Source of the DNA: a virus
DNA length: 64,000 bases
IMG/VR virus record: IMGVR_UViG_3300046665_000548
Location: 496,001 to 560,000 of that record
Strand: one strand, 5' to 3'
A model generated the notes under the pieces. The model made no database searches and was not told the origin of the DNA. It was given only the letters and a program-made list of their open reading frames with translations. How positions within the stretch are numbered: position 1 is the stretch's first letter; each line of letters begins with the position of its first letter. Position numbers and translations under genes: made by a program. This document shows positions 1 through 64,000 of the stretch, in pieces.

Positions 1-339
1 GATACGCTTGCCCTTGGCACCAGCAGAAAGTATCATCGCTCCCATCGACGCGGCCTGACCGATACATACCGTGCACACGTCCGGCTTGATAAAGTTCATC
101 GTGTCGATGATGCCGAGACCTGCCGTAACCACGCCGCCCGGCGAGTTAACGTACATGTAGATGTCCTTATCGGCGTCAACACTTTCGAGGTACAGAAGCT
201 GCGCCTCGATGAGGCTAGCCATACCGTCTTCGACCTGATCAGCACAGAAAATAATGCGGTCGCGCAGCAGTCGGGAGTAGATGTCAAACGAACGTTCGTT
301 GCGACCGTCGTTTTCGAGAACCATGGGCACGAGAGCCAT
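1..339 (-). CDS. clpP: ClpP-like ATP-dependent protease subunit, C-terminus beyond window
   Basis: This is the proteolytic chamber subunit of the Clp protease; the first 113 codons are present and the rest lies off the left edge. The N-terminus (VPMVLE, then [11 protein letters not shown]) and the YVNSPGG and GQAASMGA blocks are characteristic of ClpP; the Ser in GQAASMGA is the nucleophile. The His and Asp of the triad lie outside the window. The start follows the upstream membrane-protein gene by 1 nt. ClpS and ClpX lie at 5.96 and 15.1 kb on the same strand, so the phage appears to carry its own ClpXP plus adaptor. The identification is firm for the visible part. Confidence 0.95.
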
Positions 340-340
340 A

Positions 341-562
341 TCAGTAAACCTTTTTACGCAATGCGTCTTGGATTGAAAATAATGAAGCCAAGATCAAAAG
401 AACCACGATCCCAGCAATGTAAAATGCTCCTACCAGAAGAACCGGAACAATTGGTATCCAAACCGGAGTAAGGACCCAGAACCAAGACCAGTTAATAAAA
501 CCGGCAAGCTTCAATGAAATCGATAAAACTGAAAGAAGTAAGAAGAACCTTCCGTAAGTCAT
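341..562 (-). CDS. Small two-helix membrane protein
   Basis: A 73-residue hydrophobic protein with two predicted membrane segments (about residues 5-33 and 38-62) and a short charged C-terminus. The central [16 protein letters not shown] block resembles small bacterial and phage proteins annotated as transmembrane Fragile-X-F proteins; that match is from memory and is tentative. It is co-directional with clpP and separated from it by 1 nt, so the two are probably translated from one mRNA. Function is unknown. Confidence 0.75.
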
Positions 563-600
563 GAACGAATACTACAACCTCCTGGTTTCGGCAAACAATA

Positions 601-921
601 TCAGAAATAATTCTCTCGACCGCTAAACGCTTCGTTCTCACCGTCCATCAATTTGAACATGAGACCATCGTTGATCTGCTCGAACAAAATGACGAACTGA
701 ATGCTACCGCCAGTGTATTGGCTGTAAGAACCCCACCGACCGGTGATGTTTTTTTCAAGCCAAGCATCGAGAGTTTTGAGATTTGCTCTGCCGTCGTATT
801 CGCGAGAAAACTGATGGCGGACCCAATCCAATGGGTACGCCCCGTCAAATTTCTTACGCGGCGTTAGGATGTCTCTCGGAGCAAGGGAGAGATCAGTAAA
901 ACGAACAGTTTCTGGCAACAT
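601..921 (-). CDS. Small phage protein of the C-terminal D-x-x-x-FKL family
   Basis: A 106-residue protein of unknown function. Its C-terminal part (ILFEQINDGLMFKLM) matches the pattern hydrophobic-F-x4-D-(A/G)-x2-FKL, which also ends the proteins at 21054-21398, 35639-35959 and 59609-59851. The ending suggests a small alpha/beta fold in which a final helix is followed by a strand. It lies downstream of the structured element at 977-1057 on the same strand. No enzymatic motif is visible. Confidence 0.7.
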   Translation of the reverse strand: MLPETVRFTDLSLAPRDILTPRKKFDGAYPLDWVRHQFSREYDGRANLKTLDAWLEKNITGRWGSYSQYTGGSIQFVILFEQINDGLMFKLMDGENEAFSGRENYF

Positions 922-976
922 CTAAAATGACCTAAAAGTTAATTACCAATGCGAAAATATGCACTGGTGGAGTAGT

Positions 977-1057
977 ATTCAGGCGGCGGGGAAGCCCTGG
1001 GTTCCCCAAGGCTCGACCTCTCCTGTGGGTAGAGGGCTGGGATCGCGCCGCCTGAAT
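977..1057 (-). ncRNA. Multi-branched structured RNA element with alternative pairing
   Basis: The 140-nt gap after the VWA gene holds a perfect 12-bp outer stem (977-988 with 1046-1057). It encloses two hairpins: GGGGAA 988-993 with TTCCCC 1002-1007, and CCTCT 1017-1021 with AGAGG 1031-1035. AGCCCT (993-998) is also complementary to AGGGCT (1033-1038), so the inner part could switch fold. There is no T-tract after it on either strand, so it is not a standard terminator. The strand is inferred from flanking genes. It may be a processing or mRNA-stabilising element between two minus-strand genes. Confidence 0.45.
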
Positions 1058-1062
1058 TATTA

Positions 1063-2400
1063 TTAAGCCGCCTTCTGAGCGAACGACTTCTTGTCCTTCG
1101 GATCGTAATAGCAGGTGATGCCGAACGGAGCCTTGAGGTTGTGGTTCGAACCATGAACGACGAACAACGTGTCGCAATAGTTCGGATCGCCCCAGGTGCC
1201 GCCTGGATAGCCGTCCGTGAACATCACGAAGCGCTGCGGCTCGATGCCCTCACGTTTCATGTGCTCCCAGTTGCACTCGAACATGGTGCCACCGCCGCCA
1301 GCCATACCGTATTCATCGATCTCGTGAATGTTCTCGGCGGTGAATTCTTTGTAGTTGTAAATCTCGGTATCGAAGACCCACAGACGTACCTTGAAGTCGC
1401 GGAACGTAGTCATGATGCCCTTGACCTCAGAGAGGAAATCCCTGAGCATTTCCTCCGACATCGAGCCCGAACAGTCGATGGCAGCCGCCACATCAACGGT
1501 GTCCATGAAATCCTGCGCCGGAAGCATTGGGACAACACCCGCTCCGAATGCATCGAACACGTCATCCACGGAGTTTGCGCCGCCGTCGAAACGGTCGGTC
1601 AGACCGTCAGCCGCTTCCTTGGCAATCGACCACGTACGACGCGAAATGCGCGAGAAGGTGTAGTCGTCCTTGATCGAGCTACGAATGTGAGCATCGAGCA
1701 GCGAACGCCAATCCATCTTCGGGGTCAGCAGTTCATCGATCATGCGGCGAACGCCAGCCGGTACCTTACCGGCACCAACCTGCTGGGCGCTCTGGATGAC
1801 CGCAGCCTTGATCTCCGAGCGGATACGCTGGATGTCGTCTTCCGACAGCTTCGGCGGGCCGTTCTTGCCAGTCACGGTCACATCGACGTACTGACCATCA
1901 CCGTCGCCATCGCCATCCTGATCATCGCCGTCAGCACCAAGCTCCAGGTGCTCGTCCAGCGGCATGCGGATGGTCACCGAATCCTTCTGGAGCAGCGCGT
2001 AAACCTCTTCCGAGGCCATTTCATCGGTGTAGCGCTTGTCATAGAGGCCCGACTTCGGCATCGTTCCGCACTTTTCTTCAACCAGCGTGTAGTTGATGAT
2101 GTAGTCGGAGGCCATGTTGTAAAGCTTCGGATCGCGTCCACCGCGACGGCCGAGCGTATCGTACACGCAATGAAGAACTTCGTGAGCGATCAGGAACAGA
2201 AGCTCGGCTTTGTCCAAGCTCTTAATGAATTCGCGATTGTAGAACAGATGCCGTCCGTCCGTAGCGGCGGTCTTGCACCAGTCGGTTGCGTCTACCGCGA
2301 TCAATCGCGCGGCGAGATTACCGAAGAATGGCTTCTCGAAAAGCAATTTGACGCGTGCGGCGACAATCTCACGGTAAACGGGGTCGTTAAGATCGCTCAT
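1063..2400 (-). CDS. VWA-like domain protein with metallopeptidase-type N-terminal domain
   Basis: A 445-residue protein combining an N-terminal putative zinc-peptidase domain and a C-terminal von Willebrand A-like domain. HEVLH (about residues 93-97) is a zincin-type motif. AIDCSGSMS (about residues 308-316) is the D-x-S-x-S metal-ion-dependent adhesion site, and TDGYPGG further on fits the third MIDAS loop. A DGDDQDGDGDGDG acidic linker separates the halves. Such proteins pair with MoxR AAA ATPases as chaperone-like modules, and here the MoxR gene lies two genes upstream in the same operon. The substrate is not evident. A start preceded by GAGGATTTTCA supports the chosen AUG. Confidence 0.88.
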   Translation of the reverse strand: MSDLNDPVYREIVAARVKLLFEKPFFGNLAARLIAVDATDWCKTAATDGRHLFYNREFIKSLDKAELLFLIAHEVLHCVYDTLGRRGGRDPKLYNMASDYIINYTLVEEKCGTMPKSGLYDKRYTDEMASEEVYALLQKDSVTIRMPLDEHLELGADGDDQDGDGDGDGQYVDVTVTGKNGPPKLSEDDIQRIRSEIKAAVIQSAQQVGAGKVPAGVRRMIDELLTPKMDWRSLLDAHIRSSIKDDYTFSRISRRTWSIAKEAADGLTDRFDGGANSVDDVFDAFGAGVVPMLPAQDFMDTVDVAAAIDCSGSMSEEMLRDFLSEVKGIMTTFRDFKVRLWVFDTEIYNYKEFTAENIHEIDEYGMAGGGGTMFECNWEHMKREGIEPQRFVMFTDGYPGGTWGDPNYCDTLFVVHGSNHNLKAPFGITCYYDPKDKKSFAQKAA

Positions 2401-2465
2401 TGAAAATCCTCTAATAATTGCCTCAGACCATGAACGAAAAAATCGATTTGGTCAAGCGATTTGGT

Positions 2466-2882
2466 TCAATATTCGTCGTCGTAGTGAGAGCCGCTTGCGG
2501 CTTCATCCCACTGTTTTCCAAGGGTTTCAAACGCATCTGGCTTCAATACCTCAGTCTTATGACGCTCCGAGAAAAGGTCGAAAGCATTCATAATGTTGGG
2601 ATCGAATGGTAGAAGGAAACCTTGAAGCAGAACTTTGTAGGCCGCTATACACTGGATGGTAGTGAAACTCTCCAGTATGTAAATGAGAGCGTTGTTCGCC
2701 TGCTCAATCCAGCGGTCGCGTTCCGGGCGATAAACCTCGTCGTTGCCTTCGTAGACGTTCTTGTTCCAGACATGACGCGCTTTAAGCTCGCGGCCGATAT
2801 CCCGCATCAACTCAAAGGCTTCTGTGTCGGAAAAGGATGACACCGAACGAGAACCGGAAAAAATGTCGTCTAATGGATGCAT
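2466..2882 (-). CDS. Hypothetical protein between MoxR and VWA genes
   Basis: A mainly helical acidic protein of 138 residues, not recognised. The AUG at 2882 is chosen over an upstream in-frame UUG at 2900 because AGGGG lies 9 nt before it and because the UUG sits in the tail of the upstream terminator hairpin. It is sandwiched between a MoxR ATPase and its VWA partner, so it may be a cofactor or substrate of that module; this rests on context only. Confidence 0.7.
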   Translation of the reverse strand: MHPLDDIFSGSRSVSSFSDTEAFELMRDIGRELKARHVWNKNVYEGNDEVYRPERDRWIEQANNALIYILESFTTIQCIAAYKVLLQGFLLPFDPNIMNAFDLFSERHKTEVLKPDAFETLGKQWDEAASGSHYDDEY

Positions 2883-2901
2883 GTCGGCCCCTGAAAGCAA
2901 A

Positions 2902-2923
2902 GAGGCGGGCTTTCGCCCGCCTC
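2902..2923 (-). terminator. Hairpin terminator after MoxR gene
   Basis: A perfect 9-bp GC-rich stem (2902-2910 with 2915-2923) read on the minus strand has a GAAA tetraloop and is followed by TTTGCTTT. It starts 7 nt after the MoxR stop codon, so it should reduce transcription into the next two genes or stabilise the MoxR message. Confidence 0.75.
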
Positions 2924-2929
2924 AGAGGC

Positions 2930-4324
2930 TTAGTTCATGATCAGGCCGCGATACTTGTCCGCGAACACGTCGAAGTTCTTCATCTTCTGCGTGTCGAACG
3001 GCAGCTTGTGGACCTGGATGGCGGCCTTCGAGCCCATGATGCAGATTTCCGGCTGGAAATTCTCCATGATGAAGGCAAGGAAATGATCCGCTTCCTTGAG
3101 CCATTCGGCGCGATCTGCCGACTGCATCCACTTGGCACCATGCTCGCGCTTGATCTTCTCCACGCGTTCTTTCAACTCGTAGCAGAGCGTCGTGGTCAGA
3201 GCGTAGGCCAGAGAGACCTCGACCTTCTTCGGCATCTTCTTGAGCTTGCCGGAAAGAATGTGATCGGCCTGTGGCAGGTCCTTCGCGATCTTGCGGAACT
3301 CAGTGAACTGGACGCCGATACCGTCGCCAACCGCACCCGAGATCAGGGCGAGCATCACCATGTCCGGAAGGTCTTCGTTCTGGATCAGAATATCCGAAAC
3401 GAATTCCCACGAACGAGGCGTAGCGAAGCCACGTGCAGCCGTACCCGGTTCGAACTCGAACAGGTGGTTCTTGAACGCGGTCAGGTAGCCGACAACCTCG
3501 GAACTGACAGTGTTCAGGAGCGCCCAACGCTGCCAATCATCGAAATCGACGCGCATTTCAAGATGCACGAAACGATTCATGATCGGCGTCGGCATCTTGT
3601 AGGTGACGCCCTTATCGGTGTCGCGGTTGCCCATGCCCATGATGTAGACGAGGTTAGGAACCTCGTACTCACCGAGGCGACGATCCAGAACAAGCTGGTA
3701 CGCTGCGGCCTGCACGGACGGCGGAGCAGAGTTGAACTCTTCCAGAGCCAGGATAGCGCGGGTTTCGCCCTTCACGAGAATGCGGACCTTGCCAGCAACC
3801 GGAGCCGCCTTCGCGGCGTCGGCCTTGAACTCCGCCTCGTCATAGAGAGTGACGACGAACGAATCAAGAGTTTCGCTGTTCGCCTTCACGACCGCATGAA
3901 GCGGACGCTTCGGATCGGCGTTCACTGCGCGAACTTCGATCTTCGGGCTGGTGCAGTAATGCACGCCGTTGGAGCCGACCGGGTTGCCGAAATAGACCGG
4001 GGTATCTTCGGCATCGACCGCGACCACAAAGTTCAGATCGAGATCACGCGGCATGATATACGGGGTAGACCAGCGGACGCCTTCCACACCACCGACCTTG
4101 GTCGGGTAGGGAATGCCGCGAAGGTCGGTCGGGTCCATCTGCGAAAGACGCATATCGATGAACGCCATACGCTCTTCGGTCGCGACCTGCTGAGCAACCT
4201 GAGATTTGGAAATACCGGGCGGACCCCACATGAAGATCGCGCGATTGGTGGGCATCATTGCCCGGATAGCGACTGCGGCTTCGCTTGGCTTAACAGTGAG
4301 CGAATCGACCTTAGCTTTTGCCAT
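2930..4324 (-). CDS. MoxR-family AAA+ ATPase with an insertion
   Basis: A 464-residue ATPase likely forming a ring that remodels a partner with the VWA protein encoded at 1063-2400. The Walker A motif GPPGISKSQ lies near residue 34, the Walker B-like LALEEFN near residue 170, and sensor/arginine-finger region MGMGNRDTD and MNRFVHLEM follow. About 90 residues separate an early IMPRDL segment from Walker B and carry GKVRILVKGE-like strands, longer than in usual MoxR proteins, suggesting an inserted domain. The RBS is AGAGGGTTTTCAATAA before AUG. The substrate is unknown. Confidence 0.9.
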   Translation of the reverse strand: MAKAKVDSLTVKPSEAAVAIRAMMPTNRAIFMWGPPGISKSQVAQQVATEERMAFIDMRLSQMDPTDLRGIPYPTKVGGVEGVRWSTPYIMPRDLDLNFVVAVDAEDTPVYFGNPVGSNGVHYCTSPKIEVRAVNADPKRPLHAVVKANSETLDSFVVTLYDEAEFKADAAKAAPVAGKVRILVKGETRAILALEEFNSAPPSVQAAAYQLVLDRRLGEYEVPNLVYIMGMGNRDTDKGVTYKMPTPIMNRFVHLEMRVDFDDWQRWALLNTVSSEVVGYLTAFKNHLFEFEPGTAARGFATPRSWEFVSDILIQNEDLPDMVMLALISGAVGDGIGVQFTEFRKIAKDLPQADHILSGKLKKMPKKVEVSLAYALTTTLCYELKERVEKIKREHGAKWMQSADRAEWLKEADHFLAFIMENFQPEICIMGSKAAIQVHKLPFDTQKMKNFDVFADKYRGLIMN

Positions 4325-4404
4325 TTATTGAAAACCCTCTAATTTGCGATTTCGTCTCGCGGCGTTAGATTCCGCCGTTGACCCTTCCTTGGTACCCCCG
4401 AAGG

Positions 4405-4418
4405 TCGATTTGGTCAAG
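4405..4418 (-). promoter_or_regulatory. CTTGACCAAATCGA motif, possible -35 region of MoxR operon
   Basis: CTTGACCAAATCGA on the minus strand occurs here and again at 2443-2456, each upstream of a gene of the MoxR-VWA operon. It contains TTGACC, but the hexamer 17 nt downstream (TACCAA here, CATGGT at the other copy) is a poor -10, so it may be an operator or an activator-dependent promoter. A CGAAATTACGAAA motif lies just upstream at 4429-4441. Confidence 0.3.
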
Positions 4419-4441
4419 TGGTTTTAGACGAAATTACGAAA

Positions 4442-4834
4442 TTATCCAGCTTCCATCTGGATCAGGGTGGCGATTTCCCCATCAGCCAGCTTTAGCTTAA
4501 CGCCAAGCTCGGTCTCGAACACAACGATTTTCTCGTTGGAATAAAAGTAGGGGAGGGTGGCTCGCCGGTCCAGGTAAAGGATTTCATTCGGGGCAACCCG
4601 ACGACCTTCCGCGAGCTTGATTTCGTAATAATGAAAATAGCTTTTCATCATCTCCAGACCAATGTTGGTCAGACGGAGACCTCTGGCCTTTTCGTCTCGG
4701 CCACGGTAATTCGAGAACATCTGCCGAACAACCTGTTCATCCGTGAGATTAGCGAAGGTAGCGGCTATTTTGCCGCCATCTTCTTTGCTCGAATCTCGAA
4801 TGTGCTTGATGACGGAGATGTGGACTCGATTCAT
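4442..4834 (-). CDS. Hypothetical protein with winged-helix-like N-terminal half
   Basis: A 130-residue protein not assigned to a family. Residues 30-65 (NLTDEQVVRQMF, then ARGLRLTNIGLEMMKSYF) read like a small helical winged-helix-type segment. The second half (RRATLPYFYSNEKIVVF, ELGVKLKLADGEI) is beta-rich. It overlaps the upstream gene by 4 nt, implying translational coupling. Confidence 0.75.
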   Translation of the reverse strand: MNRVHISVIKHIRDSSKEDGGKIAATFANLTDEQVVRQMFSNYRGRDEKARGLRLTNIGLEMMKSYFHYYEIKLAEGRRVAPNEILYLDRRATLPYFYSNEKIVVFETELGVKLKLADGEIATLIQMEAG

Positions 4835-5127
4835 TGCCGATCTTCGATGATCTTTGTGCCCTGGGAAAGCATGAAGACCTCGAACTTCTCGCTCTTGAAC
4901 AGTTTGTTCAATTTGTCAGCGAGATTAAAGGCATGACCAGGATTCGAGAAGCTTACCTTCTTGTACTTTGGTCCTGGATAATCGAGCAAAACGTTTAGAG
5001 ATCGGAGATTGATCGGCGCACCTTCATAGAAGACTGCGTAGATCGCGTCTGCCTTCAGGACTTGTTCCGCTTTGTAGGATTTCGGGTCTGTGTAGTCTAG
5101 GATAACTGAAGGCTTAGGACGCGACAT
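4831..5127 (-). CDS. Hypothetical protein, late operon
   Basis: A 98-residue protein of unknown function with the pattern ILDYTDPKSYKAEQVLKAD, then FSNPGHAFNLADKLNKLF. It is the first gene behind a late promoter box at 5170-5175 and overlaps the next gene by 4 nt. AAGGGGAAGTGA upstream supplies a ribosome-binding site. Confidence 0.75.
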   Translation of the reverse strand: MSRPKPSVILDYTDPKSYKAEQVLKADAIYAVFYEGAPINLRSLNVLLDYPGPKYKKVSFSNPGHAFNLADKLNKLFKSEKFEVFMLSQGTKIIEDRQ

Positions 5128-5169
5128 TTTTATTTCACTTCCCCTTTTCCAGAGGTTAAATTCTGGAGG

Positions 5170-5175
5170 TATTTA
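5170..5175 (-). promoter_or_regulatory. Late promoter box TAAATA
   Basis: GAGATAAATACC read on the minus strand, 42 nt before the start at 5127, matches the T4-type late -10 element TATAAATA except for one base. Confidence 0.6.
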
Positions 5176-5192
5176 TCTCAGGGGACGAGGAA

Positions 5193-5747
5193 CTAGATCG
5201 CGACGAATTTCTCAGACGAAAGCAGTTGTTTGAACTTGGCTGCATGTTGCGGAAGACGAACGCACCATTCTTCTATCTCTTGCGGAGAAGCGTAGAACGC
5301 CATCAAGATGTTTGAAATTCCAGTGATATCAGAGTAGGAACGCCACTCCTCTTCCTCCATCCCATAGTGGGAATAAGGCTCTAGCCAGAGTTGAGATGAC
5401 TTTAGCTGTAAGATCAGTCCTTTTTTCTCGTAATGGCTTCCTGAATAATTATCAGTGACCCATTTGATGTACTTGGCTGTCTTATTATCGGCCTTCAACC
5501 CGAACTTCATGATTTCACGACCATCTCGATCACAAGCAAAGCTCTTCGCAGTGTTGAGGTCAGTCGTGAGTGAAACGCCCGCGTCCTCTATGCCGCTTGC
5601 CTGTTTGGCCTTCAATATCCCAGAGCGAAGAATCGATAAGCCTGATACCAAGCTAGTTCCGTGATATAGAACCGCTGGAATATTGGACTCTTCTTCCTCA
5701 TACTCCTCGGGTTCGTCGGCTTCTCTGATCAAGTCACGTAGTTTCAT
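5193..5747 (-). CDS. ADP-ribosyltransferase-fold protein with capsid-targeting-like N-terminus
   Basis: A 184-residue protein. LYHGTSLVSGLSILRSGIL (residues 27-45) followed by GVSLTTDLNTAKSFA (about 57-71) is the arrangement of ADP-ribosyltransferase/RNA 2'-phosphotransferase-like folds. The acidic MEEEEWRS stretch could supply the glutamate. The first ten residues, MKLRDLIREA, resemble T4 capsid-targeting peptides that end in the prohead-protease site (L/I)-x-E before A/G, here IRE-A. T4 Alt is a capsid-packaged, injected ADP-ribosyltransferase, so an Alt-like role is a reasonable hypothesis. The AUG lies 6 nt after a late promoter box, so the mRNA is predicted leaderless. Catalytic activity is not proven by the sequence. 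Confidence 0.65.
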   Translation of the reverse strand: MKLRDLIREADEPEEYEEEESNIPAVLYHGTSLVSGLSILRSGILKAKQASGIEDAGVSLTTDLNTAKSFACDRDGREIMKFGLKADNKTAKYIKWVTDNYSGSHYEKKGLILQLKSSQLWLEPYSHYGMEEEEWRSYSDITGISNILMAFYASPQEIEEWCVRLPQHAAKFKQLLSSEKFVAI

Positions 5748-5753
5748 AGTGGA

Positions 5754-5759
5754 TATTTA
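5754..5759 (-). promoter_or_regulatory. Late promoter box adjacent to start codon
   Basis: AATAAATA on the minus strand ends 6 nt before the AUG at 5747, which places the expected start site at the AUG itself. Confidence 0.65.
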
Positions 5760-5764
5760 TTCGG

Positions 5765-5962
5765 CTAATATCCCAATTTGTCCAGGAGAGCATTCATCTC
5801 CTCTTCCGCTCTACGGTGTTTTCGTTCGGAAGCTTGATCGTACAACTCATTCGCTCCTGCACCATGATAGTCGCAGGAGATTCCACACGCTGGGCAATGC
5901 TCAGTCGAAATCGTCTCGACATATTTGTCGGAAGAACAATTCCAGCATTTCTCGCGCTTCAT
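5765..5962 (-). CDS. Small zinc-ribbon protein
   Basis: A 65-residue protein with CWNC and CPAC pairs (residues 6-9 and about 24-27), a zinc-ribbon spacing, followed by a charged helix. The AUG at 5962 overlaps the ClpS stop codon (ATGA), so the two genes are coupled. It could be an additional substrate or regulatory adaptor for the phage Clp system, but only proximity supports that. Confidence 0.7.
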   Translation of the reverse strand: MKREKCWNCSSDKYVETISTEHCPACGISCDYHGAGANELYDQASERKHRRAEEEMNALLDKLGY

Positions 5963-6255
5963 GCTTCTTCGGCCGTGCACAACAGTGGATGATTGAACTG
6001 CTCAGCGATATTTCGGACTTGAGTTGACTTGGTGATGGCGATCTCTTTGGTGTAAAGACCAACCGTCGCCTTGCCCGCACTGTGAACAGTCAGCATGATC
6101 TGCGTTGATTCTTCAACACTCTTGTGAAAAACCTGCATCAACACCTTGGTGACAAAATCCATAGGTGTGAAATCATCGTTGTGAAGGATGATCTTCCACA
6201 TGGAAGGCGTCTTAATAGTCATCCGAGTTGCAGTATCAGTTGCCGTATTTGACAT
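5959..6255 (-). CDS. clpS: ClpS adaptor for N-degron substrates
   Basis: A 98-residue ClpS homologue of normal length. It has the hallmark hNDDxTPMDFV segment (ILHNDDFTPMDFVTKVL, residues 22-38), the IMLTVHSAGKATVGLYTKE core and the QVRNIAE ending that contacts Clp chaperones. ClpS proteins deliver proteins with bulky hydrophobic N-termini to ClpAP. No ClpA is in the window, so it may act with host ClpA, or in modified form with the phage ClpX. GGATTTTCGTTC precedes the AUG. Confidence 0.95.
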   Translation of the reverse strand: MSNTATDTATRMTIKTPSMWKIILHNDDFTPMDFVTKVLMQVFHKSVEESTQIMLTVHSAGKATVGLYTKEIAITKSTQVRNIAEQFNHPLLCTAEEA

Positions 6256-6320
6256 GAACGAAAATCCAATCCGAAATTACGAAAACGAATTTTAGTAGTT
6301 CGTTTCGTTAAAAGCAACTT

Positions 6321-6920
6321 TCAATCTTTTTCAGGCAACGTGTTCGGAGGAGGGATGAAGTCTATATCCGCGTCACTATCATCATCCGTGTCAGATTGCC
6401 CGGTCGCGCCGTTGCCCAGTTTTGCGTCTCTACCCGGTTTGCTGCGCTTTCCCTTCTTGCCTTTACCTTTGCCTTCTTGTCCAGCCTCGGCCTCGTCTCC
6501 ATCCTCGTCATCATCGCCCGTCCCGCCTTTCATATAGACGGTCTTACCTTCGCCAACTTTTTTCTTGGCCTGTTCGACCTTCTTATGGGCTTCGCGCGAA
6601 TAGGGTATCTGGATCGAACGCGGCTCTTTGGTGCCCGGCTCGATGATCCACAGGTAAATTGCCCCAGGATCGCCTTTACCCGAAATTGGTTCACGCGCAG
6701 CACCAAAGATGAATTGAAACTCTGCGGGCGCTTTAGGCAGCTTGACCGACCATCCAAGGGCGGCGCGGAATGTCACAAACGACACACAGGCGCACACCAA
6801 GCTCATGATAATGAATCCTGACTTGGCTGCCCAATGAAGACGGCTGTAGATGACCCCGATGAGCAAAATCACCATCAAGAACATCGTGATCAGGGTAATT
6901 GTACCAGAGGTGAAATCCAT
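6321..6920 (-). CDS. Membrane protein with charged cytoplasmic tail, third gene of ExbB/ExbD-like trio
   Basis: A 199-residue protein with two N-terminal membrane segments (about residues 6-24 and 34-54), a central strand-rich region containing IYLWIIEPG, and a low-complexity tail alternating acidic and Lys/Gly-rich runs ending in DSDADIDFIPPP. No family was recognised. Its start overlaps the stop of the ExbD-like gene by 1 nt, indicating a joint membrane assembly. Confidence 0.75.
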   Translation of the reverse strand: MDFTSGTITLITMFLMVILLIGVIYSRLHWAAKSGFIIMSLVCACVSFVTFRAALGWSVKLPKAPAEFQFIFGAAREPISGKGDPGAIYLWIIEPGTKEPRSIQIPYSREAHKKVEQAKKKVGEGKTVYMKGGTGDDDEDGDEAEAGQEGKGKGKKGKRSKPGRDAKLGNGATGQSDTDDDSDADIDFIPPPNTLPEKD

Positions 6921-7603
6921 TATCTGGGGTCCATTGTAGTGGGTTCACGTAGTTTGACCGGCAGTTCTTTAGTAAGATTTACGACTTCGCCTTCTGGTGT
7001 CACGGTAAACCTTATCAAATGAACCTCTTCGCGGTTATTCGAAATTGTGCTTGATCCCTCAAACACTTTCTTCACCCTGGGATTCAGTTTGTCTATTCGA
7101 AGCTTCACATCGAATGGAGGAACCGGATGATAGCCAGTATCACCACCGGACGAGTCGCGATTCCCGTTTCCAGAAGCTTGGCCTGAGCGAACCGCGTAGA
7201 GATGAGCATTGACTACGTATTCGCCTGGGCGAATACCTCGAATGGCAACTATCTCCTGGTTATTAGGGACAACGACCTTCTTGCCATCGACAACGACCGT
7301 GTTGTTTTTCCAACCAAGGTCATCGCGTTCCAGATTTAGGAAGCCAACTTCCTTGTTGGAATAATACAGCATCTTTCCATCTGGGTCTCTCATCCAAATG
7401 TCCACGTCGTAATTGAGTTCAGTTGCCCATTCCATGGTGATCATAAATTCCATCTTTGGCTTCACGCCGTCGTCTTTTTTCTGTTCTGGAGAAATCATCA
7501 GAAACAGCGCAAAGCATGTCACAAGAACAGCTTTTGCGAACGTCAGCGCAAAGTTTGTAATGGCATCGGCCGTGTCGTCTACTTTGCGTCTGCGCGATCT
7601 CAT
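6920..7603 (-). CDS. ExbD/MotB-position membrane-anchored protein with YfaP-like domain
   Basis: A 227-residue protein with a basic N-terminus, DDTADAITNFAL, and one membrane helix (about residues 15-38), the topology of ExbD/TolR/MotB partners. The periplasmic part contains NYDVDIWMRDPDGKMLYY and IRPGEYVVNAHL, which resemble beta-sandwich YfaP-like (DUF2135-type) domains; a related D-L-D-x-H/W pattern occurs in the protein at 10691-12745. It lies between and overlaps the ExbB-like gene and a third membrane-protein gene. An ExbD-like role is inferred from topology and order, not from strong sequence similarity. Confidence 0.65.
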   Translation of the reverse strand: MRSRRRKVDDTADAITNFALTFAKAVLVTCFALFLMISPEQKKDDGVKPKMEFMITMEWATELNYDVDIWMRDPDGKMLYYSNKEVGFLNLERDDLGWKNNTVVVDGKKVVVPNNQEIVAIRGIRPGEYVVNAHLYAVRSGQASGNGNRDSSGGDTGYHPVPPFDVKLRIDKLNPRVKKVFEGSSTISNNREEVHLIRFTVTPEGEVVNLTKELPVKLREPTTMDPR

Positions 7604-8349
7604 GAGCGGTTCTCAAGATACGGAATGATATGTGTTTCGCTGATGACCGTGGCCACGTCGAGAGTTTCTTCGACGCCCTCGTTGAGTAAGCGACCATTGA
7701 CGTTCAAAGCAATTTTGAACAAGAAGCTTGCCGTGCAAGGGATGAAGGCAACCGCGATACCAGCGAAGAATGCTCCTAGATTATTCCTCATAGCATCCAA
7801 GTTCACGCCAGCCTGCATGAAAGGCCAGAACGCCATCACGACGCCGCCTACAGTGGCAAGGATGCCGATCCAAATGATCTGCGATGCGAAGAATTCACCA
7901 ATGCTCGCGTTGCGTTCCAGCTTCGAAGCGAGAACATCCATCAGAATGCGTTGATCGATGCGATGCTTGGGATCGTTCTTCGCACGGTCGCACAAAGCAG
8001 AGACGTGGTTGGCGAACGGAGATGCAGCTATTCTAAAATGACTACCATTCTGGCTCACAAGAACCACCGCGTCATCGGTACTCATAACATCTGATAGAGC
8101 ATTCTCTCGAAGCCATTTCAGTGCTTCGGTAAGACTACGATGTTGTTTAGATACAGAGAGCACCTGCACGCCTGCGAATATTTCTCCGAAGACGTACACC
8201 ACTAGGAGCACAAGGCTCAGGTGAGAATGATCGTGCCTGATCATAATCTGAGGCAGACCAAGAAAAGTCATCCCGATGATCGCAAAGATCACCACAGTGA
8301 TGTACAGGAGCCAAGATAGGAATAATTTATGTGTGATTAGCATTTGCAT
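7600..8349 (-). CDS. MotA/TolQ/ExbB-like proton-channel protein
   Basis: A 249-residue protein with four membrane segments (about residues 10-32, 45-65, 160-180 and 195-215). The third, IGILATVGGVVMAFW, and fourth, FFAGIAVAFIPCTASF, correspond to the conserved pore helices of MotA/TolQ/ExbB proteins. The AUG at 8349 preceded by GAGGGAGTG is preferred to an upstream in-frame AUG at 8394, because a late promoter box lies between them. The stop overlaps the ExbD-like gene by 4 nt. A phage-encoded proton-driven motor module could energise the envelope during lysis or entry; this is speculative. Confidence 0.75.
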   Translation of the reverse strand: MQMLITHKLFLSWLLYITVVIFAIIGMTFLGLPQIMIRHDHSHLSLVLLVVYVFGEIFAGVQVLSVSKQHRSLTEALKWLRENALSDVMSTDDAVVLVSQNGSHFRIAASPFANHVSALCDRAKNDPKHRIDQRILMDVLASKLERNASIGEFFASQIIWIGILATVGGVVMAFWPFMQAGVNLDAMRNNLGAFFAGIAVAFIPCTASFLFKIALNVNGRLLNEGVEETLDVATVISETHIIPYLENRS

Positions 8350-8380
8350 TACACTCCCTCGGACATTTGCCGCGAGAAGG

Positions 8381-8386
8381 TATTTA
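8381..8386 (-). promoter_or_regulatory. Late promoter box for ExbB-like operon
   Basis: GACTAAATACC on the minus strand lies 31 nt before the AUG at 8349, leaving room for a normal leader with ribosome-binding site. Confidence 0.6.
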
Positions 8387-8464
8387 GTCCGCATTTAACC
8401 GGATTTTTGGGCTGTGCTCAAACTATCAGCGTTTGCAACAAGCTTAGGCTGGAACCGCTGTCGG

Positions 8465-8492
8465 TTGACTCAGAAGAATTTTCTGGTAGATT
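8465..8492 (+). promoter_or_regulatory. Early-type extended -10 promoter, predicted leaderless for argS
   Basis: TTGACT (8465-8470), a 16-nt spacer ending in TGG, and TAGATT (8487-8492). The AUG of argS at 8499 follows after 6 nt, at the expected +1. The same consensus recurs at 28640, 29222, 51083 and 53092. Confidence 0.75.
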
Positions 8493-8498
8493 GGTTCA

Positions 8499-10148
8499 AT
8501 GAGCATGTTGCACCACCTTGATACCATCGTAGCAAAAGAGTTCCAGCGCGTAACCGGTCATTCGGTTGCCCGGCTCTCTCGTGCGCGCTTCGAACACGGC
8601 GATTTTCAGTCCAATGCGGCGATGGAAGTCGCGGCTAAGACCGGCCGTCCGGCGTTGGATATTGCTCAAGCAGTTTGCGATGGCCTTAGCCGCTGGACGC
8701 AGATCGGCTCGGCAGAGGTTGCCGCGAATGGGTTCATTAATATCCGCGTCGCGGATCATTATCTTGAGTCATTCGCCCTGCTCAGCCACAAAATCTTTCC
8801 ACGCGAGTCCGGAAAAACGATCATCATCGACTTTGGCGGACCCAATGTGGCAAAGCCATTGCATGTCGGTCATCTACGATCTCTCGTGATCGGGGAGAGC
8901 CTACAGCGCATCTTCCGAGCCTTGGGCGCTAACGTGATCAGCGACGCTCATTTTGGTGACTGGGGTCTCCAGATGGGGATGCTGATTTCCGAAATCGAAC
9001 TCCACGATGGCTCCCTTCCTGCTCAGGCGGAAGAGCTTTTGAAGCTCTATCCTGAGGCCGCAGCGGCATGCGCGGCTGATCCTGATCGAATGAAACTTGC
9101 CCAAGAGGCAACGGCGCGTCTCCAGCATGATGAACCGAATGCGATTCGCATTTGGAAACACGTGACTGCGCTATCAAAGGCCAGCCAGGAACCAGATTTC
9201 AATCGCCTCGGGGTCAAGTTCGATCTTCTGCTGGGCGAGTCCGATGTTGAATGGGCCATCAAACCGATGCTCGCGATTATTGGTGATCGCGCCGAAGAAG
9301 ACGCCGGGGCTTTGGTTGTTCGAGTCAGCGAGCCCGACGATAAGAAAGAGGTCCCACCGTTGCTGCTCGTCAAGAGCGACGGATCGTATCTCTATGGCAC
9401 GACCGATCTCGCAACCATCGTAGAGCGGATGAAGCTCGAACCGGATCGTATTCTGTATGTGGTCGATCAACGCCAAAACCTACATTTCGAACAAGTCTTT
9501 CGTGCTGCTCGTAAATTTGGCTTCACCACGAAGCACGATGGCAGCACGACTGACCTCGTGCATATCGGTTTTGGCACGGTAAACGATAAGAGCGGGAAGG
9601 CGTACAAGACCCGCGAAGGCGGAGTAGCTTTGCTGTCGGACCTTCTAGATCAGTCGGTCGCGAAAGCCGCCGAACGCGCGCCAACTCCCGCAGCGGCCGA
9701 GAAAATCGGCGTGGGGGCGGTCAAGTATGCGGACCTGAATACGTGGCGAATTTCCGGATACAAGTTCGATCTTGACCGCATGCTCTCGTTCGAGGGTAAG
9801 ACCGGTCCGTACGTCCAGTATGCCTGCGTTCGGCTGCGCGCGATCTTCGAAAAGACGACGATCCCCACAGACTGGCGATTTCGCATCACTGCGCCGGAAG
9901 AACGCGCGCTGCTCGTCGCGTGTCTGGATTTCCAGACCAGGGTGGAAACGGCGGCAGATCGTTATGCGCCGAATGAAATCGCGGAATACGCATTCAATCT
10001 CGCGCAAGAGTTCAGCCGGTTCTATACGAATTGTCCGGTCCTCGGCTCTCCAGAGGAACGGTCTCGTTTGTGCCTCTGCGCGCTGACGTTCAAAATATTG
10101 AGCCAGTGTCTATACCTACTTGGAATTGACGTTCCAGAGAGGATGTAG
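8499..10148 (+). CDS. argS: Arginyl-tRNA synthetase
   Basis: A 549-residue class I synthetase of near-normal bacterial length that charges tRNA-Arg with arginine. It has an N-terminal additional domain (residues 1-100), the HIGH-type signature HVGHL at 122-126, the central YGTTDLA and DQRQNLHFEQVF blocks, a KMSKS-equivalent KSGKAYKTREGG, and the C-terminal anticodon-binding helical domain ending LGIDVPERM. All core motifs look intact. Two start codons (8499, 8505) are possible. Full aminoacyl-tRNA synthetases are rare in phages. The window holds no tRNA-Arg, so it presumably acts on host tRNA or one encoded elsewhere. Confidence 0.96.
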   Translation: MSMLHHLDTIVAKEFQRVTGHSVARLSRARFEHGDFQSNAAMEVAAKTGRPALDIAQAVCDGLSRWTQIGSAEVAANGFINIRVADHYLESFALLSHKIFPRESGKTIIIDFGGPNVAKPLHVGHLRSLVIGESLQRIFRALGANVISDAHFGDWGLQMGMLISEIELHDGSLPAQAEELLKLYPEAAAACAADPDRMKLAQEATARLQHDEPNAIRIWKHVTALSKASQEPDFNRLGVKFDLLLGESDVEWAIKPMLAIIGDRAEEDAGALVVRVSEPDDKKEVPPLLLVKSDGSYLYGTTDLATIVERMKLEPDRILYVVDQRQNLHFEQVFRAARKFGFTTKHDGSTTDLVHIGFGTVNDKSGKAYKTREGGVALLSDLLDQSVAKAAERAPTPAAAEKIGVGAVKYADLNTWRISGYKFDLDRMLSFEGKTGPYVQYACVRLRAIFEKTTIPTDWRFRITAPEERALLVACLDFQTRVETAADRYAPNEIAEYAFNLAQEFSRFYTNCPVLGSPEERSRLCLCALTFKILSQCLYLLGIDVPERM

Positions 10149-10151
10149 ACC

Positions 10152-10430
10152 GTGATCACTGGCTTGGATGTAGTGTTGGCGATGTTCGTGTTAGTGTTGC
10201 TGGTCGTGTGCCCGTTCTTTGTATTGTTGTACTACCAAGGACGCGCACGACCGGGTAGCAACTTCATGAACCCTCTCTTGCCGGGCGTGGTAGTGATCAA
10301 CTGTCTATTGCTGCTGTACGTGATCTTCTACGACGTACCGAAATGGGTTCTGGTGACAGTTGTTTCTCTGTACTTACTTGCGTCGGCCTTACGATTAGTC
10401 CGTTATATGATGGTGAACTATGACAAATAA
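10152..10430 (+). CDS. Small integral membrane protein
   Basis: A 92-residue protein with a GUG start and two or three membrane helices (about residues 5-28, 43-62 and 65-85) and a basic cytoplasmic loop GRARPGS. It begins 3 nt after argS and its end overlaps the next gene by 11 nt. Function is unknown. Confidence 0.7.
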   Translation: MITGLDVVLAMFVLVLLVVCPFFVLLYYQGRARPGSNFMNPLLPGVVVINCLLLLYVIFYDVPKWVLVTVVSLYLLASALRLVRYMMVNYDK

Positions 10431-10614
10431 CGAAGCCGTATTAGAAGCCATTGACAATGAATGGCCTTTCTCTTGGATTTCCAAGGAGATGCAGTTCGTT
10501 CACTCAGCCGTGCATATCGAGCGAGACCTGTCCCGCCTGAAAAGCGATGGCGAACGGCTGCACGATATCTACGACGGCAACGGCCGAATGCGGTCTAACG
10601 GCGGCTTTTGCTAA
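10420..10614 (+). CDS. Small hypothetical protein
   Basis: A 64-residue acidic protein, mostly helical, with no recognisable motif. It overlaps the preceding membrane-protein gene, consistent with coupled translation in the argS operon. A CTGCTC/GAGCAG inverted repeat lies in the gap that follows. Confidence 0.6.
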   Translation: MTNNEAVLEAIDNEWPFSWISKEMQFVHSAVHIERDLSRLKSDGERLHDIYDGNGRMRSNGGFC

Positions 10615-10690
10615 TTTTTTACCTGCTCGGATTGTAATTACTGAGCAGATGTAAGATAAACCACAGATTCTTGAAGGGACCGGAAAGCAA

Positions 10691-12745
10691 ATGACGACAT
10701 CGCTTGATTTCAACAAACTAAAGCACGCAGTGACGCAGCAGTTCGCAAATATTTCGCGAAGCGATCTCTTCTGCGTCGAGATCGACCGTGACGAAATCTG
10801 GCAGACTTACCTGAATGCTTTCCCGGCCGGAACGAATCCGATCTTTCGGGAGCGCACCGAGCATGACTGTTCGTGCTGTCGTTCTTTCATCCGCACCATC
10901 GGCGGCGCGGTCACTATCGATGACAAGGGCAAAGTTGTTTCGCTTTGGGACTTTGTTGTCGATGATCCGGCTTATGCCGCCGTGGCCAAGGTCATGTCGG
11001 AATACGTTCACACCAAGGCCATCGATAACCAGTTCATCCATTTCGAGTCCAAGGTCGGAACGGATCAGAACCGCGAACAGACCGAGGATGGCACGATCAT
11101 CACGTGGAAGCATTTCTACGTTGATCTTCCGCGCCGCAATTCCGGTGTGCCGTTCTTCATGGACAACAAGGCTATTGGCACCAAGCTGGGTGAGATTCGT
11201 GGAAATCACGATGTGTTTCTGCGCGGCGTGGTCGAACTGACTGTCGATGCCGTAGAGACGGTAGTCGATATCATCAAACAGGGCTCGCTCTATCGCGGCA
11301 ATGAATACGCCGAAGGTGTCCAAGATTTCTTGAAGCTGAAGAGGCAATTCGACAAGCTCGCACCGGATCAGCGTGATGGCTGGGTATGGGCGAACGCGAA
11401 CAAGAAAGGCGCTCGCATCCGCAACACCGCTATCGGCACGTTGCTGATCGACCTGTCTGACGGTAAGGACCTCGAAGAGGCCGTGCGCAAGTTCGAAACG
11501 TCGATCATGGCACCGACGAGTTTCAAGCGGCCCACCGCGCTGGTCTCTCCCAAGATGGTTGAGGCGGCGAAGGATCAGGTCGAGAAGCTTGGCCTAACCT
11601 CGGCGTTGAGCCGTCGCTATGCATCGCTGACCGACATCAGCGTGAAAGATATCATTTTCGCGGATCGTTCGGCCAGCAAGGCGATGAAGGACGGCGATCC
11701 GTTCGCGGATATTGCGACAAAGGCGAGCACGCCAAAAGACCTGGGCAAGATCGAAGAAATGCCCATCGAGAAATTCATCAAGGATGTCGTGCCGAATATC
11801 AATTCGCTCGAAATCATGGTTGAAAACAAGCATACGCCGAACTTCGTCAGCTTGATTGCTCCTGTCGATCAGGATGCAGGCAGACTGTTCAAGTGGGGCA
11901 ACAATTTCTCGTGGTCCTACAATGGCGACATGGCTGACTCGATCAAGGAGCGCGTCAAGCAGGCTGGCGGCAATGTTACCGGCGATCTGTGCTGCCGTCT
12001 GGCGTGGTTCAACTACGACGATCTGGATTTCCATCTGATCGAACCGGGTGCGCCTCGTCACAGCAAGTACGAAATCTACTTTCGTACTCGTGGCTCTGCC
12101 TCTCCGGGCGGCGGTCGGCTGGATGTTGACATGAACGCTGGCGGCGGTTCTTCGCGTACTCCGGTGGAGAACATCTTCTACGCCACTCGACGCACGATGA
12201 AGGAAGGGGAATACGAACTCTCCGTCAATCAGTTCGCGCGACGAGAGAGCAAGGACATTGGTTTCGAGGTCGAAATCGATTTCCTCGGGGACGTACAGCG
12301 GTTCGTTTACGATAAGGCGGTCAGTGGCCGCATTACCGTCGCGAAGTTCAAGTATACGCACGCCAACGGGATTGAAATGATTCAATCATTGCAGTCCACC
12401 CAGGCGTCGCGTGAAATCTGGGGCGTCAAAACACAAGCCTTCCAGAAGGTTAACGTCTTGATGCGCTCGCCAAACCATTGGGATGGCGAGAAGGTTGGCA
12501 ATCAGCATTACTTTTTCATGCTTGACGATTGCCAAAACGAAGGTCAGGCTCGCGGATTCTTCAATGAATTCTTGAAGGATGACCTTGAAAAGCATCGCAA
12601 GGTGCTAGAGATCGTCGGCTCCAAAATGAAGACTGAGGAGACGCCGAACCAACTGTCCGGGCTAGGATTCTCGGATACTAAGCGGGCCGAGATCATTGCT
12701 CGGGTCAAAGGCAACTTTACACGCACCATCAAGGTGATGGTGTAA
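10691..12745 (+). CDS. Conserved large phage protein with CxCC segment and YfaP-like C-terminal domain
   Basis: A 684-residue protein of a family I recall from many phages without known function. Features visible are HDCSCCRSFIRTIGG near residues 58-72 (possible metal site), a long helical middle, and a beta-rich C-terminal part where FNYDDLDFHLIEPG, GGRLDVDMNAGGG and GEYELSVNQF resemble YfaP/DUF2135-type sandwiches. The small gene at 12770 follows within 25 nt and often accompanies this family. GAAGGGACCGGAAAG provides the ribosome-binding site. The protein could act in early host takeover, but nothing in the sequence decides this. Confidence 0.8.
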   Translation: MTTSLDFNKLKHAVTQQFANISRSDLFCVEIDRDEIWQTYLNAFPAGTNPIFRERTEHDCSCCRSFIRTIGGAVTIDDKGKVVSLWDFVVDDPAYAAVAKVMSEYVHTKAIDNQFIHFESKVGTDQNREQTEDGTIITWKHFYVDLPRRNSGVPFFMDNKAIGTKLGEIRGNHDVFLRGVVELTVDAVETVVDIIKQGSLYRGNEYAEGVQDFLKLKRQFDKLAPDQRDGWVWANANKKGARIRNTAIGTLLIDLSDGKDLEEAVRKFETSIMAPTSFKRPTALVSPKMVEAAKDQVEKLGLTSALSRRYASLTDISVKDIIFADRSASKAMKDGDPFADIATKASTPKDLGKIEEMPIEKFIKDVVPNINSLEIMVENKHTPNFVSLIAPVDQDAGRLFKWGNNFSWSYNGDMADSIKERVKQAGGNVTGDLCCRLAWFNYDDLDFHLIEPGAPRHSKYEIYFRTRGSASPGGGRLDVDMNAGGGSSRTPVENIFYATRRTMKEGEYELSVNQFARRESKDIGFEVEIDFLGDVQRFVYDKAVSGRITVAKFKYTHANGIEMIQSLQSTQASREIWGVKTQAFQKVNVLMRSPNHWDGEKVGNQHYFFMLDDCQNEGQARGFFNEFLKDDLEKHRKVLEIVGSKMKTEETPNQLSGLGFSDTKRAEIIARVKGNFTRTIKVMV

Positions 12746-12769
12746 CGGTCAACAGAGAAGGAGAAGATA

Positions 12770-13192
12770 ATGTCGGACAACATGTTTTTGCAGGCGGTAC
12801 GTAAGAAGCTTCGCTGGGATTCCGCAAAGGGCTACCTGACAGCGGAAGACCTCTTCGATCTGCCGCTTCGGTCAACTGTCGGCGGACCGAATCTCGATAA
12901 CATTGCAATCGCGCTCGACAAGAAGATCAAGGAAGGCGCTGGCCGCTCGTTCGTGGACGACACCAAGTCCGGCGATGCGACGTTGCAACTCAAGTTCGAT
13001 ATCGTGATGTTCGTCATCAACGAGAAGAAGGCCGAGAACAAGCGCCGCGAAGAAGCGACCGCGAAGGCGGCTCGCAACCAGCGCATTCTCCAGATCATGT
13101 CGGAGAAGCAGGACGATTCGCTCAAGGCAAAGACGCTGGACGAACTCCAGAAGCTCCTGGACGAAGACGGCAAGTCCGTCGAAGCGGCCTAA
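12770..13192 (+). CDS. Conserved phage hypothetical protein
   Basis: A 140-residue helical protein with the pattern KLRWDSAKGYLTAEDLFDLPL near the start and a Lys/Glu-rich coiled coil ending QDDSLKAKTLDELQKLL. I recognise this as a widespread phage family of unknown function, usually next to a protein such as the one at 10691. AGAAGGAGAAG lies just before the AUG and a terminator follows the stop. Confidence 0.8.
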   Translation: MSDNMFLQAVRKKLRWDSAKGYLTAEDLFDLPLRSTVGGPNLDNIAIALDKKIKEGAGRSFVDDTKSGDATLQLKFDIVMFVINEKKAENKRREEATAKAARNQRILQIMSEKQDDSLKAKTLDELQKLLDEDGKSVEAA

Positions 13193-13200
13193 TCAACCTT

Positions 13201-13225
13201 ACAGCCGGGCGTTACGCCCGGCTGT
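13201..13225 (+). terminator. Hairpin terminator after 12770 gene
   Basis: A perfect 11-bp GC-rich stem (13201-13211 with 13215-13225) with a TTA loop, followed by AGCCTTTTGG. The U-run is weak, but position directly after the stop fits termination. Confidence 0.7.
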
Positions 13226-13245
13226 AGCCTTTTGGGGATAATCTG

Positions 13246-13386
13246 ATGTCAGTGACGAGAGCATGTGTTTTTGCCGCCCCTTGGGCAGCGGTGGCCGTTA
13301 CGGCCTGCGTTAGCCCTGGCGCAGCGATCTTTATCGCTGGCGCAGCAGTAGTAGCTAACGGAATCGTTGCTTTGATCGAGATGTAA
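13246..13386 (+). CDS. Very small hydrophobic protein
   Basis: A 46-residue open frame starting MSVTRACVFAAPW. It is almost entirely hydrophobic, with one long or two short membrane segments, and is preceded by TTTTGGGGATAATCTG before AUG. It lies between two terminators, and a bidirectional terminator follows the stop. It may be a small envelope peptide. Conservation should be checked because short frames arise by chance. Confidence 0.5.
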   Translation: MSVTRACVFAAPWAAVAVTACVSPGAAIFIAGAAVVANGIVALIEM

Positions 13387-13425
13387 AGCTTACGCCTGAC
13401 GGCCTTTACTCTATATACCCAAATG

Positions 13426-13453
13426 AATAGAGGGCCATTTTAGGCCCTCTATT
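13426..13453. terminator. Bidirectional terminator between convergent units
   Basis: An 11-bp perfect inverted repeat, AATAGAGGGCC and its complement, with the loop ATTTTA (13437-13442), between plus-strand and minus-strand genes that converge here. Confidence 0.75.
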
Positions 13454-13469
13454 GGTATTTGATCAAGGA

Positions 13470-13610
13470 TTAGTCTTTCTTAACCAGGGTGCTCAAGAAG
13501 GGGACCTTCGAGAAGAGCCAATTGCGGAAATCCACTACGAACTGCGGGGCAGGAAGAATGAACCAAGCAACGAACGCACCAATAAACATATAGAGTAGAG
13601 CAGAAAACAT
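13470..13610 (-). CDS. Small single-helix membrane protein
   Basis: A 46-residue protein with one N-terminal membrane helix (MFSALLYMFIGAFVAWFILP) and a basic C-terminus. GGAG lies 8 nt before the AUG, inside the end of the upstream SGNH gene, which supports a real coupled gene. Function is unknown. Confidence 0.6.
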   Translation of the reverse strand: MFSALLYMFIGAFVAWFILPAPQFVVDFRNWLFSKVPFLSTLVKKD

Positions 13611-13613
13611 AAG

Positions 13614-14441
13614 TTATCTCCAATTAGGTGACTGAATATTTAGCCCTGCGATTACTTGCTCAGCGACATTTGCGGCAGTTTTCACGCCGTAGTGAACCTC
13701 GTCGCGAGCAAAATCCAGGAATGGGTAGGCGGATTCGGCACGGAGGTAATTGTCATCTCTAAGAAAGGTTTTTCGTGAATTCTCAGTAATTTTTGTCCAA
13801 GCCATGAACCAGTACCACGGCACATTGGCCAAAGCGCAAGTTTGATTGACGAGAGTAAAATTAGCTACAAACTCGTACCAATCATCCGCATCAGTTTCTC
13901 TTTCCCACTCATCCACCCACCATCCGCGATTATGCGTCTTGTTATATTGTGGATACGTGACGCGCCGACTTAGGTCTGTGAAAGAACAAACAACCAAAAG
14001 CGGTTTAGCCTGAGACACAAACTGATACACCAGTCGAGCGATCTCGCGATTTCCTACTCCCGGCGAGCCGAGGTTCCAATACGCTAACTTTTCGCCGGTT
14101 GTTTGTTCGATATGCTTGTGAACGATATGCGCCCAAGTCTGCTCGACCGGAATACCAATACCAGCCACCGTCGAGCATCCAACATAGATTACGCATTTCT
14201 CATCAAAAGCGAACGGGTCGCTGCGAAATCCATGATGATTGAAGGCGTACGAAACACTATCTTCCCCCAAGGCAGGTTTTTTCTGCTCACGGAAGCGCTC
14301 TTCGCTATCGGTACTAAACCACGTTTGGGTTCTGGCTCTGAAATTTGACCATCCAGGTCCTCTCGGAATGGTTTTAGTCCAGAGCCAGTTCCCATGGGTA
14401 GGAGGTACCTCTGGTACCCACTCTACCTTCTTCTTTACCAT
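13614..14441 (-). CDS. SGNH/GDSL-like hydrolase
   Basis: A 275-residue protein of the SGNH hydrolase type. VIYVGCSTVAGIG (about residues 83-95) fits block I with the nucleophilic Ser. NLGSPGVGNREI supplies the Gly/Asn region, and RDEVHYG near the C-terminus supplies the catalytic Asp-x-x-His. Such proteins hydrolyse ester or acetyl groups on glycans or lipids. It could edit host surface polysaccharide or a virion glycan, though no signal peptide is present. The neighbouring MazG gene overlaps its start. Confidence 0.75.
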   Translation of the reverse strand: MVKKKVEWVPEVPPTHGNWLWTKTIPRGPGWSNFRARTQTWFSTDSEERFREQKKPALGEDSVSYAFNHHGFRSDPFAFDEKCVIYVGCSTVAGIGIPVEQTWAHIVHKHIEQTTGEKLAYWNLGSPGVGNREIARLVYQFVSQAKPLLVVCSFTDLSRRVTYPQYNKTHNRGWWVDEWERETDADDWYEFVANFTLVNQTCALANVPWYWFMAWTKITENSRKTFLRDDNYLRAESAYPFLDFARDEVHYGVKTAANVAEQVIAGLNIQSPNWR

Positions 14442-14788
14442 TTCTTACCACCAGCAGCTAGTCGCGCTGCTGGTTTATGATCGGCGCGAACCTTGTTGTA
14501 AGCGCGCTTCTCAGCGACTGCTCCATCAAGGTCATAACCGTATGCTCCGGCGTAATCAAAGATTCGAATCAGCGCATCCGCCAACTCGACCTCTGCCATC
14601 TTTCGATGGGGAAGCTTATCGTCCATCAAGCCTTTGCGCTCGCCTTCCATAGCCTCAGAAATTTCCGAGACCATCAGCATGAGCATTTCGCCTTTGTTGC
14701 GCTCCAGCTTCTCGCCAGTTGCGGGATCGTGCCACCAATGCTGGTTGTCTGCGTGGCAATCTTGTGCCAGCTTATTGAGACCAGTCAT
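14435..14788 (-). CDS. MazG-like nucleotide pyrophosphohydrolase
   Basis: A 117-residue all-alpha NTP pyrophosphatase. SEISEAMEGER and AEVELADALIRIFDYAG carry the ExxE...ExxD magnesium-binding pattern of the MazG-like superfamily, followed by the usual RAYNKVRADH tail. Phage members are thought to alter (p)ppGpp or cleanse nucleotide pools. The start is the base after the bS21 gene and the end overlaps the SGNH gene by 7 nt. Confidence 0.88.
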   Translation of the reverse strand: MTGLNKLAQDCHADNQHWWHDPATGEKLERNKGEMLMLMVSEISEAMEGERKGLMDDKLPHRKMAEVELADALIRIFDYAGAYGYDLDGAVAEKRAYNKVRADHKPAARLAAGGKKW

Positions 14789-15021
14789 CAGGTATCCTGA
14801 CGAGAAAGGTTCTTCTTGTGACGAGCTACAGCCTCGGCGTGCTTACGACGGCGGACAGTGCTCGGCTTCTCGTAGAACTGGCGAGCACGAATCTCACGAA
14901 TGAGACCTTCCTGCTTCACCTTGCGTCCGAGAATTCGGATAGCGCCTTCAACGTTGTTGTTACGAACCTCAACAGAGAGGCCACGCTTGTTTTCGAAGGC
15001 ACCGTTCTTATGATTAGACAT
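14788..15021 (-). CDS. rpsU: Ribosomal protein bS21
   Basis: A 77-residue bS21 with LSVEVRNNNVEGAIRILGRK and the FYEKPSTVRRRKHAEAVAR block typical of the family. bS21 binds the 30S platform near the anti-Shine-Dalgarno helix and affects mRNA selection. Phage-encoded bS21 is thought to replace the host copy. Many genes in this window have predicted leaderless mRNAs, so a ribosome-specialising role is attractive but is inference. The start at 15021 leaves a conventional N-terminus; an upstream AUG at 15054 would add 11 unlikely residues. Confidence 0.92.
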   Translation of the reverse strand: MSNHKNGAFENKRGLSVEVRNNNVEGAIRILGRKVKQEGLIREIRARQFYEKPSTVRRRKHAEAVARHKKNLSRQDT

Positions 15022-15105
15022 TAAACCAATAAACTCCAGTATAGGTCTTGACAAGACAATAATTTAGTACAACACCGGTCGCAATATATTTCGATAATAC
15101 TGTGC

Positions 15106-16356
15106 TTAAACTGCTGCTACTATCACTGGAGCGTATTCAAACGACGGCTGAGCGCCAGATTTGACTACATCTTCCGTGATCAGAACACGAATGACGCCAC
15201 CCTTTTGCAGGTCTGGTAATTCATACTTGAGCTTCAACAGTGCCGATTCAACAACCGCGCGCAGGCCACGAGCGCCAGTCTTGCGATTCTTCGCTTCTTT
15301 AGCGATAGCTCGCAACGCATCTGTATCGAACGTCAGTTCGACGCCATCCATCTTGAACATCTTCTCGAACTGACGAGTGACGGCGTTCTTAGGCTCGGTC
15401 AAAACCTGAATCAATTGCTCATCTGTGAGTTCGATAAGAGGAGCAATGATCGGCAAGCGACCGACCAACTCCGGGATCAACCCGAACTTCTGGAGATGTT
15501 CTGGCTCGATCCTACGCATCAGCGTCTCGGCATCCGGCTTCTTGCCGACCGACTTGGCACCGAAACCAATGCCACTGCCTTCCTTGCTAATTTCTTTTTC
15601 TACGATCTTGTCGAGGCCAACGAAGGCTCCGCCGCAGATGAAAAGGATGTTCTTCGTATTCACCCTCACCAAGTCGCCATTGGGACCCTTCTTGCCGTTC
15701 GTAGGCACCATGATCTCAGAACCTTCCAGGAGCTTCAAGAGGCCCTGCTGGACGCCCTCTCCTGATACGTCACGCGAGGAGGATTCGCTTCGGCGGGCTT
15801 TCTTGTCGATTTCATCGAGATAGATGATACCGCGTTCAGCCTTCTTAACGTCCCCATCGGCAGAATGTAGAAGTCTCGTAATGATGCTTTCCACATCGTC
15901 ACCGACATAACCGGCTTCCGTCAGCGATGTGGCGTCGGCAATCGCGAATGGAACATCGAGATGTCGAGCAATGGATTGAGCAATAAGCGTCTTTCCACAG
16001 CCTGTTGGACCGAGGAGGAGAATGTTGGACTTGTCGATCTCAACTTCATCATCTTTCGCATGGTCAAGGCGCTTGTAATGATCGTAGACAGCCACAGCCA
16101 CCGCGATCTTTGCCTCGTCCTGGCCTATGACGTATTTGTCTAGGTGCTCTTTAATGGTTTTCGGTGTTACTTTTGCTGGTACATCAACGGCAGACTTAGC
16201 CGCAGTTTCAGGTTTTTCTGCCGAGTAAAGAATACTATGGCACAGATCAATGCACTCATCACAAATATAGACCTCTGGTCCTTTGATGAGTTTTTTAACA
16301 TCCTTGGCAGATTTCGTGCAGAACGAGCACTGCAAACTCGGATCGACTTCAGTCAT
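15106..16356 (-). CDS. clpX: ClpX ATP-dependent unfoldase
   Basis: A 416-residue ClpX of normal length that unfolds substrates and feeds ClpP. The N-terminal zinc-binding domain has Cys 10, 13, 32 and 35. The Walker A GPTGCGKT lies at 116-123, the pore loop GYVGDD near 148, and the Walker B IIYLDEIDK and the sensor/arginine finger regions are intact. IGFGAKS fits the ClpP-docking IGF loop, so it should be able to dock on a ClpP. A late promoter box lies 35 nt upstream. Its pairing with the phage ClpP at 1-339 is likely but not provable here. Confidence 0.96.
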   Translation of the reverse strand: MTEVDPSLQCSFCTKSAKDVKKLIKGPEVYICDECIDLCHSILYSAEKPETAAKSAVDVPAKVTPKTIKEHLDKYVIGQDEAKIAVAVAVYDHYKRLDHAKDDEVEIDKSNILLLGPTGCGKTLIAQSIARHLDVPFAIADATSLTEAGYVGDDVESIITRLLHSADGDVKKAERGIIYLDEIDKKARRSESSSRDVSGEGVQQGLLKLLEGSEIMVPTNGKKGPNGDLVRVNTKNILFICGGAFVGLDKIVEKEISKEGSGIGFGAKSVGKKPDAETLMRRIEPEHLQKFGLIPELVGRLPIIAPLIELTDEQLIQVLTEPKNAVTRQFEKMFKMDGVELTFDTDALRAIAKEAKNRKTGARGLRAVVESALLKLKYELPDLQKGGVIRVLITEDVVKSGAQPSFEYAPVIVAAV

Positions 16357-16391
16357 TCAATCAAGTCCCCTTAGGAAGGAAGTGGATAAAG

Positions 16392-16397
16392 TATTTA
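16392..16397 (-). promoter_or_regulatory. Late promoter box for clpX
   Basis: AGTAAATACTT on the minus strand overlaps the stop codon of the upstream gene and lies 35 nt before the clpX AUG. Confidence 0.6.
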
Positions 16398-17627
16398 CTT
16401 TGATCCTCCTCGGACAATTTCACGAGCCCACTCGGTAAAACCAACACGTGGAGTATCAGCGGTCTCGGTTACTGATGCTACCTCAGCTTGGACTGGGATA
16501 TCATTATTCGTTTCTGCTTCGATTTCGGTATTTGCTGGCTCCGCAACTTGATCCACTTCAGTAGCTTCAGCGAGCATCGAAAGGAGTTGAGGGTTCCTTT
16601 CCAGGATTTCAATCAACGTCTCTTTGTCCGACTTAATCTCAATTGGCGTCGCATTAGGCGACTTAATCTCAATCTGCGTCGCATTAGCCGACATAGTAGG
16701 GACCATAACGACCGTCATCTGATTGGCAGCTTCGGTCATTTCAGACTGGCCTTCGGCCTCGATCAGAGACTCCAGGATTGGTTCGATGATGTCTGGAGCC
16801 ACAACAACAGGCGTATCCACCACTGGCGCAGCCGGGGCCGCAGCAGGCAGAATGATCTCTTTAGGGCGGCGTTGAGCGAACCATTCGCTCATCGTTATCG
16901 TACCGGAGAGAATAAGGACTACGGCTAAAGGATCAAAAGCAAACATGATCAGTAGAATGACAAGCTGAACGGCAGTATTTGAATCCGACCATCCGAAAAG
17001 CTTAGCGACATACTTGACCGGACCTAGTTTCGCTCCTACTTCGTTTGCGGCGGTACGTAGGGGAACAAGCTCATCTGTTAGCTTGTTGATTTCTAATGTA
17101 CGAGCAGTGAAGTCCTTCTGAATCTGATCACGTTCTTTTTGCTGTTGTTGGCGGGCACGGAGACCAGCTTGAGCGTCGCGAGTGTTCTTCGAATTGTTCA
17201 GAATAGTATTGATGGATTGATCAAGTTGCTTGAGCTTAACATCAAGGCGTTCTCGCTCTTCGCGCGTCTGTGAAACTCGCTGATCGATTCGCGCGATCTG
17301 GAGTTCTACGCTGGCAAGAGGTGCTTCCTGTTCGAGATGACCTTTGGCCAGGAAACCATAGATTCCCAGGGCGGTTACTATCATCAACACACCAACAGCG
17401 AGACCTAGATAGGTCTTATGGAAAATACCAACGCCGGGATTGTGCCAGTTAAACTTGAGCCAAGTGGCCGCAACAAGTTTACCCGCTTCAAGTGCGCTAC
17501 CCATGATAACGACAGACCAAAACGCTCCAGCAAACAACGCCGCAAGCCCGACCACAGAGAAATATGCTGCTACGGCCGAGATGATAAGAGCGAGCAAGAA
17601 TGTCAGGAGTCCGACAAAAAGCTTCAT
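16395..17627 (-). CDS. Coiled-coil membrane protein
   Basis: A 410-residue protein with four membrane segments: three near the N-terminus (about residues 4-25, 28-50 and 73-93) and one at about 217-240. A long coiled coil (about 105-200, rich in Gln, Arg and Glu) lies between the last two. The C-terminal tail is acidic and carries a tandem repeat N-A-T-x-I-E-I-K-S, encoded by two 30-bp direct repeats. No enzymatic motif was found. It overlaps speD by 4 nt and sits upstream of clpX; it may be a membrane organiser. Confidence 0.75.
   Translation of the reverse strand: MKLFVGLLTFLLALIISAVAAYFSVVGLAALFAGAFWSVVIMGSALEAGKLVAATWLKFNWHNPGVGIFHKTYLGLAVGVLMIVTALGIYGFLAKGHLEQEAPLASVELQIARIDQRVSQTREERERLDVKLKQLDQSINTILNNSKNTRDAQAGLRARQQQQKERDQIQKDFTARTLEINKLTDELVPLRTAANEVGAKLGPVKYVAKLFGWSDSNTAVQLVILLIMFAFDPLAVVLILSGTITMSEWFAQRRPKEIILPAAAPAAPVVDTPVVVAPDIIEPILESLIEAEGQSEMTEAANQMTVVMVPTMSANATQIEIKSPNATPIEIKSDKETLIEILERNPQLLSMLAEATEVDQVAEPANTEIEAETNNDIPVQAEVASVTETADTPRVGFTEWAREIVRGGSK
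16629..16688. repeat. Two 30-bp tandem direct repeats inside a coding region
   Basis: Two units (16629-16658 and 16659-16688) differ at only a few positions and preserve the frame, giving the repeated residues NAT-x-IEIKS. This suggests recent slippage in the acidic tail. Confidence 0.8.
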
Positions 17628-18037
17628 GTGGTTTTTTCGGATACCAGAGTTAGCTCATGCTCGCGGTCGAGGAACTTATACTCTACTTTGGTTGGCTTGA
17701 ATGGCTCTAGCATGTCAATCACGTCCTGGACGACCAGATCAGAGCACGTGTAAACGTCCAACTGAAGAATAGCCGGTACGCACTCATCCCACGTATGGAT
17801 GCAGATATGAGAAGTCTCGATGATAGCAAACGCGGTCATGCCGCGATTGCCTTCAACTGTACAATATTCAGCACGAGGACCGAACATGCGCTTCATCTCA
17901 ATTCGATTGATTAGAGCCTTCATCCAGGTCGTCATCGATCTACGAGCGATAAAACGGGAGAAAAATCCCTTCGGCATGGGAGGATTAGCGATCTCAGCAC
18001 GTACAATCACGTGCTGATGGCGAACATCAGGCGTCAT
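17624..18037 (-). CDS. speD: S-adenosylmethionine decarboxylase proenzyme, SpeD type
   Basis: A 137-residue homologue of bacterial class 1B AdoMet decarboxylase, which supplies decarboxylated AdoMet for spermidine synthesis. ETSHICIHTWDE (about residues 74-85) contains the Ser that becomes the pyruvoyl group after self-cleavage, and LDVYTCSD supplies the conserved Cys region. It is of normal length and is also known from T4-like marine phages. AGGATTTTCG before the AUG at 18037 marks the start. It overlaps the membrane protein gene. Confidence 0.9.
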   Translation of the reverse strand: MTPDVRHQHVIVRAEIANPPMPKGFFSRFIARRSMTTWMKALINRIEMKRMFGPRAEYCTVEGNRGMTAFAIIETSHICIHTWDECVPAILQLDVYTCSDLVVQDVIDMLEPFKPTKVEYKFLDREHELTLVSEKTT

Positions 18038-18080
18038 CGAAAATCCTAAAAATACGAATTTTGAAAGCAAATATCGAAAA

Positions 18081-18629
18081 TTACAGTACAGTAATCGTAA
18101 TAAGCGCTTCGGCGGCTGTCAAGTTTGCCGAAGCAGGACCGGTGGTCAAGCTTTCGACACGGATACCATAGCGCGCAGCCTGGGTCGTGTTACCAGGGGT
18201 GGTCGCAAGAGTTGGGTCCAAAATATCACGATTGCTGGTGCGGCTTTCAATCAGGCCACGGGCAACACAGCGCTTCAGAGCGGCAATGCCAACCAATGTC
18301 GTACCTGCGTTATTCTCGTCCGGGGTCTGAAGGACGCTATCACCGCGCTCTACTTCGGCATGGAAGACAAAAGGATCGGCTTCGGCGGTAGCGGATGCGC
18401 CGGTTGCGACCATCTGCGACGGATAGATATTGGCCATCCGAAGAATTTGCTCAACAATGAACTGCCAACGAACGTTGCCACGCTCCTTTGCCTGACAGTG
18501 CGCGTACGTGGTCGGATTTGAACCCGCAGCCATATACTGCTCAATTTTCTTGTTATCAACAAAGCCATTGGCAGGTGCAGCACCAGTGGAGTTGGCAATA
18601 CTGATAGTATAGTAGGTGCTGATAGCCAT
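18081..18629 (-). CDS. Probable virion or late protein, beta-rich
   Basis: A 182-residue protein, Ala/Thr-rich, beginning AISTYYTISIANSTGAAPA. It has no membrane segment or catalytic motif. A perfect late promoter TATAAATA is located 34 nt upstream with GGGAGAAAG as ribosome-binding site, so abundant late expression is likely. A structural role is inferred from composition and promoter. Confidence 0.7.
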   Translation of the reverse strand: MAISTYYTISIANSTGAAPANGFVDNKKIEQYMAAGSNPTTYAHCQAKERGNVRWQFIVEQILRMANIYPSQMVATGASATAEADPFVFHAEVERGDSVLQTPDENNAGTTLVGIAALKRCVARGLIESRTSNRDILDPTLATTPGNTTQAARYGIRVESLTTGPASANLTAAEALITITVL

Positions 18630-18663
18630 CGGCTTTCTCCCGTTATAGTCCGTGTATTACTGG

Positions 18664-18671
18664 TATTTATA
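18664..18671 (-). promoter_or_regulatory. Late promoter TATAAATA, minus strand
   Basis: A perfect TATAAATA on the minus strand, 34 nt before the AUG at 18629, divergent from the plus-strand box at 18688-18695. Confidence 0.8.
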
Positions 18672-18687
18672 CATGACGGACTCCTTC

Positions 18688-18695
18688 CATAAATA
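18688..18695 (+). promoter_or_regulatory. Late promoter CATAAATA, plus strand
   Basis: CATAAATA lies 20 nt before the AUG at 18716, followed by AGAAGGAGA. With 18664-18671 it forms a compact divergent late promoter pair. Confidence 0.7.
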
Positions 18696-18715
18696 TTAAA
18701 AAGAAGGAGAACACC

Positions 18716-19132
18716 ATGCGACCACTTGGTCCAAGTTTTTTTGGCTCATCGGGGATTGGTATTCAGTTCAACACAGGTTCATCTGTTGTTGTCGGCTCTA
18801 TTGTGCGTCAGATCGGCATGGCCCGATATATCGCTACTGATGGGGCGAACAAATACACAGTCACGCTTGCGAGTACGCCTCAAGAAGCTGGCGATCTACC
18901 TCCTCTACGTGCCACGCTGACGGCCAAAACCCCTGGCGGCGGGACAGAGAACGTGTTGCGACTAACGGCTGATCGGTGCAGAACCGTTCAGGGCAGTTCT
19001 TTTCGATGGTCGATAGGGACAAACAATGCAACTGGTACTGTTGGCGGGCTCTCCACGGTCACTCAGTTGACAAACAGTAGTAACTCAAGCAGTAATTTAT
19101 ACGACTTCACTACGTTTTTGTTGTTGCTTTGA
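18716..19132 (+). CDS. Probable virion or late protein
   Basis: A 138-residue Gly/Ser/Thr-rich beta protein with no charged core, starting RPLGPSFFGSSGIGIQF and ending with a Ser/Asn stretch and hydrophobic LLLL. A near-perfect late promoter and strong AGAAGGAGA site precede it. A surface or decoration role would fit the composition; it is not recognised. Confidence 0.65.
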   Translation: MRPLGPSFFGSSGIGIQFNTGSSVVVGSIVRQIGMARYIATDGANKYTVTLASTPQEAGDLPPLRATLTAKTPGGGTENVLRLTADRCRTVQGSSFRWSIGTNNATGTVGGLSTVTQLTNSSNSSSNLYDFTTFLLLL

Positions 19133-19191
19133 TAAGCAATTGACTCTGCTTATTACGGCCTGTTAAATCCATGATGTATTTCAAAGACTAA

Positions 19192-21069
19192 ATGGATTTC
19201 ATGACAGAGACAAAAGACTGGAAGAAACTTAACGACTTCCAACACGCCCGACTCCGCAATGAGATGTATTTCGGCTCGCGCGATCCGCACACACAAACAG
19301 TTCTGGAATATCTAGACGGGAAGCCACACCCAGTAGCTTCCGAATGGGTCCCGGCCGTGTTCACTGCCGTTCGCGAAGTTCTGGACAACGCGTTGGACGA
19401 AATGGTCACGCACGGACACGGCGATACTCTACATTTCACCTATGATCCCAAGACGATGGTCTGTTCGGTCACCGACAACGGACGTGGTATTCCCATCAAC
19501 TTCGACAAAGAAGAGAACCAGTACGCGGCGACTGTTCTTCTGTCAGAAACCAAAGCTGGTCGAAATTTTGAAGATCGGGGAAATTCCCGAGGCATGAACG
19601 GTATCGGCGCATCAGTCGTAAACTTTTGCTCTGAATATTTTACACTGGAGATTTGCCGGGACAAGAAAGTCTTCCAACAGCGGTTTACTGAAGGTGACGG
19701 CAACTCACTGCTTATCGAAGAGCCCTTCATCACGCCAGCTAAGCGTGGTCAGGCGACAGGAACGCGCGTTGAGTTCAAGCTCTCGCAAAAGGTGTTCCCA
19801 AAGCTGAGGTTACCGGAATCCTTTGTTCGTGCTCGTATTTTCGAAGTCGCTTTGTGCTATCCAAACCTCAAAGTGACATACAATGGCCAAAAGGTTACGA
19901 CCAAGGGCACGGTCGAAAAGACGCTGTTCCCCGATACGAAGCCAATTAATTTTACTGTTCGCGAAAAGGGCTTCATTAGTCAGTTCTGGTTGGTACCGAA
20001 TTTTTCGGTTGACGGGTCTGAGCTATCCCATTCTCTTGTCAACGCGATCCCCGCGTTTAACGGCGGAACGCATATCGACGCGTTCAAGCGTCACTTCTTT
20101 TCTGGTCTAATCGCGGCTCTCGAACGAGAGAGCAAGCGCCGCAAGCTTACGCCGAACCGTTCCGATATGGCTGACGGCCTCATGGTGTTCAACATCACAG
20201 AGATGGAAGAACCGTCTTTCGATAGCCAGAACAAGACCCGCCTGATCAACGAGGAATCCTCGAATATGGTCAAACGGGCGCTTGATGATCCTGATTTTTT
20301 CAAGAAGGTCATTCGGAACTATCCAGAGTGGATCGACGCGATATATCAACGCTGTGCCGACCGCACTCAGAAAAAGGATGATGCCGAACTTGCCAAGCTG
20401 GCTAAGAAGAAGCGCATCAAGGTCGAGAACCTGAACGACGCATGCGGGTTCGACCGATCTAAGTGCATCCTCTTCCTGGGAGAGGGCGACAGCGCTGTTT
20501 CCGGAATGGTGGAAGCAAGAGACCCGGAAATTCATGGTGGTCTACCGCTACGCGGTAAGGTGCTCAACGTTTATGACGAGAGCCCTAAGGACATCATCAA
20601 GAATGAAGCCCTCGCCAAGGTCATGAACGCCATCGGTTTAGTTCCTGGTGGGCGCGTGAACCGTAGCATGTTGCGTTATGGCAAAGTGTTCATCACCACT
20701 GACGCAGACGAAGATGGAAAGAACATCGCCGCTCTATTGGTGAACTTCTTCTTCAAGCTCTGGCCCGATCTGTTCCAGGACGAAACCAAACCTTTCTTGT
20801 ACGTGTTCGACACCCCTTTGATTATTGCCGTGAAGGGAAAAACTAGGAAATACTGGTACGCGGACAATTACGATGAGTTCGATCCCGATAAATTCAAGGG
20901 ATGGGACATAACTCGCGCAAAGGGTTTGGCAGCTTTGAAGAGACCAGATTGGGAATTCGCCTTGGAGAATCCGAAGCTGAGACCCATGACGGGCGATCTC
21001 AAAGAATGTCTGGACTTGCTGTTCAACAAGAAGAGGGCCGACGACCGGAAGACATGGATCGGTATGTAG
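19192..21069 (+). CDS. Type II DNA topoisomerase large subunit, GyrB-like, T4 gp39 type
   Basis: A 625-residue ATPase subunit of a T4-type topoisomerase II. The GHKL ATP site shows EVLDNALDE, DNGRGIP and RGNSRGMNGIGAS. The TOPRIM domain has FLGEGDSAVSG and TTDADEDGK with the metal-binding D-x-D. The protein ends soon after TOPRIM, as in the phage split enzyme. The breakage-rejoining subunit follows at 21395. It probably relieves supercoils during phage replication. Confidence 0.95.
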   Translation: MDFMTETKDWKKLNDFQHARLRNEMYFGSRDPHTQTVLEYLDGKPHPVASEWVPAVFTAVREVLDNALDEMVTHGHGDTLHFTYDPKTMVCSVTDNGRGIPINFDKEENQYAATVLLSETKAGRNFEDRGNSRGMNGIGASVVNFCSEYFTLEICRDKKVFQQRFTEGDGNSLLIEEPFITPAKRGQATGTRVEFKLSQKVFPKLRLPESFVRARIFEVALCYPNLKVTYNGQKVTTKGTVEKTLFPDTKPINFTVREKGFISQFWLVPNFSVDGSELSHSLVNAIPAFNGGTHIDAFKRHFFSGLIAALERESKRRKLTPNRSDMADGLMVFNITEMEEPSFDSQNKTRLINEESSNMVKRALDDPDFFKKVIRNYPEWIDAIYQRCADRTQKKDDAELAKLAKKKRIKVENLNDACGFDRSKCILFLGEGDSAVSGMVEARDPEIHGGLPLRGKVLNVYDESPKDIIKNEALAKVMNAIGLVPGGRVNRSMLRYGKVFITTDADEDGKNIAALLVNFFFKLWPDLFQDETKPFLYVFDTPLIIAVKGKTRKYWYADNYDEFDPDKFKGWDITRAKGLAALKRPDWEFALENPKLRPMTGDLKECLDLLFNKKRADDRKTWIGM

Positions 21070-21398
21070 AGCAACTGCATAGGATTCTTGAACACCACAC
21101 GAGACCTGGAGTACCTTCGGTATTCTCGTTTGGAACGTTCTGCTACGTGGCAATGGTTGGACGACCATCTCTCTATTCTATTCAAGACGTTGCAAACATA
21201 TATCGGGATTTCATGACTACGAAATGCCCTTATATGGTATGTCTGAAATTCTCGATAAACCACGATAAGATGCGTTTGCATATCCTATCGACTGCCCGCG
21301 ATGTGATTGGCTGGATAGAGGAACCTACTAGCTTTCACACGCTTTATTTCTTCAAAAACCACGTCGATGCCTGTGTTTTTAAGCTTACTTTTGGATGA
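21054..21398 (+). CDS. Small phage protein of the C-terminal FKL family, between topoisomerase genes
   Basis: A 114-residue protein starting at an AUG within the last codons of the large-subunit gene (16-nt overlap). The ending FFKNHVDACVFKLTF fits the F-x4-D-A-x2-FKL pattern of the proteins at 601-921, 35639-35959 and 59609-59851. It overlaps the medium-subunit gene by ATGA. A structural accessory of the topoisomerase is possible only by context. Confidence 0.7.
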   Translation: MDRYVEQLHRILEHHTRPGVPSVFSFGTFCYVAMVGRPSLYSIQDVANIYRDFMTTKCPYMVCLKFSINHDKMRLHILSTARDVIGWIEEPTSFHTLYFFKNHVDACVFKLTFG

Positions 21399-22753
21399 CC
21401 ATGAATTCTAGCGATTATCTCCTTCAATCATCTCGCGAATACGCGATCTACGTTCTAAGCCACCGAGCCATTCCAAATGTGCAGGACGGCCTGAAGCACG
21501 GCCAGCGAATTGCCCTTTGGTTGCTGCGCAGTAGAGCCGAGAAGCTGAAGACATTCGCACTCTCTGGTCTTATGGGATACGAACGCCTGTACGTGCACGG
21601 CGAGGTCTCGGCCAACGACGCCATCGGCAAACTAGCGGCACCTTACAACAACAATGTCCCTCTCATTGAAGGACTTGGCCAGTTCGGAAACCGTGTTGCT
21701 CCAATCGATGGCATCGGTGCGCCGCGTTATACCGAGGTGAGGCGCGCAAAGGCGGCCGAGGCGATCTTGTATCGCGATCTCGATCTTGTACCGCTGAAGG
21801 ACAACTATGACGGTTCGAACAAAGAACCGGTCCACTTTCTCCCGCTGCTCCCGATTGTGCTTCTCAACGGCATCGCGGGCATCGCTGTGGGCTGGTCCAC
21901 CAGCATCCTACCTCGTTCGCTCAAGGGACTGATCGAAGCCACCCAGGACGCTCTTAATGACGAGAAGACCCTTCGTGGCATGGAACCCTTCTACGAGCGG
22001 TTCACGGTCAAGGTAAAGAACACTGGACCTAATCAGTGGGAGTTTAGCGGTAGAGCCGAAATCGAGGACACAAGCACGGTCAAAATCACCGAGCTTCCTC
22101 CAGGCGTGAAAGTCGAGAACTTCCGTAAGAAACTGATTGAGATGGAAGATAATGATCAGATCATCAGCTACACCGACCGGTCGAAAGACAAAATCGACAT
22201 CACGATCAAATTCAAACGCGGCACCCTCAAGGGATGGCGGGAACAAGAAGTATTGGACTTCTTCGGTCTGAAGGACAAGGTTACGGAGCGCATCGTCGTC
22301 ATCGACTGGAACGGCGCTGCTGTTCGGCCGTACGAAAATCCGGAACAGGTTGTTCGCGACTTTGCCGTCTGGCGGCTCGGCTGGTACACAGAACGCTATA
22401 AGAAAATGGTAGCCGATACCAGCTACGACCTCACTTATTGGCAGGCGCTGAAGGCTCTGTTTGATGCTGGCTTCACCAAGAAGCTCGGGACATTTCCCAA
22501 TCGTAGCGCTCTTGAAGAAGAGGTCACTGCGATCACTACCAAGGCCAAAATCGCCCTGGATGATGCACAATTGGATCGCGTTGTTAGTGTTCCAACGTAT
22601 CGCTGGACTAAAGATTTCGAGAAAGAGGTGATTGCGAAAATCACAACCCTTGAGGCGTCGATTACCGACTACCAGTCAACCTTGAAGTCACCAGCCAAAC
22701 TGAAGGCCGTCTACATGGGCGAACTGGAAGAATTGAAGAAGCTCCGCTACTGA
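21395..22753 (+). CDS. Type II DNA topoisomerase medium subunit, GyrA-like, T4 gp52 type
   Basis: A 452-residue DNA breakage-rejoining subunit. SHRAIPNVQDGLKHGQR matches the start of the GyrA winged-helix domain, and APRYTEVR contains the active-site Tyr. IAGIAVGWST is the conserved block preceding the tower. The protein lacks a GyrA beta-pinwheel C-terminus, as expected for T4-type enzymes. It overlaps neighbours on both sides (ATGA; TGATG). Confidence 0.95.
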   Translation: MTMNSSDYLLQSSREYAIYVLSHRAIPNVQDGLKHGQRIALWLLRSRAEKLKTFALSGLMGYERLYVHGEVSANDAIGKLAAPYNNNVPLIEGLGQFGNRVAPIDGIGAPRYTEVRRAKAAEAILYRDLDLVPLKDNYDGSNKEPVHFLPLLPIVLLNGIAGIAVGWSTSILPRSLKGLIEATQDALNDEKTLRGMEPFYERFTVKVKNTGPNQWEFSGRAEIEDTSTVKITELPPGVKVENFRKKLIEMEDNDQIISYTDRSKDKIDITIKFKRGTLKGWREQEVLDFFGLKDKVTERIVVIDWNGAAVRPYENPEQVVRDFAVWRLGWYTERYKKMVADTSYDLTYWQALKALFDAGFTKKLGTFPNRSALEEEVTAITTKAKIALDDAQLDRVVSVPTYRWTKDFEKEVIAKITTLEASITDYQSTLKSPAKLKAVYMGELEELKKLRY

Positions 22754-24321
22754 TGCCTGAAGCAAAATTCGATGTCGTATTTTTTGGGGGAACGCATTTC
22801 TCCGAGGGTCCTGGGCGATCAACGGGTATTCATCGTCTCGCTACCGAGTTACGACAAGTCGGATTTTCCGTAGCTAGTATCGATTATTTTACTTTTCTCG
22901 TAGATACAGTATCGCGGGAAACTAGGCATCAAGTCCTACGAAATTTCATTTCAGAGGATACACTGTTGGTCTGTATATCCACTACCCTTCTCAGCCGAGT
23001 GGACAATAACGACAACATCATCTGGTGGGGATGTTCGGCCGATAAAGTAAGACGCTTCATAGCTGAGATCAAAAGTATCGCGCCTCAGGCCAAAATTATC
23101 ACTGGTGGATCGCAAGTCATCACAACAGAAATGCCCTTCATCGCGCATTTCTATCCCGATATGGCGGACTATTGGGTGTGCGGTCAGGGCGAAGCATCGA
23201 TCATCGCGCTCGCAAACCACATCAAGTATGGCGACAATATCGTTACCCACCTGATGGAAGGTCTGACCGTTCTGCTTGAGAAGGACTATCCCTATGATGG
23301 ATTCTCTGGTTCTCGCATCGAATGGCCAGAACATGCCTTCGTAAAGCATGGCGAAACACTCCCCATGGAGGTAGCTCGCGGCTGCGTTTTCAAATGCGCA
23401 TTTTGCACATACGCACTGATCGGGAAAAAATGGGGAGATATGGCGCGAAACGCCGACGTGATGCGTGCAGATATGATCCGCAACTATGAGCGGTACGGCA
23501 CCACTCGCTACATTATGACCGACGATACGATCAATGATAGCATCGAGAAGGTCAAATTTCTACATGAAGTCTTCACCTCCTTGCCGTTCAAAATCGAATG
23601 GATGTCGTACGCTCGTCTGGATTTGTTTTGGAAATACCCAGAGATGGCCCAGCTATTGATGGACGCCGGGATGCGGGGCGCGGTGTTCGGTATCGAAACT
23701 CTACATGATGAAGCAGGAAAGAAAGTCGGCAAGGGTCTAGGGTCTGAGCGCGTCAAGAAAACGCTCGAACATGTGAAATCAGTATGGGGATCGACTGTCC
23801 ACATCTCTGGTCTCTTCATCCTGGGTTTGCCGGGAGAACCAGTCGAATCAATGCAACAGACCTTGGACTATCTGAACCGTCCAGATTGTCCGATTGATGC
23901 CCCGAACACGACGGCGCTGCAAATCAGCAGCGAGCGAGCCGTCAGCAAGATGGAAAAAGATCAGGAAAAATACGGTCTCACCCGAATAGATGAACGCAAA
24001 TGGACGCGTTTCGAAGACTGGGTAACCGATCTAACCGATGCCATTTCGATGCGACGAATGTCCAGCAAATTCTTGAACGAACGCAAAGCTGGACGAACTC
24101 TTTACCGAACCAGAACCTCTTTCTTGCTATTCACTCACTACTCGATAGCTCATCCAGACTTTGTAAACAACTTTCCGGGAGAGTCTGCTGCGGCGAAAAT
24201 CGATGCATTACAGCACGACGCATTAATAGATTATTTCGAGCGTGCATCGGCGTGGCGGCCTACAACGGATTTTCTACCCTCCGATGTCAGAAAATCTCCA
24301 GTGATCAAAGGATTGCAATGA
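22753..24321 (+). CDS. B12-binding-type radical SAM enzyme
   Basis: A 522-residue radical SAM protein. An N-terminal Rossmann-like region (residues 1-170, including GGTHFSEGPG and ITGGSQ) resembles the cobalamin-binding domain of this subfamily, though the cobalamin-ligating DxHxxG motif is not evident. RGCVFKCAFC (about residues 209-218) is the C-x3-C-x2-C iron-sulfur motif; FGIETLHD and LFILGLPGE follow as in B12-type members. Enzymes of this group do methylations or rearrangements on inactive carbons. The 2OG oxygenase gene overlaps its stop codon, suggesting one modification pathway. Confidence 0.88.
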   Translation: MPEAKFDVVFFGGTHFSEGPGRSTGIHRLATELRQVGFSVASIDYFTFLVDTVSRETRHQVLRNFISEDTLLVCISTTLLSRVDNNDNIIWWGCSADKVRRFIAEIKSIAPQAKIITGGSQVITTEMPFIAHFYPDMADYWVCGQGEASIIALANHIKYGDNIVTHLMEGLTVLLEKDYPYDGFSGSRIEWPEHAFVKHGETLPMEVARGCVFKCAFCTYALIGKKWGDMARNADVMRADMIRNYERYGTTRYIMTDDTINDSIEKVKFLHEVFTSLPFKIEWMSYARLDLFWKYPEMAQLLMDAGMRGAVFGIETLHDEAGKKVGKGLGSERVKKTLEHVKSVWGSTVHISGLFILGLPGEPVESMQQTLDYLNRPDCPIDAPNTTALQISSERAVSKMEKDQEKYGLTRIDERKWTRFEDWVTDLTDAISMRRMSSKFLNERKAGRTLYRTRTSFLLFTHYSIAHPDFVNNFPGESAAAKIDALQHDALIDYFERASAWRPTTDFLPSDVRKSPVIKGLQ

Positions 24322-25034
24322 TTGATTCGGCAAAACTCATCGGCGCGACCATAGACTTGGATTTCGACTTCCCAAGGATTTCTGAAGAAATCCTCGCCTG
24401 TCGGGACCTGTGGAAATACGCAAGGCCCAATAACGTTCAGATCGAAGATGGTATTGCGGGCCGAACTCCTTTTATGTCCGAGTCAAGGTCGAACTACGAA
24501 CGCCTAGAGTATTACGATACAAAGATGGCCGAGACAAAGAGTGGAGAATTTTCCGCAACTCGGCGCATGTATCTACGAACCTACGACGGTTTCGAGAACC
24601 CCTCTTTTCTCGTCACAAAAACAGTCCACGAAAACCTATGGAGATGGAGCGATGAGATCGCCACTCTCTGTCCTTATACAATCGAATGCATCGAAAGCCT
24701 TCCCATAGGAAAGCTAGGGGCTGTATGCTGTCTCATCATGGAGGATACATTTCTTCCAACGCATCGAGACTTCAATACCGAACAGAAAGACTATCACCAG
24801 TCGAGGAGCCTGGGCCTGAGTTTGATTCCGGAAACTGGAGGAGTTGGAACACAGATTTGGCATCCAGTCGAAAAGAAGCGTTACGAAATCAAAGGTAACT
24901 GTACAGTTTTCAACGACGCCATGTACCATGGGACAAGCCTCGTTCCGAGAAGGATCATCCTTCGTATCTTCGGGGAAATTGACTGGCAGAAGATTCTGTC
25001 AAAGGCAGTCCCAGAATCAGTTATCACTCTCTGA
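24318..25034 (+). CDS. 2-oxoglutarate/Fe(II)-dependent oxygenase, aspartyl hydroxylase-like
   Basis: A 238-residue protein of the double-stranded beta-helix fold. THRDF supplies the H-x-D iron ligands and YHGTSLVPRRIILR the distal His and the 2OG-binding Arg. SLGLSLIPETGGVGTQIWH matches its convergent paralogue at 25035-25721. The AUG overlaps the radical SAM stop (ATGA), so the two are coupled. The target could be a phage or host protein side chain. The two paralogues have directly abutting stop codons. Confidence 0.8.
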   Translation: MIDSAKLIGATIDLDFDFPRISEEILACRDLWKYARPNNVQIEDGIAGRTPFMSESRSNYERLEYYDTKMAETKSGEFSATRRMYLRTYDGFENPSFLVTKTVHENLWRWSDEIATLCPYTIECIESLPIGKLGAVCCLIMEDTFLPTHRDFNTEQKDYHQSRSLGLSLIPETGGVGTQIWHPVEKKRYEIKGNCTVFNDAMYHGTSLVPRRIILRIFGEIDWQKILSKAVPESVITL

Positions 25035-25721
25035 TCAGAGATACACGGCGGTGCCCTGATCGATATAGGGGCGCAACGCATCCAGGTCTAGCTCACCAAA
25101 AACTCGGACAATGATGCGCATGGGAGCGAAACCCACGCCGTGATACATCGCATCATCGAAGATCGTGCTATTGCCCTTTATCTCGTGAATTTTTTTCTCG
25201 GTAGGGTGCCAAATCTGTGTTCCAACGCCACCCGTCACCGGCACAAGAGCCAAACCAAGGCTCTTGGAACGATCTAAGCTATCTGGTTCTATATCTCGAT
25301 GAACTGGCAAGAACGTATTCTCGAAGATGATCGAAGCCACTGTGCCGATTCGTTTGAACGGCAGCCTTTCGACAACCTCTATCGTGTAGGGACATCGTTC
25401 TTTCGCCATTGCGGACCATTTCCACCGAGAGTGGTCTACTGATTTGGTTACGAGAAAGGACTGCGCTGAGAGACCGTCATAATCTTTGAGGTAAACTCTT
25501 CTCGCGGCTGTCGCCTCTCCCTGCGCTATCTTTTGCTCATACTGTTCCCGACTAGCAGACATGAACGGCGTTACGCCATCCAAACCTTCCTGCGCCAGAC
25601 TACCCTTGGCCCTTGGCCGCGCTGCAATCCAGAATTCACGGCAAGCAAGAATTTCGTCTCTCATCTTGTCATGATCGAATTCGATATTGAGACTTGCGCC
25701 GATAAGGCCATCAGTAAACAT
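25035..25721 (-). CDS. 2-oxoglutarate/Fe(II)-dependent oxygenase, paralogue of 24318
   Basis: A 228-residue paralogue of the upstream gene, convergent with it. It shares DEILACREFW, the VHRDI iron ligands, LVPVTGGVGTQIWHP and YHGVGFAPMRIIVR. Its stop begins at the base after the other gene's stop. The AUG lies 4 nt after a late promoter box, so leaderless expression is predicted, whereas the paralogue is coupled to the radical SAM gene. An inverted duplication followed by divergence is the simplest explanation. Confidence 0.8.
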   Translation of the reverse strand: MFTDGLIGASLNIEFDHDKMRDEILACREFWIAARPRAKGSLAQEGLDGVTPFMSASREQYEQKIAQGEATAARRVYLKDYDGLSAQSFLVTKSVDHSRWKWSAMAKERCPYTIEVVERLPFKRIGTVASIIFENTFLPVHRDIEPDSLDRSKSLGLALVPVTGGVGTQIWHPTEKKIHEIKGNSTIFDDAMYHGVGFAPMRIIVRVFGELDLDALRPYIDQGTAVYL

Positions 25722-25725
25722 CCAT

Positions 25726-25731
25726 TATTTA
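25726..25731 (-). promoter_or_regulatory. Late promoter box adjacent to start codon
   Basis: CATAAATA on the minus strand ends 4 nt before the AUG at 25721. Confidence 0.65.
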
Positions 25732-25777
25732 TGAGCATAAATGGATAACTATTAGACTGATCTTAGGAGAGATTGAG

Positions 25778-26068
25778 ATGATTAACCTGATAATCGATTT
25801 GCTGATGGACGGCAGTTTGAAGGCGGAATACTTTGATCCCAGCATTGCGAATGAACCACTCGCTCTAGGCGTCGTTCAGCTTACAGACGAAGATGATGCA
25901 TCATTCGATATCATTTGGAGCCTTCACGGCGGCAATTACGTCGCGTTCGATACGAACCCGATTATGCTTGCCGTGCTGGACAAACTGGATGGAACGCTGG
26001 AATCAGGTCGTTTGTTGTTGAGCCAGGAAGCAGTCGCGACGCTGACCGGTCTGGCCGACGCGCTTTAA
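25778..26068 (+). CDS. Hypothetical acidic protein
   Basis: A 96-residue acidic protein of unknown function, predicted alpha/beta, starting MINLIIDLLMDG with TTAGGAGAGATTG as the ribosome-binding site. Its stop codon overlaps the late promoter box of the next gene. Confidence 0.65.
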   Translation: MINLIIDLLMDGSLKAEYFDPSIANEPLALGVVQLTDEDDASFDIIWSLHGGNYVAFDTNPIMLAVLDKLDGTLESGRLLLSQEAVATLTGLADAL

Positions 26069-26071
26069 ATA
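26066..26071 (+). promoter_or_regulatory. Late promoter box adjacent to start codon
   Basis: TTTAAATA ends 4 nt before the AUG at 26076 and overlaps the TAA of the preceding gene. Confidence 0.65.
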
Positions 26072-26075
26072 CGTC

Positions 26076-26621
26076 ATGGATATTCGCGAGATAAAAGCTA
26101 TCGTTGATAGTCGTGTAGCCGCGTCTGCCCCGCTGTATCGCTGGGTGGACGATAAGGGCGCTCTCGCCTATATCCGTCGCGACGCCATGGTTGGTCGCAC
26201 CAAACACTACATTCCAAAAGCCATGATCCCTAACGTCAATAAGTACGGTCGCGCAACATGGTTCACCGGTCTGAGCTTCAGCCGAGATGACGCCAGATGG
26301 AATATCGCAGGTAGTTGCTGTTTCGTCGTAAGCGGCATCCCGAATGATTGTTTCAACATAAACGGACAGGCCGTCTACAACTACGGGCAGGCCGTAGCAT
26401 CGCGGTCTTGCGGACCAGACGAACTACAACAGTACGAACAAAACGCGGTCGAGGACAGTCAGAACGAGCCGGACGAGACATTCGTTGTAGGAAACATCCA
26501 GATGCTGTCGAAATATCTAGCTGAGATCAGAATCAAAAATAGCATTCCTCCTAAAGTTCTTGCTGCGGTCAGATCGTATAGCGAGCAAAACAACATTCAG
26601 CTTACGGTGGTCGGGCAATGA
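26076..26621 (+). CDS. ADP-ribosyltransferase-like phage protein
   Basis: A 181-residue protein with the order typical of ART-like phage proteins. LYRWVDDKGALAYIRRDAM (about residues 20-38) is followed by FTGLSFSRDDARW (about 63-75), and DETFVVGNIQMLSKYLAEIRI lies near the C-terminus. These could supply the R/H, S-x-S and E regions. The sequence is diverged, so activity is not assured. It is leaderless behind a late promoter and overlaps a gene with a capsid-targeting-like N-terminus. It could be an injected or late effector. Confidence 0.5.
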   Translation: MDIREIKAIVDSRVAASAPLYRWVDDKGALAYIRRDAMVGRTKHYIPKAMIPNVNKYGRATWFTGLSFSRDDARWNIAGSCCFVVSGIPNDCFNINGQAVYNYGQAVASRSCGPDELQQYEQNAVEDSQNEPDETFVVGNIQMLSKYLAEIRIKNSIPPKVLAAVRSYSEQNNIQLTVVGQ

Positions 26622-27001
26622 ACATGCGCGATATCATGACGTTGATCGAAGGTGATGGAAAATTTCCGAAACCATTCCATCCTTTCTATCTACCTCCTTC
26701 GGCCATCAAATTTTACGACGATCCATATTCCGGAGCCGGAGATGACGGCTACACGGTAGCCGACCTCAAGGCAGAGGTTGAAGAAGATGGTGAAATTCTA
26801 TACTGCATTCAGGTTGGCAAGAGCCGTCTTGAAATGCCGAAGGGTGACCATTCGATTTTCGCGTTCAACGGCAATCATCGACTTGCCGTCGCAAAAGAAT
26901 TGAACCTGCCCGAAATCATCTGCGAAAACGCTTCAGGTATGGACGATGCTTATCCGCTGTCCATTGAAGAGATCGTTCAGTTAGGAGGAAGATTGCTGTG
27001 A
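26618..27001 (+). CDS. ParB/sulfiredoxin-like fold protein with capsid-targeting-like N-terminus
   Basis: A 127-residue protein. FAFNGNHRLAVAKELN (about residues 87-102) is the G-N-H-R motif of ParB/Srx-like nucleotide-binding domains, and SIEEI near the end fits the rest of the small domain. The N-terminus MNMRDIMTLIEG ends in LIE-G, a possible prohead protease site, and resembles the neighbour at 26998. It overlaps genes on both sides by 4 nt. Function is unknown; capsid packaging is hypothesised. Confidence 0.65.
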   Translation: MNMRDIMTLIEGDGKFPKPFHPFYLPPSAIKFYDDPYSGAGDDGYTVADLKAEVEEDGEILYCIQVGKSRLEMPKGDHSIFAFNGNHRLAVAKELNLPEIICENASGMDDAYPLSIEEIVQLGGRLL

Positions 27002-27660
27002 AAATGCGCGATATGCTGAATCTCATTGAAGGCGTGGGTACTGAAGCTCAAAAGAACGTCGAGCTAAAGCGTCTCGAAGCTGAACGCCTTCGTCTTACTC
27101 ATCGCCTCACCAACAGCGGGCTTCAGTCAGATAAACAAACCATCATCACAAAGCTTGAAGCCATCGAAGCACAGATCGAAAAGCTGAGTGGAGGATCGAC
27201 ACCCCTGGAAGAAGGGTCGATGCCGCCGAACGTTGAAGCATTCATGAACGAATACTACGAAGCAACGGCCGATCATCCGTTCTCGCGGAACGCTCGCGTG
27301 TTCAATAACATCGCGACATTGGAGGTTAGCCCGTTCGGTCCCGGCGTTCACATCTCGGATGTTCTCGCCCTAGAGAAGCGCCAGGGCGCGGGAAAGGCCG
27401 CAATGCAGTTCCTATGCGGACTCGCGGATAAACACGGCGTCACGCTGGACCTGACCGCCAAGGCTTACATGGATAAGCACAGCAGCCCGGAGACGATGGA
27501 TACAAAGAACCTGAAGAAATGGTACGTCAGCTTCGGCTTCGTATCCCAGGGCGGCTACGAGGAAGATGGTTTCGACATGGAGCGAAAGCCTAAGAAGGCG
27601 TTGAAGCTCGGGGGAGCCGACAAGACGATCAAGCTGCGTGGATTCCGCAAGGATCACTAA
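26998..27660 (+). CDS. GNAT-type acetyltransferase with capsid-targeting-like N-terminus
   Basis: A 220-residue protein with a GUG start overlapping the previous stop. Residues 1-12, MKMRDMLNLIEG, resemble a T4 capsid-targeting peptide with an LIE-G cleavage site. A Glu/Leu-rich coiled coil spans about residues 18-62. The C-terminal GNAT domain has ISDVLALEKRQGAGKAA (acetyl-CoA loop Q-x-x-G-x-G/A), LTAKAY, and WYVSFGF. The end is a basic tail. If packaged and cleaved, it could acetylate a host target soon after injection. Confidence 0.75.
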   Translation: MKMRDMLNLIEGVGTEAQKNVELKRLEAERLRLTHRLTNSGLQSDKQTIITKLEAIEAQIEKLSGGSTPLEEGSMPPNVEAFMNEYYEATADHPFSRNARVFNNIATLEVSPFGPGVHISDVLALEKRQGAGKAAMQFLCGLADKHGVTLDLTAKAYMDKHSSPETMDTKNLKKWYVSFGFVSQGGYEEDGFDMERKPKKALKLGGADKTIKLRGFRKDH

Positions 27661-27684
27661 AACCAAAATATCCGAAAATAGTTG

Positions 27685-27717
27685 TTGACGCGCCAAATCT
27701 CGTCGGTTATATAAATA
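27685..27717 (+). promoter_or_regulatory. Overlapping early-type and late promoters upstream of tRNA region
   Basis: TTGACG (27685-27690), 16 nt, TTATAT (27707-27712) overlaps a perfect late box TATAAATA (27710-27717). The AUG of a tiny frame at 27723 follows 5 nt after the late box. The unit could be transcribed throughout infection. Confidence 0.7.
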
Positions 27718-27897
27718 GGATCATGAGCACGATGCACACCATCATGGCCTTTACGGCCTCTGACGAACGCGAGGAAGATATTTTCTCGCGGTAACCGTGC
27801 TCATACACGGTCACCGCAAACGCGGTGACCTGTTCAAGAGACATTCGTGTCTCTTTGGATAGCTCCCGCTCCGGATGTACGAGTGGGGGCTTTTTTT
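27718..27897 (+). ncRNA. Structured leader or small RNA with terminator
   Basis: A compact unit with four hairpins: 27794-27799/27806-27811; 27809-27817/27822-27830 (9 bp); 27838-27843/27848-27853 with a UUCG loop; and 27862-27871/27881-27890 followed by seven T residues (27891-27897), a clear terminator. CATGAGCACG at the start is complementary to CGTGCTCAT at 27796-27804, which would hide the start codon of the tiny frame and exclude the first hairpin. This resembles an attenuator or stable small RNA ahead of the tRNA genes. Confidence 0.6.
27723..27794 (+). CDS. Possible leader peptide, 23 codons
   Basis: A 23-residue frame, MSTMHTIMAFTASDEREED and five more residues, whose AUG lies 5 nt after a late promoter. 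Its stop overlaps the first hairpin and its start can pair with 27796-27804, the design seen in translational attenuators. It is too short to judge coding on its own. Confidence 0.35.
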   Translation: MSTMHTIMAFTASDEREEDIFSR

Positions 27898-27924
27898 ATG
27901 CCCTCATAAAATAAGACCCCCTTT

Positions 27925-28000
27925 GGGGATGTAGCTCAATGGTTAGAGCGTCCGCCTGTCGAGCGGAAGGTTGCGGGTTCGAGTCCCGTCATTCCCGCCA
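27925..28000 (+). tRNA. tRNA-Asp (GTC)
   Basis: A 76-nt cloverleaf with acceptor stem GGGGATG/CATTCCC, anticodon loop CTGTCGA (anticodon GTC), T-arm GCGGG-TTCGAGT-CCCGT, and encoded CCA. Confidence 0.93.
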
Positions 28001-28001
28001 C

Positions 28002-28076
28002 GCTTCCATCGTCTAGTGGTTAGGACGTTGCCCTCTCAAGGCAAAAACGCGGGTTCGAATCCCGCTGGAAGCACCA
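28002..28076 (+). tRNA. tRNA-Glu (CTC)
   Basis: A 75-nt cloverleaf with acceptor GCTTCCA/TGGAAGC, anticodon loop CTCTCAA (anticodon CTC) and encoded CCA. Only one nucleotide separates it from the previous tRNA. Confidence 0.92.
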
Positions 28077-28090
28077 CAAATTTTGGTTAC

Positions 28091-28168
28091 GGGACGCTCC
28101 TCTAAACGGAATAGGAGCCCTCTTTTTCACAGAGGAGAATGTCGGTTCGAGTCCGACGCGTCCTGCCA
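28091..28168 (+). tRNA. tRNA-Glu (TTC), first copy
   Basis: A 78-nt cloverleaf with acceptor GGGACGC/GCGTCCT (first pair G-U), D-stem CTC/GAG, anticodon stem CCTCT/AGAGG with loop TTTTCAC (anticodon TTC), T-arm GTCGG/CCGAC and encoded CCA. It is unlike the other TTC tRNA, so it is not a simple duplication. Confidence 0.82.
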
Positions 28169-28169
28169 C

Positions 28170-28245
28170 GCATCCATCGGCTAAAGGTAAGGCCGCTCGC
28201 CTTTCAAGCGAGAAATCTAGGGTTCGAGTCCCAGTGGATGCACCA
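28170..28245 (+). tRNA. tRNA-Glu (TTC), second copy
   Basis: A 76-nt cloverleaf with acceptor GCATCCA/TGGATGC, anticodon stem CTCGC/GCGAG with loop CTTTCAA (anticodon TTC) and encoded CCA. The T-stem TAGGG/CCCAG has one A-A mismatch. The HNH gene overlaps its 3' part in antisense. Confidence 0.85.
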
Positions 28246-28594
28246 CTCCCTGCGGCACCATCTCCGTGTGTCCAAAATGTTCCAGCCTGTGACAGCATGC
28301 ACAGAGGGTCATGAGGTTGGCCGGATCATTATTGCTGTGATTTCGATCAATATGATGAACATCCATTTGACACGTGTGTTTAGCAACAAATCCACACTCC
28401 TCGCAGATCATCCCCACTGATTTTCGGTATTTTGAGAAAGTCCTGTAGCCACTTTTCCGGTAGAGGCGGCTGTTACACGTACTACACATGGCACGAAAAG
28501 CACCATTGCCTTTGGGTTTCTGAGGATTTTTACTGCATACGACGCAAGTACCTTGGATGTGGGACGGTTCTGGTTTTCTGTGTTTCCATGTCAT
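28217..28594 (-). CDS. HNH endonuclease, probable homing type
   Basis: A 125-residue protein with CVVC and CSTC pairs at the N-terminus, CEECGF, and the HNH core VHHIDRNHSNNDPANLM followed by CACCHRLEH. This is the zinc-stabilised HNH fold of phage homing endonucleases. The AUG at 28594 is 5 nt after a perfect TATAAATA, so the longer frame to 28675 is not needed. The last codons are encoded by the complement of tRNA-Glu (28217-28245), an unusual antisense overlap. Confidence 0.88.
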   Translation of the reverse strand: MTWKHRKPEPSHIQGTCVVCSKNPQKPKGNGAFRAMCSTCNSRLYRKSGYRTFSKYRKSVGMICEECGFVAKHTCQMDVHHIDRNHSNNDPANLMTLCACCHRLEHFGHTEMVPQGVVHPLGLEP

Positions 28595-28599
28595 CTTTG

Positions 28600-28607
28600 T
28601 ATTTATA
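28600..28607 (-). promoter_or_regulatory. Late promoter TATAAATA for HNH gene
   Basis: A perfect TATAAATA on the minus strand, 5 nt before the AUG at 28594; leaderless expression is predicted. Confidence 0.8.
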
Positions 28608-28637
28608 AAAGGACCCGCATAATATGCAGGTCCTTTT
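28607..28637. terminator. Bidirectional hairpin terminator
   Basis: AAAAGGACC (28607-28615) pairs with GGTCCTTTT (28629-28637), and GCAT/ATGC extend the stem. It ends the plus-strand tRNA unit and insulates the early promoter that begins at 28640. Confidence 0.75.
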
Positions 28638-28639
28638 GC

Positions 28640-28667
28640 TTGACACTTCTCCGATTCGTGGTAGATT
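28640..28667 (+). promoter_or_regulatory. Early-type extended -10 promoter
   Basis: TTGACA, 16 nt ending TGG, TAGATT (28662-28667), then a 22-nt leader with AGAGGAGA before the AUG at 28690. It drives the small-gene train starting there. Confidence 0.8.
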
Positions 28668-28689
28668 GGGTTCATAGAGGAGAACGCGA

Positions 28690-28863
28690 ATGTCTGATTT
28701 TCACACCAATCTTCAAAGCCTTAACATTGGCATGGGTGAAAACAATTATGACCGTTACAAGCTGATCGCCCTCTATAAGAAGGAGATTGGTTCTTCTCCG
28801 AAGCGCGGTACCGCTATCGCGGTCATTGTGCAGGCAATCGTTGACCATCGGCGGGGGCAGTAA
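28690..28863 (+). CDS. Small early protein
   Basis: A 57-residue protein beginning MSDFHTNLQSLNIGMGENN, first gene behind a strong early-type promoter, with AGAGGAGAACGCGA before the AUG. Its stop overlaps the next start (TAATG). It is not recognised; early host-modifying function is plausible by position. Confidence 0.7.
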   Translation: MSDFHTNLQSLNIGMGENNYDRYKLIALYKKEIGSSPKRGTAIAVIVQAIVDHRRGQ

Positions 28864-29225
28864 TGACCAAGATCACCATCGGCTATCACACGCGCCTCTA
28901 CGGGCAGAATTCCGTCAAGGTCACGGGCGGCGCTTTCGGCGGCTCACTCGATCTTGAGACGGCGAATCGTCTCGTCAAGCATCATTTCACCGTCATCGTG
29001 AAGCAGTCCGGCACCCCGGTATTTGTCGATAGGGAGGGCCGTGAGGTCACCCTGTATATCACGGTCGATCCCGGATCAACCGAGGCAGGCAAGCTGGCTA
29101 TTGCGGCGGACCGTGCAGAGCGTGACAATCGGGCGAAGATCGAGGACGAGAAGCGCGCTCGCGTTAATGAGTTGCTCGACGGTATGAGCATGGATGATGC
29201 GTTGAAGCTCCTAGGAGGGGCTTGA
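28863..29225 (+). CDS. Early hypothetical protein
   Basis: A 120-residue protein with a beta-rich N-terminal half (TIGYHTRLYGQNSVKVTGG) and a charged C-terminal coiled coil (residues 75-105). It is coupled to the preceding small gene. The next early promoter begins within its stop region. Confidence 0.7.
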   Translation: MTKITIGYHTRLYGQNSVKVTGGAFGGSLDLETANRLVKHHFTVIVKQSGTPVFVDREGREVTLYITVDPGSTEAGKLAIAADRAERDNRAKIEDEKRARVNELLDGMSMDDALKLLGGA

Positions 29226-29249
29226 CATACTCCAAATCTATGGTAGATT
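29222..29249 (+). promoter_or_regulatory. Early-type extended -10 promoter before structured RNA
   Basis: TTGACA (29222-29227), 16 nt ending TGG, TAGATT (29244-29249). Start is expected near 29256, about 230 nt before the next gene. Confidence 0.8.
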
Positions 29250-29255
29250 GAGTCT

Positions 29256-29485
29256 ATAGGGAAGTCGTTTTAAGGCTTAAAGATTCCGTGCGCGCTACGT
29301 TGTAGCAGACGGCGGCGATGTAGGTGTGAGCGGCCTACCTTCCCTAGCATTCCTGAGTGCAGCTAGCTGACTGGCTGTCGTACGAAAGCTAAACCATAAC
29401 AGCCTCCATGGTTTAGTTGCTGCACTCTGGAATGCTCCTGAAAGAATAATTTCACTTAGACGTTTCCACTGAAAGAATAGTTTCA
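29256..29485 (+). ncRNA. Structured RNA or long 5' leader
   Basis: No open frame exists here, but pairing is extensive. TAGGGAAG (29257-29264) pairs with CTTCCCTA (29339-29346) around small hairpins at 29294-29306 and 29321-29337. AGCATTCC-TG-AGTGCAGC (29346-29363) pairs with GCTGCACT-CT-GGAATGCT (29419-29436) around a 9-bp hairpin, 29389-29397 with 29408-29416. Two copies of a TGAAA-GAATA(A/G)-TTTCA stem follow (29439-29454 and 29469-29485), the second just before the gene start. It may be an independent small RNA or a regulatory leader for 29488. Confidence 0.6.
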
Positions 29486-29487
29486 GG

Positions 29488-29838
29488 ATGACTATGAAGC
29501 GCAAGCCAACGTTCGTATCCTTCTCGCTGAGCGACACCAACGGGCAATACGTCAATGGTGTCGCCATCGAGGTTGACCGCGTTGGCTTTCACGGCTTCTC
29601 GGATGACGGGCTATTGTTCGACATCTATTGGCAGGACGGTTTCGCGGAGCGGCGGGCGCTGAATGGACAGCGTTACGGGAGCTTTGAGATTGGCGAGCAG
29701 AAGGGCACCGTCGTCTCGTTCCTGATCCAGGGCGAATACCCGGCGAACCGTCTGATCACTCGTGAAGAATTTCACCGCATGTTCGGCGTCGAACGTGTTT
29801 GCAACGCCCTCGGGCATTTTACCATGGCGGGGCGATGA
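29488..29838 (+). CDS. Early hypothetical protein after structured leader
   Basis: A 116-residue protein with strand-rich sequence (FVSFSLSDTNGQYVNGVAIE) and no known motif. An AUG at 29494 preceded by AGGATGACT may be the true start rather than 29488. Its leader contains the stem-loops described for 29256-29485, so translation may be regulated. Confidence 0.7.
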   Translation: MTMKRKPTFVSFSLSDTNGQYVNGVAIEVDRVGFHGFSDDGLLFDIYWQDGFAERRALNGQRYGSFEIGEQKGTVVSFLIQGEYPANRLITREEFHRMFGVERVCNALGHFTMAGR

Positions 29839-30179
29839 CCGTTATTCTCCAAAAGCGTCTCGCTCACAAAGAGTTTCAGACGGAGGTCACGGCTGCTCAG
29901 TGGTCCGACCTCCTTTCTCCTTTTCACGAAGCTACTCGGCACCACACGGCTAATCTTGCCGCTCATGGTTGGGACGTGATCCTTCTCGATCCAGCCTATC
30001 TCTTTGTGGGCTGCCAATGGTATCCCAAGTCGGATTGTTATTTTTTCACGCCGCACGATCCGGGTACTCGCAAGTACACCACGCTTCGGCAGCTTTCTCC
30101 GGAAGAGCATGCTAAGCTCTACCCTACCAAGCTGCTCGATCTTGCTGCTCTCGAAACTCTCTATGGAGAGATCATCTGA
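29835..30179 (+). CDS. Early hypothetical protein
   Basis: A 114-residue protein starting MTVILQKRLAHKEFQTEV, with an aromatic-rich centre (FVGCQWYPKSDCYFF). It is coupled at both ends by short overlaps. Unknown function. Confidence 0.65.
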   Translation: MTVILQKRLAHKEFQTEVTAAQWSDLLSPFHEATRHHTANLAAHGWDVILLDPAYLFVGCQWYPKSDCYFFTPHDPGTRKYTTLRQLSPEEHAKLYPTKLLDLAALETLYGEII

Positions 30180-30502
30180 TGCCCCGTTATGCTTTCTCTT
30201 GGCCGCGTTTGAACGGAGATCAGCCGACGACTTGCGTCCGCCAAGCGGAGACTCTGCGCGAGGCCGTGATCGCGGCCATGCGCGACCATGGCTCGGCCCT
30301 CAACGGCTGTTCCGTGTTCGTGGATGGCAGCGCCAAGGCCGTTGCTAAGATGGAATGGCGCTGGCCCGGCCCAGTGGTGAATTTCGGTGAGGATCGTGTC
30401 CGCGTTCGACTGGCCCCGGCCGGTTCATGGCAGGGCGCACGCGAAGCTCTCGATTACAAGCATGCACGATATGAGGATCATCATCATGAAGCGCGAAAGT
30501 GA
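30179..30502 (+). CDS. Early hypothetical protein
   Basis: A 107-residue protein starting MPRYAFSWPRLNGDQ, with a helix of about 20 residues and an ending rich in His, Glu and Arg. It begins on the last base of the preceding stop codon. Not recognised. Confidence 0.65.
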   Translation: MPRYAFSWPRLNGDQPTTCVRQAETLREAVIAAMRDHGSALNGCSVFVDGSAKAVAKMEWRWPGPVVNFGEDRVRVRLAPAGSWQGAREALDYKHARYEDHHHEARK

Positions 30503-30704
30503 ATACGCCGTCTACATGACGGACACGGACGGCTCTGAACGGAAGGCTTGCACGGTCACCGCCAAAAGCGAAGGCCACGCAAAAGCAATCGCACGCCACC
30601 TGGGCCACACTCGGCTGACCAGCGCCGAACCGGATGTAACCACGATGACCCCGGAAGCACTGGAACTGCATCTCTATGCCAAACACGGAAAGCAAGCCCC
30701 ATGA
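30486..30704 (+). CDS. Small early protein
   Basis: A 72-residue protein starting MKRESEYAVYMTDTDG, overlapping the upstream gene by 17 nt and preceded by GAGGATCATC. It is a predicted small alpha/beta protein with no known motif. Confidence 0.6.
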   Translation: MKRESEYAVYMTDTDGSERKACTVTAKSEGHAKAIARHLGHTRLTSAEPDVTTMTPEALELHLYAKHGKQAP

Positions 30705-30931
30705 GTGAGATTCGCGGTTACGACGCCAATGGCAAGCTTCTGTTCACCGATAAGGCATCAACCGTGATGCGTATTTCGGTAGCAGCGGCGGCGAATCAAC
30801 GAACCATTATTAAGCACCTGAACACGCTCGGCCCGAAGCTGATTCGAGCGGAGATCACCCGCCCAAATGGCCATGTCACGAAGCTCCAGGTTCACCCGAA
30901 TGGGTTGCTGGACCTTCTTCTCGAAGGATAA
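30701..30931 (+). CDS. Small early protein
   Basis: A 76-residue protein starting MSEIRGYDANGKLLF, coupled by an ATGA overlap. A beta hairpin is followed by helices; unknown function. Confidence 0.6.
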   Translation: MSEIRGYDANGKLLFTDKASTVMRISVAAAANQRTIIKHLNTLGPKLIRAEITRPNGHVTKLQVHPNGLLDLLLEG

Positions 30932-30943
30932 GGGAACCCCGCG

Positions 30944-31231
30944 ATGTCCGCGATTTTCCTTCTAGCACCTATGATCGCGCCGGAGCCCTATTCGGGAGAC
31001 GACTTTCCCCCGTATCCGGACCTGGATGCGGCGGAATCGTTCGGGTCTCGGGAGGCCGCTATTGGTCATCTGAGCAATACTGCTCGACGCCGCACCGCAG
31101 AAGGTCTATTTGGTTATAGCTATTCGGTCGAGGAAATTAGCCACGACACGGTGCGCCTGCGAGCGGTCAGCGACCGTTCTCCGGAAACTGTTTTCGAATA
31201 CACAGTTCGTTCGATCATCTTCCACAAGTAG
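30944..31231 (+). CDS. Small early protein
   Basis: A 95-residue protein starting MSAIFLLAPMIAPEPYSGDD, with central helices and a C-terminal beta strand region (VFEYTVRSIIF). AAGGGAACCCC precedes the AUG. Unknown. Confidence 0.6.
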   Translation: MSAIFLLAPMIAPEPYSGDDFPPYPDLDAAESFGSREAAIGHLSNTARRRTAEGLFGYSYSVEEISHDTVRLRAVSDRSPETVFEYTVRSIIFHK

Positions 31232-31243
31232 GGGCATCACCAA

Positions 31244-31468
31244 ATGGCAAAATCTCGCATCACATTCGAGGTCGATCATACTCAGTTATTCGACGGGGTG
31301 TCCAAGGTCGGCACGGCCGGGGTTGGCGAACGTCTGATTGGAGCTTTTCTCATTCCGGCGCACGTCAGCACTGCGGAAGCCATCGGGTTGGCTGTCTATG
31401 GAATCACGGTCGTCAACTCAGAACCAGTGGCCGAAGACGAACCGGCCGCAAGCGCGAGAAACGCCTAA
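31244..31468 (+). CDS. Small early protein
   Basis: A 74-residue protein starting MAKSRITFEVDHTQLF and ending in an acidic Ala-rich tail. Part of the same co-directional small-gene train. Unknown. Confidence 0.6.
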   Translation: MAKSRITFEVDHTQLFDGVSKVGTAGVGERLIGAFLIPAHVSTAEAIGLAVYGITVVNSEPVAEDEPAASARNA

Positions 31469-31469
31469 C

Positions 31470-31682
31470 ATGCTCTTATTGGCGGCTGTCACATACATCA
31501 AGCTGTTCTCGGCGGCCCATGCGCTGGTTTACACGTATGGGCCGTACAAATACTCTCTAAAAGAGTGCGAGGCCCAGGTCGAGCTATTGGTGCGCATGAT
31601 CATGTTGCCACCAGTCGATCCGGAATTTACTGGCGCGACCTTCCAATGTTTCAAAAATAAGACTGCACGGAAATCCAAGTGA
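31470..31682 (+). CDS. Small protein with hydrophobic N-terminus
   Basis: A 70-residue protein whose first 20 residues (MLLLAAVTYIKLFSAAHALV) could form a signal or membrane segment, followed by a region with two Cys. Its stop overlaps the next GUG start. Confidence 0.55.
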   Translation: MLLLAAVTYIKLFSAAHALVYTYGPYKYSLKECEAQVELLVRMIMLPPVDPEFTGATFQCFKNKTARKSK

Positions 31683-32350
31683 ACGAGCTTATCGAGACCA
31701 AAGAACTTGTTTACTCAATCAGACATCCCGTCTCAGGACTGTTCTGGAATGGAAGCACCCACGAGCCCAAATTCTTTCCAAAACCTCACCGATGGGCCAA
31801 GCTATCTGATGTGAAGCGCCGCTATGCGGATTACCTTGTCGCGTTGGAAACCAAGGACGAGGGAACGCGATATAGGCGTCCAGGCGCTTGGGATGACTGC
31901 CCTCCGTATCTGATTCTGGTGACCGAGCAGATCACGTCTACACCGCTGTCGTCAGAATCTTTGTCGCCAATCGACGGGGATAATCTTGTCTTGGCGAAAG
32001 CGAAATCAATCTTATGCGATAACCGCGCCGACTATGACAATTACCATCATCTTGTTCGGACTAGTGGTGCTTCGGCCTACCAGTTCATGGTTCAGCCGAA
32101 ATGGGATTTTCTGCAAACTCTCATCCAAAAGCAAAAAGTCTCTCGGTCCGCGAAGAGAGCATCAACCGAACAAGACGGCGAAACGCTGGTCGATCTAGTT
32201 AAAAAGCTTGGGCATCAGCGCGCCCGAGTAGTCGGCTGGTCGATATTTGTAAAAGATCAAAAAGACTTGCTGATGCTCAAAATGCAGGGGCACGTCGATA
32301 TTGATTACGTCTATGATCTGTTTTCGATGGAAAAAGTTGGTTCCGGTTAG
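31679..32350 (+). CDS. Hypothetical protein ending the early plus-strand train
   Basis: A 223-residue protein with a GUG start overlapping the previous stop. The first half resembles small aromatic beta domains (YSIRHPVSGLFWNGSTHEPKF, cut here); the second is helical and charged. Its 3' end overlaps the convergent prfH gene by 4 nt. No family assigned. Confidence 0.7.
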   Translation: MNELIETKELVYSIRHPVSGLFWNGSTHEPKFFPKPHRWAKLSDVKRRYADYLVALETKDEGTRYRRPGAWDDCPPYLILVTEQITSTPLSSESLSPIDGDNLVLAKAKSILCDNRADYDNYHHLVRTSGASAYQFMVQPKWDFLQTLIQKQKVSRSAKRASTEQDGETLVDLVKKLGHQRARVVGWSIFVKDQKDLLMLKMQGHVDIDYVYDLFSMEKVGSG

Positions 32351-32946
32351 GACCGGAACACCTTGACTGGATTACCGCGCTCGATCTGATCGTGCGCTTT
32401 CCAGGCTTCCTCCAGAATAGTGCCGCGATCCATCTCGTTCTTGATCTCCAGAAGCTCTCCTAGACGCTGTACGGCGACCTTTTTGTTCTGGTGCTGAGAT
32501 CGCCCATCGCGCACCACGACGCGCATGCCGCTCGGCACATGCGTGGCTCTCACCGCGCTATCCGTAACGTTCTGGTGCTGCCCGCCAGGGCCACCAGCGC
32601 GAAATGCTTCGAAGCGGATGTCCTCAGGCTTGATCGTCTGCGTTGCAGGTGCGTTTGGAAGCTCGGTGATGGAAACGAACCAATTCTTCCGCTTATGTCC
32701 CGGACGTATGGTGCTTTGTGCGATCCACTGGACCGAACCAAGCCATCCTTGAGCGAAGCTACTGGAGCTTTCGCCTTCAAGCATGACCACGACGGAACCC
32801 GGCCCGTGCTTGTCCGGTGCCTTGCCCTCAACTACGGAGGTCGTCAGGTCATTCTCGCTGGCATCCTTACAGAGCCTCTTTACGATCTCTGCCACGGCAA
32901 GACGGCATTCGGCCGGGCCACGCCCGCTTGTGATGATCAGGTTCAT
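32347..32946 (-). CDS. prfH: Peptide chain release factor H-like protein
   Basis: A 199-residue member of the release-factor family that lacks the stop-codon-recognising domain. FRAGGPGGQHQNVTDSAVRA contains the catalytic GGQ, and ITSGRGPAECRLAVAEI is typical of PrfH. PrfH with RtcB2 is known in bacteria as a module rescuing and repairing ribosomes cut in the 16S decoding centre. Here prfH ends an operon that starts with rtcB. It overlaps the upstream gene by 4 nt. Confidence 0.9.
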   Translation of the reverse strand: MNLIITSGRGPAECRLAVAEIVKRLCKDASENDLTTSVVEGKAPDKHGPGSVVVMLEGESSSSFAQGWLGSVQWIAQSTIRPGHKRKNWFVSITELPNAPATQTIKPEDIRFEAFRAGGPGGQHQNVTDSAVRATHVPSGMRVVVRDGRSQHQNKKVAVQRLGELLEIKNEMDRGTILEEAWKAHDQIERGNPVKVFRS

Positions 32947-33173
32947 GACGGTTGACTCACCTCAACCTTATCTCCGTCGAGCGTCACGTATTCATCGTTG
33001 TCCCACAGCACGGGCATCATCCCCACGTGTCCGTGCAGAATAGCTTCAAACGACAACAGTAGGCTTACCGAATTAGGCGAAGCAATTACAACGGCTGCCT
33101 CAAGGGTTCTCCCTTCGGCCAAAATCGTTACGGTATCGCCCGTGTGGATATTCGGAGGTAATTTATTCACCAA
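32943..33173 (-). CDS. Small hypothetical protein in rtcB-prfH operon
   Basis: A 76-residue beta-rich protein (KLPPNIHTGDTVTILAEGRT) that might form a small barrel. It overlaps the ATP-grasp gene by 11 nt and prfH by 4 nt, so its translation is probably linked to both. Unknown function. Confidence 0.65.
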   Translation of the reverse strand: MVNKLPPNIHTGDTVTILAEGRTLEAAVVIASPNSVSLLLSFEAILHGHVGMMPVLWDNDEYVTLDGDKVEVSQPS

Positions 33174-33975
33174 AGCATTCCTTATAGGCCGCAGCCGCCA
33201 CGGCTTCTACGATCTTCGTGGTGTCACACGCGTAGAGCCCTGATGACGAGAACGCGTTAAGCTCAACCACCTTGGCACCCAGTTCGGTCATCGCCACATC
33301 ACAGACATACACCGTATCGGCTTGCCATTCCATGTCAGCAACTTTTTGCGCCATGACATCGCATTCCGGTAAGGTATCGCGGCGAACATCCAGAACGTTA
33401 TCCCAACGATATTCCGATCCGGTCACTACCTTTTTGTCCGCGATGACATATCGGAACTCGGATTGAATTTTACGGGGCGTCGCAACTACACAGAGCGTAT
33501 CAGGATCGATGACGTGCCCTTGGGTGATTTTAAACATGTCATCACCCTTACTGGGATCAATGACCTGCCCGACGAACTCTTTCAGCCCTGATAGAGGTTT
33601 AGCGAAGATCATCTCATTGAGGGATGACAGATCAATGTACGGGATGATCCGGTAGTCCGAGTTCACTAGATTGTCTCGTCCGATGTGAGCGGCAAACTTG
33701 TGAAACAACTTCACCTTATCATTGAAGTACAATCCTGGCATCCACGATCTGCCGAATTGCCGTTCGACCTGCTTACAGAACTGGATCGTACCGTGCGTGA
33801 CCACAAAAGACTTGTCACCGAATTTGGTTTGGATCGGTTCTCCACGACCCGCGTAGTAAACCACATCGACCTCATGGCCTTGTTGTATCGCAGCATCGGC
33901 CAGCGATGGAAAGCCGGTTTTGTACTGGTTTTCAGTCAGTCGCTCATCAATTAGCCAATGGAGGGTATCAACCAT
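33163..33975 (-). CDS. ATP-grasp-type protein
   Basis: A 270-residue protein resembling the phage ATP-grasp group sometimes called R2K. Residues VVELNAFSSSGLYACD near the C-terminus contain the E-x-N metal/ATP-binding signature, with conserved basic residues in SEFRYVIADKKVV. ATP-grasp enzymes ligate carboxylates to amines or thiols. The start at 33975 overlaps the preceding gene by 8 nt. Its place in the ribosome-rescue operon may point to modification of a peptide or ribosomal component. Confidence 0.7.
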   Translation of the reverse strand: MVDTLHWLIDERLTENQYKTGFPSLADAAIQQGHEVDVVYYAGRGEPIQTKFGDKSFVVTHGTIQFCKQVERQFGRSWMPGLYFNDKVKLFHKFAAHIGRDNLVNSDYRIIPYIDLSSLNEMIFAKPLSGLKEFVGQVIDPSKGDDMFKITQGHVIDPDTLCVVATPRKIQSEFRYVIADKKVVTGSEYRWDNVLDVRRDTLPECDVMAQKVADMEWQADTVYVCDVAMTELGAKVVELNAFSSSGLYACDTTKIVEAVAAAAYKECFGE

Positions 33976-34183
33976 TCTGAAATACTCTTGCGTTTTCTCG
34001 AACAAGGCTGACGGCCTTATCGATATAGTCGTTCCAGCGAACAGCACTTAGGTCAAGTACCGTAGTGAATTCGCTCTCTAACTCCCACCTGCGACACGTA
34101 ATTCGTCCGAGACCGCTCATCTTGGTGATCCACCAATATTGGCCACCCGCGAAAAGCATGCAGTGATCGTTTTGCTGTTCCAT
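33968..34183 (-). CDS. Small hypothetical protein
   Basis: A 71-residue protein starting MEQQNDHCMLFAGGQYWW. Its AUG overlaps the stop of a tiny upstream gene (TAATG). Unknown function. Confidence 0.6.
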   Translation of the reverse strand: MEQQNDHCMLFAGGQYWWITKMSGLGRITCRRWELESEFTTVLDLSAVRWNDYIDKAVSLVRENARVFQNG

Positions 34184-34269
34184 TATTTGAGTATCCAAAG
34201 AACAAGCGCGAGGACAAGAACAACCGGAACCGCATATAGAAAGATGAAAGCAGGATTACCTTGGTGCAT
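34183..34269 (-). CDS. Tiny single-helix membrane peptide
   Basis: A 28-codon frame starting MHQGNPAFIFLYAVPVVLVL, one membrane helix followed by Lys. GAGG lies 9 nt upstream, it overlaps the previous gene by 14 nt and its TAA overlaps the next AUG. The coupled position makes it plausible despite its size. Confidence 0.5.
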   Translation of the reverse strand: MHQGNPAFIFLYAVPVVLVLALVLWILK

Positions 34270-34429
34270 TGCGAACATCCTCAATTGTCATCACGTCGAT
34301 CCATTGAAAATTCCAACGCAGAAAAGCTTTCTCATCATCGGTCATGTTCCGAATGTTCATCCATTCCTCGGCCGCATCTTTATCTTCGACCAGCACGATG
34401 GGAGACACGCCCAGACTGAGGACACGCAT
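34256..34429 (-). CDS. Small hypothetical protein after rtcB
   Basis: A 57-residue protein starting MRVLSLGVSPIVLVEDKDAA, its AUG overlapping the rtcB stop (TAATG). Strand-helix arrangement, no recognised motif. Confidence 0.6.
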   Translation of the reverse strand: MRVLSLGVSPIVLVEDKDAAEEWMNIRNMTDDEKAFLRWNFQWIDVMTIEDVRNAPR

Positions 34430-35574
34430 TACTTGTCCTTCCAACTTTTGTTCTTCTCGGCCGCTGCTGACTGCGCCGTCTTGAACGTCACTAGCGGTCG
34501 GAAGGTAGCGACGACCTTGACCAGACCGAACGCCACTAGATCATTGATCACGCGGTCGATATTCTTGTACGCGTCGCCTGCCTCTTCCATCAACAGATTA
34601 CGATCCTCGCAAACAACAATGCCTCCGAAAGGATTTTTGGCCATCTTTTCGCGAACCGATTTGACGTTCTGCACGCGGCCATGCATGGACCCGCGATCAT
34701 ATTTGCGCCCAGCACCGTGAGCCAATGACGTAAGCGAATCAGCGGTAGCCGTATCAAGTGGCTGCACGAGATAAGACAGTGTTTCCCGAGACCCAGGAAT
34801 CGGCACAAGTCCGCGATCAGAAGGAGCCGCGCCTTTGCGATGTAGCACGCGCTCATCTTCGGTAAGTTCGAGGAAGTTATGACTGAGATCGGCAATTGGT
34901 GTGATCACGCCACGGGCCGCTTCCGCTGCTCGCTCAGCGATGATCTGGCGGTTTAGTTCTGCCCAATCCACCGCGTGTTTGTGGTCAGTCAGGTAGCGCC
35001 CACCATCTTCGGAATCTACCTGAAGGGTCGTTACGTTTTTTGCAAGGAGGCTTTCCAAAACAGAATAGCCAAGAGCCCGCGACCCGGAGTGGACCAACAC
35101 GAACACCATGTCGGCGTCGAGGTTCGCTTTTGAGGCTGCTTCTTTGTCAAAAATCTCATGGATGGCTTGCAGTTCGCAAAAATGGTTTCCGCCGCCGATG
35201 GTCCCAAGGCCCCCATCGTACGGAGATGGACGAAACCCCCATTGTTCAGTTCGGTGACGGTGATCGCCACTCCAAGGTTCGTCCAGGTCCTTTAGACGTT
35301 CCGCAACCTTATCTGCTCGAAGCTTTCGGTGCTTCAGGTCGGTCATGAAGAGACCCATCCCGCAGCCAATATCGGAACCGACGATGCGTGGATGAATTTG
35401 CGTGCTCAGCATCCCACAACCCACCGGGCCATATTTTCCCGGATGCAAATCAGGCATGGCGGCCACCGCCTGAACCGTCTCGGTATCGGCAAGCTGCTCA
35501 AGCTGGCGCTCGGCGGCCCCTTCGATCCAGGCGCGGTCAGAGAAAAATCGGTTAATTGGTGCTCGTTGATTCAT
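34429..35574 (-). CDS. rtcB: RtcB-family RNA ligase
   Basis: A 381-residue RNA ligase that joins 2',3'-cyclic phosphate or 3'-phosphate ends to 5'-OH ends using GTP. GSDIGCGMGLF, GTIGGGNHFCEL, HSGSRALG, HRKGAAP and LAHGAGRKYDR carry the metal-binding Cys/His residues and the guanylated His. Its size is near the compact RtcB2 group. It is first in a seven-gene overlapping operon ending with prfH. A TTGACG/TATACT promoter places the start 8 nt before the AUG. Confidence 0.94.
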   Translation of the reverse strand: MNQRAPINRFFSDRAWIEGAAERQLEQLADTETVQAVAAMPDLHPGKYGPVGCGMLSTQIHPRIVGSDIGCGMGLFMTDLKHRKLRADKVAERLKDLDEPWSGDHRHRTEQWGFRPSPYDGGLGTIGGGNHFCELQAIHEIFDKEAASKANLDADMVFVLVHSGSRALGYSVLESLLAKNVTTLQVDSEDGGRYLTDHKHAVDWAELNRQIIAERAAEAARGVITPIADLSHNFLELTEDERVLHRKGAAPSDRGLVPIPGSRETLSYLVQPLDTATADSLTSLAHGAGRKYDRGSMHGRVQNVKSVREKMAKNPFGGIVVCEDRNLLMEEAGDAYKNIDRVINDLVAFGLVKVVATFRPLVTFKTAQSAAAEKNKSWKDK

Positions 35575-35582
35575 CCAAAAGC

Positions 35583-35609
35583 AGTATAGACGAAAACGTA
35601 ATCCGTCAA
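35583..35609 (-). promoter_or_regulatory. Promoter of rtcB operon
   Basis: On the minus strand TTGACG (35604-35609), a 15-nt spacer, and TATACT (35583-35588), 8 nt before the AUG at 35574. The spacer is one shorter than in the other early promoters. A 12-bp inverted repeat abuts the -35. Confidence 0.65.
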
Positions 35610-35610
35610 T

Positions 35611-35643
35611 CGTGAGCTATAGGATCGTCTTCTATAGCTCACG
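35611..35643. promoter_or_regulatory. Perfect 12-bp inverted repeat next to the rtcB promoter
   Basis: CGTGAGCTATAG (35611-35622) and its exact complement (35632-35643) flank a 9-nt loop. It lies 1 nt from the rtcB -35 and overlaps the stop of the neighbouring gene. The lack of a T-run favours an operator over a terminator, but both remain possible. Confidence 0.55.
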
Positions 35644-35959
35644 ACCATCTAAACTTGAAGTGAAGCCGATCATTTTCATCGGTAAAACGGGCGATCAATA
35701 CCCGATAGCCGAGAACCGCGCCTATTTGGCACCTCACACGTCCCTCAATTTCGTTTGCCCATTCGATGGCCTCGCAAGCCACTTCAGGGCTCCATCGATC
35801 CTGATCAATTATTTCGATCATTTGCGCATCAGTAACGATTTCAAGCGGGGCATTCTGGCACTTGTAGCACATATCAACATTGGTCGCGCAATTCTTACAG
35901 AACCACAAAACCCTAACGGCCCTCACCTCTTTATCAGTCTCGCGGAATTTAAGTTTCAT
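35639..35959 (-). CDS. Small protein with CxxC pairs and the C-terminal FK(F/L) pattern
   Basis: A 106-residue protein starting MKLKFRETDKEVRAV. It contains CKNC and CYKC (possible zinc site) and ends IARFTDENDRLHFKFRW, matching the FKL family at 601, 21054 and 59609. The frame extends upstream to 36085, so 36049 is an alternative start; the chosen AUG has GGGAAAA before it. The stop lies in the inverted repeat at 35611-35643. Confidence 0.6.
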   Translation of the reverse strand: MKLKFRETDKEVRAVRVLWFCKNCATNVDMCYKCQNAPLEIVTDAQMIEIIDQDRWSPEVACEAIEWANEIEGRVRCQIGAVLGYRVLIARFTDENDRLHFKFRWS

Positions 35960-36029
35960 TTTTCCCAAATAGGTTTTCGCGTTCGATTTGTACACGAAAT
36001 TACCCCTAAAAACAAATCTCCAAAAACGC

Positions 36030-36057
36030 TTGACGATAGGCGAAATCATGTTAGAAA
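36030..36057 (+). promoter_or_regulatory. Early-type promoter, predicted leaderless
   Basis: TTGACG (36030-36035), 16 nt, TAGAAA (36052-36057), then 6 nt to the AUG at 36064. Confidence 0.7.
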
Positions 36058-36063
36058 TACACG

Positions 36064-36336
36064 ATGGTCTATGAAGGCATAACAACTGACGGTATTCGGC
36101 GCGTGCTTCTTGATGCAGGCGATGCGAGTATTGTCGTTGAGAGCAAGGTGTCCGCGACCGAGTGGATTACTGTCCTAGTTTATAAGGCCCCAAATCTCAG
36201 GGTCTTAGCAGAACATCTGTCCGACGCGGTTGGGTACGGCCAAGCCGTCGCTTTGCTGACGGAGTGGCAAATTGATCCCGATCATCCTCTGTGGACGTTG
36301 AACCACAAGGGCGGCCAAACTCACTGGAGCAATTGA
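36064..36336 (+). CDS. Early hypothetical protein
   Basis: A 90-residue protein starting MVYEGITTDGIRRVLL, predicted alpha/beta. It is the first gene of a plus-strand train, with no ribosome-binding site and the -10 box only 6 nt upstream. Not recognised. Confidence 0.65.
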   Translation: MVYEGITTDGIRRVLLDAGDASIVVESKVSATEWITVLVYKAPNLRVLAEHLSDAVGYGQAVALLTEWQIDPDHPLWTLNHKGGQTHWSN

Positions 36337-36578
36337 TGTTTTCCACCCCTGTCAAGATGCCGGAGACCACGGGCGGTTACGCGATCATCGCGGAAAACCC
36401 AACCGGCTCCGATCTGTACTTCAAGGGATGGCGTGAAAGCGACGGCGAAACTATGTGGGTTGGGTTGTTTCGCGATGATTACGCTCGCGTGTCCAAAGAA
36501 GATGCCGACCGGCTCATCATCGAATTGCAGCCTCTTATGCCCACCCGCCAACTCCGAGTCGCAGGAATTTTCTCATGA
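36336..36578 (+). CDS. Small early protein
   Basis: An 80-residue protein starting MFSTPVKMPETTGGYAII, beginning on the last base of the preceding stop codon (TGATG). Beta-strand-rich; unknown function. Confidence 0.6.
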   Translation: MFSTPVKMPETTGGYAIIAENPTGSDLYFKGWRESDGETMWVGLFRDDYARVSKEDADRLIIELQPLMPTRQLRVAGIFS

Positions 36579-36784
36579 GCACTGTTCAGGATCACGTCGA
36601 TTCCCTCCTCAGGTCATGGGACGACGTGGATAATGCCGCGCAGCGCGTGGCTACGTCTCTGCCTAGCCAGATGACGGAAGCCGCAGATCGCCTTGAGCGC
36701 GCGAGGATCGCGCATCGCGATATCTTACAGCGCGCCGTGATGGCGATCCACAAGGCCGGTCTCACCGAAGAAGCTACGTCATGA
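36575..36784 (+). CDS. Small helical early protein
   Basis: A 69-residue helical protein starting MSTVQDHVDSLLRSWDD, coupled at both ends through ATGA overlaps. Unknown. Confidence 0.6.
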   Translation: MSTVQDHVDSLLRSWDDVDNAAQRVATSLPSQMTEAADRLERARIAHRDILQRAVMAIHKAGLTEEATS

Positions 36785-36996
36785 GTAAGCATAATTCGTC
36801 AGGCTCATATCGCCACAAGATTCAACGGATCGCATCAGATCACTACCGGCTCTATTGGACCGTTGATCGTAGCGTTTCGGGATCGCGTTTGCGCTTCCCA
36901 ACCACGACCAGCCGCGATACCGATGAAGCCGGTGCTGCGCGGTTCGCCAAGCGTTGGAATCTAGACATCTTTCCGACGCCGCCGGAAAAGGCTTAG
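36781..36996 (+). CDS. Small basic early protein
   Basis: A 71-residue basic protein starting MSKHNSSGSYRHKIQR with a beta-hairpin-like centre (RIASDHYRLYWTVD). It may bind nucleic acid by charge only; not recognised. Confidence 0.6.
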   Translation: MSKHNSSGSYRHKIQRIASDHYRLYWTVDRSVSGSRLRFPTTTSRDTDEAGAARFAKRWNLDIFPTPPEKA

Positions 36997-36998
36997 AC

Positions 36999-37208
36999 AT
37001 GCCCAAAGTCGTTGTTACGTCTCTCGGTGAGCTTGAATTCGAGAGTGGCCGTCTCGTAAAGGTGGGTGGCGCTCGTCACAACTACATGGGCGGCGACAAG
37101 CTGCTCCAATTGATTCAAGAATTGTCCAAGCAAATGGATGGCGATCAGTTGATTCGTACGGTCGCGGAAATGGCTCAACGGGTCGGCGGCTACAAGCCCC
37201 GAATTTAA
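36999..37208 (+). CDS. Small early protein
   Basis: A 69-residue protein starting MPKVVVTSLGELEFESG, strands followed by helices. It begins 2 nt after the previous stop. Unknown function. Confidence 0.6.
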   Translation: MPKVVVTSLGELEFESGRLVKVGGARHNYMGGDKLLQLIQELSKQMDGDQLIRTVAEMAQRVGGYKPRI

Positions 37209-37218
37209 AGGAAACGAA

Positions 37219-37488
37219 ATGCCGTTATTCACTTTTGCTGTTGCTATCCTGGCCGGAATTTGGGGCGGGGCAAACCTTACGCTAATTATGGTGTTTACTC
37301 TGACACTGATCGGCCTCGTGATCTTTCTTTATTTTTGGCGGACGGTCGGATTTGAAGAACTCGGAGGTCTACTGACGCTCGTTGTGATGATCCACGTGCT
37401 GGCGTTCGTAATTCCTATGTGGGCGACCCACCTATACATGGAACATCCAGGAAGCATCGGTTCGATCAAAAGCGTAATTTTTCGCTAA
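37219..37488 (+). CDS. Small membrane protein, three helices
   Basis: An 89-residue hydrophobic protein with three membrane segments (about residues 3-20, 24-40 and 47-70) and AAAGGAAACGAA before the AUG. It precedes two secreted-protein genes in the same unit. Unknown function. Confidence 0.65.
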   Translation: MPLFTFAVAILAGIWGGANLTLIMVFTLTLIGLVIFLYFWRTVGFEELGGLLTLVVMIHVLAFVIPMWATHLYMEHPGSIGSIKSVIFR

Positions 37489-37507
37489 AGAGGTAGAGGA
37501 TAACCAA

Positions 37508-37990
37508 ATGCGTAAGTTTCTCTTCGCCGTCTCGTTGATGCTGTTACCGAGCGTGGCGCAAGCACAATTCAAATCCACTTTACCGCAGGCACCAACGGAA
37601 TTTCCCACCGAGCTTGTCTGTGGAATTATCTCACTGTGGCCGCCCGAGAAGGATGATGATCCGGTTCATGTGGTCGAGGTCATTCCAGGTTTCGACTATT
37701 CGAATAACACTCGCGGTGCGCTCCAAACCCTTCTGGTGAAGCATACGACGATCTTCGGCCGAGTATTCACGCGGTCAGATCAATACAGTGGCGACTACCT
37801 GCGCCAGACGCCGGGTCAGCTTGAGATCATCTGGCGAGGCACGCTGAAAAAGAATGGCGGAGTCAAGATGGTCGGTCGCATCTGGAACGAACGAAGCAAC
37901 GGTCGTTGGTATTATTCCGAAAACATCGAGGACAATGGCCAGCCACGCATGAAGATGCTTGCTGGATGCCACAAGGGAGACTCCGAGTGA
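37508..37990 (+). CDS. Secreted protein with signal peptide
   Basis: A 160-residue protein with a Sec signal peptide (MRKFLFAVSLMLLPSVAQAQ, likely cut after AQA) and a beta-rich mature part with two Cys near its ends. It probably acts in the periplasm. Its stop overlaps the next gene, which also encodes a secreted protein. Confidence 0.75.
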   Translation: MRKFLFAVSLMLLPSVAQAQFKSTLPQAPTEFPTELVCGIISLWPPEKDDDPVHVVEVIPGFDYSNNTRGALQTLLVKHTTIFGRVFTRSDQYSGDYLRQTPGQLEIIWRGTLKKNGGVKMVGRIWNERSNGRWYYSENIEDNGQPRMKMLAGCHKGDSE

Positions 37991-38586
37991 GAATCATCAT
38001 CACGCTGGCGCTGTTGCTGTTCGCCACGGTTGCACATGCGGCCGAGCCGAAGACGTTCTACAAGCAAGAAATTCCCGGAAAAACGAACTGGACCGTATTC
38101 GGAACGATCTTTAATGATCCGAACAATTCGGACAAATGTTCGGCGGAGATCGCGTGGGAGGATGGTTCGCTTTGGCAATTGACCAAACACCTGGACGAAA
38201 GTTCACCTTACATCGCTATTCGAAATGCTGATTGGCAGATCAGCGACGCGCCGCAAACGCGATTGAACGTGCAAGCAAACGCCTACGACGAAAATAACAA
38301 ATTTGTCGAGGGTAGCAATTTGGGGTTCACGCTCGTCAATAAGAACACAATGTTTTCGATGTCGCTGAACGGCGACAAATTCATCGAAGCCGTCTTCAAC
38401 TCACACCGCATGGTGTTTATCCCTCCTGGAAATATTCCAAATATCACCGTTTACTGGGGTGAATCGAACGCTAAGATCATGGTAGCCTTGGCAAATTGCG
38501 TCAGCGAAGGTCGGGAAATCTTAAAGGGCGTCGGGAAAACCCGTGTCGAACCAAAGGGCTTCAAGGCTACGCCGAACCGGAGTTAA
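37987..38586 (+). CDS. Secreted protein with signal peptide
   Basis: A 199-residue protein with a GUG start overlapping the previous stop and a signal peptide (MRIIITLALLLFATVAHA). The mature part has two Cys and strands typical of periplasmic beta proteins. The pair at 37508 and 37987 may act together in the envelope, for example in superinfection exclusion; this is inference from location. Confidence 0.75.
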   Translation: MRIIITLALLLFATVAHAAEPKTFYKQEIPGKTNWTVFGTIFNDPNNSDKCSAEIAWEDGSLWQLTKHLDESSPYIAIRNADWQISDAPQTRLNVQANAYDENNKFVEGSNLGFTLVNKNTMFSMSLNGDKFIEAVFNSHRMVFIPPGNIPNITVYWGESNAKIMVALANCVSEGREILKGVGKTRVEPKGFKATPNRS

Positions 38587-38703
38587 ACGCGGAAGGCTAT
38601 CTCGGCACTTTCTCAATGGACGTTGCGGAAACTCCATCAAAGACTGGACGCCTTCGGATTGGGCGCTGGACCTAATCCGAAAATACGGCGGCATCCCGCC
38701 TTA
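38587..38703 (+). pseudogene. Possible frameshifted gene remnant
   Basis: One frame after the upstream stop reads GRCGNSIKDWTPSDWALDLI and then KYGGIPP before a stop, a protein-like ending without any start codon. A different frame upstream also looks coding (PELNAEGYLGTF). A frameshift in a former small gene would explain this. The evidence is modest. Confidence 0.3.
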
Positions 38704-39588
38704 AAAGTCGTGCGAGTTGATGTTCTTGAACAGTATCTTTACCTTGACCTGTTCGCGTGCCTTGATGGCCATCGGTAGCATCTGATCGGGTTGGGCGTTC
38801 GAAAGGAACTGCATCAGTTCAGTCTTTCGAGCGTCCTGTGGTGTATTCGGGATCGTTTGGCCGATCTTGTAGAAATCGAAACCGGGCAGCACTGCGACCT
38901 TTTGCGGTGCGTATTGAGCCGTGCACATAAAGAATGCGATCTGCCCGGCGACCTCCGTGAACAGACACGGTGCGGCCTCCTTGGGCGCGAGGCGAATGTG
39001 CGCTGAGCACGAATTGAATTCACCACGAGCAGTCAATGAGTGGCCCTTGTTGCCGCCCTGCGCCATCGAGACCTGCGGCAGCGCCTTCTCTAACTCTTCC
39101 TGAGTCGGCTTATGACCCTGGGCGATGTTCGGAATTACTTTCAGCAGGTTCTGCTTGAATGTGGATAGCATCTTTCCATGCGTAAAGTAGTCATGGATGG
39201 TGCGGAATACTGTGTTCTCGTCGGCCGTGAAATTCGGATGATCGCTCGTCGTGCCAGAATAGATCAGCAGACGGTTATTGATCAGGATGTCGTACAGCAT
39301 TGCACGAATCATCATGCGCGGCTTGTGGCCAAACTCCGTGTAAGGGTCTTCCTGAGTGAACTGGATGTCGATGCCAGTGCCCTTGACGCGCTTGAATAGA
39401 ACGTCGAGTGTGTGTCGCTTGGCAGCATCCCAGTGCTTATCCGCATTTGGATCATGAATCGGTGCAGCATCGTATGCTTCGGCCAGCGTTACCACAAAAG
39501 CGGCAAGCTCAGGAAGGCTGTGGATGTAAACACCCTCGGTGAGAGGAATTCCAGAAAGTTGAAGGAGGCGCGAGAGATCGTCAGACAT
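38701..39588 (-). CDS. Conserved phage hypothetical protein with possible cleavable N-terminus
   Basis: A 295-residue protein starting MSDDLSRLLQLSGIPLTEG. The motif LTE-G could be a prohead protease site, and the helical prefix resembles capsid-targeting peptides. Later blocks, FRTIHDYFTHG, FNSCSAHIRLAPKEAAP and VAVLPGFDFYKIG, are recalled from other phages without known function. The AUG at 39588 follows a perfect TATAAATA by 5 nt, so the longer frame is not used. Confidence 0.75.
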   Translation of the reverse strand: MSDDLSRLLQLSGIPLTEGVYIHSLPELAAFVVTLAEAYDAAPIHDPNADKHWDAAKRHTLDVLFKRVKGTGIDIQFTQEDPYTEFGHKPRMMIRAMLYDILINNRLLIYSGTTSDHPNFTADENTVFRTIHDYFTHGKMLSTFKQNLLKVIPNIAQGHKPTQEELEKALPQVSMAQGGNKGHSLTARGEFNSCSAHIRLAPKEAAPCLFTEVAGQIAFFMCTAQYAPQKVAVLPGFDFYKIGQTIPNTPQDARKTELMQFLSNAQPDQMLPMAIKAREQVKVKILFKNINSHDF

Positions 39589-39592
39589 GCCC

Positions 39593-40102
39593 CTATTTAT
39601 AGCGGCTCTTGCGATCCTTGAAACGTTCGGCCAGGACCCGGCGCGCTGCCTCACGCCCATCTTCCATCATAATGGCGTGCATTGTGAGGCGGGTAAAGCT
39701 CAAGCGGCGATCAGCGGCACGCATGATGTCCACGATACCCCAAGGATCATAGTTCGCTTCTAGAGGCTCTAGAAGCTGATCACGGGGACAATCACGGTAA
39801 GCGTTGACCAGATGCTCGAAGACATTGTTGCCTCGACCCCAGCGACTGCGCTTAGTCCCCATATGCCCTCCTGACTTGAGAACATAGAGTTGCGGCGTGA
39901 CGCGACCGAACCAACTCACGCGACGCTCGACCGGAACATCATCCCCCATAAAGTCCCAGGGGAACGACATAAGCGTCTCCCCTTTCATTATGAATTCATA
40001 GGTCCCGTTGGACCAATGATCGGAAGGAGACTTGTAAGGTAAGTGGACGAGGCGCATTTCAAGCGCGGGCAAGAACACCCGCTCTATTACGGATACAGAC
40101 AT
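39593..40102 (-). CDS. Hypothetical protein
   Basis: A 169-residue protein of unknown function with aromatic motifs (SPSDHWSNGTYEFIMKG, FPWDFMGDD) and an Arg-rich C-terminus. The stop codon lies next to the late promoter of the downstream gene. Confidence 0.7.
   Translation of the reverse strand: MSVSVIERVFLPALEMRLVHLPYKSPSDHWSNGTYEFIMKGETLMSFPWDFMGDDVPVERRVSWFGRVTPQLYVLKSGGHMGTKRSRWGRGNNVFEHLVNAYRDCPRDQLLEPLEANYDPWGIVDIMRAADRRLSFTRLTMHAIMMEDGREAARRVLAERFKDRKSRYK
39594..39601 (-). promoter_or_regulatory. Late promoter TATAAATA adjacent to start codon
   Basis: A perfect box on the minus strand, 5 nt before the AUG at 39588, overlapping the end of the upstream gene. Confidence 0.8.
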
Positions 40103-40105
40103 GGA

Positions 40106-40336
40106 TCACCCTCGCATCCTTTGCAGGAGCGCTTTGATCAGGTTCTCTGCTTCGACCTTGATCGGTGCCCAGTCATATCCACCAGCTTCAATCTTCTCTT
40201 GAGGGGTTCTCCCCCTGTATACCTGACCAGTTTCGGTGTCAATCAGCAGATATTTGGTAGGCACATTAGTGCGTACCTTGTGCTCAACACGATCTTCGAA
40301 TTCAGGTAGCTCGTCTTCACAAATTGTCTTGCGCAC
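40106..40336 (-). CDS. Small hypothetical protein
   Basis: A 76-residue protein starting MRKTICEDELPEFEDRV, with YLLIDTETGQVYRGRTP in the middle. Co-directional with neighbours; unknown. Confidence 0.6.
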   Translation of the reverse strand: MRKTICEDELPEFEDRVEHKVRTNVPTKYLLIDTETGQVYRGRTPQEKIEAGGYDWAPIKVEAENLIKALLQRMRG

Positions 40337-40357
40337 ATTTCCTCCATGATCGAAAGT

Positions 40358-40564
40358 CTAGCGGAAATTGCCGTATTTCTTGCGCAACGCGCGCATATAG
40401 AAATAGTCTCGGTAAAACTCGAACCGCCACTTTCCACCCCATTTTTGAATAGTGATTACGGGATTGTGGTCCGGATGTTGATAAACGAGAAAGGTCCATC
40501 CCATTCCTTTGAAGCGGTTGAAATGTACTTGCGGTTTCCATTTCCGGATGGACGGAGTCGTCAT
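40358..40564 (-). CDS. Small hypothetical protein
   Basis: A 68-residue basic, aromatic-rich protein starting MTTPSIRKWKPQVHFNRF. The AUG overlaps the upstream stop (ATGA). The ending, EFYRDYFYMRALRKKYG, is distantly like the FKL family but lacks the core Asp. Unknown. Confidence 0.6.
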   Translation of the reverse strand: MTTPSIRKWKPQVHFNRFKGMGWTFLVYQHPDHNPVITIQKWGGKWRFEFYRDYFYMRALRKKYGNFR

Positions 40565-40710
40565 CGCAGTAGTGCAAGTATCGCGATCAGAACGATCATC
40601 GCGGGAAGCTCGTATCTGAAAAAGGCATCGCGACGAAACAAGTATCGCCAACGTTTTCCTGGCGGAAGCTTCGCTACAATTTCGTAATTAACAGAATAGC
40701 TAGCCTTCAT
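40561..40710 (-). CDS. Small C-terminally anchored membrane protein
   Basis: A 49-residue protein starting MKASYSVNYEIVAKLPPGK with one membrane helix at the C-terminus (about residues 35-48). A near-perfect GGAGGT lies 7 nt before the AUG, and the ATGA overlap couples it to the next gene. It is short but well supported by context. Confidence 0.65.
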   Translation of the reverse strand: MKASYSVNYEIVAKLPPGKRWRYLFRRDAFFRYELPAMIVLIAILALLR

Positions 40711-40727
40711 TTTCTTTACCTCCGAGT

Positions 40728-40751
40728 GGTGGGGAGGCGGTCCTCCCCACC
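40728..40751 (-). terminator. GC-rich hairpin between small genes
   Basis: GGTGGGGAGG (40728-40737) pairs with CCTCCCCACC (40742-40751). There is no U-run; it ends the gene at 40761-41096 and precedes the strong ribosome-binding site of 40710, so it could be an attenuating or stabilising hairpin. Confidence 0.5.
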
Positions 40752-40760
40752 TATCCCAGA

Positions 40761-41096
40761 TTAGCTCACGCTTGCCCAGTAAACTCCGTTCGGTCCATCG
40801 TGGGACACACGAATGCTGGCTTCGCGGCCCAGCACGTCTTTGGCGAGAAGACGAAGACGGTCACCAAGCTCTGCATTCTGCTCCGAAGACAGCTTCACGT
40901 GCTTGATTGGGCTGCCGAAATCTACAACTACAAGAGCGTTTGAGTAGACATGACCATTGATGTGAATGGAAGGGTTAACCTCCAGGCCGAGAGAATCGAG
41001 CCAATCGCGGAGATACTTTGTGTCAGCCGGACGACGTTCACGGCCACCACCAGCACGCGCCTTCTTTGAGCGCGCGTTATCATTCTGAGTCGTCAT
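40761..41096 (-). CDS. Hypothetical protein with RNA-binding-like composition
   Basis: A 111-residue protein starting MTTQNDNARSKKARAGG, with a basic disordered N-terminus and a mixed C-terminal domain (HINGHVYSNALVVVDFGSPI). The frame continues upstream to 41189, so the start is uncertain. Unknown function. Confidence 0.6.
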   Translation of the reverse strand: MTTQNDNARSKKARAGGGRERRPADTKYLRDWLDSLGLEVNPSIHINGHVYSNALVVVDFGSPIKHVKLSSEQNAELGDRLRLLAKDVLGREASIRVSHDGPNGVYWASVS

Positions 41097-41234
41097 TTGA
41101 AAAAGACCTTGGATAAAAAGGAACACCATGAAAAGAAGTTTGGGAGTGGCGACGTACGGTGTTTCCGCCGCCACGACCCTTCCTAGCAAGCTACCAAATT
41201 TGGTGCAATAACCTTGTTGGTCGGCTTATTGAAG

Positions 41235-41714
41235 TCACCGATTCTTGCTTTTGCCCTGGCCCTTTCGCTGTTTAGCGCGAAGCTGCCGGGCCTTCTTGCC
41301 GCGTTGGATGTGCTCTCGGGTATTGAGAAGTTCTTTCAGCGCATCCAGGACGGTCCCGCGATAAGGCGCGACACCATGAGCGGATCGAAACTCTTTCCGA
41401 ACGCCATTCTTTATGAACAGACGCTCCAGCGGAAAATTCCGAGGCGGCAGGTCGTAATACGTCGAGTAGGGATCACACTCGATATCGAAAAGCACGAGGC
41501 CGCGATTTCCTCGCCTAATCTGTCGGTATTGCTCCAACAGGTGGCTCGTATTCAAACCCTTATAGAAATCTATAAGCTCGTCTTTGACGACCGCTTGGAG
41601 TCGTTCTTGTTCGGCTTCTTCGCGTCGCTTATGAATATCGCTCGGCAATAGTTCGCCAGCGAGCATTTTGAAAATGTCGTCGTTAGTTACATCAGAGTTG
41701 TCTAGGGGTATCAT
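41235..41714 (-). CDS. Hypothetical charged protein
   Basis: A 159-residue helical protein ending in a Lys/Arg/Gln-rich tail that may bind nucleic acid. It begins MIPLDNSDVTNDDIF. Not recognised. Confidence 0.65.
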   Translation of the reverse strand: MIPLDNSDVTNDDIFKMLAGELLPSDIHKRREEAEQERLQAVVKDELIDFYKGLNTSHLLEQYRQIRRGNRGLVLFDIECDPYSTYYDLPPRNFPLERLFIKNGVRKEFRSAHGVAPYRGTVLDALKELLNTREHIQRGKKARQLRAKQRKGQGKSKNR

Positions 41715-41848
41715 GGGAACACCTTTGGTTCAGTCTAATTTGATCTCGTGACGTAGACGTGCGAAACCTCCGCCTAAGCGAGGCAAGTCTCCAGCACATC
41801 ATTCATGAGATTAGACGTTCAAGGCAGTGTTCTCCTATACTGTTCCAA

Positions 41849-41876
41849 CCTTATCCATATTGGTGACTTCCGTCAA
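41849..41876 (-). promoter_or_regulatory. Possible early-type promoter, minus strand
   Basis: TTGACG (41871-41876), 16 nt ending TGG, then ATAAGG (41849-41854) on the minus strand, about 130 nt before the gene at 41714. The spacing fits the early consensus but the -10 is weak. It overlaps the divergent late box at 41880-41885. The long leader holds no gene. Confidence 0.4.
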
Positions 41877-41879
41877 CTC

Positions 41880-41885
41880 TAAATA
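41880..41885 (+). promoter_or_regulatory. Late promoter box abutting start codon
   Basis: CTAAATA ends directly before an AUG at 41886; the second in-frame AUG at 41892 is 6 nt away and fits the leaderless spacing seen elsewhere. Confidence 0.6.
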
Positions 41886-41891
41886 ATGGCC

Positions 41892-42221
41892 ATGCGAGAT
41901 TTTGAACTATGGGAGATCGTTAAACGTCGGGTTACGCCACTAGGCCAACCTGTCGATGGACGACGCTTTGCTATGGAAGAAATCTCACCGCCAACAACGT
42001 TGGACCTTCACGGCTATACTATTCAGGAAGCGCATCAGATTACTCAGCGATTCCTGGATCACCGCACGGATACTGTTACGGTCATCACCGGCCGCAGTGG
42101 AGAAATCTGTAAAGAATTCCCCACATGGGCCGCGCTCCATCCTAACGTCCGGTCATGCCGGAGTTTGAATGGAGGCGGAGCATTCCTCATCAAGCTGGGC
42201 TCTTCGAAGCGGCATCGCTAA
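41892..42221 (+). CDS. Smr-domain protein
   Basis: A 109-residue protein with a Smr (small MutS-related) domain. TLDLHGYTIQEAHQ carries the LDLHG motif, VTVITGRSG the T-G-x-G-like motif, and GGGAFLIKL the final strand. Stand-alone Smr domains are endonucleases or nucleic-acid-binding modules. No other domain is attached. Its last 32 nt are antisense to the next gene on the minus strand. Confidence 0.85.
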   Translation: MRDFELWEIVKRRVTPLGQPVDGRRFAMEEISPPTTLDLHGYTIQEAHQITQRFLDHRTDTVTVITGRSGEICKEFPTWAALHPNVRSCRSLNGGGAFLIKLGSSKRHR

Positions 42222-42498
42222 AAGGTTTAGCTTCCCGTATGGCGGCCTCGATCTGTCCTTGCGAAACGGCACGGCTCTCAATGCGCCCCCATCGACGCGC
42301 AATGCTGTAGGAATCCGCGCGATGTACGCGCAGCATCACGATCTGCTTGCGCTTTGGAATAACCGCGTAGAGCAGAGCGACGAACGAGACGCCGAGCGAC
42401 GGGATTTGCTCTGACCCAAGGATGGCGAGCCGCACTTCATACTCAGCCTCTTGTCGAAGAACCTCGCCTTGATCGGCATTGATATTAGGGATTTCCAT
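42190..42498 (-). CDS. Hypothetical protein
   Basis: A 102-residue protein starting MEIPNINADQGEVLRQEA, overlapping the upstream gene by 14 nt and the convergent Smr gene by 32 nt. It contains a short hydrophobic stretch (VSFVALLYAVIP). Unknown. Confidence 0.6.
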   Translation of the reverse strand: MEIPNINADQGEVLRQEAEYEVRLAILGSEQIPSLGVSFVALLYAVIPKRKQIVMLRVHRADSYSIARRWGRIESRAVSQGQIEAAIREAKPFSDAASKSPA

Positions 42499-42892
42499 CG
42501 CGCTTCGGCTCCTGCATCAATTCTTCGCAGATATAGACCATCGCGGCCATTACGCTACGGAAAATCACTGATTGACGCGGATGCGGGCGAGTGGGGTCCC
42601 ATCGTTCATCCATGACTATGACATTGCCGGGTTCCCCTCGAATACGAAAGGCTCGCTCCCGCTGCCCGTCCCTGGCCGAGGTGAACCCGGCCGGGTTGGC
42701 GTCCTGAAACGCGGTGGCCCGACCGCGACATTCATCCGCATATACATCCCAATGACCTGGATTGCGGTTTGAAATCGAAAACCCCATCGGAAAATGAGGC
42801 TGGTTTTCCTTGAAGCGGAATAGTTCCGCCTCTTTCTCGCGCGCACGGTGCGCTGCAAAGTTCATTTTCTCTTCTACAGTGAGATCGCTCAT
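42485..42892 (-). CDS. Hypothetical protein
   Basis: A 135-residue protein starting MSDLTVEEKMNFAAHR, with a coiled N-terminus and aromatic centre (NRNPGHWDVYADECR). Not recognised. Confidence 0.65.
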   Translation of the reverse strand: MSDLTVEEKMNFAAHRAREKEAELFRFKENQPHFPMGFSISNRNPGHWDVYADECRGRATAFQDANPAGFTSARDGQRERAFRIRGEPGNVIVMDERWDPTRPHPRQSVIFRSVMAAMVYICEELMQEPKRDGNP

Positions 42893-42901
42893 GGCTTTCC
42901 T

Positions 42902-43324
42902 CTAGATCGGATCAAGGCTGTTAAGAAACGCAACGCCAAACTTATTGCAGCCGGGCACGACTTGCGATGGCATATCATCGACCAACACAGTACAGCCGTG
43001 CTCTGCCGACTTTTGGCCTTTCCATTCGAGATATCGACCCACGGCATCCTTGTCGTAAATCTTACGACGATTGCCCCAGGCTCCGTAGACCTCAGTCGGG
43101 CATCCATTGACCGACGTGATCAGGTCAGGGCCAACTCCAAGGCTACCGAGTTTCAACGCACCGAGAAGCGCACCAGCGGGATCACGGAACGTCACGATGT
43201 GATGCTGCTTCTCAGGATGGGCCAAGATGTATTCTCGAAAGAACTGCGAATTGCGTCCATCCAAAATAGTACCATCCAGGTCCCACGCGATAGAGGCGTG
43301 AAGATCAAGAACAGGATGATTCAT
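42902..43324 (-). CDS. HAD-superfamily phosphatase-like protein
   Basis: A 140-residue protein. AWDLDGTILDG (residues 13-23) is the catalytic DxDGT motif, VTFRD the second motif, and VLVDDMPS the final DD motif. This minimal HAD fold without a large cap suggests phosphomonoesters such as nucleotides or nucleic-acid ends as substrates. A TAATG overlap couples it to the gene upstream. Confidence 0.82.
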   Translation of the reverse strand: MNHPVLDLHASIAWDLDGTILDGRNSQFFREYILAHPEKQHHIVTFRDPAGALLGALKLGSLGVGPDLITSVNGCPTEVYGAWGNRRKIYDKDAVGRYLEWKGQKSAEHGCTVLVDDMPSQVVPGCNKFGVAFLNSLDPI

Positions 43325-43476
43325 TACTCTTCCTTATGTACAGACCAGCCGTCAGGTCCTCGCCCATCCTGCACGAGCGTACGCTTACGGCCGGTAAAAA
43401 CACTATAAGTGTCGCGGGTGCATTCAAGCCATGATCCACCCATGCTTATCTGGTACTTTGTGGCGAAAAAATTCAC
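43324..43476 (-). CDS. Small hypothetical protein, GUG start
   Basis: A 50-residue protein (VNFFATKYQISMGGSWLECT at the start) coupled to the upstream gene through GTGA and to the HAD gene through TAATG. The exact fit between both neighbours supports a real gene. Unknown function. Confidence 0.6.
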   Translation of the reverse strand: MNFFATKYQISMGGSWLECTRDTYSVFTGRKRTLVQDGRGPDGWSVHKEE

Positions 43477-44021
43477 GACTTGTCCCCGTTGATCTCGGCA
43501 ACCATCCGCGTGACCGTAAGCAGCGCCTGACGCTCGGCCTCTGCCTTCATACGCCGCCGAACCTCGGACTGATAGTGTTCCAAGTATTCTTTTTCGATGG
43601 CTTTCTTTACCGTATTGGGCAAATCAGGCAAGTCACCGATTTGATGCGTAAACCATTCGTCAATAGTCTCGCGCGCCGCATCCGTGATGAAATTCATGGT
43701 TTCGCTGGCTTTACTGATTTGCCATTTGCCCCAGGAATCTCTCGATATCCCCATTGCGGCCATTACGAGATCGAACGCCGATTCTTCGACCTTCTTTTGA
43801 ATATAGGTCCTGATATTAGCCGGAGCCCAAATCCGCAGGATTGTGCCAAGCTCGGCTTCCACGTTCTTTTTGAACTGGTCGAGCGACAGGTCAAGGTCCT
43901 GTTTGCTCATCGGGGCTTTTCGAAGGTCTTCGACTTCTTGCTGCACAATGTCGCGGATGAACGCAGCAAGCACCGCCGAGTCGCCAAAAAGGTCAAAACC
44001 TGGATGTTTTCTTTCACGCAT
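43473..44021 (-). CDS. Hypothetical helical protein
   Basis: A 182-residue alpha-helical protein starting MRERKHPGFDLFGDSA, first gene of a minus-strand unit. A strong early-type promoter sets the expected +1 at the AUG, 6 nt after TAGTTT. Not recognised. Confidence 0.7.
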   Translation of the reverse strand: MRERKHPGFDLFGDSAVLAAFIRDIVQQEVEDLRKAPMSKQDLDLSLDQFKKNVEAELGTILRIWAPANIRTYIQKKVEESAFDLVMAAMGISRDSWGKWQISKASETMNFITDAARETIDEWFTHQIGDLPDLPNTVKKAIEKEYLEHYQSEVRRRMKAEAERQALLTVTRMVAEINGDKS

Positions 44022-44027
44022 CTGCGA

Positions 44028-44055
44028 AAACTACCACGCTGTCGTGTTCTGTCAA
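44028..44055 (-). promoter_or_regulatory. Early-type promoter, predicted leaderless
   Basis: On the minus strand TTGACA (44050-44055), 16 nt ending TGG, TAGTTT (44028-44033), 6 nt before the AUG at 44021. Confidence 0.75.
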
Positions 44056-44093
44056 GCTGATTTCAATAATTATAAGTAATTCCACTGAACTAT

Positions 44094-44123
44094 TTGACGT
44101 ATCGCTTCCGACGATTCGATACT
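44094..44123 (+). promoter_or_regulatory. Candidate promoter of the large structured RNA
   Basis: TTGACG (44094-44099), an 18-nt spacer and GATACT (44118-44123). The spacing is longer than in other promoters here, so confidence is moderate. Transcription would start near 44130. Confidence 0.5.
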
Positions 44124-44129
44124 CCGACT

Positions 44130-44860
44130 ACGAAACGACATACGCCTAGGAAGTTATAGGGGTTTCTTCCACCCCAAGCACCATATCCGGGACATTTACC
44201 AGGGCTCGCTGAGACAATCGAGCCGCAGACCGGACTGATGAGGTAGGGCGACCAACGAGACGGAATTCGGACATACCGTTAGGTGTCCGTCTAAACGGCT
44301 GCTCGCGCAATTAATTTTTGCGAAAAGGCACTCAGATAAGAGGAGAGTTGTGTCTTCGTCAGTTTGACACCTCTCCGCATGCGCCCGATCCCCCTGATCG
44401 GTCTGGGCGCATGAGCTTGGATTTTAATCCATAACCGTTAAACCCTCAAGACATACCGGAAGCACAAGACGCGTACTCGTTCAAAGCCGCAAGGCTACGC
44501 GACGCATTATCCCAAAGCTTCGATTGTAGGTGATGCCAGGGTTGAGATAGGGCCGCTCAAGTGAATATTCGGGTAACCGTTCACTGTCCGTAGAACGACA
44601 ACGTGGCTGATCAGGGGTCAAAAGACTCAGGTTGATGACTGCTTTTCTCTCCCTTCATTATCTCTTCGGAGATTTTGCAGGGGGAGGAAAGGTCTGATCT
44701 AGGTTGATGAATTGAACAAATATCTGAATGAATACTCTTCAAGTATTCGCTGGAAGGAATGTCGTAGCGAAGCGAAGCATTCCGAACCGCGTAGGATTAG
44801 CGATGCGTAGCGAGCTAAGCCTTTACATCACTGATAAAAGATTAGTGACTTTTCACAGAG
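44130..44860 (+). ncRNA. Large structured RNA candidate, about 730 nt
   Basis: No gene fits this 840-nt gap, yet it is dense with pairing. An H-type pseudoknot opens it (GGAAG 44149-44153/CTTCC 44166-44170 interleaved with GGGG 44159-44162/CCCC 44172-44175). Stems follow at 44203-44208/44219-44224, 44342-44347/44371-44376, 44378-44386/44405-44413 (9 bp), AGCC-GCAA-GGCT at 44485-44496 (GNRA), 44561-44584 with a GUAA loop, 44660-44673 with a UUCG loop, 44730-44748 and 44756-44783. A hairpin at 44828-44846 followed by ACTTTT may terminate it. Size and style recall GOLLD/ROOL-type phage RNAs; identity is not established. Confidence 0.6.
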
Positions 44861-44900
44861 CAATGTGCCCATATGTCGTATTGCTTTGAAAGAATAGATT

Positions 44901-45344
44901 ATGGAAATCCTTATAGGAGATTTGGAGACCAACGGACTTAAGCCGGATCGCATCTGGATGGTCGGCGTGTTGGACTATCACACTGATGAATACGTGTCGT
45001 ACATCGGTGATGACGAAGTGCCGCTTGGCCTTATGCGTTTGGCTGAAGCTGATCGTGTCATCGGGCATAATTTTCGTGGCTATGACGCACGGGTGATTAA
45101 GAAGCTCACGAACGGACTCATCGAGATCGACAATGATCGGATTGACGACACGGTAGAGATTAGCCGTGCTCTGTTTCCAGAATTGGAAAATCATAAACTG
45201 GCAACCTGGGGAGAAATTCTCGGATTTCCAAAGCTCGATTCGCCTCTGTTCGAGACATTCACTCCAAAGATGATCCCTTACTGCGAACGCGATTGCCGCC
45301 TCAATAAGGTGCTCTACGATTTTCTGCTGAGCCGGATGACCTAA
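44901..45344 (+). CDS. DnaQ-like 3'-5' exonuclease
   Basis: A 147-residue stand-alone exonuclease domain. GDLETNGL (residues 6-13) is ExoI (D-x-E), IGHNFRGYDARVI fits ExoII, and YCERDCRL near residue 132 is ExoIII of the DEDDy type. It resembles the proofreading domain of T7-type polymerases without the polymerase. It could trim host or phage nucleic acids. It is next to the structured RNA region but the link is unknown. The stop overlaps the next start. Confidence 0.85.
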   Translation: MEILIGDLETNGLKPDRIWMVGVLDYHTDEYVSYIGDDEVPLGLMRLAEADRVIGHNFRGYDARVIKKLTNGLIEIDNDRIDDTVEISRALFPELENHKLATWGEILGFPKLDSPLFETFTPKMIPYCERDCRLNKVLYDFLLSRMT

Positions 45345-45847
45345 TGCGTTTGGTTATCTTGGAAAGCCCCTACGCGGGCGATATCAAAATGAACGTTGAA
45401 TATGCGAGAGCTTGCGTTCGAGACAGTTTGTCCAGGGGCGAAGCCCCTATTGCTTCTCACCTCCTGTATACTCAGGAAGGAATATTGCGCGACGAGGACC
45501 CGGACGAGCGGCAGTGGGGAATCGATGCTGGTCTGGCCTGGAAAGCGGTAGCGCAGGGGAGCGTGGTATATTGCGACCTCGGTGTTAGCAAGGGCATGGA
45601 ATACGGCATGGCCGCTGCAAAGGAAGCCGGTCTGCCGGTAGAGATCAGATACATTTACGAAAATCAGTTCTCAGCCAAGGACAACCTTCAACGTATTCTG
45701 AATAACAAGAATTGGGTGCATAACATCGATCCCGAGTTGCTGAAAGCCGCTGAGGATGCGATCAAGAGAATGGATGCACGGAAAGACGAGGACATTCAAG
45801 AATGGGCTTTTCGGCTCGCCTCAGACCTATCCAAGCATAAAGATTAA
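45344..45847 (+). CDS. DUF4406/nucleoside deoxyribosyltransferase-like protein
   Basis: A 167-residue protein with the order of DUF7768/DUF4406-type proteins: LESPYAG, VEYARACVRDSLSRGEAPIA, SHLLYTQEG, ERQWGIDAGLAW and VVYCDLGVSKGM. These are related to nucleoside 2-deoxyribosyltransferases and possibly sense or modify nucleotides. Its start shares a base with the exonuclease stop. Confidence 0.82.
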   Translation: MRLVILESPYAGDIKMNVEYARACVRDSLSRGEAPIASHLLYTQEGILRDEDPDERQWGIDAGLAWKAVAQGSVVYCDLGVSKGMEYGMAAAKEAGLPVEIRYIYENQFSAKDNLQRILNNKNWVHNIDPELLKAAEDAIKRMDARKDEDIQEWAFRLASDLSKHKD

Positions 45848-45868
45848 AGCGCAACACGCGTAGATGCC

Positions 45869-45874
45869 TAAATA
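45869..45874 (+). promoter_or_regulatory. Late promoter box
   Basis: CCTAAATAAG, 26 nt before the AUG at 45901; starts the late unit containing scaffold/virion-like genes. Confidence 0.6.
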
Positions 45875-45900
45875 AGCTACCGAACTGTTGGTGGAATTAT

Positions 45901-46128
45901 ATGCGCTTCTACGAAATATCAAGCGGACTTAGGATGCCGGTCAATGAGGAAGAGCAAGCTCTTCTTGATCGGGCTGTCGAAAAACACAGCGTTCATCGAT
46001 CACAACTATCCGACCGTGAGCAGGAAGTTGCCCGTTTGATGGTGTCGCGTGGTCTTCTCAATCGAGGGAAAGACCAAGAAGGAATATACTACACGCCAAA
46101 TTCGGCGGCAGATTTGTGGAGATATTGA
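45901..46128 (+). CDS. Small late protein
   Basis: A 75-residue protein starting MRFYEISSGLRMPVNEEEQ. The prefix MRF-(F/Y)-E recurs at 54325. It has helix-turn-helix-like spacing (LSDREQEVARLMVSRGLL) and may bind nucleic acid. Its stop overlaps the next start. Confidence 0.6.
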   Translation: MRFYEISSGLRMPVNEEEQALLDRAVEKHSVHRSQLSDREQEVARLMVSRGLLNRGKDQEGIYYTPNSAADLWRY

Positions 46129-46793
46129 TGACTGTTGATCAAAAGTCAGTTGATGACATGGCGAGAATTATGCGCGCCCTTGAAGGCAAGACGTTCGATG
46201 CCCCCTCGGATGATATGATGATCACTGAAGGCTCAGAGTACATTGCCCAGGAAATTGCTCCTGCTGTGACATCGAGCAGTGTGTCCACTCCGGATATCGA
46301 TGCCATGAAGAACATTCTGCTGAAGCTGAAAGAAGCCGATGCAGGTGCTCCGGCTCGTATATCAGAAGCATCTCGCTCTGATTCTCAATTCGCTGAAGCT
46401 CTGGTGACGGATAAGACGCCTACGGGTGTTCGCATCGGCAATTGGGAAATTGTTGTAAATGAGAGCGCGCGCGGCAAATCGTACGACGTGACTGACTCTT
46501 CCGGCCTAATGATCGCCAAGGATTTGTACCTCTACGATGCCGCTTACGGCATCACCAAGCGCCTAAACGAGGGTGTTGGCATCACGGACGTTCGAGTTCG
46601 TGATTTTCTGAAGCTTGAGGAAGACTACGCCAAGAATCTACAGGATGCGGCAACTTTCAAGGAACGAGCCAAGAGCCTGCGTGAAAAGGGCGAAAACTCG
46701 CGAGCCGCAATAGCCGAGGATCGTTTCGACAATTCCTCTTCGCAGGCATTGAGCGCGCATGATGAGATTCTGCGACTAGCCGGTCTTCGCTAA
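46128..46793 (+). CDS. Probable late structural protein with prohead-protease-like sites
   Basis: A 221-residue acidic protein. ITE-GS and ISE-AS match the T4-type (L/I)-x-E prohead protease consensus, consistent with a scaffold or internal protein. GVRIGNWEIVVNE and LYLYDAAYGITKRL form a small alpha/beta domain in the middle. The AUG at 46128 has GGAG 6 nt upstream, better than the GUG at 46116. A structural role is inferred. Confidence 0.6.
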   Translation: MTVDQKSVDDMARIMRALEGKTFDAPSDDMMITEGSEYIAQEIAPAVTSSSVSTPDIDAMKNILLKLKEADAGAPARISEASRSDSQFAEALVTDKTPTGVRIGNWEIVVNESARGKSYDVTDSSGLMIAKDLYLYDAAYGITKRLNEGVGITDVRVRDFLKLEEDYAKNLQDAATFKERAKSLREKGENSRAAIAEDRFDNSSSQALSAHDEILRLAGLR

Positions 46794-47378
46794 ATGGCGG
46801 AGACGAGTGAGTTCTTCCTTGAGCTTCCGGAACTTACGTTCGATCCACGCGAACTATTAAAGATTGCGGAGGAGATGCATGATCATTGGAAGCCATACGT
46901 CGATCCTGGCTACAATTCAATAGGGGCGAGCTTACACCTGCGCCATCCTACAAATGTTGAGCGCGCGTACGTTCAGCACCTGAGAAAAAAACTGACGTTT
47001 GTGATTAACCGACATCGGGTGATGTTTTTCCGCATCCTTCCAGGTGTTTTGGTTCCTCCGCATCTTGACCTCCACCCGCCCGGTATGGCCGTTGCTAGAC
47101 AGGCGGCTATCGTATTTCCATTGATCCCGAAGGGACCGAAGACAGGTGCACCAATTCGATGGCATCGAGATGGAAAGGTTGTCATGGAGCATCACTATTC
47201 CACCGAATACGCGACGATGATCAATACTCAGCAGACGCATTCCGTTCAGAACAATGAGCATGAAAGGATCGCTTTTCAGTTCAGCGTTTATGAGCAGTTT
47301 GCAGATTGCGTCACGCGCTATCGAGAAGGCACCTTCTTTACTAACTCGTTGCATCAACCCTACGTCCCAAATGTCTAG
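46794..47378 (+). CDS. 2OG/Fe(II) oxygenase, aspartyl/asparaginyl hydroxylase-like, first tandem copy
   Basis: A 194-residue protein. VPPHLDLHPPG supplies the H-x-D iron ligands, THSVQNNEHERIAFQF the distal His and Arg. FFLELPELTFDP, VARQAAIVFPL and MEHHYSTEYATMIN are shared with the following tandem copy at 47371. Hydroxylation of a protein side chain is likely; the target is unknown. The family differs in sequence from the pair at 24.3-25.7 kb. Confidence 0.8.
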   Translation: MAETSEFFLELPELTFDPRELLKIAEEMHDHWKPYVDPGYNSIGASLHLRHPTNVERAYVQHLRKKLTFVINRHRVMFFRILPGVLVPPHLDLHPPGMAVARQAAIVFPLIPKGPKTGAPIRWHRDGKVVMEHHYSTEYATMINTQQTHSVQNNEHERIAFQFSVYEQFADCVTRYREGTFFTNSLHQPYVPNV

Positions 47379-47949
47379 GAATGTCTCCGATCAATTCTAT
47401 CTTGAGCTACCCGAGCTTACGTTTGATCGAAACGAGTTTATTTCCACGGTAGAAGAACTTCGAAAATACTGGAAGCCTTGTATGACCCCAGTTGGGGTCG
47501 GCGTGGGATGTCGGGTTCAGCGTCACGTTTCTATCTTTGACCGACCTCACGTCAAGAGCATCACGGATAAGCTTGCCTTCGAATTGAATGCATACAATGT
47601 CGGTTTCCTCAAGCTTGATCCCGGTTTTTATCTACCCGAGCACGTAGACGCCCAACCGCCCGGATCACCGGTAGCTCGTCAGGCCGTCATTATGTTTCCG
47701 ATTACTCCACTCGAAGCAATTGACACTGCTCCTATCCGTTGGTTTCGAGAAGGAGAGTTGGTCATGGAACACCATTATTCCACCAAACACGCCACCATCA
47801 TCAATGCACAAGAGAACCATTCGGTTCAGAACAACGCAAATGAGAGAATTAGCTTCCAGATCAGTCTTTATGAGCCATTTGCGGATTGTGTGAAGAAATA
47901 TCGAGAAGGAACGTTCTACAATAACCAGAGCATTGTTTCGCCCGTATAA
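47371..47949 (+). CDS. 2OG/Fe(II) oxygenase, aspartyl/asparaginyl hydroxylase-like, second tandem copy
   Basis: A 192-residue tandem paralogue overlapping the first by 8 nt. It keeps LPEHVDAQPPG (H-x-D, here H-V-D), FYLELPELTFDR, VARQAVIMFPI and NHSVQNNANERISFQI. Both copies keep all iron ligands, so they likely act on different targets or sites rather than one being inactive. Its stop codon overlaps a perfect late promoter. Confidence 0.8.
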   Translation: MSRNVSDQFYLELPELTFDRNEFISTVEELRKYWKPCMTPVGVGVGCRVQRHVSIFDRPHVKSITDKLAFELNAYNVGFLKLDPGFYLPEHVDAQPPGSPVARQAVIMFPITPLEAIDTAPIRWFREGELVMEHHYSTKHATIINAQENHSVQNNANERISFQISLYEPFADCVKKYREGTFYNNQSIVSPV

Positions 47950-47952
47950 ATA
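47945..47952 (+). promoter_or_regulatory. Late promoter TATAAATA overlapping a stop codon
   Basis: A perfect box whose TAA is the stop of the preceding gene; the AUG at 47962 is 9 nt downstream, giving a leader of only a few nucleotides. Confidence 0.8.
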
Positions 47953-47961
47953 CTCCGTATT

Positions 47962-48258
47962 ATGCAATCTGGTGATCTCCGAATGACTGACAAGACCGAA
48001 GATGCTTTGAGAAAGATTGACCCGATCAATCGGCTTCTCGAAAGCCGCTTTGGACTTCGTGTCGATGGTGGATCGGTTGAGCATCTACTTGACGTTCTTC
48101 ATCTTTATGATGGGAAGCGTGATGTGTTGATCAAAACCCTAGGCGAAGCTCAGGCTATTAAAACGTCCGAGTATGCCAAGGCAGTTCTGATCAGTGAAGC
48201 TGTTCGGATGATGATTCGAGAAATTGCACCAAAGCGATTGCAGAAAAGAAAGCGATAA
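47962..48258 (+). CDS. Small late protein
   Basis: A 98-residue helical, basic-tailed protein. A second in-frame AUG at 47983 is possible but lacks a ribosome-binding site. It precedes the scaffold-like gene at 48270. Unknown function. Confidence 0.65.
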   Translation: MQSGDLRMTDKTEDALRKIDPINRLLESRFGLRVDGGSVEHLLDVLHLYDGKRDVLIKTLGEAQAIKTSEYAKAVLISEAVRMMIREIAPKRLQKRKR

Positions 48259-48269
48259 GGGAGTTTTTT

Positions 48270-49289
48270 ATGAGCAAGAAGCAAAAGTTGGCCGAGACTC
48301 GCCGTCGCATTGCAGAACTTCAGACCAAGTTGGTATCACTGAAGACTGCAAAGCCCGTGACGGAGAAGGAGGCTCGTTTCAATACGGGTCTAGCACGCCT
48401 CATCGAGAGCGAGCTTGACAAGGCAGGCGTGGTCATGGCGGCCCAGTCCATCGTGGACAAGCTGACCAAGATGATTGAAGACACTGCCAAGGTCTATGGT
48501 GACGAGGTTGTTCCGATGATGGATTCCATCAAGGACACTTTCGGTCCCGACATGGCGGAAAATTTCCGCAACGCTGCCCAGAACCAGTTGAATGCCGCTA
48601 CCACGGCTCTCACCCAGGTTAAGGATGCTATCGGAGCAGAGGTATCGAAGCTCGAAGGCGTAATCAATGGCGGCGGTTCGAACGACATGGGAATGGCTGA
48701 CGACCTCAGCGATATGGCTCCTCCGGCTGGCGCTCCTGCGATGCCTGATCCGGCTGCTGCTGCTATTCCTCCGGCTCCTACTGATGGGGTTGGCGGCGAC
48801 ATGAGCACCGATCCTACTCACGGCGATGCCCCGCTCGGTGATACCGGCGAAATTCCGATGGACCCAGGTCTTGACGGAATGGACGATGGCAGCGCCGCTG
48901 GCCGCGCCAAGAAGGAAAGTGCAAAGCCGAAGGGCAAGCCTGTCCGTGAAGGTGAATTCGTTCTCGGCAAGAAGGGTGTAAATCCTTTTGCAAAGAAGGA
49001 TGATGCCAAGAAGGACGATAAGAAGAAAGATGACGCTAAGAAGGACGATAAGGCTTCTGGCGACAAGAAAGAGAAGGAAAAGGATGCCAAGAATGAGAGC
49101 GCTCGTTCGAAGGCTACCAAGGCTCTTTCCGAATCTTCCAACCCAGATCAGATGATTCTGAACGCTTTCAAGAAGGCGCTTCGTGAAGGTCATTCTCCGG
49201 TTCGCGCCGCTCGTGCCATTTCCAAAGTCTTCGAAGTCGATTTCGCAGATGTTGTTGAAATCGTTCGAGAGAGCAGCCTGGGAAAATAA
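48270..49289 (+). CDS. Probable virion/scaffold protein with charged repeat linker
   Basis: A 339-residue protein. An N-terminal coiled coil (1-45) is followed by a conserved helical domain, roughly residues 50-135 (VMAAQSIVDKLTKMIED, VVPMMDSIKDTFG), which I recall from T4-like marine phage virion proteins. A Pro/Ala/Asp linker (about 145-215) and a KKDD-rich repeat (about 238-275) lead to a C-terminal helix pair (NAFKKALREGHSPVRAAR). Composition suggests a core or internal protein. AAGGGAGTTT supplies the ribosome-binding site. Confidence 0.65.
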   Translation: MSKKQKLAETRRRIAELQTKLVSLKTAKPVTEKEARFNTGLARLIESELDKAGVVMAAQSIVDKLTKMIEDTAKVYGDEVVPMMDSIKDTFGPDMAENFRNAAQNQLNAATTALTQVKDAIGAEVSKLEGVINGGGSNDMGMADDLSDMAPPAGAPAMPDPAAAAIPPAPTDGVGGDMSTDPTHGDAPLGDTGEIPMDPGLDGMDDGSAAGRAKKESAKPKGKPVREGEFVLGKKGVNPFAKKDDAKKDDKKKDDAKKDDKASGDKKEKEKDAKNESARSKATKALSESSNPDQMILNAFKKALREGHSPVRAARAISKVFEVDFADVVEIVRESSLGK

Positions 49290-49318
49290 AGGCCCGCCGC
49301 GATCAACGCGGAGCGAAG

Positions 49319-49780
49319 GTGGGCTCTAACACGCAACTCAACATCCCTGGTACGGCGAAAGTCGGCCAGGGTGTACAAGCTCGGCGTGCCGCAGATAAAC
49401 CTCTTCGCTCGAAAGAGCCACAAAAGGGCTCCGATGGTCTCCCCTTGTTCGGAGATCGTCATAAGCAAAAGGAAATGCTTCTTGATAAGCAGCTTGATGA
49501 AGCTGGAATCGTGAAACCAATTGCGCCGGTTAAGCCAACTCCCCCGGCCAATCCTTCACAGACATCTGCTCAACAGCCAGCAAATCAGGCCGACGAGCAG
49601 AAGGCACAGTCGATCACTCAGCGCATTCGCAGTCAGAACCCAGCGGGTGTTCAAGTTGATCAGATTCCAAATCTCGTTCAACAAAGTGCAAACGCGATTG
49701 GTGTCCCAACGCAAGACGTTCCAATGATGGTTGATTTGGTTAAAAAGGCGCTCGGCGTCGGTCAGCCTCAACAGAAGTAA
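49319..49780 (+). CDS. Late hypothetical protein
   Basis: A 153-residue protein with a GUG start, Pro/Gln-rich middle and helical C-terminus (IPNLVQQSANAIGV, DVPMMVDLVKKALGV). Probably a structural accessory by position. Unknown. Confidence 0.6.
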   Translation: MGSNTQLNIPGTAKVGQGVQARRAADKPLRSKEPQKGSDGLPLFGDRHKQKEMLLDKQLDEAGIVKPIAPVKPTPPANPSQTSAQQPANQADEQKAQSITQRIRSQNPAGVQVDQIPNLVQQSANAIGVPTQDVPMMVDLVKKALGVGQPQQK

Positions 49781-49788
49781 GGTGTAGG

Positions 49789-50208
49789 ATGATTCTTCTT
49801 GAACTCTTTGACGCGAACGATCCGCAATTGGATGATGGCCAGGACCTTCGGAAGGACCTGAAGAACGATGCCATCGATATCCTTATGCCGTTCGCGGCCC
49901 ATGGGGTCCCATTCGTGACAGTTCAGAACGTCATCGATAAACTCGGTGAAGCAAAGTCTGGTCTTGTCATTGATCGTGCTCTTGTCATGGACATCCTAAA
50001 TCCAGAAGAAGTAAAGATCGTCAAAAAGATCGAGGGTGATAAAATCTGGCTTACTATTCCGGAGCCAGTTGATGGCCAGCGTGAGGTAACTCAACAGAAG
50101 CAGGAACAAGACAAGCAGAAGACCATCAACATGGCTCAACAGCAGGCAAAGAAACAAGTCGCCGCTCCTCCTGCTCCAGCGCCAGCCGCACCACCTCCGC
50201 CACAATAA
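49789..50208 (+). CDS. Conserved T4-like-phage virion-associated protein
   Basis: A 139-residue protein. DAIDILMPFAAHGVPFVTVQ, then SGLVIDRALVMDIL and IEGDKIWLTIP, match a family recalled from T4-like cyanophages that sits in virion gene clusters. The C-terminus is a Gln/Ala/Pro tail. A strong terminator follows. Confidence 0.7.
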   Translation: MILLELFDANDPQLDDGQDLRKDLKNDAIDILMPFAAHGVPFVTVQNVIDKLGEAKSGLVIDRALVMDILNPEEVKIVKKIEGDKIWLTIPEPVDGQREVTQQKQEQDKQKTINMAQQQAKKQVAAPPAPAPAAPPPPQ

Positions 50209-50243
50209 GATTTAGACTCTATACTGACCCCTAGTTTAAGATG

Positions 50244-50271
50244 AAGGAGAGACCCAATGTCTCTCCTTTTT
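50244..50271 (+). terminator. Rho-independent terminator
   Basis: A 10-bp perfect stem (50244-50253 with 50259-50268), loop CCAAT, then TTTTTATTTT. It closes the late unit that starts near 45869. Confidence 0.9.
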
Positions 50272-50300
50272 ATTTTGTGACATTTGAACAGTGAATATTG

Positions 50301-50975
50301 ATGGTTATTAAAGAACGTTTCGAATACGCAAAGCTTTCTCGCGACACCCAAGAAGATGGGACGAGATTCTATAACTGTCCCATCACGGGTCTTGCGCTGC
50401 CTAGTGTCACCACTGTTCTGTCAAAGACGGCAGACAAGACGGCATTGATCCTGTGGGAACAGGCCGTTGGTAAGAAGCGTGCTGATAGGGCTAGAGAAGA
50501 GGGAACTGCTCTCGGCACTTTGATGCATACCCATGTCGAAAACTACGTCATGGGGATCGAGCGCCCGAAAGGCAATCATCTGATGCGGTTACAAGCCGCA
50601 CGCATGGCAGATCAGATCATCGCCAAGGCACTGCCAAAAGTTGACGAGGTATGGGGACAAGAGGTCGCCATGTATTTCCCCGGACTATACGCCGGGACAA
50701 CGGACCTTGTTGGTGTCTACGAGGGTGAAGAAGCCATCATGGACCACAAGACGGCCAAGAAGATGCGCACACGCGATATGATCGATGACTACATGGATCA
50801 GATGGCCGCTTATGCCATCGCGCATGATGAGGTCTACGGGACCAACATCAAGAAGGGCGTCGTGTTCATGGTCAGTCGTGACCTCGAATTTAAAGAATTC
50901 ATTCTCAAAGGCCAGGAATTTGAGGACCACAAGGGTTCTTTCCTCCGCCGCCTTGAAACATTTATGGGATCATAA
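50301..50975 (+). CDS. PD-(D/E)XK-type nuclease
   Basis: A 224-residue protein of the RecB/Exo-like nuclease group. LPSVTTVLS, EGTALGTLMHTHVENYV, AGTTDLVG and IMDHKTAKK follow the family order, with D and D-x-K catalytic residues; QMAAYAIAHDEV and FMVSRDLEF form the C-terminal motifs. It resembles mitochondrial genome maintenance exonuclease-like phage enzymes. It may degrade host DNA or process recombination intermediates. Confidence 0.85.
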   Translation: MVIKERFEYAKLSRDTQEDGTRFYNCPITGLALPSVTTVLSKTADKTALILWEQAVGKKRADRAREEGTALGTLMHTHVENYVMGIERPKGNHLMRLQAARMADQIIAKALPKVDEVWGQEVAMYFPGLYAGTTDLVGVYEGEEAIMDHKTAKKMRTRDMIDDYMDQMAAYAIAHDEVYGTNIKKGVVFMVSRDLEFKEFILKGQEFEDHKGSFLRRLETFMGS

Positions 50976-51058
50976 TGATATTTTCAAATCGCTGCACTCT
51001 TATGCTCTTCGGCGTAATCGTTTTCGGTATCGCGCTCGGAATTTTTCATCGTCTTTAA
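50975..51058 (+). CDS. Tiny membrane peptide
   Basis: A 27-codon frame starting MIFSNRCTLMLFGVIVFGIA with one membrane helix; AUG overlaps the nuclease stop (TAATG). Plausible by coupling, but short. Confidence 0.45.
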   Translation: MIFSNRCTLMLFGVIVFGIALGIFHRL

Positions 51059-51082
51059 ATCGTTTCCGGCTCCAAAAAACGC

Positions 51083-51110
51083 TTGACGATCTCTCTATCT
51101 GTGGTAATCT
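51083..51110 (+). promoter_or_regulatory. Early-type extended -10 promoter
   Basis: TTGACG, 16 nt ending TGG, TAATCT (51105-51110), with about 40 nt of leader before the gene at 51155. Confidence 0.7.
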
Positions 51111-51154
51111 GAGTACATCAGAGAGATTGATTCGCCCCCAACACGGAGCCCTCC

Positions 51155-51910
51155 ATGTTCGCCACTGCTCAGACCCTCAAGTCCCCGAAGGCCAGCGCGA
51201 AGAAGAGCGACAAGGCCGAGATCGAAATCACCAATTTCGGCCTGACGGCGGCCCTCAAGTACACCATCCAGACGCTGGAAACCGTCTATGCGACCATGGA
51301 CACCCAGGTCAAGTCGCAGATGACCGATCTCTTCGTCAAGCAGGGCTGCGCCAAGCAGGCCAAGCCGGAGAGCTTCAAGGGCTTCGAAAATCTGGCCCGC
51401 AAGGACGCGAACGGCAAGTCCGTGACGCTCGCCGCCTCTGGTTCCTGCGAGTTCCGCAAGCGTTCGACCGCCTCGGCACTTTCGGATGAAGAGGTCGCCA
51501 TTCTGGAAGCGAACGAAATCACCTACGGCACCGACACCAAGGTGGCCGAGACCTTCGTGATCAACCCGGAATACGCCAACGATCAGGAAATGCTGGCGAA
51601 GGTCGAAAAGGCCCTCAAGGGCATCAAGGGCCTCCCGCAGGATTTCATCATGAAGCAGGAAGGCGTGTCCAAGCGCGTTGTGACCGACGAGACCGTTGCG
51701 CAGGTCTTCAAGAAGCCGGTCGCCGTTGCTGAGAAGCTGCTCCCACTGATCAGCACTCTCGCGATCAAGCCGACCGTCGCCACCGACGATATCAACGCAG
51801 TGTGGCCCTTCGTTCAGCCGCTGCTCGGTATCGTCACTCAGGAGCAGGTTCGCGAGTTCCAGGCCAAGAAGGACTCGAAGCGCGGTAGCTTCAAGAAGGC
51901 AGCCGCCTAA
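51155..51910 (+). CDS. Hypothetical protein, probably highly expressed early
   Basis: A 251-residue protein starting MFATAQTLKSPKASAKK with a Lys-rich N-terminus and a long helical body. Third positions are strikingly C/G-rich compared with neighbouring genes, suggesting selection for high expression. It has its own early-type promoter and a following hairpin. No family recognised. Confidence 0.7.
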   Translation: MFATAQTLKSPKASAKKSDKAEIEITNFGLTAALKYTIQTLETVYATMDTQVKSQMTDLFVKQGCAKQAKPESFKGFENLARKDANGKSVTLAASGSCEFRKRSTASALSDEEVAILEANEITYGTDTKVAETFVINPEYANDQEMLAKVEKALKGIKGLPQDFIMKQEGVSKRVVTDETVAQVFKKPVAVAEKLLPLISTLAIKPTVATDDINAVWPFVQPLLGIVTQEQVREFQAKKDSKRGSFKKAAA

Positions 51911-51924
51911 AATCCCAAAAATAG

Positions 51925-51948
51925 CTCCCCACCGCTGCCGGTGGGGAG
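51925..51948 (+). terminator. Hairpin after 51155 gene
   Basis: A 9-bp GC-rich stem (51925-51933 with 51940-51948) without a U-run, 15 nt after the stop codon. Termination is possible but weakly supported. Confidence 0.45.
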
Positions 51949-51980
51949 TAAACTGCGTACTGCGGGTTATCCTGACGCGA

Positions 51981-52009
51981 CTCCGAGGGCATATATTGTG
52001 CCCTCGGAG
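51981..52009 (+). promoter_or_regulatory. Second hairpin, in the outer-membrane protein leader
   Basis: An 11-bp perfect stem (51981-51991 with 51999-52009) with loop TATATTG, no U-run, ending 37 nt before the porin AUG. It could control mRNA stability or translation of the membrane protein. Confidence 0.5.
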
Positions 52010-52045
52010 GCGTGCCATGGGGACCGTCACAAAAATGGAGTTACC

Positions 52046-52858
52046 ATGAAATATCTTCGATACTTGGGGGCGATTGCTGCTGTTGCCCTTCTTTCCTACG
52101 GTTCGGCATCGGCGGCCGATCTCGCATACCGAAAGGCACCACCCGTCGTCACCTACCCGGAGGCGCAAGCTTTGTTCGGCGGTCTGACCATCGGCATCAA
52201 TGGCGGTTACGGCTGGAACAAGGTCGATACCACGAATCAGTCGATCAACACCACGGGAGGTCTGGTTGGCCTACCCAACGGGACTTTCCCCGCAACCACA
52301 TTTACTGGTGCCAACTCGACTGGCAACATGGATGGTGCATTCTTCGGTGGTCAGGTCGGATACGCGTGGCAGCAAGGCAACGTCGTCTTCGGGATCGAAA
52401 CCGATTTTCAGTGGGCTGATTTCAAGACCAGCAATCAGTTCAGCGGATCGTTGCTTGGCCCTGTCTACAATACGTCGAGCAAAATCGACGCATTCGGTAC
52501 GTCACGGTTGAAGCTCGGTTACGCGATGGGCAGTTTCATGCCTTATGTCACGGGCGGCGTGGCCTATGCGAACATTCGTTCTGATCTGAACGTGCAGCCG
52601 GGCGCACTCGGAGCACCGGTCGGCGCGGCCTTCAATCAGTCCAATGAAAGCTGGCAGGTCGGTTACGTGGTTGGCGGCGGTATTCAGTACGCTGTCACTC
52701 AGAATTGGCTGCTCGGCGTCGAGTACAAGCACATGGAGTTCGCGTCCCGCACGTACAATTTCAATTTCAATGCGGCGGGTGCTGCCCGAGCAGACGCGGG
52801 CGTCAAGTCTGACCTTGTGAGCCTGACCTTGAACTACAAACTGCCAGTAGGTTTCTAA
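52046..52858 (+). CDS. Outer-membrane beta-barrel protein, Omp31/porin-like
   Basis: A 270-residue protein with a signal peptide (MKYLRYLGAIAAVALLSYGS, cut near SAA-AD) and mature N-terminus ADLAYRKAPP typical of Rhizobiales Omp31/Omp25-type barrels. Alternating beta strands with GGYGWNKVD, FGGQVGYAWQQGNVVFG and C-terminal SLTLNYKLPVGF (terminal Phe) indicate an eight-stranded barrel. A phage copy could mask or replace receptors against superinfection, or be a recently acquired host gene. TGGAGTTACC precedes the AUG. Confidence 0.88.
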   Translation: MKYLRYLGAIAAVALLSYGSASAADLAYRKAPPVVTYPEAQALFGGLTIGINGGYGWNKVDTTNQSINTTGGLVGLPNGTFPATTFTGANSTGNMDGAFFGGQVGYAWQQGNVVFGIETDFQWADFKTSNQFSGSLLGPVYNTSSKIDAFGTSRLKLGYAMGSFMPYVTGGVAYANIRSDLNVQPGALGAPVGAAFNQSNESWQVGYVVGGGIQYAVTQNWLLGVEYKHMEFASRTYNFNFNAAGAARADAGVKSDLVSLTLNYKLPVGF

Positions 52859-52876
52859 CCTCCCAGCACAGCAGAA

Positions 52877-52908
52877 AGGGGCGGTCTTCTGGCCGCCTCT
52901 TTTTTTTT
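52877..52908 (+). terminator. Rho-independent terminator of porin gene
   Basis: AGGGGCGG (52877-52884) pairs with CCGCCTCT (52893-52900), one G-U pair, followed by eight T residues. Confidence 0.88.
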
Positions 52909-52918
52909 GGACACATAA

Positions 52919-53086
52919 ATGAACATTCGTGAAAAATTTGCCCGTGCTATCTATGACCGCCGTTTCGGCGCAGGCACGTGGGATCGCCAAAAGCAAGCGA
53001 TCAAAAACTGGCCAAGCCTTTCTGCTCAGGACGCGCTGAAAGATGCCGATGCCGTTTTAGCCGCCCTCGATTGGCGAGACCTCTGA
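52919..53086 (+). CDS. Small basic protein
   Basis: A 55-residue protein starting MNIREKFARAIYDRRFGAG, helical, between the porin terminator and an early promoter. Composition fits a small DNA- or RNA-binding protein; not recognised. Confidence 0.55.
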   Translation: MNIREKFARAIYDRRFGAGTWDRQKQAIKNWPSLSAQDALKDADAVLAALDWRDL

Positions 53087-53091
53087 TTGGC

Positions 53092-53119
53092 TTGACAAGC
53101 ATGCGATTCGTGGTAGATT
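53092..53119 (+). promoter_or_regulatory. Early-type extended -10 promoter, predicted leaderless
   Basis: TTGACA (53092-53097), 16 nt ending TGG, TAGATT (53114-53119), and the AUG at 53126 after 6 nt. Best match to the consensus in the window. Confidence 0.8.
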
Positions 53120-53125
53120 TAGTCC

Positions 53126-53890
53126 ATGCGATATGATTCATTTGCCTACCTTTGGCCACCCCGTCCGGATCAGCCGATCCCGCAGACGCTGTTGCCGTAT
53201 TACGAAAACAGCCTGGGCTACGTTGCTCAAGCGAAGAAGAACGGCACCTGCAACATCATCGCGGTAAAGCCCTCATTGTGGCGCGCGGATAACAATGCGG
53301 ACGACTGGATGGTCTGCATGAGCCGCCACAAGGAAGATCACAAGCTCTGGACGCCAACGGCGGCGTCGAGTGCAATCTTCAAGGGCCTCCCCGGCGAGGG
53401 CTGGTACGTATTCGTGGCAGAGCTTCTGCACAGTAAGCTCAAGGAAGGTCCCAAGGACACCAATTTCATCAACGACATTCTCGTTGCGGATGGCGATTAC
53501 CTGATCGGTAAGACGTTCGGTGAGCGCCAGTATATGCTCTACGATCTCTTCCTGGGCGAAGAGGCCGCCGATTATCTTTCTCTCGAAGAGACCAATTTGA
53601 AGGGTCGTGATCTACTCAATCGCAATAACGCGCTCCAGAATTTGCGTAAGGATGATATTTTTGTTGCGCCGACGCACTATGTGCTGGACGGCAATACGTG
53701 GCTCGCCAAGAACTTCGCCTCCGATTTCTCCAAGCTGTACAATTCGTTAGTCACTCCTGAGGACGAAGGTCTTGTCTTGAAGAACCCTGAGGCCAAGCTG
53801 TCGGCGTGCATTCGCGCCTCTTCGAACGCCGGTTGGCAGGTCAAGTGTCGCAGGCAAATCGGACAGGGCGGAAAGAACTATTCGTTCTAA
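53126..53890 (+). CDS. ATP-dependent nucleic acid ligase-like nucleotidyltransferase
   Basis: A 254-residue protein with the order of covalent nucleotidyltransferases. AQAKKNGTCNII (about residues 34-45) is a K-x-(N/D)-G motif I, GWYVFVAELLHSK motif III, EDEGLVLKNPEAKL motif IV and WQVKCRRQ motif V. This fold underlies RNA and DNA ligases and capping enzymes. The K-K-N-G variant is diverged, so the substrate class is uncertain; RNA ligase is a reasonable guess. Its mRNA is predicted leaderless. Confidence 0.72.
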   Translation: MRYDSFAYLWPPRPDQPIPQTLLPYYENSLGYVAQAKKNGTCNIIAVKPSLWRADNNADDWMVCMSRHKEDHKLWTPTAASSAIFKGLPGEGWYVFVAELLHSKLKEGPKDTNFINDILVADGDYLIGKTFGERQYMLYDLFLGEEAADYLSLEETNLKGRDLLNRNNALQNLRKDDIFVAPTHYVLDGNTWLAKNFASDFSKLYNSLVTPEDEGLVLKNPEAKLSACIRASSNAGWQVKCRRQIGQGGKNYSF

Positions 53891-53893
53891 ATA
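53888..53893 (+). promoter_or_regulatory. Late promoter box overlapping ligase stop codon
   Basis: TAAATA, 18 nt before the AUG at 53912; its TAA is the stop of the upstream gene. Confidence 0.6.
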
Positions 53894-53911
53894 CGGTTAT
53901 GGGAGATTTGT

Positions 53912-54328
53912 ATGCAGCGTCTTGAAGAACTCCGTCACCGCATGCGCGTGAAGCAGGCTAGCAACGATCAACTCGCTGCTATTCTTGCCGTACTCGGTGG
54001 GGAATGGCATGGGGTGCATGATTCGGAAGCAATCCTTTCGCTGCTGCGAAGCAAGTTGCAATTCTCGAATCGTCCTGATCTCAACGACGTGCAGTCTGTC
54101 CCGGAGCTTGTTGCTCGCCTGGGGGTCAAGCTTGATCACATCGACCCCGCTCTGCTCGAAGAGGCTCGTCTTGCCGACAAGGAATTCCATCGCAAGTTGG
54201 ACGAGGATTTCCGCCGCGCATCGGAAGAGCATCGAAACACGCCAGAACATCAGCAGTTCTTGACCGAGGAACGCGCTCGCTTTGGTACCCAGTATGACGA
54301 ATGGTTTCCAGGCCGAAAGGACTCATGA
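53912..54328 (+). CDS. Hypothetical helical protein
   Basis: A 138-residue Glu/Arg-rich helical protein starting MQRLEELRHRMRVKQAS. Late promoter box upstream, ATGA overlap with the next gene. It could neutralise or chaperone the RelE-like protein that follows, as antitoxins often precede toxins, but no antitoxin motif is visible. Confidence 0.65.
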   Translation: MQRLEELRHRMRVKQASNDQLAAILAVLGGEWHGVHDSEAILSLLRSKLQFSNRPDLNDVQSVPELVARLGVKLDHIDPALLEEARLADKEFHRKLDEDFRRASEEHRNTPEHQQFLTEERARFGTQYDEWFPGRKDS

Positions 54329-55422
54329 GGTTTTTTGAGGTAGCAAATCAGCAAAGAAACGTCATAGCTACAAAGCGATTTCGACAAGAAGCGGCTAAGT
54401 TCTGTCGCGGCTATCCCGGTCTAGATCGAGTTATCTCTGATTTCATCATGCACCGGTCGGTGCAAAATTCAGCACCATGGAAGAAAGATGCGCCGTTCGC
54501 TGGCGGTGACAAGAACGTGCGCGGCTTATGGCATGTTCATTTTTATCACGGGAAGGTCATCGGCATATACGATGTCACCCCGACTGAACTCCGACTGATT
54601 ACCGTTTGCGAGCACAGTGAATTTGATACGCCAAAGGCTGTACAGACATTAGGCAAATATTACCGGTCCCTTACGGCGGATGATTTCTCTCCATATCAGG
54701 TCTCGACCGAGGCAGCCGCGCCGCAGCTTACTGCGGATGAGCGATCCGAAATTTCGAATCTCATGTATGAGCTTGCCTCCGGTTCCGAGGAAGATCGCGC
54801 TATTCTGGTACAGGTTGCTAGTGGCAATAGCACCGGTTTCCTCCAATGGGCTCAGATGCTCATACAGGACGCTATGAGCCCCACACAGAAGGACGAAGCG
54901 GTTATGGCTGCCTTCGGTGGTCAGCCCGGCCTAGCCGCCTCAGCGGCCCGCGTATTGAAGGAATTGGGCCTTTCCGAGAGCGCGCAATTCGTGCGCCCGA
55001 ACCAGCAAGAAACACATCGTGAGCATGAAGAGGTTCACTACCAGTTGAACCATCACCAAGCCGATCATCCAGAGTGGGTCAACGACCACCTGCACCAGCT
55101 AAAGGACAGAAAGGCTTTCTACAAAGCCGTCCGTAATGGCAAGGTCTATAACGTCTCTCCGAGCGCGGCTCGCGCCATCAACAACACGGGCGATCACCAT
55201 ATGGACGTTCGTAAGGATGGCCAAGCGCACAAGATGGCCCGCGTCCAAAAGCAATTCAACAGTCCCGGCACGCAAATCACTACGCCGATTGTCCTGCACA
55301 ATAAGGCAACGGGAGAAAGGCATCTGCTGGCGGGTCATCATCGGTTGACGCACAACTCGCAAGTCCTGGGTAAAAATACCCAAGTGCTGCACTTGGAATA
55401 CCCTTCGCGAGATACCCACTAG
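54325..55422 (+). CDS. Fusion of RelE-like and ParB-like domains
   Basis: A 365-residue protein. Residues about 15-105 (FRQEAAKFCRGYPGLDRVI, LWHVHFYHGKVIGIYDVTP) have the helix-then-sheet order of RelE/ParE-type toxins. A helical linker spans about 130-230, with a His-rich stretch (HREHEEVHYQLNHHQADHP). The C-terminus has a GHHRLTHNSQVLG ParB/Srx-like motif. A toxin-type nuclease joined to a nucleotide-binding domain suggests a multidomain effector. The prefix MRFFEVA resembles that at 45901. Both domain assignments are tentative. Confidence 0.55.
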   Translation: MRFFEVANQQRNVIATKRFRQEAAKFCRGYPGLDRVISDFIMHRSVQNSAPWKKDAPFAGGDKNVRGLWHVHFYHGKVIGIYDVTPTELRLITVCEHSEFDTPKAVQTLGKYYRSLTADDFSPYQVSTEAAAPQLTADERSEISNLMYELASGSEEDRAILVQVASGNSTGFLQWAQMLIQDAMSPTQKDEAVMAAFGGQPGLAASAARVLKELGLSESAQFVRPNQQETHREHEEVHYQLNHHQADHPEWVNDHLHQLKDRKAFYKAVRNGKVYNVSPSAARAINNTGDHHMDVRKDGQAHKMARVQKQFNSPGTQITTPIVLHNKATGERHLLAGHHRLTHNSQVLGKNTQVLHLEYPSRDTH

Positions 55423-55691
55423 CCCTCAATGTTGGTCGTTTTAGTATAGCGCAAGACGCACGCCAGCCACAGCACGTCCATCATAAGCATAAAGCAACAG
55501 CCAACCATGCTGAAAGGCTGATCTAGCCTGCTGTAATTCCACGCAGTCCAGATCGATAAAGCTCCGAAGATCAGTGGAGTCGCCGCATGGACCCCCTTTA
55601 CCTCTTTGAGACGGAACGACCGAACAATTGTCGGCACCATAATCATTGACGTTGCTACAAGAACCGCACCGTTAACTAGATCGACTGACAT
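55419..55691 (-). CDS. Small membrane protein, SWEET/PQ-loop-like
   Basis: A 90-residue protein with three membrane helices (about residues 6-24, 36-55 and 60-80). TIVRSFRLKEVKGVHAATPL resembles the loop of semiSWEET/PQ-loop transporters. It is the only minus-strand gene in this stretch and overlaps the convergent effector gene by 4 nt. Function is unknown. Confidence 0.6.
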   Translation of the reverse strand: MSVDLVNGAVLVATSMIMVPTIVRSFRLKEVKGVHAATPLIFGALSIWTAWNYSRLDQPFSMVGCCFMLMMDVLWLACVLRYTKTTNIEG

Positions 55692-55712
55692 CTATACTCT
55701 CCATGATCCCGC

Positions 55713-55718
55713 TAAATA
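55713..55718 (+). promoter_or_regulatory. Late promoter box of the tail-fibre unit
   Basis: GCTAAATAATAGG, 26 nt before the AUG at 55744; TTTAGGGGTTGC supplies the ribosome-binding site. Confidence 0.6.
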
Positions 55719-55743
55719 ATAGGTTATCGGTTTAGGGGTTGCA

Positions 55744-57177
55744 ATGTCCGTTATTCAAATTAGTAAGATTCAGATGCGCCGTGGGTTCGAGATCGACCTT
55801 CCGGGCGCTCCGATTACTCTTAATCCACCCACCTTTAATCCAGGACTCGACGTTGGTGAGTTCGGATATGCTATCGATAGCGGGCGGCTATTCATCGGCC
55901 ATGATCCGACTACTGGTATGCCGAATGATGAGCGCATCCAGTTTCCCTTCCAGAACGTAGAGGTTCTTACCGAAAACTCCGGAAATACTCTTCGTCGTAT
56001 TCACGAAGGCTTCCATCGGTTCATTGGCTCTGGTGGTTTCTTCCAGTCAACCCTGTCCAAGGTCGCATCGGCTTGGACGGATGTTTTGGTCCCGCAAACA
56101 AACGGCGACGTGATCCCGTTCCGAATTAACGGATCGTTCCTCACCGCAAATATCGAATACTTTGTTATGGACGTGAGCCAGAATCCTCTGCGCCAGGGTA
56201 CTCTTCGTATTCTCTCGCAAGCTGGTGCGTCAGAGACATTGATGATCGATGATTGTGTATCTGCACCTCGTTTGGACCTCGTTGCGGGCGACGCCGTTGA
56301 CCCAGAATTGGTCAACAGCAATGTAGAATTCCGCGTTGTGCGAATGGGTACGAACGTAGACCCTCATTTCCGTCTCCAGTATCAAAATATCGCCAACGTT
56401 GACTGCATGTTTTTCTTCAGCGTGCTTCGTCCTGTTATCATCGGGCCAGCAGAACCTTTCTTGGGTTCTGTCGGTGGTAACACTTCGGGAGGCAGTACAG
56501 GTGGCGGCGGAGATGGTGACTTTGGTGATGTGACCGTTCAAAAACTCACTGTCAACAGCAACAATCCAAGCACGATCAAGTCTCCTGGTACGTTGTATCT
56601 CGACGTTACAGGTCTAGTCCTTAAGAACGGCAATTTCTTGCCATCGGTATCCAACGCACAAGACATCGGTTCTTCGGTGCGTCCGTTTGGTTCGATCTAT
56701 GCATCGGACTTCAGCGGCAATGCTGCTTCTGCCAGCAAATTGACGACTGCTCGTGCCATCGTGTTGAGCGGCGACGTTACGGCTTCTCTGTCGTTCGATG
56801 GTAGTGCATCTCTAGTTGTCCCAGTCACTCTGAAAAATAGCGGAGTAACCGTAGGTAGCTGGTCCAAGGTCACAGTCGATCTTAAGGGCCGAGTAGTTGA
56901 TGCGACACATGCTCGCGTTGCTGACATCGCGAACCTTGGCTCGACCGTTTCTGGCGCGACGCATGATGATGACGATTTGCGCGCCATGCGGATGGCAGAG
57001 CAAATGCCTGATACTGGCACGTATAGTGCCGGTGATATGGTATTTTCAAAGGGAGCAACCGTATTTGGAGCTACAGGTTCTCAGTACACAATTCTTGGTT
57101 GGCGTCGTCTAACCAGCGGTTCTACTCACACTATAAACGACGATTGGGTAGAGATGCGAGTATCCACGGGGACCTAA
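55744..57177 (+). CDS. Tail-fibre or baseplate-associated structural protein
   Basis: A 477-residue protein. The N-terminal segment ISKIQMRRGFEIDLPGAP, then FGYAIDSGRLFIGHDP and FPFQNVEVLTEN, matches virion proteins of T4-like phages. A Gly/Ser linker (about 250-265) precedes fibre repeats, for example LTTARAIVLSGDVTASLSF and GSWSKVTVDLKGRVVDA. The length and repeats fit a tail fibre or baseplate-to-fibre adaptor. Confidence 0.8.
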   Translation: MSVIQISKIQMRRGFEIDLPGAPITLNPPTFNPGLDVGEFGYAIDSGRLFIGHDPTTGMPNDERIQFPFQNVEVLTENSGNTLRRIHEGFHRFIGSGGFFQSTLSKVASAWTDVLVPQTNGDVIPFRINGSFLTANIEYFVMDVSQNPLRQGTLRILSQAGASETLMIDDCVSAPRLDLVAGDAVDPELVNSNVEFRVVRMGTNVDPHFRLQYQNIANVDCMFFFSVLRPVIIGPAEPFLGSVGGNTSGGSTGGGGDGDFGDVTVQKLTVNSNNPSTIKSPGTLYLDVTGLVLKNGNFLPSVSNAQDIGSSVRPFGSIYASDFSGNAASASKLTTARAIVLSGDVTASLSFDGSASLVVPVTLKNSGVTVGSWSKVTVDLKGRVVDATHARVADIANLGSTVSGATHDDDDLRAMRMAEQMPDTGTYSAGDMVFSKGATVFGATGSQYTILGWRRLTSGSTHTINDDWVEMRVSTGT

Positions 57178-57178
57178 T

Positions 57179-59080
57179 ATGCGTTATATTGTTGCCATTA
57201 ATAGAGACGCTAGTCCTGCCGATTTCCTTGCCGAATTAGCTAGCCGTGGCATCGAGGTAACGACTGATTTTCAGGGTCTCACTACATATTTCGAAGTAGA
57301 GGCTGATCCCGATCAGAAGCTCGACATTGAAGCATTACCTTCAGTGGTGGTCATGACTCGATCTGATACTGAAGTCAGCTTGCAAGCAAAACAGAATATT
57401 GGTTTGGACTTTGATACGTTGCCTACACCATATGTGAGCTTCGGTCGCCCATGGCATGGTAACTGGGGCTTGTGGCGCATTGCTAACGCGGAAAACACAA
57501 TTAAGTCTCAGCCGCCTGTGGGTACTCCAAACGTTCAATATACCTATTCGCGAGATGGTTCTAACGTTGACATCTACGTCGTAGATTCTGGCACCTATTG
57601 GTCGTCGTCACTTGGCGGCGGAGGTTCTTTACTTGGTAGAAATTCCCCGCCTACTAAGAAGGGCCAGAGAATTTTTCCTCTCTATGATTTCTATCGTCAG
57701 TCATCCGATCCTCTTTATGGTTCGTGCGTCGGTGGTATCAATCACGGCGAAATCTGTGCGGCGTTTACTGGCGGGTTGATGCAAGGCCCGGCTCGCGGAG
57801 CCCGCATTTACGTATCGCGCTGCTTTAACTCATCTTCAAGCACAAGTTCCGCTGTGGCACATGCCATGGACGCATGTGTTCTGCACCACCGACTGAAGAA
57901 GCTCTATGGCGTCAATCGCCCATCCATTGTCTCGATGAGCTTTGGTGGAGACGATAACAGCCAAATTCCAGCGCTTGATGCAATGATCCAAGAAGGTATG
58001 GTCATCGTAACTTCGGCTGGTAATGATGGAATGAATCTGAGCGACATAACGCTTTATCCTGCAAACTATGAGCCCGGCATCACCGTTGGCGCGACAGGCA
58101 TCCAGGATGAATGGGCGTTTTTCTCCAATTACGGATCGAACATCGACATCTTCGCTCCAGGCCGCCGTCTCCCTGGATTTGTGAATGAAGAAACATCAGG
58201 CACCACTAATCTGGTTAGCGGAACGAGCTTCGCGGCCCCGTTTGTTGCTGGTGTGGCCGCTCTTCACCTACAAGATTCCGCCATTGGTACGGACTCCTCA
58301 ACACAAAACGCTGTTCGTGGCTGGCTGGTAGATAACGCTTTTCGTGATCAGATTGATTTCGGAACAGATATTGATTCTTCGACAACGCCTAATCTTCTCT
58401 TGAATAGCTTCTACACCAGTGTCAGCGGTAGCATTACTTGGATCGGCCCTGGATATAACGCAGCAGCGCCCTTTGAGGCGGGCACATTGACCAGTTTCAC
58501 TGGCGTTAAATGCCAAGCTACGGCTTCTACTAATCAGACTGTTAAGTTCGAGCTTGCTGGTGGCGTACTTCCGTGGGGTATTGTCCTCAGCACCGATGGC
58601 ACCTTCAACGGCACACCTGAGCCAAAGGCAAACTCGGTCAGGGACATGGTGACGATCCGAGCGTACGTTGACGCCGAGAATGGTCAGCCAGCTTTGGAGC
58701 AATATCATAGCTTCTGGCATCAACTTCCAGCAAGCACCTCGATTACGGTTGAGAAGCTTCGCTGGCTCACGCAGGCCCGCCTTACGTCGATTCTTCTCGG
58801 CTTCCCGTATGTTCACCAGGAACTGCGCGCGGAAATTAACATTGGAGGATCGATAGAGTATGATCTGAACAGTGGTGTTCTTCCTACTGGCCTCACGCTT
58901 GATAGCAGCGGCACTCTTTACGGAGAACCAACTGAAGCAGGTACATTTGTTTTTGAGGTCGCCGCCAAGGGACCGTCGAATACTCAAGTTACCCGTGAAT
59001 TCACGTGGAAAGTTTTAGGTCATTACGAGGTCATTGTTGACGGCCCAGTGGAATTCTCTGGAGCCATCGAGCTTAACTGA
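57179..59080 (+). CDS. Virion-associated subtilisin-like protease with Ig-like domains
   Basis: A 633-residue protein. The S8 catalytic residues are visible: Asp in IYVVDSGT, His in INHGEICAAF and Ser in SGTSFAAPFVAGVAAL, with SAGND as the oxyanion region. Two C-terminal He_PIG/Ig-like repeats follow (LAGGVLPWGIVLSTDGTFNG and LNSGVLPTGLTLDSSGTLYG). No signal peptide is visible. The first residues resemble an inhibitor-like propeptide. Between a fibre gene and a virion gene, it may process surface proteins during assembly or digest host surface protein. Confidence 0.85.
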   Translation: MRYIVAINRDASPADFLAELASRGIEVTTDFQGLTTYFEVEADPDQKLDIEALPSVVVMTRSDTEVSLQAKQNIGLDFDTLPTPYVSFGRPWHGNWGLWRIANAENTIKSQPPVGTPNVQYTYSRDGSNVDIYVVDSGTYWSSSLGGGGSLLGRNSPPTKKGQRIFPLYDFYRQSSDPLYGSCVGGINHGEICAAFTGGLMQGPARGARIYVSRCFNSSSSTSSAVAHAMDACVLHHRLKKLYGVNRPSIVSMSFGGDDNSQIPALDAMIQEGMVIVTSAGNDGMNLSDITLYPANYEPGITVGATGIQDEWAFFSNYGSNIDIFAPGRRLPGFVNEETSGTTNLVSGTSFAAPFVAGVAALHLQDSAIGTDSSTQNAVRGWLVDNAFRDQIDFGTDIDSSTTPNLLLNSFYTSVSGSITWIGPGYNAAAPFEAGTLTSFTGVKCQATASTNQTVKFELAGGVLPWGIVLSTDGTFNGTPEPKANSVRDMVTIRAYVDAENGQPALEQYHSFWHQLPASTSITVEKLRWLTQARLTSILLGFPYVHQELRAEINIGGSIEYDLNSGVLPTGLTLDSSGTLYGEPTEAGTFVFEVAAKGPSNTQVTREFTWKVLGHYEVIVDGPVEFSGAIELN

Positions 59081-59088
59081 GGATAAAG

Positions 59089-59565
59089 ATGAATCCGTTT
59101 CTCACCTCTCCTCGCGAGAGGTTGTCGCTGTGGAAGACATTGCGGTCTTCCCTGGCAAGTATGCCCGAAGAAGAACAGCTTGCCGTCGTGGCGAAATATT
59201 GGGCTCAAGCTCCTCTTCATAAGTTCGCATACGATGCTGAGAAGCCAAATACTTGGCCATCTCCGTGGGAGATGATCAGCGAAGGCGAATGGTGTGCGCG
59301 CTCAGTAGCTATCGGCATCGAGTTCACTTTGCGTCTTGGTGGTTGGAATCCTGATCGCATCTCTTTGCATCTGATCAGAGACCTGGATCGATCCGACATG
59401 CTGTTCGTCGTAGAAATTGACGGCAAATACTATCTAAACTACGATCACGGTCTTGTCTCAACAGTACCAAATACTAAAAGAGATTTTGTTTGTTCATGGA
59501 AATTCAACGGTAAGTCTTACCGAGAAAGTCATTTTGATATTACCAACCATTATTCAAGCGGATAA
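59089..59565 (+). CDS. Conserved phage protein of the tail unit
   Basis: A 158-residue protein. SLWKTLRSSLASMPEEEQL, then VAKYWAQAPL and TWPSPWEMISEGEWC, are recalled from T4-like phages in virion gene clusters. It is predicted alpha/beta with no catalytic motif. GAGGATAAAG lies before the AUG. Confidence 0.75.
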   Translation: MNPFLTSPRERLSLWKTLRSSLASMPEEEQLAVVAKYWAQAPLHKFAYDAEKPNTWPSPWEMISEGEWCARSVAIGIEFTLRLGGWNPDRISLHLIRDLDRSDMLFVVEIDGKYYLNYDHGLVSTVPNTKRDFVCSWKFNGKSYRESHFDITNHYSSG

Positions 59566-59608
59566 GCGGGAAGTTCTCGCCCGTTACCAGTTCTCCAATG
59601 GTCGTTTC

Positions 59609-59851
59609 ATGATGGATAGCATATCCAGACGAACATGGATTGTTAATAATCTGAAACACCAAGTACCGACACGTGATCGAGGCGATAGCCTTGGTGAACC
59701 GGTCGATTTGGAAGATATCAAAGATTTCCTAAACAATAACTGTAACGGATATTGGTCCACCCTTTTTCAGGGCGACGGTCGAGGACGAACTCGTGTTTAC
59801 TTGTTCGAGAAAGAAAATGATGCAATACATTTCAAGCTACGGTTTATTTGA
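59609..59851 (+). CDS. Small phage protein of the C-terminal FKL family
   Basis: An 80-residue protein starting MMDSISRRTWIVNNLKH and ending YLFEKENDAIHFKLRFI, the clearest example of the F-x4-D-(A)-x2-FKL ending. The frame extends upstream to 59453 within the previous gene, so the start is uncertain. Coupled to the next gene (TGATG). Unknown function. Confidence 0.65.
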   Translation: MMDSISRRTWIVNNLKHQVPTRDRGDSLGEPVDLEDIKDFLNNNCNGYWSTLFQGDGRGRTRVYLFEKENDAIHFKLRFI

Positions 59852-60306
59852 TGAAGATTAGTGAAGTAGAAAAGAAGCCAACCGGTACCTATGCTGCGGT
59901 TCGTTTCTCTGAAGATACAATTGATAGATTGCGTGACCTCCAGGACGATCTAAGCGTTCCAAATCCATTGGACCCAGACGACTTCCACACTACAATCGTG
60001 CATTCTAAAAAGCCCATCGATTGGGAAGATAAAGATTGTGATGACATCGAAGCAAAACCGCTTCGATTGGAAAAGTGGAAGACACGATCAGACAGCTACT
60101 GTCTCGTGCTACTCATCGACTGTCCTTATCTCCATGAGCGTTTTGAAAAGTCCATGGACATGGGGGCTCTGTATGATTTCCCCGACTACAAGCCACACAT
60201 CAGTCTATCGTATGATGTTGGTAAAGACTTTGACATTGGCTCTCCTGAACTGGATTTTGCAATACAGTTGGACCACGAGTACAGTGAACCTCTCGATCTG
60301 AACTGA
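59851..60306 (+). CDS. acb1: 2H phosphoesterase of the Acb1 anti-CBASS family
   Basis: A 151-residue protein of the length of T4 gp57B (Acb1). DDFHTTIVHS (H46-x-T48) and DYKPHISLSYDVG (H116-x-S118) give the two H-x-T/S motifs of 2H phosphoesterases. PTGTYAAVRF, VPNPLDPDD, YCLVLLIDCPYLHERF and EYSEPLDLN follow the family order. Acb1 enzymes cleave cyclic oligonucleotide signals of CBASS immunity. The second motif has Ser instead of Thr, as in many 2H enzymes. The start overlaps the upstream stop. Confidence 0.88.
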   Translation: MKISEVEKKPTGTYAAVRFSEDTIDRLRDLQDDLSVPNPLDPDDFHTTIVHSKKPIDWEDKDCDDIEAKPLRLEKWKTRSDSYCLVLLIDCPYLHERFEKSMDMGALYDFPDYKPHISLSYDVGKDFDIGSPELDFAIQLDHEYSEPLDLN

Positions 60307-60336
60307 CAGTTTATTAACTTCAGAGAGTCTTTTCTG

Positions 60337-60376
60337 AGCCGATTTTTTCGGCTGATGGCTGGCCTAAATACCAGCC
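60337..60376 (+). promoter_or_regulatory. Tandem hairpins with embedded late promoter before nrdA
   Basis: AGCCGA/TCGGCT (60337-60342 with 60348-60353) has a five-T loop, and GGCTGG/CCAGCC (60357-60362 with 60371-60376) encloses TAAATA (60365-60370) in its loop. The nrdA AUG is about 30-45 nt downstream. Confidence 0.5.
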
Positions 60377-60400
60377 CTCAACAGAAAGACAGATTATTTA

Positions 60401-62848
60401 ATGGATAGGATAATGATGAACTACGTCACCAAAAGGGACGGCTCTAAGGCTAACCTTGATCTCGATAAATTTCACAAGGTAGTTTTTTGGGCAACGGAAG
60501 GGCTCTCTGGGGTGAGCGCAAGTGAGGTGGAAATCCGCTCACAACTCCAATTCTACGATGGCATCAAGACCACCGACATTCAAGAAACACTAATCAAGGC
60601 CGCTGCCGACCTTATCACCGAAGAAGCACCGAACTATCAGTACGTTGCGGGTCGCCTCGTAAACTATCAGCTTCGCAAGGAAGTTTACGAGCGCTTTCAG
60701 CCGTATCGTCTATTCGATCTGATCAAGATCAACGTCGAGAAGGGCTTCTATGATCCTTCGCTGCTCACCACTTACACTGAAGCGGAATGGGACGAGATCA
60801 ATGATTTCGTAAACCATGAGCGCGACATGTCACTGTCGTACGTCGCAATGGAGCAGATGCGCGGCAAGTATCTTGTTCAACATCGCGTTACTGGAGCAAT
60901 CCTGGAGACGCCGCAGATTCTCTACATCCTCGTCGCCGCAGTTCTTTTCGGATCGTACCCGAAAGAGACACGTCTTCGCTGGGTGAAGGACTACTATGAT
61001 TCGATCTCCAAGCATGAGATCAGTCTTCCGACTCCAATCATGGCCGGTGTTCGCACAAGCAAGCGTCAGTTCTCTTCGTGCACACTGATTGAATGTGATG
61101 ATTCGCTGAAGAGCATCAACGCGACATCTGCTGCTATTGTTGACTACGTGTCGAACCGTGCCGGTATCGGTATTGGTGGTGGTCGTATCCGCGCGCTAGG
61201 CTCTCCTATCCGTCAGGGCGATGCATCCCACACAGGCGTCACCCCGTTCTTCAAACTGTTCCAGGCAGGCGTAAACTCTTGCAACCAAGGCGGTATTCGC
61301 AAGGGATCAGCGACGCTCTATTACCCGATTTGGCATCTTGAAATCGAGAACATGCTCGTCCTCAAGAACAACAAAGGCGTAGAAGAAAATCGCGTCCGTC
61401 ACATGGACTACGGCGTACAGTTCAACAAATTGTTCTACGAGCGTTTGATCCAGGGCGGAGACATCACGTTGTTCTCTCCAAACGATGTTCCGGAGATGTA
61501 CGAAGCGTTCTTTGCTGACTATGAAAAGTTCAAGAACCTTTACGAGACCGCCGAACGCAACACTCGTCTACGCAAGAAGAAGCTGAAGGCCGTTGATCTA
61601 TTCTCTTCGTTTATGCAAGAGCGAAAGGATACAGGCCGTATCTACCTGATGAATGTGGACAACGCGAATCAGCATTCGTCGTTTGACGAAACTGTAGCTC
61701 CCATTCGCATGTCTAACCTCTGCTGCGAGATTAACCTCACGACGGTCCCGATGGGGACGGTCCGAACTGAGAACGCTACAATCCCGGTATCTGCTCTTTC
61801 CGACTATATGCTTTCAGCAAGCGCAACGGAGAAGCAGGTAAAGGTGCTCGCGCAGCATGCCCGCGATGGTGCCGAGACTATGGTCGATATTGAGACCACT
61901 GAGGACGCCTCGCGCATCGCTCTGTGCACGCTTTCTGCGATCAACTGGGGTGTCATCAAGTCGAAGCATGATTTCGAACGTATCGCCCGCCTAGCGGTTC
62001 GTGCGCTTGATGCTCTGCTCGATTATCAGGAATACCCTGTTCGTGCTGCTCGTATGCACTCGATGGAGTATCGCCCGCTCGGTATCGGCATCATCAACTT
62101 TGCATACTTCCTTGCCAAGCATGGTGTTCGTTACACAGACGGTTCTGCTCTCGCTATTGTCGATGAGTACGCTGAAGCCTGGAGCTACTATCTGATCAAG
62201 GCATCGGTAGAACTCGCAAAGGAACAGGGCGCATGCCCGCTCGCCAAGAATACCAAGTATGGGCAGGGCATCGTCCCGGTCGATACTCGTAAGCGTGACG
62301 TGGACGGTCTAGTTCCGCATCAAGAACGTCTTGATTGGGATGGCCTGCGCGCTGATCTGAAGACCTACGGCATTCGCAACGCCACTCTTATGGCGATCAT
62401 GCCAGCCGAGACTTCTGCGCAGATCGCAAATGCCACTAACGGCATCGAGCCGCCACGTGCATACATCTCGGTCAAACAGAGCAAGCATGGCGTTCTGAAG
62501 CAGGTTGTTCCGGAATTCCGTCGCCTGAAGAACAAGTACGAGCTTCTGTGGGATCACAAGAGCCCAGAAGGTTATCTTCAGCTTTGCGCCGTACTACAGA
62601 AATACATCGACCAGGGTATTTCGGTGAATACGACGTACAATCCTCGCTTCTATCCAGATGAACAAGTTCCGATGTCAGTAATGCTCAAGGATATGCTGAC
62701 GTTCTACAAGTTCGGTGGAAAGCAATTGTACTATCTGAACACGAATGACGGTGCTGGTGAAATCGATGTCCATAAGCTCGCTGAGAACCAGCAGGCCGAG
62801 GACACGGCGGAACTCGAAGAAGAAAATTGCGAAGCCTGCACAATCTGA
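60401..62848 (+). CDS. nrdA: Class Ia ribonucleotide reductase large subunit
   Basis: An 815-residue NrdA that reduces ribonucleoside diphosphates. An N-terminal ATP-cone-like segment (YVTKRDGSKANLDLDKF) is followed by SSCTLIECDDS and NLCCEINL, which carry the active-site Cys residues, and the C-terminal CEACTI carries the Cys pair for re-reduction. VNSCNQGGIRKGSATLYY and MSVMLKDML are typical. AGGATAATG favours a start at 60413 or 60416; 60401 is the longest frame. nrdB follows after a terminator. Confidence 0.95.
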   Translation: MDRIMMNYVTKRDGSKANLDLDKFHKVVFWATEGLSGVSASEVEIRSQLQFYDGIKTTDIQETLIKAAADLITEEAPNYQYVAGRLVNYQLRKEVYERFQPYRLFDLIKINVEKGFYDPSLLTTYTEAEWDEINDFVNHERDMSLSYVAMEQMRGKYLVQHRVTGAILETPQILYILVAAVLFGSYPKETRLRWVKDYYDSISKHEISLPTPIMAGVRTSKRQFSSCTLIECDDSLKSINATSAAIVDYVSNRAGIGIGGGRIRALGSPIRQGDASHTGVTPFFKLFQAGVNSCNQGGIRKGSATLYYPIWHLEIENMLVLKNNKGVEENRVRHMDYGVQFNKLFYERLIQGGDITLFSPNDVPEMYEAFFADYEKFKNLYETAERNTRLRKKKLKAVDLFSSFMQERKDTGRIYLMNVDNANQHSSFDETVAPIRMSNLCCEINLTTVPMGTVRTENATIPVSALSDYMLSASATEKQVKVLAQHARDGAETMVDIETTEDASRIALCTLSAINWGVIKSKHDFERIARLAVRALDALLDYQEYPVRAARMHSMEYRPLGIGIINFAYFLAKHGVRYTDGSALAIVDEYAEAWSYYLIKASVELAKEQGACPLAKNTKYGQGIVPVDTRKRDVDGLVPHQERLDWDGLRADLKTYGIRNATLMAIMPAETSAQIANATNGIEPPRAYISVKQSKHGVLKQVVPEFRRLKNKYELLWDHKSPEGYLQLCAVLQKYIDQGISVNTTYNPRFYPDEQVPMSVMLKDMLTFYKFGGKQLYYLNTNDGAGEIDVHKLAENQQAEDTAELEEENCEACTI

Positions 62849-62854
62849 TCCGAA

Positions 62855-62880
62855 CAAGGGGGCTCAGGCCCCCTTGCTTT
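62855..62880 (+). terminator. Terminator between nrdA and nrdB
   Basis: CAAGGGGG (62855-62862) pairs with CCCCCTTG (62869-62876), followed by CTTTTCTGG. It may set the nrdA:nrdB ratio. Confidence 0.78.
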
Positions 62881-62950
62881 TCTGGGTTGATCGCCCACCA
62901 TGCATGTGCCAAAAGCCATGAGCCACCGAACCAGTTTCAGTAGGAAATAA

Positions 62951-64000
62951 ATGTCATTCTCAGTTTTCGACTCCGCAAATCGTTCCGACCATACCAAATC
63001 TCTGGCATTCTTGGACCCGAATGGCGGCGTAACGATCCAGCGCTACGAGGCGATGAAGTATCGCCAGTTCGACAAGCTGACCGAAAGCCAACTGGGTTTC
63101 TTCTGGCGTCCCCAAGAAGTCGCTGTGGATAAAGATAGCAAAGACTTCAAAGACCTCACCGATCATGAGAAGCACATCTTCTCTTCAAACTTGAAGCGGC
63201 AAATTCTCCTCGATTCCGTGCAGGGTCGTGCGCCGACTGCCGCTTTCGGACCGATTGTGTCGTTGCCAGAGATCGAGGGCTGGATCATCGCTTGGGCCTT
63301 CTCCGAGTCGATCCACTCCCGCTCCTACACCCACATTATTCGAAACGTGTATTCTGACCCTTCCGTTATCTTTGACGAGATGATGGACATTCAGGAGATC
63401 GTGGATTGTGCCAAAAACATCTCCGAATACTACGACCGTCTGATCAAGCTTAATTGTGATCGGGAGGCCGACTACTATGACACGAAGCTTCACTTCGACA
63501 ACCCGGAGTACGAGCACAAGAAGGCCCTGTGGATGGCGCTGATGAGCGTGAACATCTTGGAGGGTGTTCGGTTCTACGTCTCGTTTGCCTGCTCCTGGGC
63601 CTTCGCTGAGACGAAGCGCATGGAAGGAAACGCAAAGATCATCAAGCTGATCTGTCGCGATGAGAACTTGCACCTCGCCTCGACACAGACACTCTTGAAG
63701 ATTCTCCCCCAGGACGATCCGGATTACGCGAAGATCGCGGAAGAGACGCGCGAGCAATCGATCAAGCTGTTCACGGATGCCGTTGATCAGGAAAAGGCAT
63801 GGGCGCAATACCTCTTCAAAGATGGTTCCATGATCGGCCTGAACTATGAACTTCTTTCTCAGTACGTGGATTGGATCGCCAACAAGCGACTAAGCGCAGT
63901 CGGTCTCCCCACTCAATACAAGACAGGCGCTAATCCTCTTCCTTGGACCCAAAAATGGATCGCCGGTTCCGACGTTCAGGTCGCACCACAAGAAGTCGAG
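62951..64000 (+). CDS. nrdB: Class Ia ribonucleotide reductase small subunit, C-terminus beyond window
   Basis: A frame of 350 codons running off the right edge. AFSESIHSRSYTHI holds Glu, His and the radical Tyr in the usual E-x2-H-x3-Y spacing of NrdB. DENLHLAST supplies the second Glu-His pair and NILEGVRFY another conserved region. Metal ligands therefore look intact. AGTAGGAAATAA precedes the AUG. It pairs with the NrdA at 60401. Confidence 0.95.
   Translation, partial: MSFSVFDSANRSDHTKSLAFLDPNGGVTIQRYEAMKYRQFDKLTESQLGFFWRPQEVAVDKDSKDFKDLTDHEKHIFSSNLKRQILLDSVQGRAPTAAFGPIVSLPEIEGWIIAWAFSESIHSRSYTHIIRNVYSDPSVIFDEMMDIQEIVDCAKNISEYYDRLIKLNCDREADYYDTKLHFDNPEYEHKKALWMALMSVNILEGVRFYVSFACSWAFAETKRMEGNAKIIKLICRDENLHLASTQTLLKILPQDDPDYAKIAEETREQSIKLFTDAVDQEKAWAQYLFKDGSMIGLNYELLSQYVDWIANKRLSAVGLPTQYKTGANPLPWTQKWIAGSDVQVAPQEVE

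Follow-up and report, generated by a model that had tools for sequence, protein, structure and literature searches.

Related very large phages encode a family of conserved, structured RNAs, about 650-750 nt long, in two to four dispersed copies per genome. One copy lies in the window analysed here, a 64,000-nt stretch that covers positions 496001-560000 of a 607,744-base record of a bacterial virus (608 kb; IMG/VR record IMGVR_UViG_3300046665_000548). The existence of the family is, in our judgement, practically certain. In our reading this is a new family, a large stand-alone non-coding RNA of phages, GOLLD- and ROOL-like in kind and a member of neither.

The original prediction placed a large structured RNA in the longest gene-free segment of the window, between two divergent genes. 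Both observations hold: 44080-44852 (773 nt) is the longest stretch uncovered by ORFs of at least 60 aa when both strands are counted, and it is flanked by the ORFs 43473-44021 (- strand) and 44901-45344 (+ strand), the latter coding for an RNase H-fold exonuclease (Pfam PF13482). The RNA itself probably extends from near 44130 to near 44821 on the + strand (44130-44821), judging from the promoter at the 5' side and from the last shared hairpin at the 3' side. A candidate promoter was indeed found at 44094/44118 (TTGACG, 18 nt, GATACT; 44094-44123, + strand). Taken alone it is weak, with three promoter-like sites of this kind found against 1.3 expected, but it recurs in place, and a TTGAC...GATTCTAT or GATACT element precedes most members. 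The terminator predicted near 44846 did not survive, since a scan for intrinsic terminators found none and the A+T-rich hairpin at that position is, by eye, not common to the relatives.

Folding 44090-44860 gives -255.4 kcal/mol (z = -3.8), lower than all of 20 dinucleotide shuffles. Two relatives gave z = -8.8 and -5.5. The reverse strand of the window RNA also folds well (z = -4.6), so energy alone cannot choose the RNA strand.

The window's phage carries three copies of the approximately 700-base RNA, and relatives were found in ten other viral sequences, four of which are giant phages of 415-578 kb. Altogether there are 22 distinct copies across 11 virus records, with two to four copies in each of the five largest. 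The second copy in the window's record, at 213 kb, is 69% identical over 428 nt by BLAST, and a related 457-kb phage gave a faint BLAST match that proved, on reading, to be a full homologue. Three sequences served to build R1, the first covariance model for the core, which matched the 457-kb phage at four places and a 266-kb record at one; a pattern derived from the core gave three further contigs fitting the model. A model from ten sequences (R2) was run over 38 phage records and detected three copies in the window's phage, four in a 578-kb phage and two each in a 561-kb and a 415-kb phage. The copy at 351802, the third in the window's phage, had the lowest R2 score, 38 bits, and was accepted on the strength of the GNRA-type hairpin that follows it. 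This hairpin lies outside the core model, and its pattern was scanned over IMG/VR as an independent check. The scan gave 38 further records, five of which (G048, G050, G060, G064 and G065) have a core at the expected spacing, about 250-330 nt upstream, with E below 1e-14; the G065 copy is identical to one of the G060 copies. With R3, a model built from the accepted copies themselves, these copies score 68-128 bits. The best background match among 94 gammaproteobacterial genomes reached 29.7 bits (L205); it is located within a gene and owes its score to CATAACCGTTTG.

Several other candidates were rejected. Exact-pattern matches of AAGCTTCGATTGTAGGTG in L004 and L005 fall inside a tape-measure-like gene and are attributed to chance, as are the coding BLAST matches at 244991 and 165545 of G001 and a G067 match (E 0.001) that does not adjoin the GNRA motif. 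Matches in phage Atu_ph07 with R1 and R2 (E 0.4 and 0.02) were gone with R3, and tight-pattern matches in bacterial genome contigs do not fit the covariance model. Pattern scans with GGGCGCATGAGC and GCAGACCGGACT had no match, and blastn against the INPHARED phages found no homologue. No RNA copy was found in at least 20 other relatives, including Atu_ph07 and Phosso. In a topoisomerase tree the six RNA-bearing phages tested fall near one another, with weak inner support.

Strong evidence for a conserved fold comes from covariation, which had been proposed as a check; like the energy comparison with shuffles, it favours the prediction. The core (44296-44443, + strand; the part described by R1-R3) contains P3 (44298-44300/44327-44329), P4 (44306-44310/44318-44322), P5a (44342-44347/44371-44376), P5b (44350-44354/44366-44370), P6 (44378-44386/44405-44413), which is the perfect 9-bp stem noticed at the outset, P7 (44419-44422/44427-44430) and a conserved AACCGTT (44433-44439). 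With ten members, 21 of the 27 pairs in the RNAalifold structure showed a double change, and the program proposed a helix that had not been supplied to it, GCY/RGC closing P4. Across the 22 copies both sides change in 26 of 29 core pairs, 159 compensatory cells were counted against 40.0 +/- 6.6 in shuffles, and 95.8% of base pairs are kept against 26-48% paired when partners are slid; the alignments behind such counts (A6, A7 and A9) follow the model structure, and their pair counts are somewhat inflated. The core holds 35 G-U cells against nine C-A cells, and C-A would be G-U on the other strand, which indicates that the + strand is the RNA.

Outside the core, the GNRA-type hairpin (44560-44565/44580-44585, with GG[GTAA]CC at 44571-44578) and the small hairpin that follows it (44586-44588/44597-44599) were counted in a plain MAFFT alignment of 17 members. 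They contain 38 compensatory cells against 10.9, and 86% of the pairs are kept against 27-53%. The GNRA tetraloop of the first reading (GTAA, 44573-44576) is common to the relatives, whereas the UUCG tetraloop of that reading is present in the window (TTCG, 44665-44668) and absent from most relatives. The H-type pseudoknot at the 5' end was located at 44149-44175 (GGAAG 44149-44153/CTTCC 44166-44170; GGGGT 44159-44163/ACCCC 44171-44175). Single-sequence pseudoknots of this type occur in about half of shuffled regions and are not significant alone, so only fixed position and covariation count as evidence. The hand-picked arms pair in 16 of 17 members, with compensatory changes both in S1 (positions 2-5) and in S2 (positions 2, 4 and 5). 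In P2 (TCCGG 44186-44190/CCGGA 44230-44234, enclosing GGCTCG 44203-44208/CGAGCC 44219-44224) both strands are altered together between the first two copies; the region 44186-44234 is less regular in other members.

Towards the 3' end, the hairpins 44730-44736/44742-44748 and 44756-44761/44778-44783 have counterparts in relatives by eye only, and the last hairpin (44794-44801/44814-44821) has them, also by eye, in most members. Direct repeats (CTCAGGTTGATGA at 44626-44638 and ATCTAGGTTGATGA at 44697-44710) flank the hairpin 44642-44653/44680-44691. In the window copy and its relatives these repeats, CTCAGGx and ATCTAGGx, stand on either side of the last large hairpin, and their variable part x is nearly identical within one copy and different between copies. 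In some members the strand preceding the first repeat is able to pair with either x; a third segment pairing with the variable part of both repeats was sought, and no consistent partner was found. Such pairing may serve as a switch or as a contact between molecules.

The RNA thus combines a covarying secondary structure with a lack of coding capacity, the window copy having no ORF of at least 60 aa in its interior, and it lies outside Rfam. Cmscan with Rfam 15 returned no family matching the RNA in the window at gathering thresholds, none in 44000-44950 at E up to 10, and none in 12 member loci or, at E up to 1, in three loci. The initial statement that no known family could be matched therefore stands, and with no Rfam hit to support them, an intron, a tmRNA and an RNase P were discarded as readings. 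The suggested likeness to GOLLD and ROOL is confined to size, style and phage context; no scanned member fits their covariance models, and the OLE model likewise had no match in the window or member-locus scans. We found no published description of the family in the open-access literature (preprints being outside the scope), and the only non-coding RNAs mentioned in a 2026 jumbo-phage review are those of PhiKZ.

The window also carries four tandem tRNA genes (one Asp and three Glu) at 27925-28245; the Glu tRNA at 28091-28168 is found by ARAGORN and is not listed by Rfam at the gathering score. An arginyl-tRNA-synthetase-like gene is located at 8499-10148 (+ strand). Peptide chain release factor H (32347-32946, - strand; TIGR03072, E 2e-64) is accompanied by its partner, the RNA ligase RtcB (34429-35574, - strand; TIGR03073, NF007153), with an R2K ATP-grasp gene between them. 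The PrfH-RtcB pair is an RNA/ribosome repair module known from bacteria, here in a giant phage. Two similar neighbouring gene pairs (46794-47378 with 47254-47949, and 24000-25034 with 25035-25721) had no Pfam match where tested, have a WHREGK/HHYST-like or GGVGTQIWHP motif in common and could have arisen by duplication and divergence.

The RNA copies occupy three or more conserved loci with different neighbours. Locus I, with the order Smr-domain gene, HAD-like gene, RNA and exonuclease, is the site of the window copy and is occupied by a copy in five other phages too; the exonuclease family was assigned by clustering in four phages and by sequence reading in a fifth. Locus II, with Clp-like and DnaJ-like genes, holds copies in four phages, and locus III adjoins an isoleucyl-tRNA-synthetase-like gene in two. 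The 213-kb copy adjoins a glutamyl-tRNA-synthetase-like gene (glutamyl- and isoleucyl-type genes beside RNA copies: L003 4067-4954, - strand, and L133). Beside the RNA copy 126276 of G002 there are five tandem paralogous genes of about 165 aa each (L142, family F1).

This layout bears on the possibility that the RNA acts in cis as a very long leader, forming the 5' end of the message that follows and exerting riboswitch- or attenuator-like control over it. At the window locus the RNA and the exonuclease gene 44901-45344 behind it share one orientation, an arrangement also seen in other phages. However, the downstream genes vary among loci, and at two locus II copies (G005_389 and G006_84) the next ORF is convergent with the RNA, so it is not a leader there. 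The RNA is also much larger than known leaders and has no Rfam leader match. Several loci with differing neighbours, some with convergent next genes, argue for a stand-alone RNA, and we consider a leader unlikely.

T4 has several dispersed replication origins per genome. By comparison, the RNA could belong to an origin element, its transcript priming replication through an R-loop at each of several scattered sites in a genome. The wide separation of the single copies, a putative promoter of their own and the divergent gene switch at the window locus would suit such a role. The loci are not all divergent, however, and the fold is RNA-like (G-U over C-A, pseudoknot, GNRA hairpin), which an R-loop primer does not need; we find this explanation quite unlikely. 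A mobile or selfish RNA element, for example an intron remnant spread to several loci, would account for several copies per genome. Yet the copies are intergenic at conserved loci in different phages, there is no ORF inside, and the group I and II intron and HEARO models of Rfam had no match, which makes this origin very improbable. The leader, origin and mobile-element readings each account for less of the evidence. The idea that ordinary intergenic DNA folds this way by chance can be dismissed: although shuffled regions often yield such pseudoknots and promoter-like sites are common, it is refuted by the covariation in 22 copies, and also by the kept inter-motif spacing and the synteny.

The reading that we prefer is a scaffold that acts in trans. 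Each copy would be transcribed from its own sigma-70-like promoter and end at the 3' hairpin, and the product would act as a folded RNA, not as a message or leader. We infer the own promoter, the discrete transcript and the trans action of the RNA copies; the oligomeric scaffold is proposed by analogy only. Phage RNAs of such size and style, GOLLD and ROOL, form cages (PMC12286853). Made during infection, the new RNA might similarly build an RNA-only homo-oligomer of the GOLLD, ROOL or OLE type, or, joined by a protein of the phage or the host, it might form the core of an RNP. As a whole, the statement of an RNA family with an own-promoter, trans-acting scaffold of either form seems to us evenly balanced between right and wrong.

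Several diverged copies could supply dose or a mixed assembly. In the copy tree, some copies group by genome (G000, support 94; G002, support 96) and others by locus rather than genome (supports 100 and 99). This mixture suggests some homogenisation of the copies within a genome. The further proposal that the two to four diverged, partly homogenised copies at fixed loci co-assemble into a mixed RNA particle or RNP serving a step peculiar to very large phages is tentative and, in our estimate, rather doubtful. Two points count against the scaffold reading: some copies group by locus and not by genome, and tRNA proximity, a usual feature of GOLLD and ROOL, is partial, with tRNAs within a few kb of copies G028_204, G006_383 and G002_199 and 16 kb off in the window.

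The functions of GOLLD and ROOL are still open, and large ornate RNAs are few. An unrelated family with solid covariation means that such RNAs arose in phages more than once, and it offers an independent case for asking if phages in general rely on cages or oligomers. Direct tests of the multi-copy, syntenic layout are possible, and the 22 copies with the structural model suffice for probing and structure work.

GOLLD is phage-encoded, often exceeds 800 nt (many members) and has an elaborate fold of unknown function (PMC12286853). GOLLD occurs in phages or prophages, often near tRNA genes. The new RNA resembles it in phage location, elaborate fold, size and style. In GOLLD, however, the 3' part is conserved and the 5' part is variable, whereas in the new RNA conservation lies in the central core, in the GNRA hairpin and in the pseudoknot at the 5' end; the new RNA also has two to four dispersed copies per genome. 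ROOL (659 nt in env-120, with multiple pseudoknots, in phages and prophages; PMC12286853) is similar in size, pseudoknot and phage context. A homo-octameric RNA nanocage is characteristic of ROOL. In contrast to ROOL, the new RNA is not consistently near tRNA genes, has several copies per genome and was seen in this analysis solely in a group of very large phages. OLE (about 600 nt, with many helices and stabilising RNA-RNA contacts between copies; PMC12286853) is alike in size and number of helices. It is encoded by bacteria, mostly Bacillota, and not by phages. The phi29 packaging RNA is a phage RNA that works as an oligomer. It is far shorter and single-copy, and the new RNA has no Rfam match to it. 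The new family belongs to a known kind of RNA, and its multi-copy layout is unusual.
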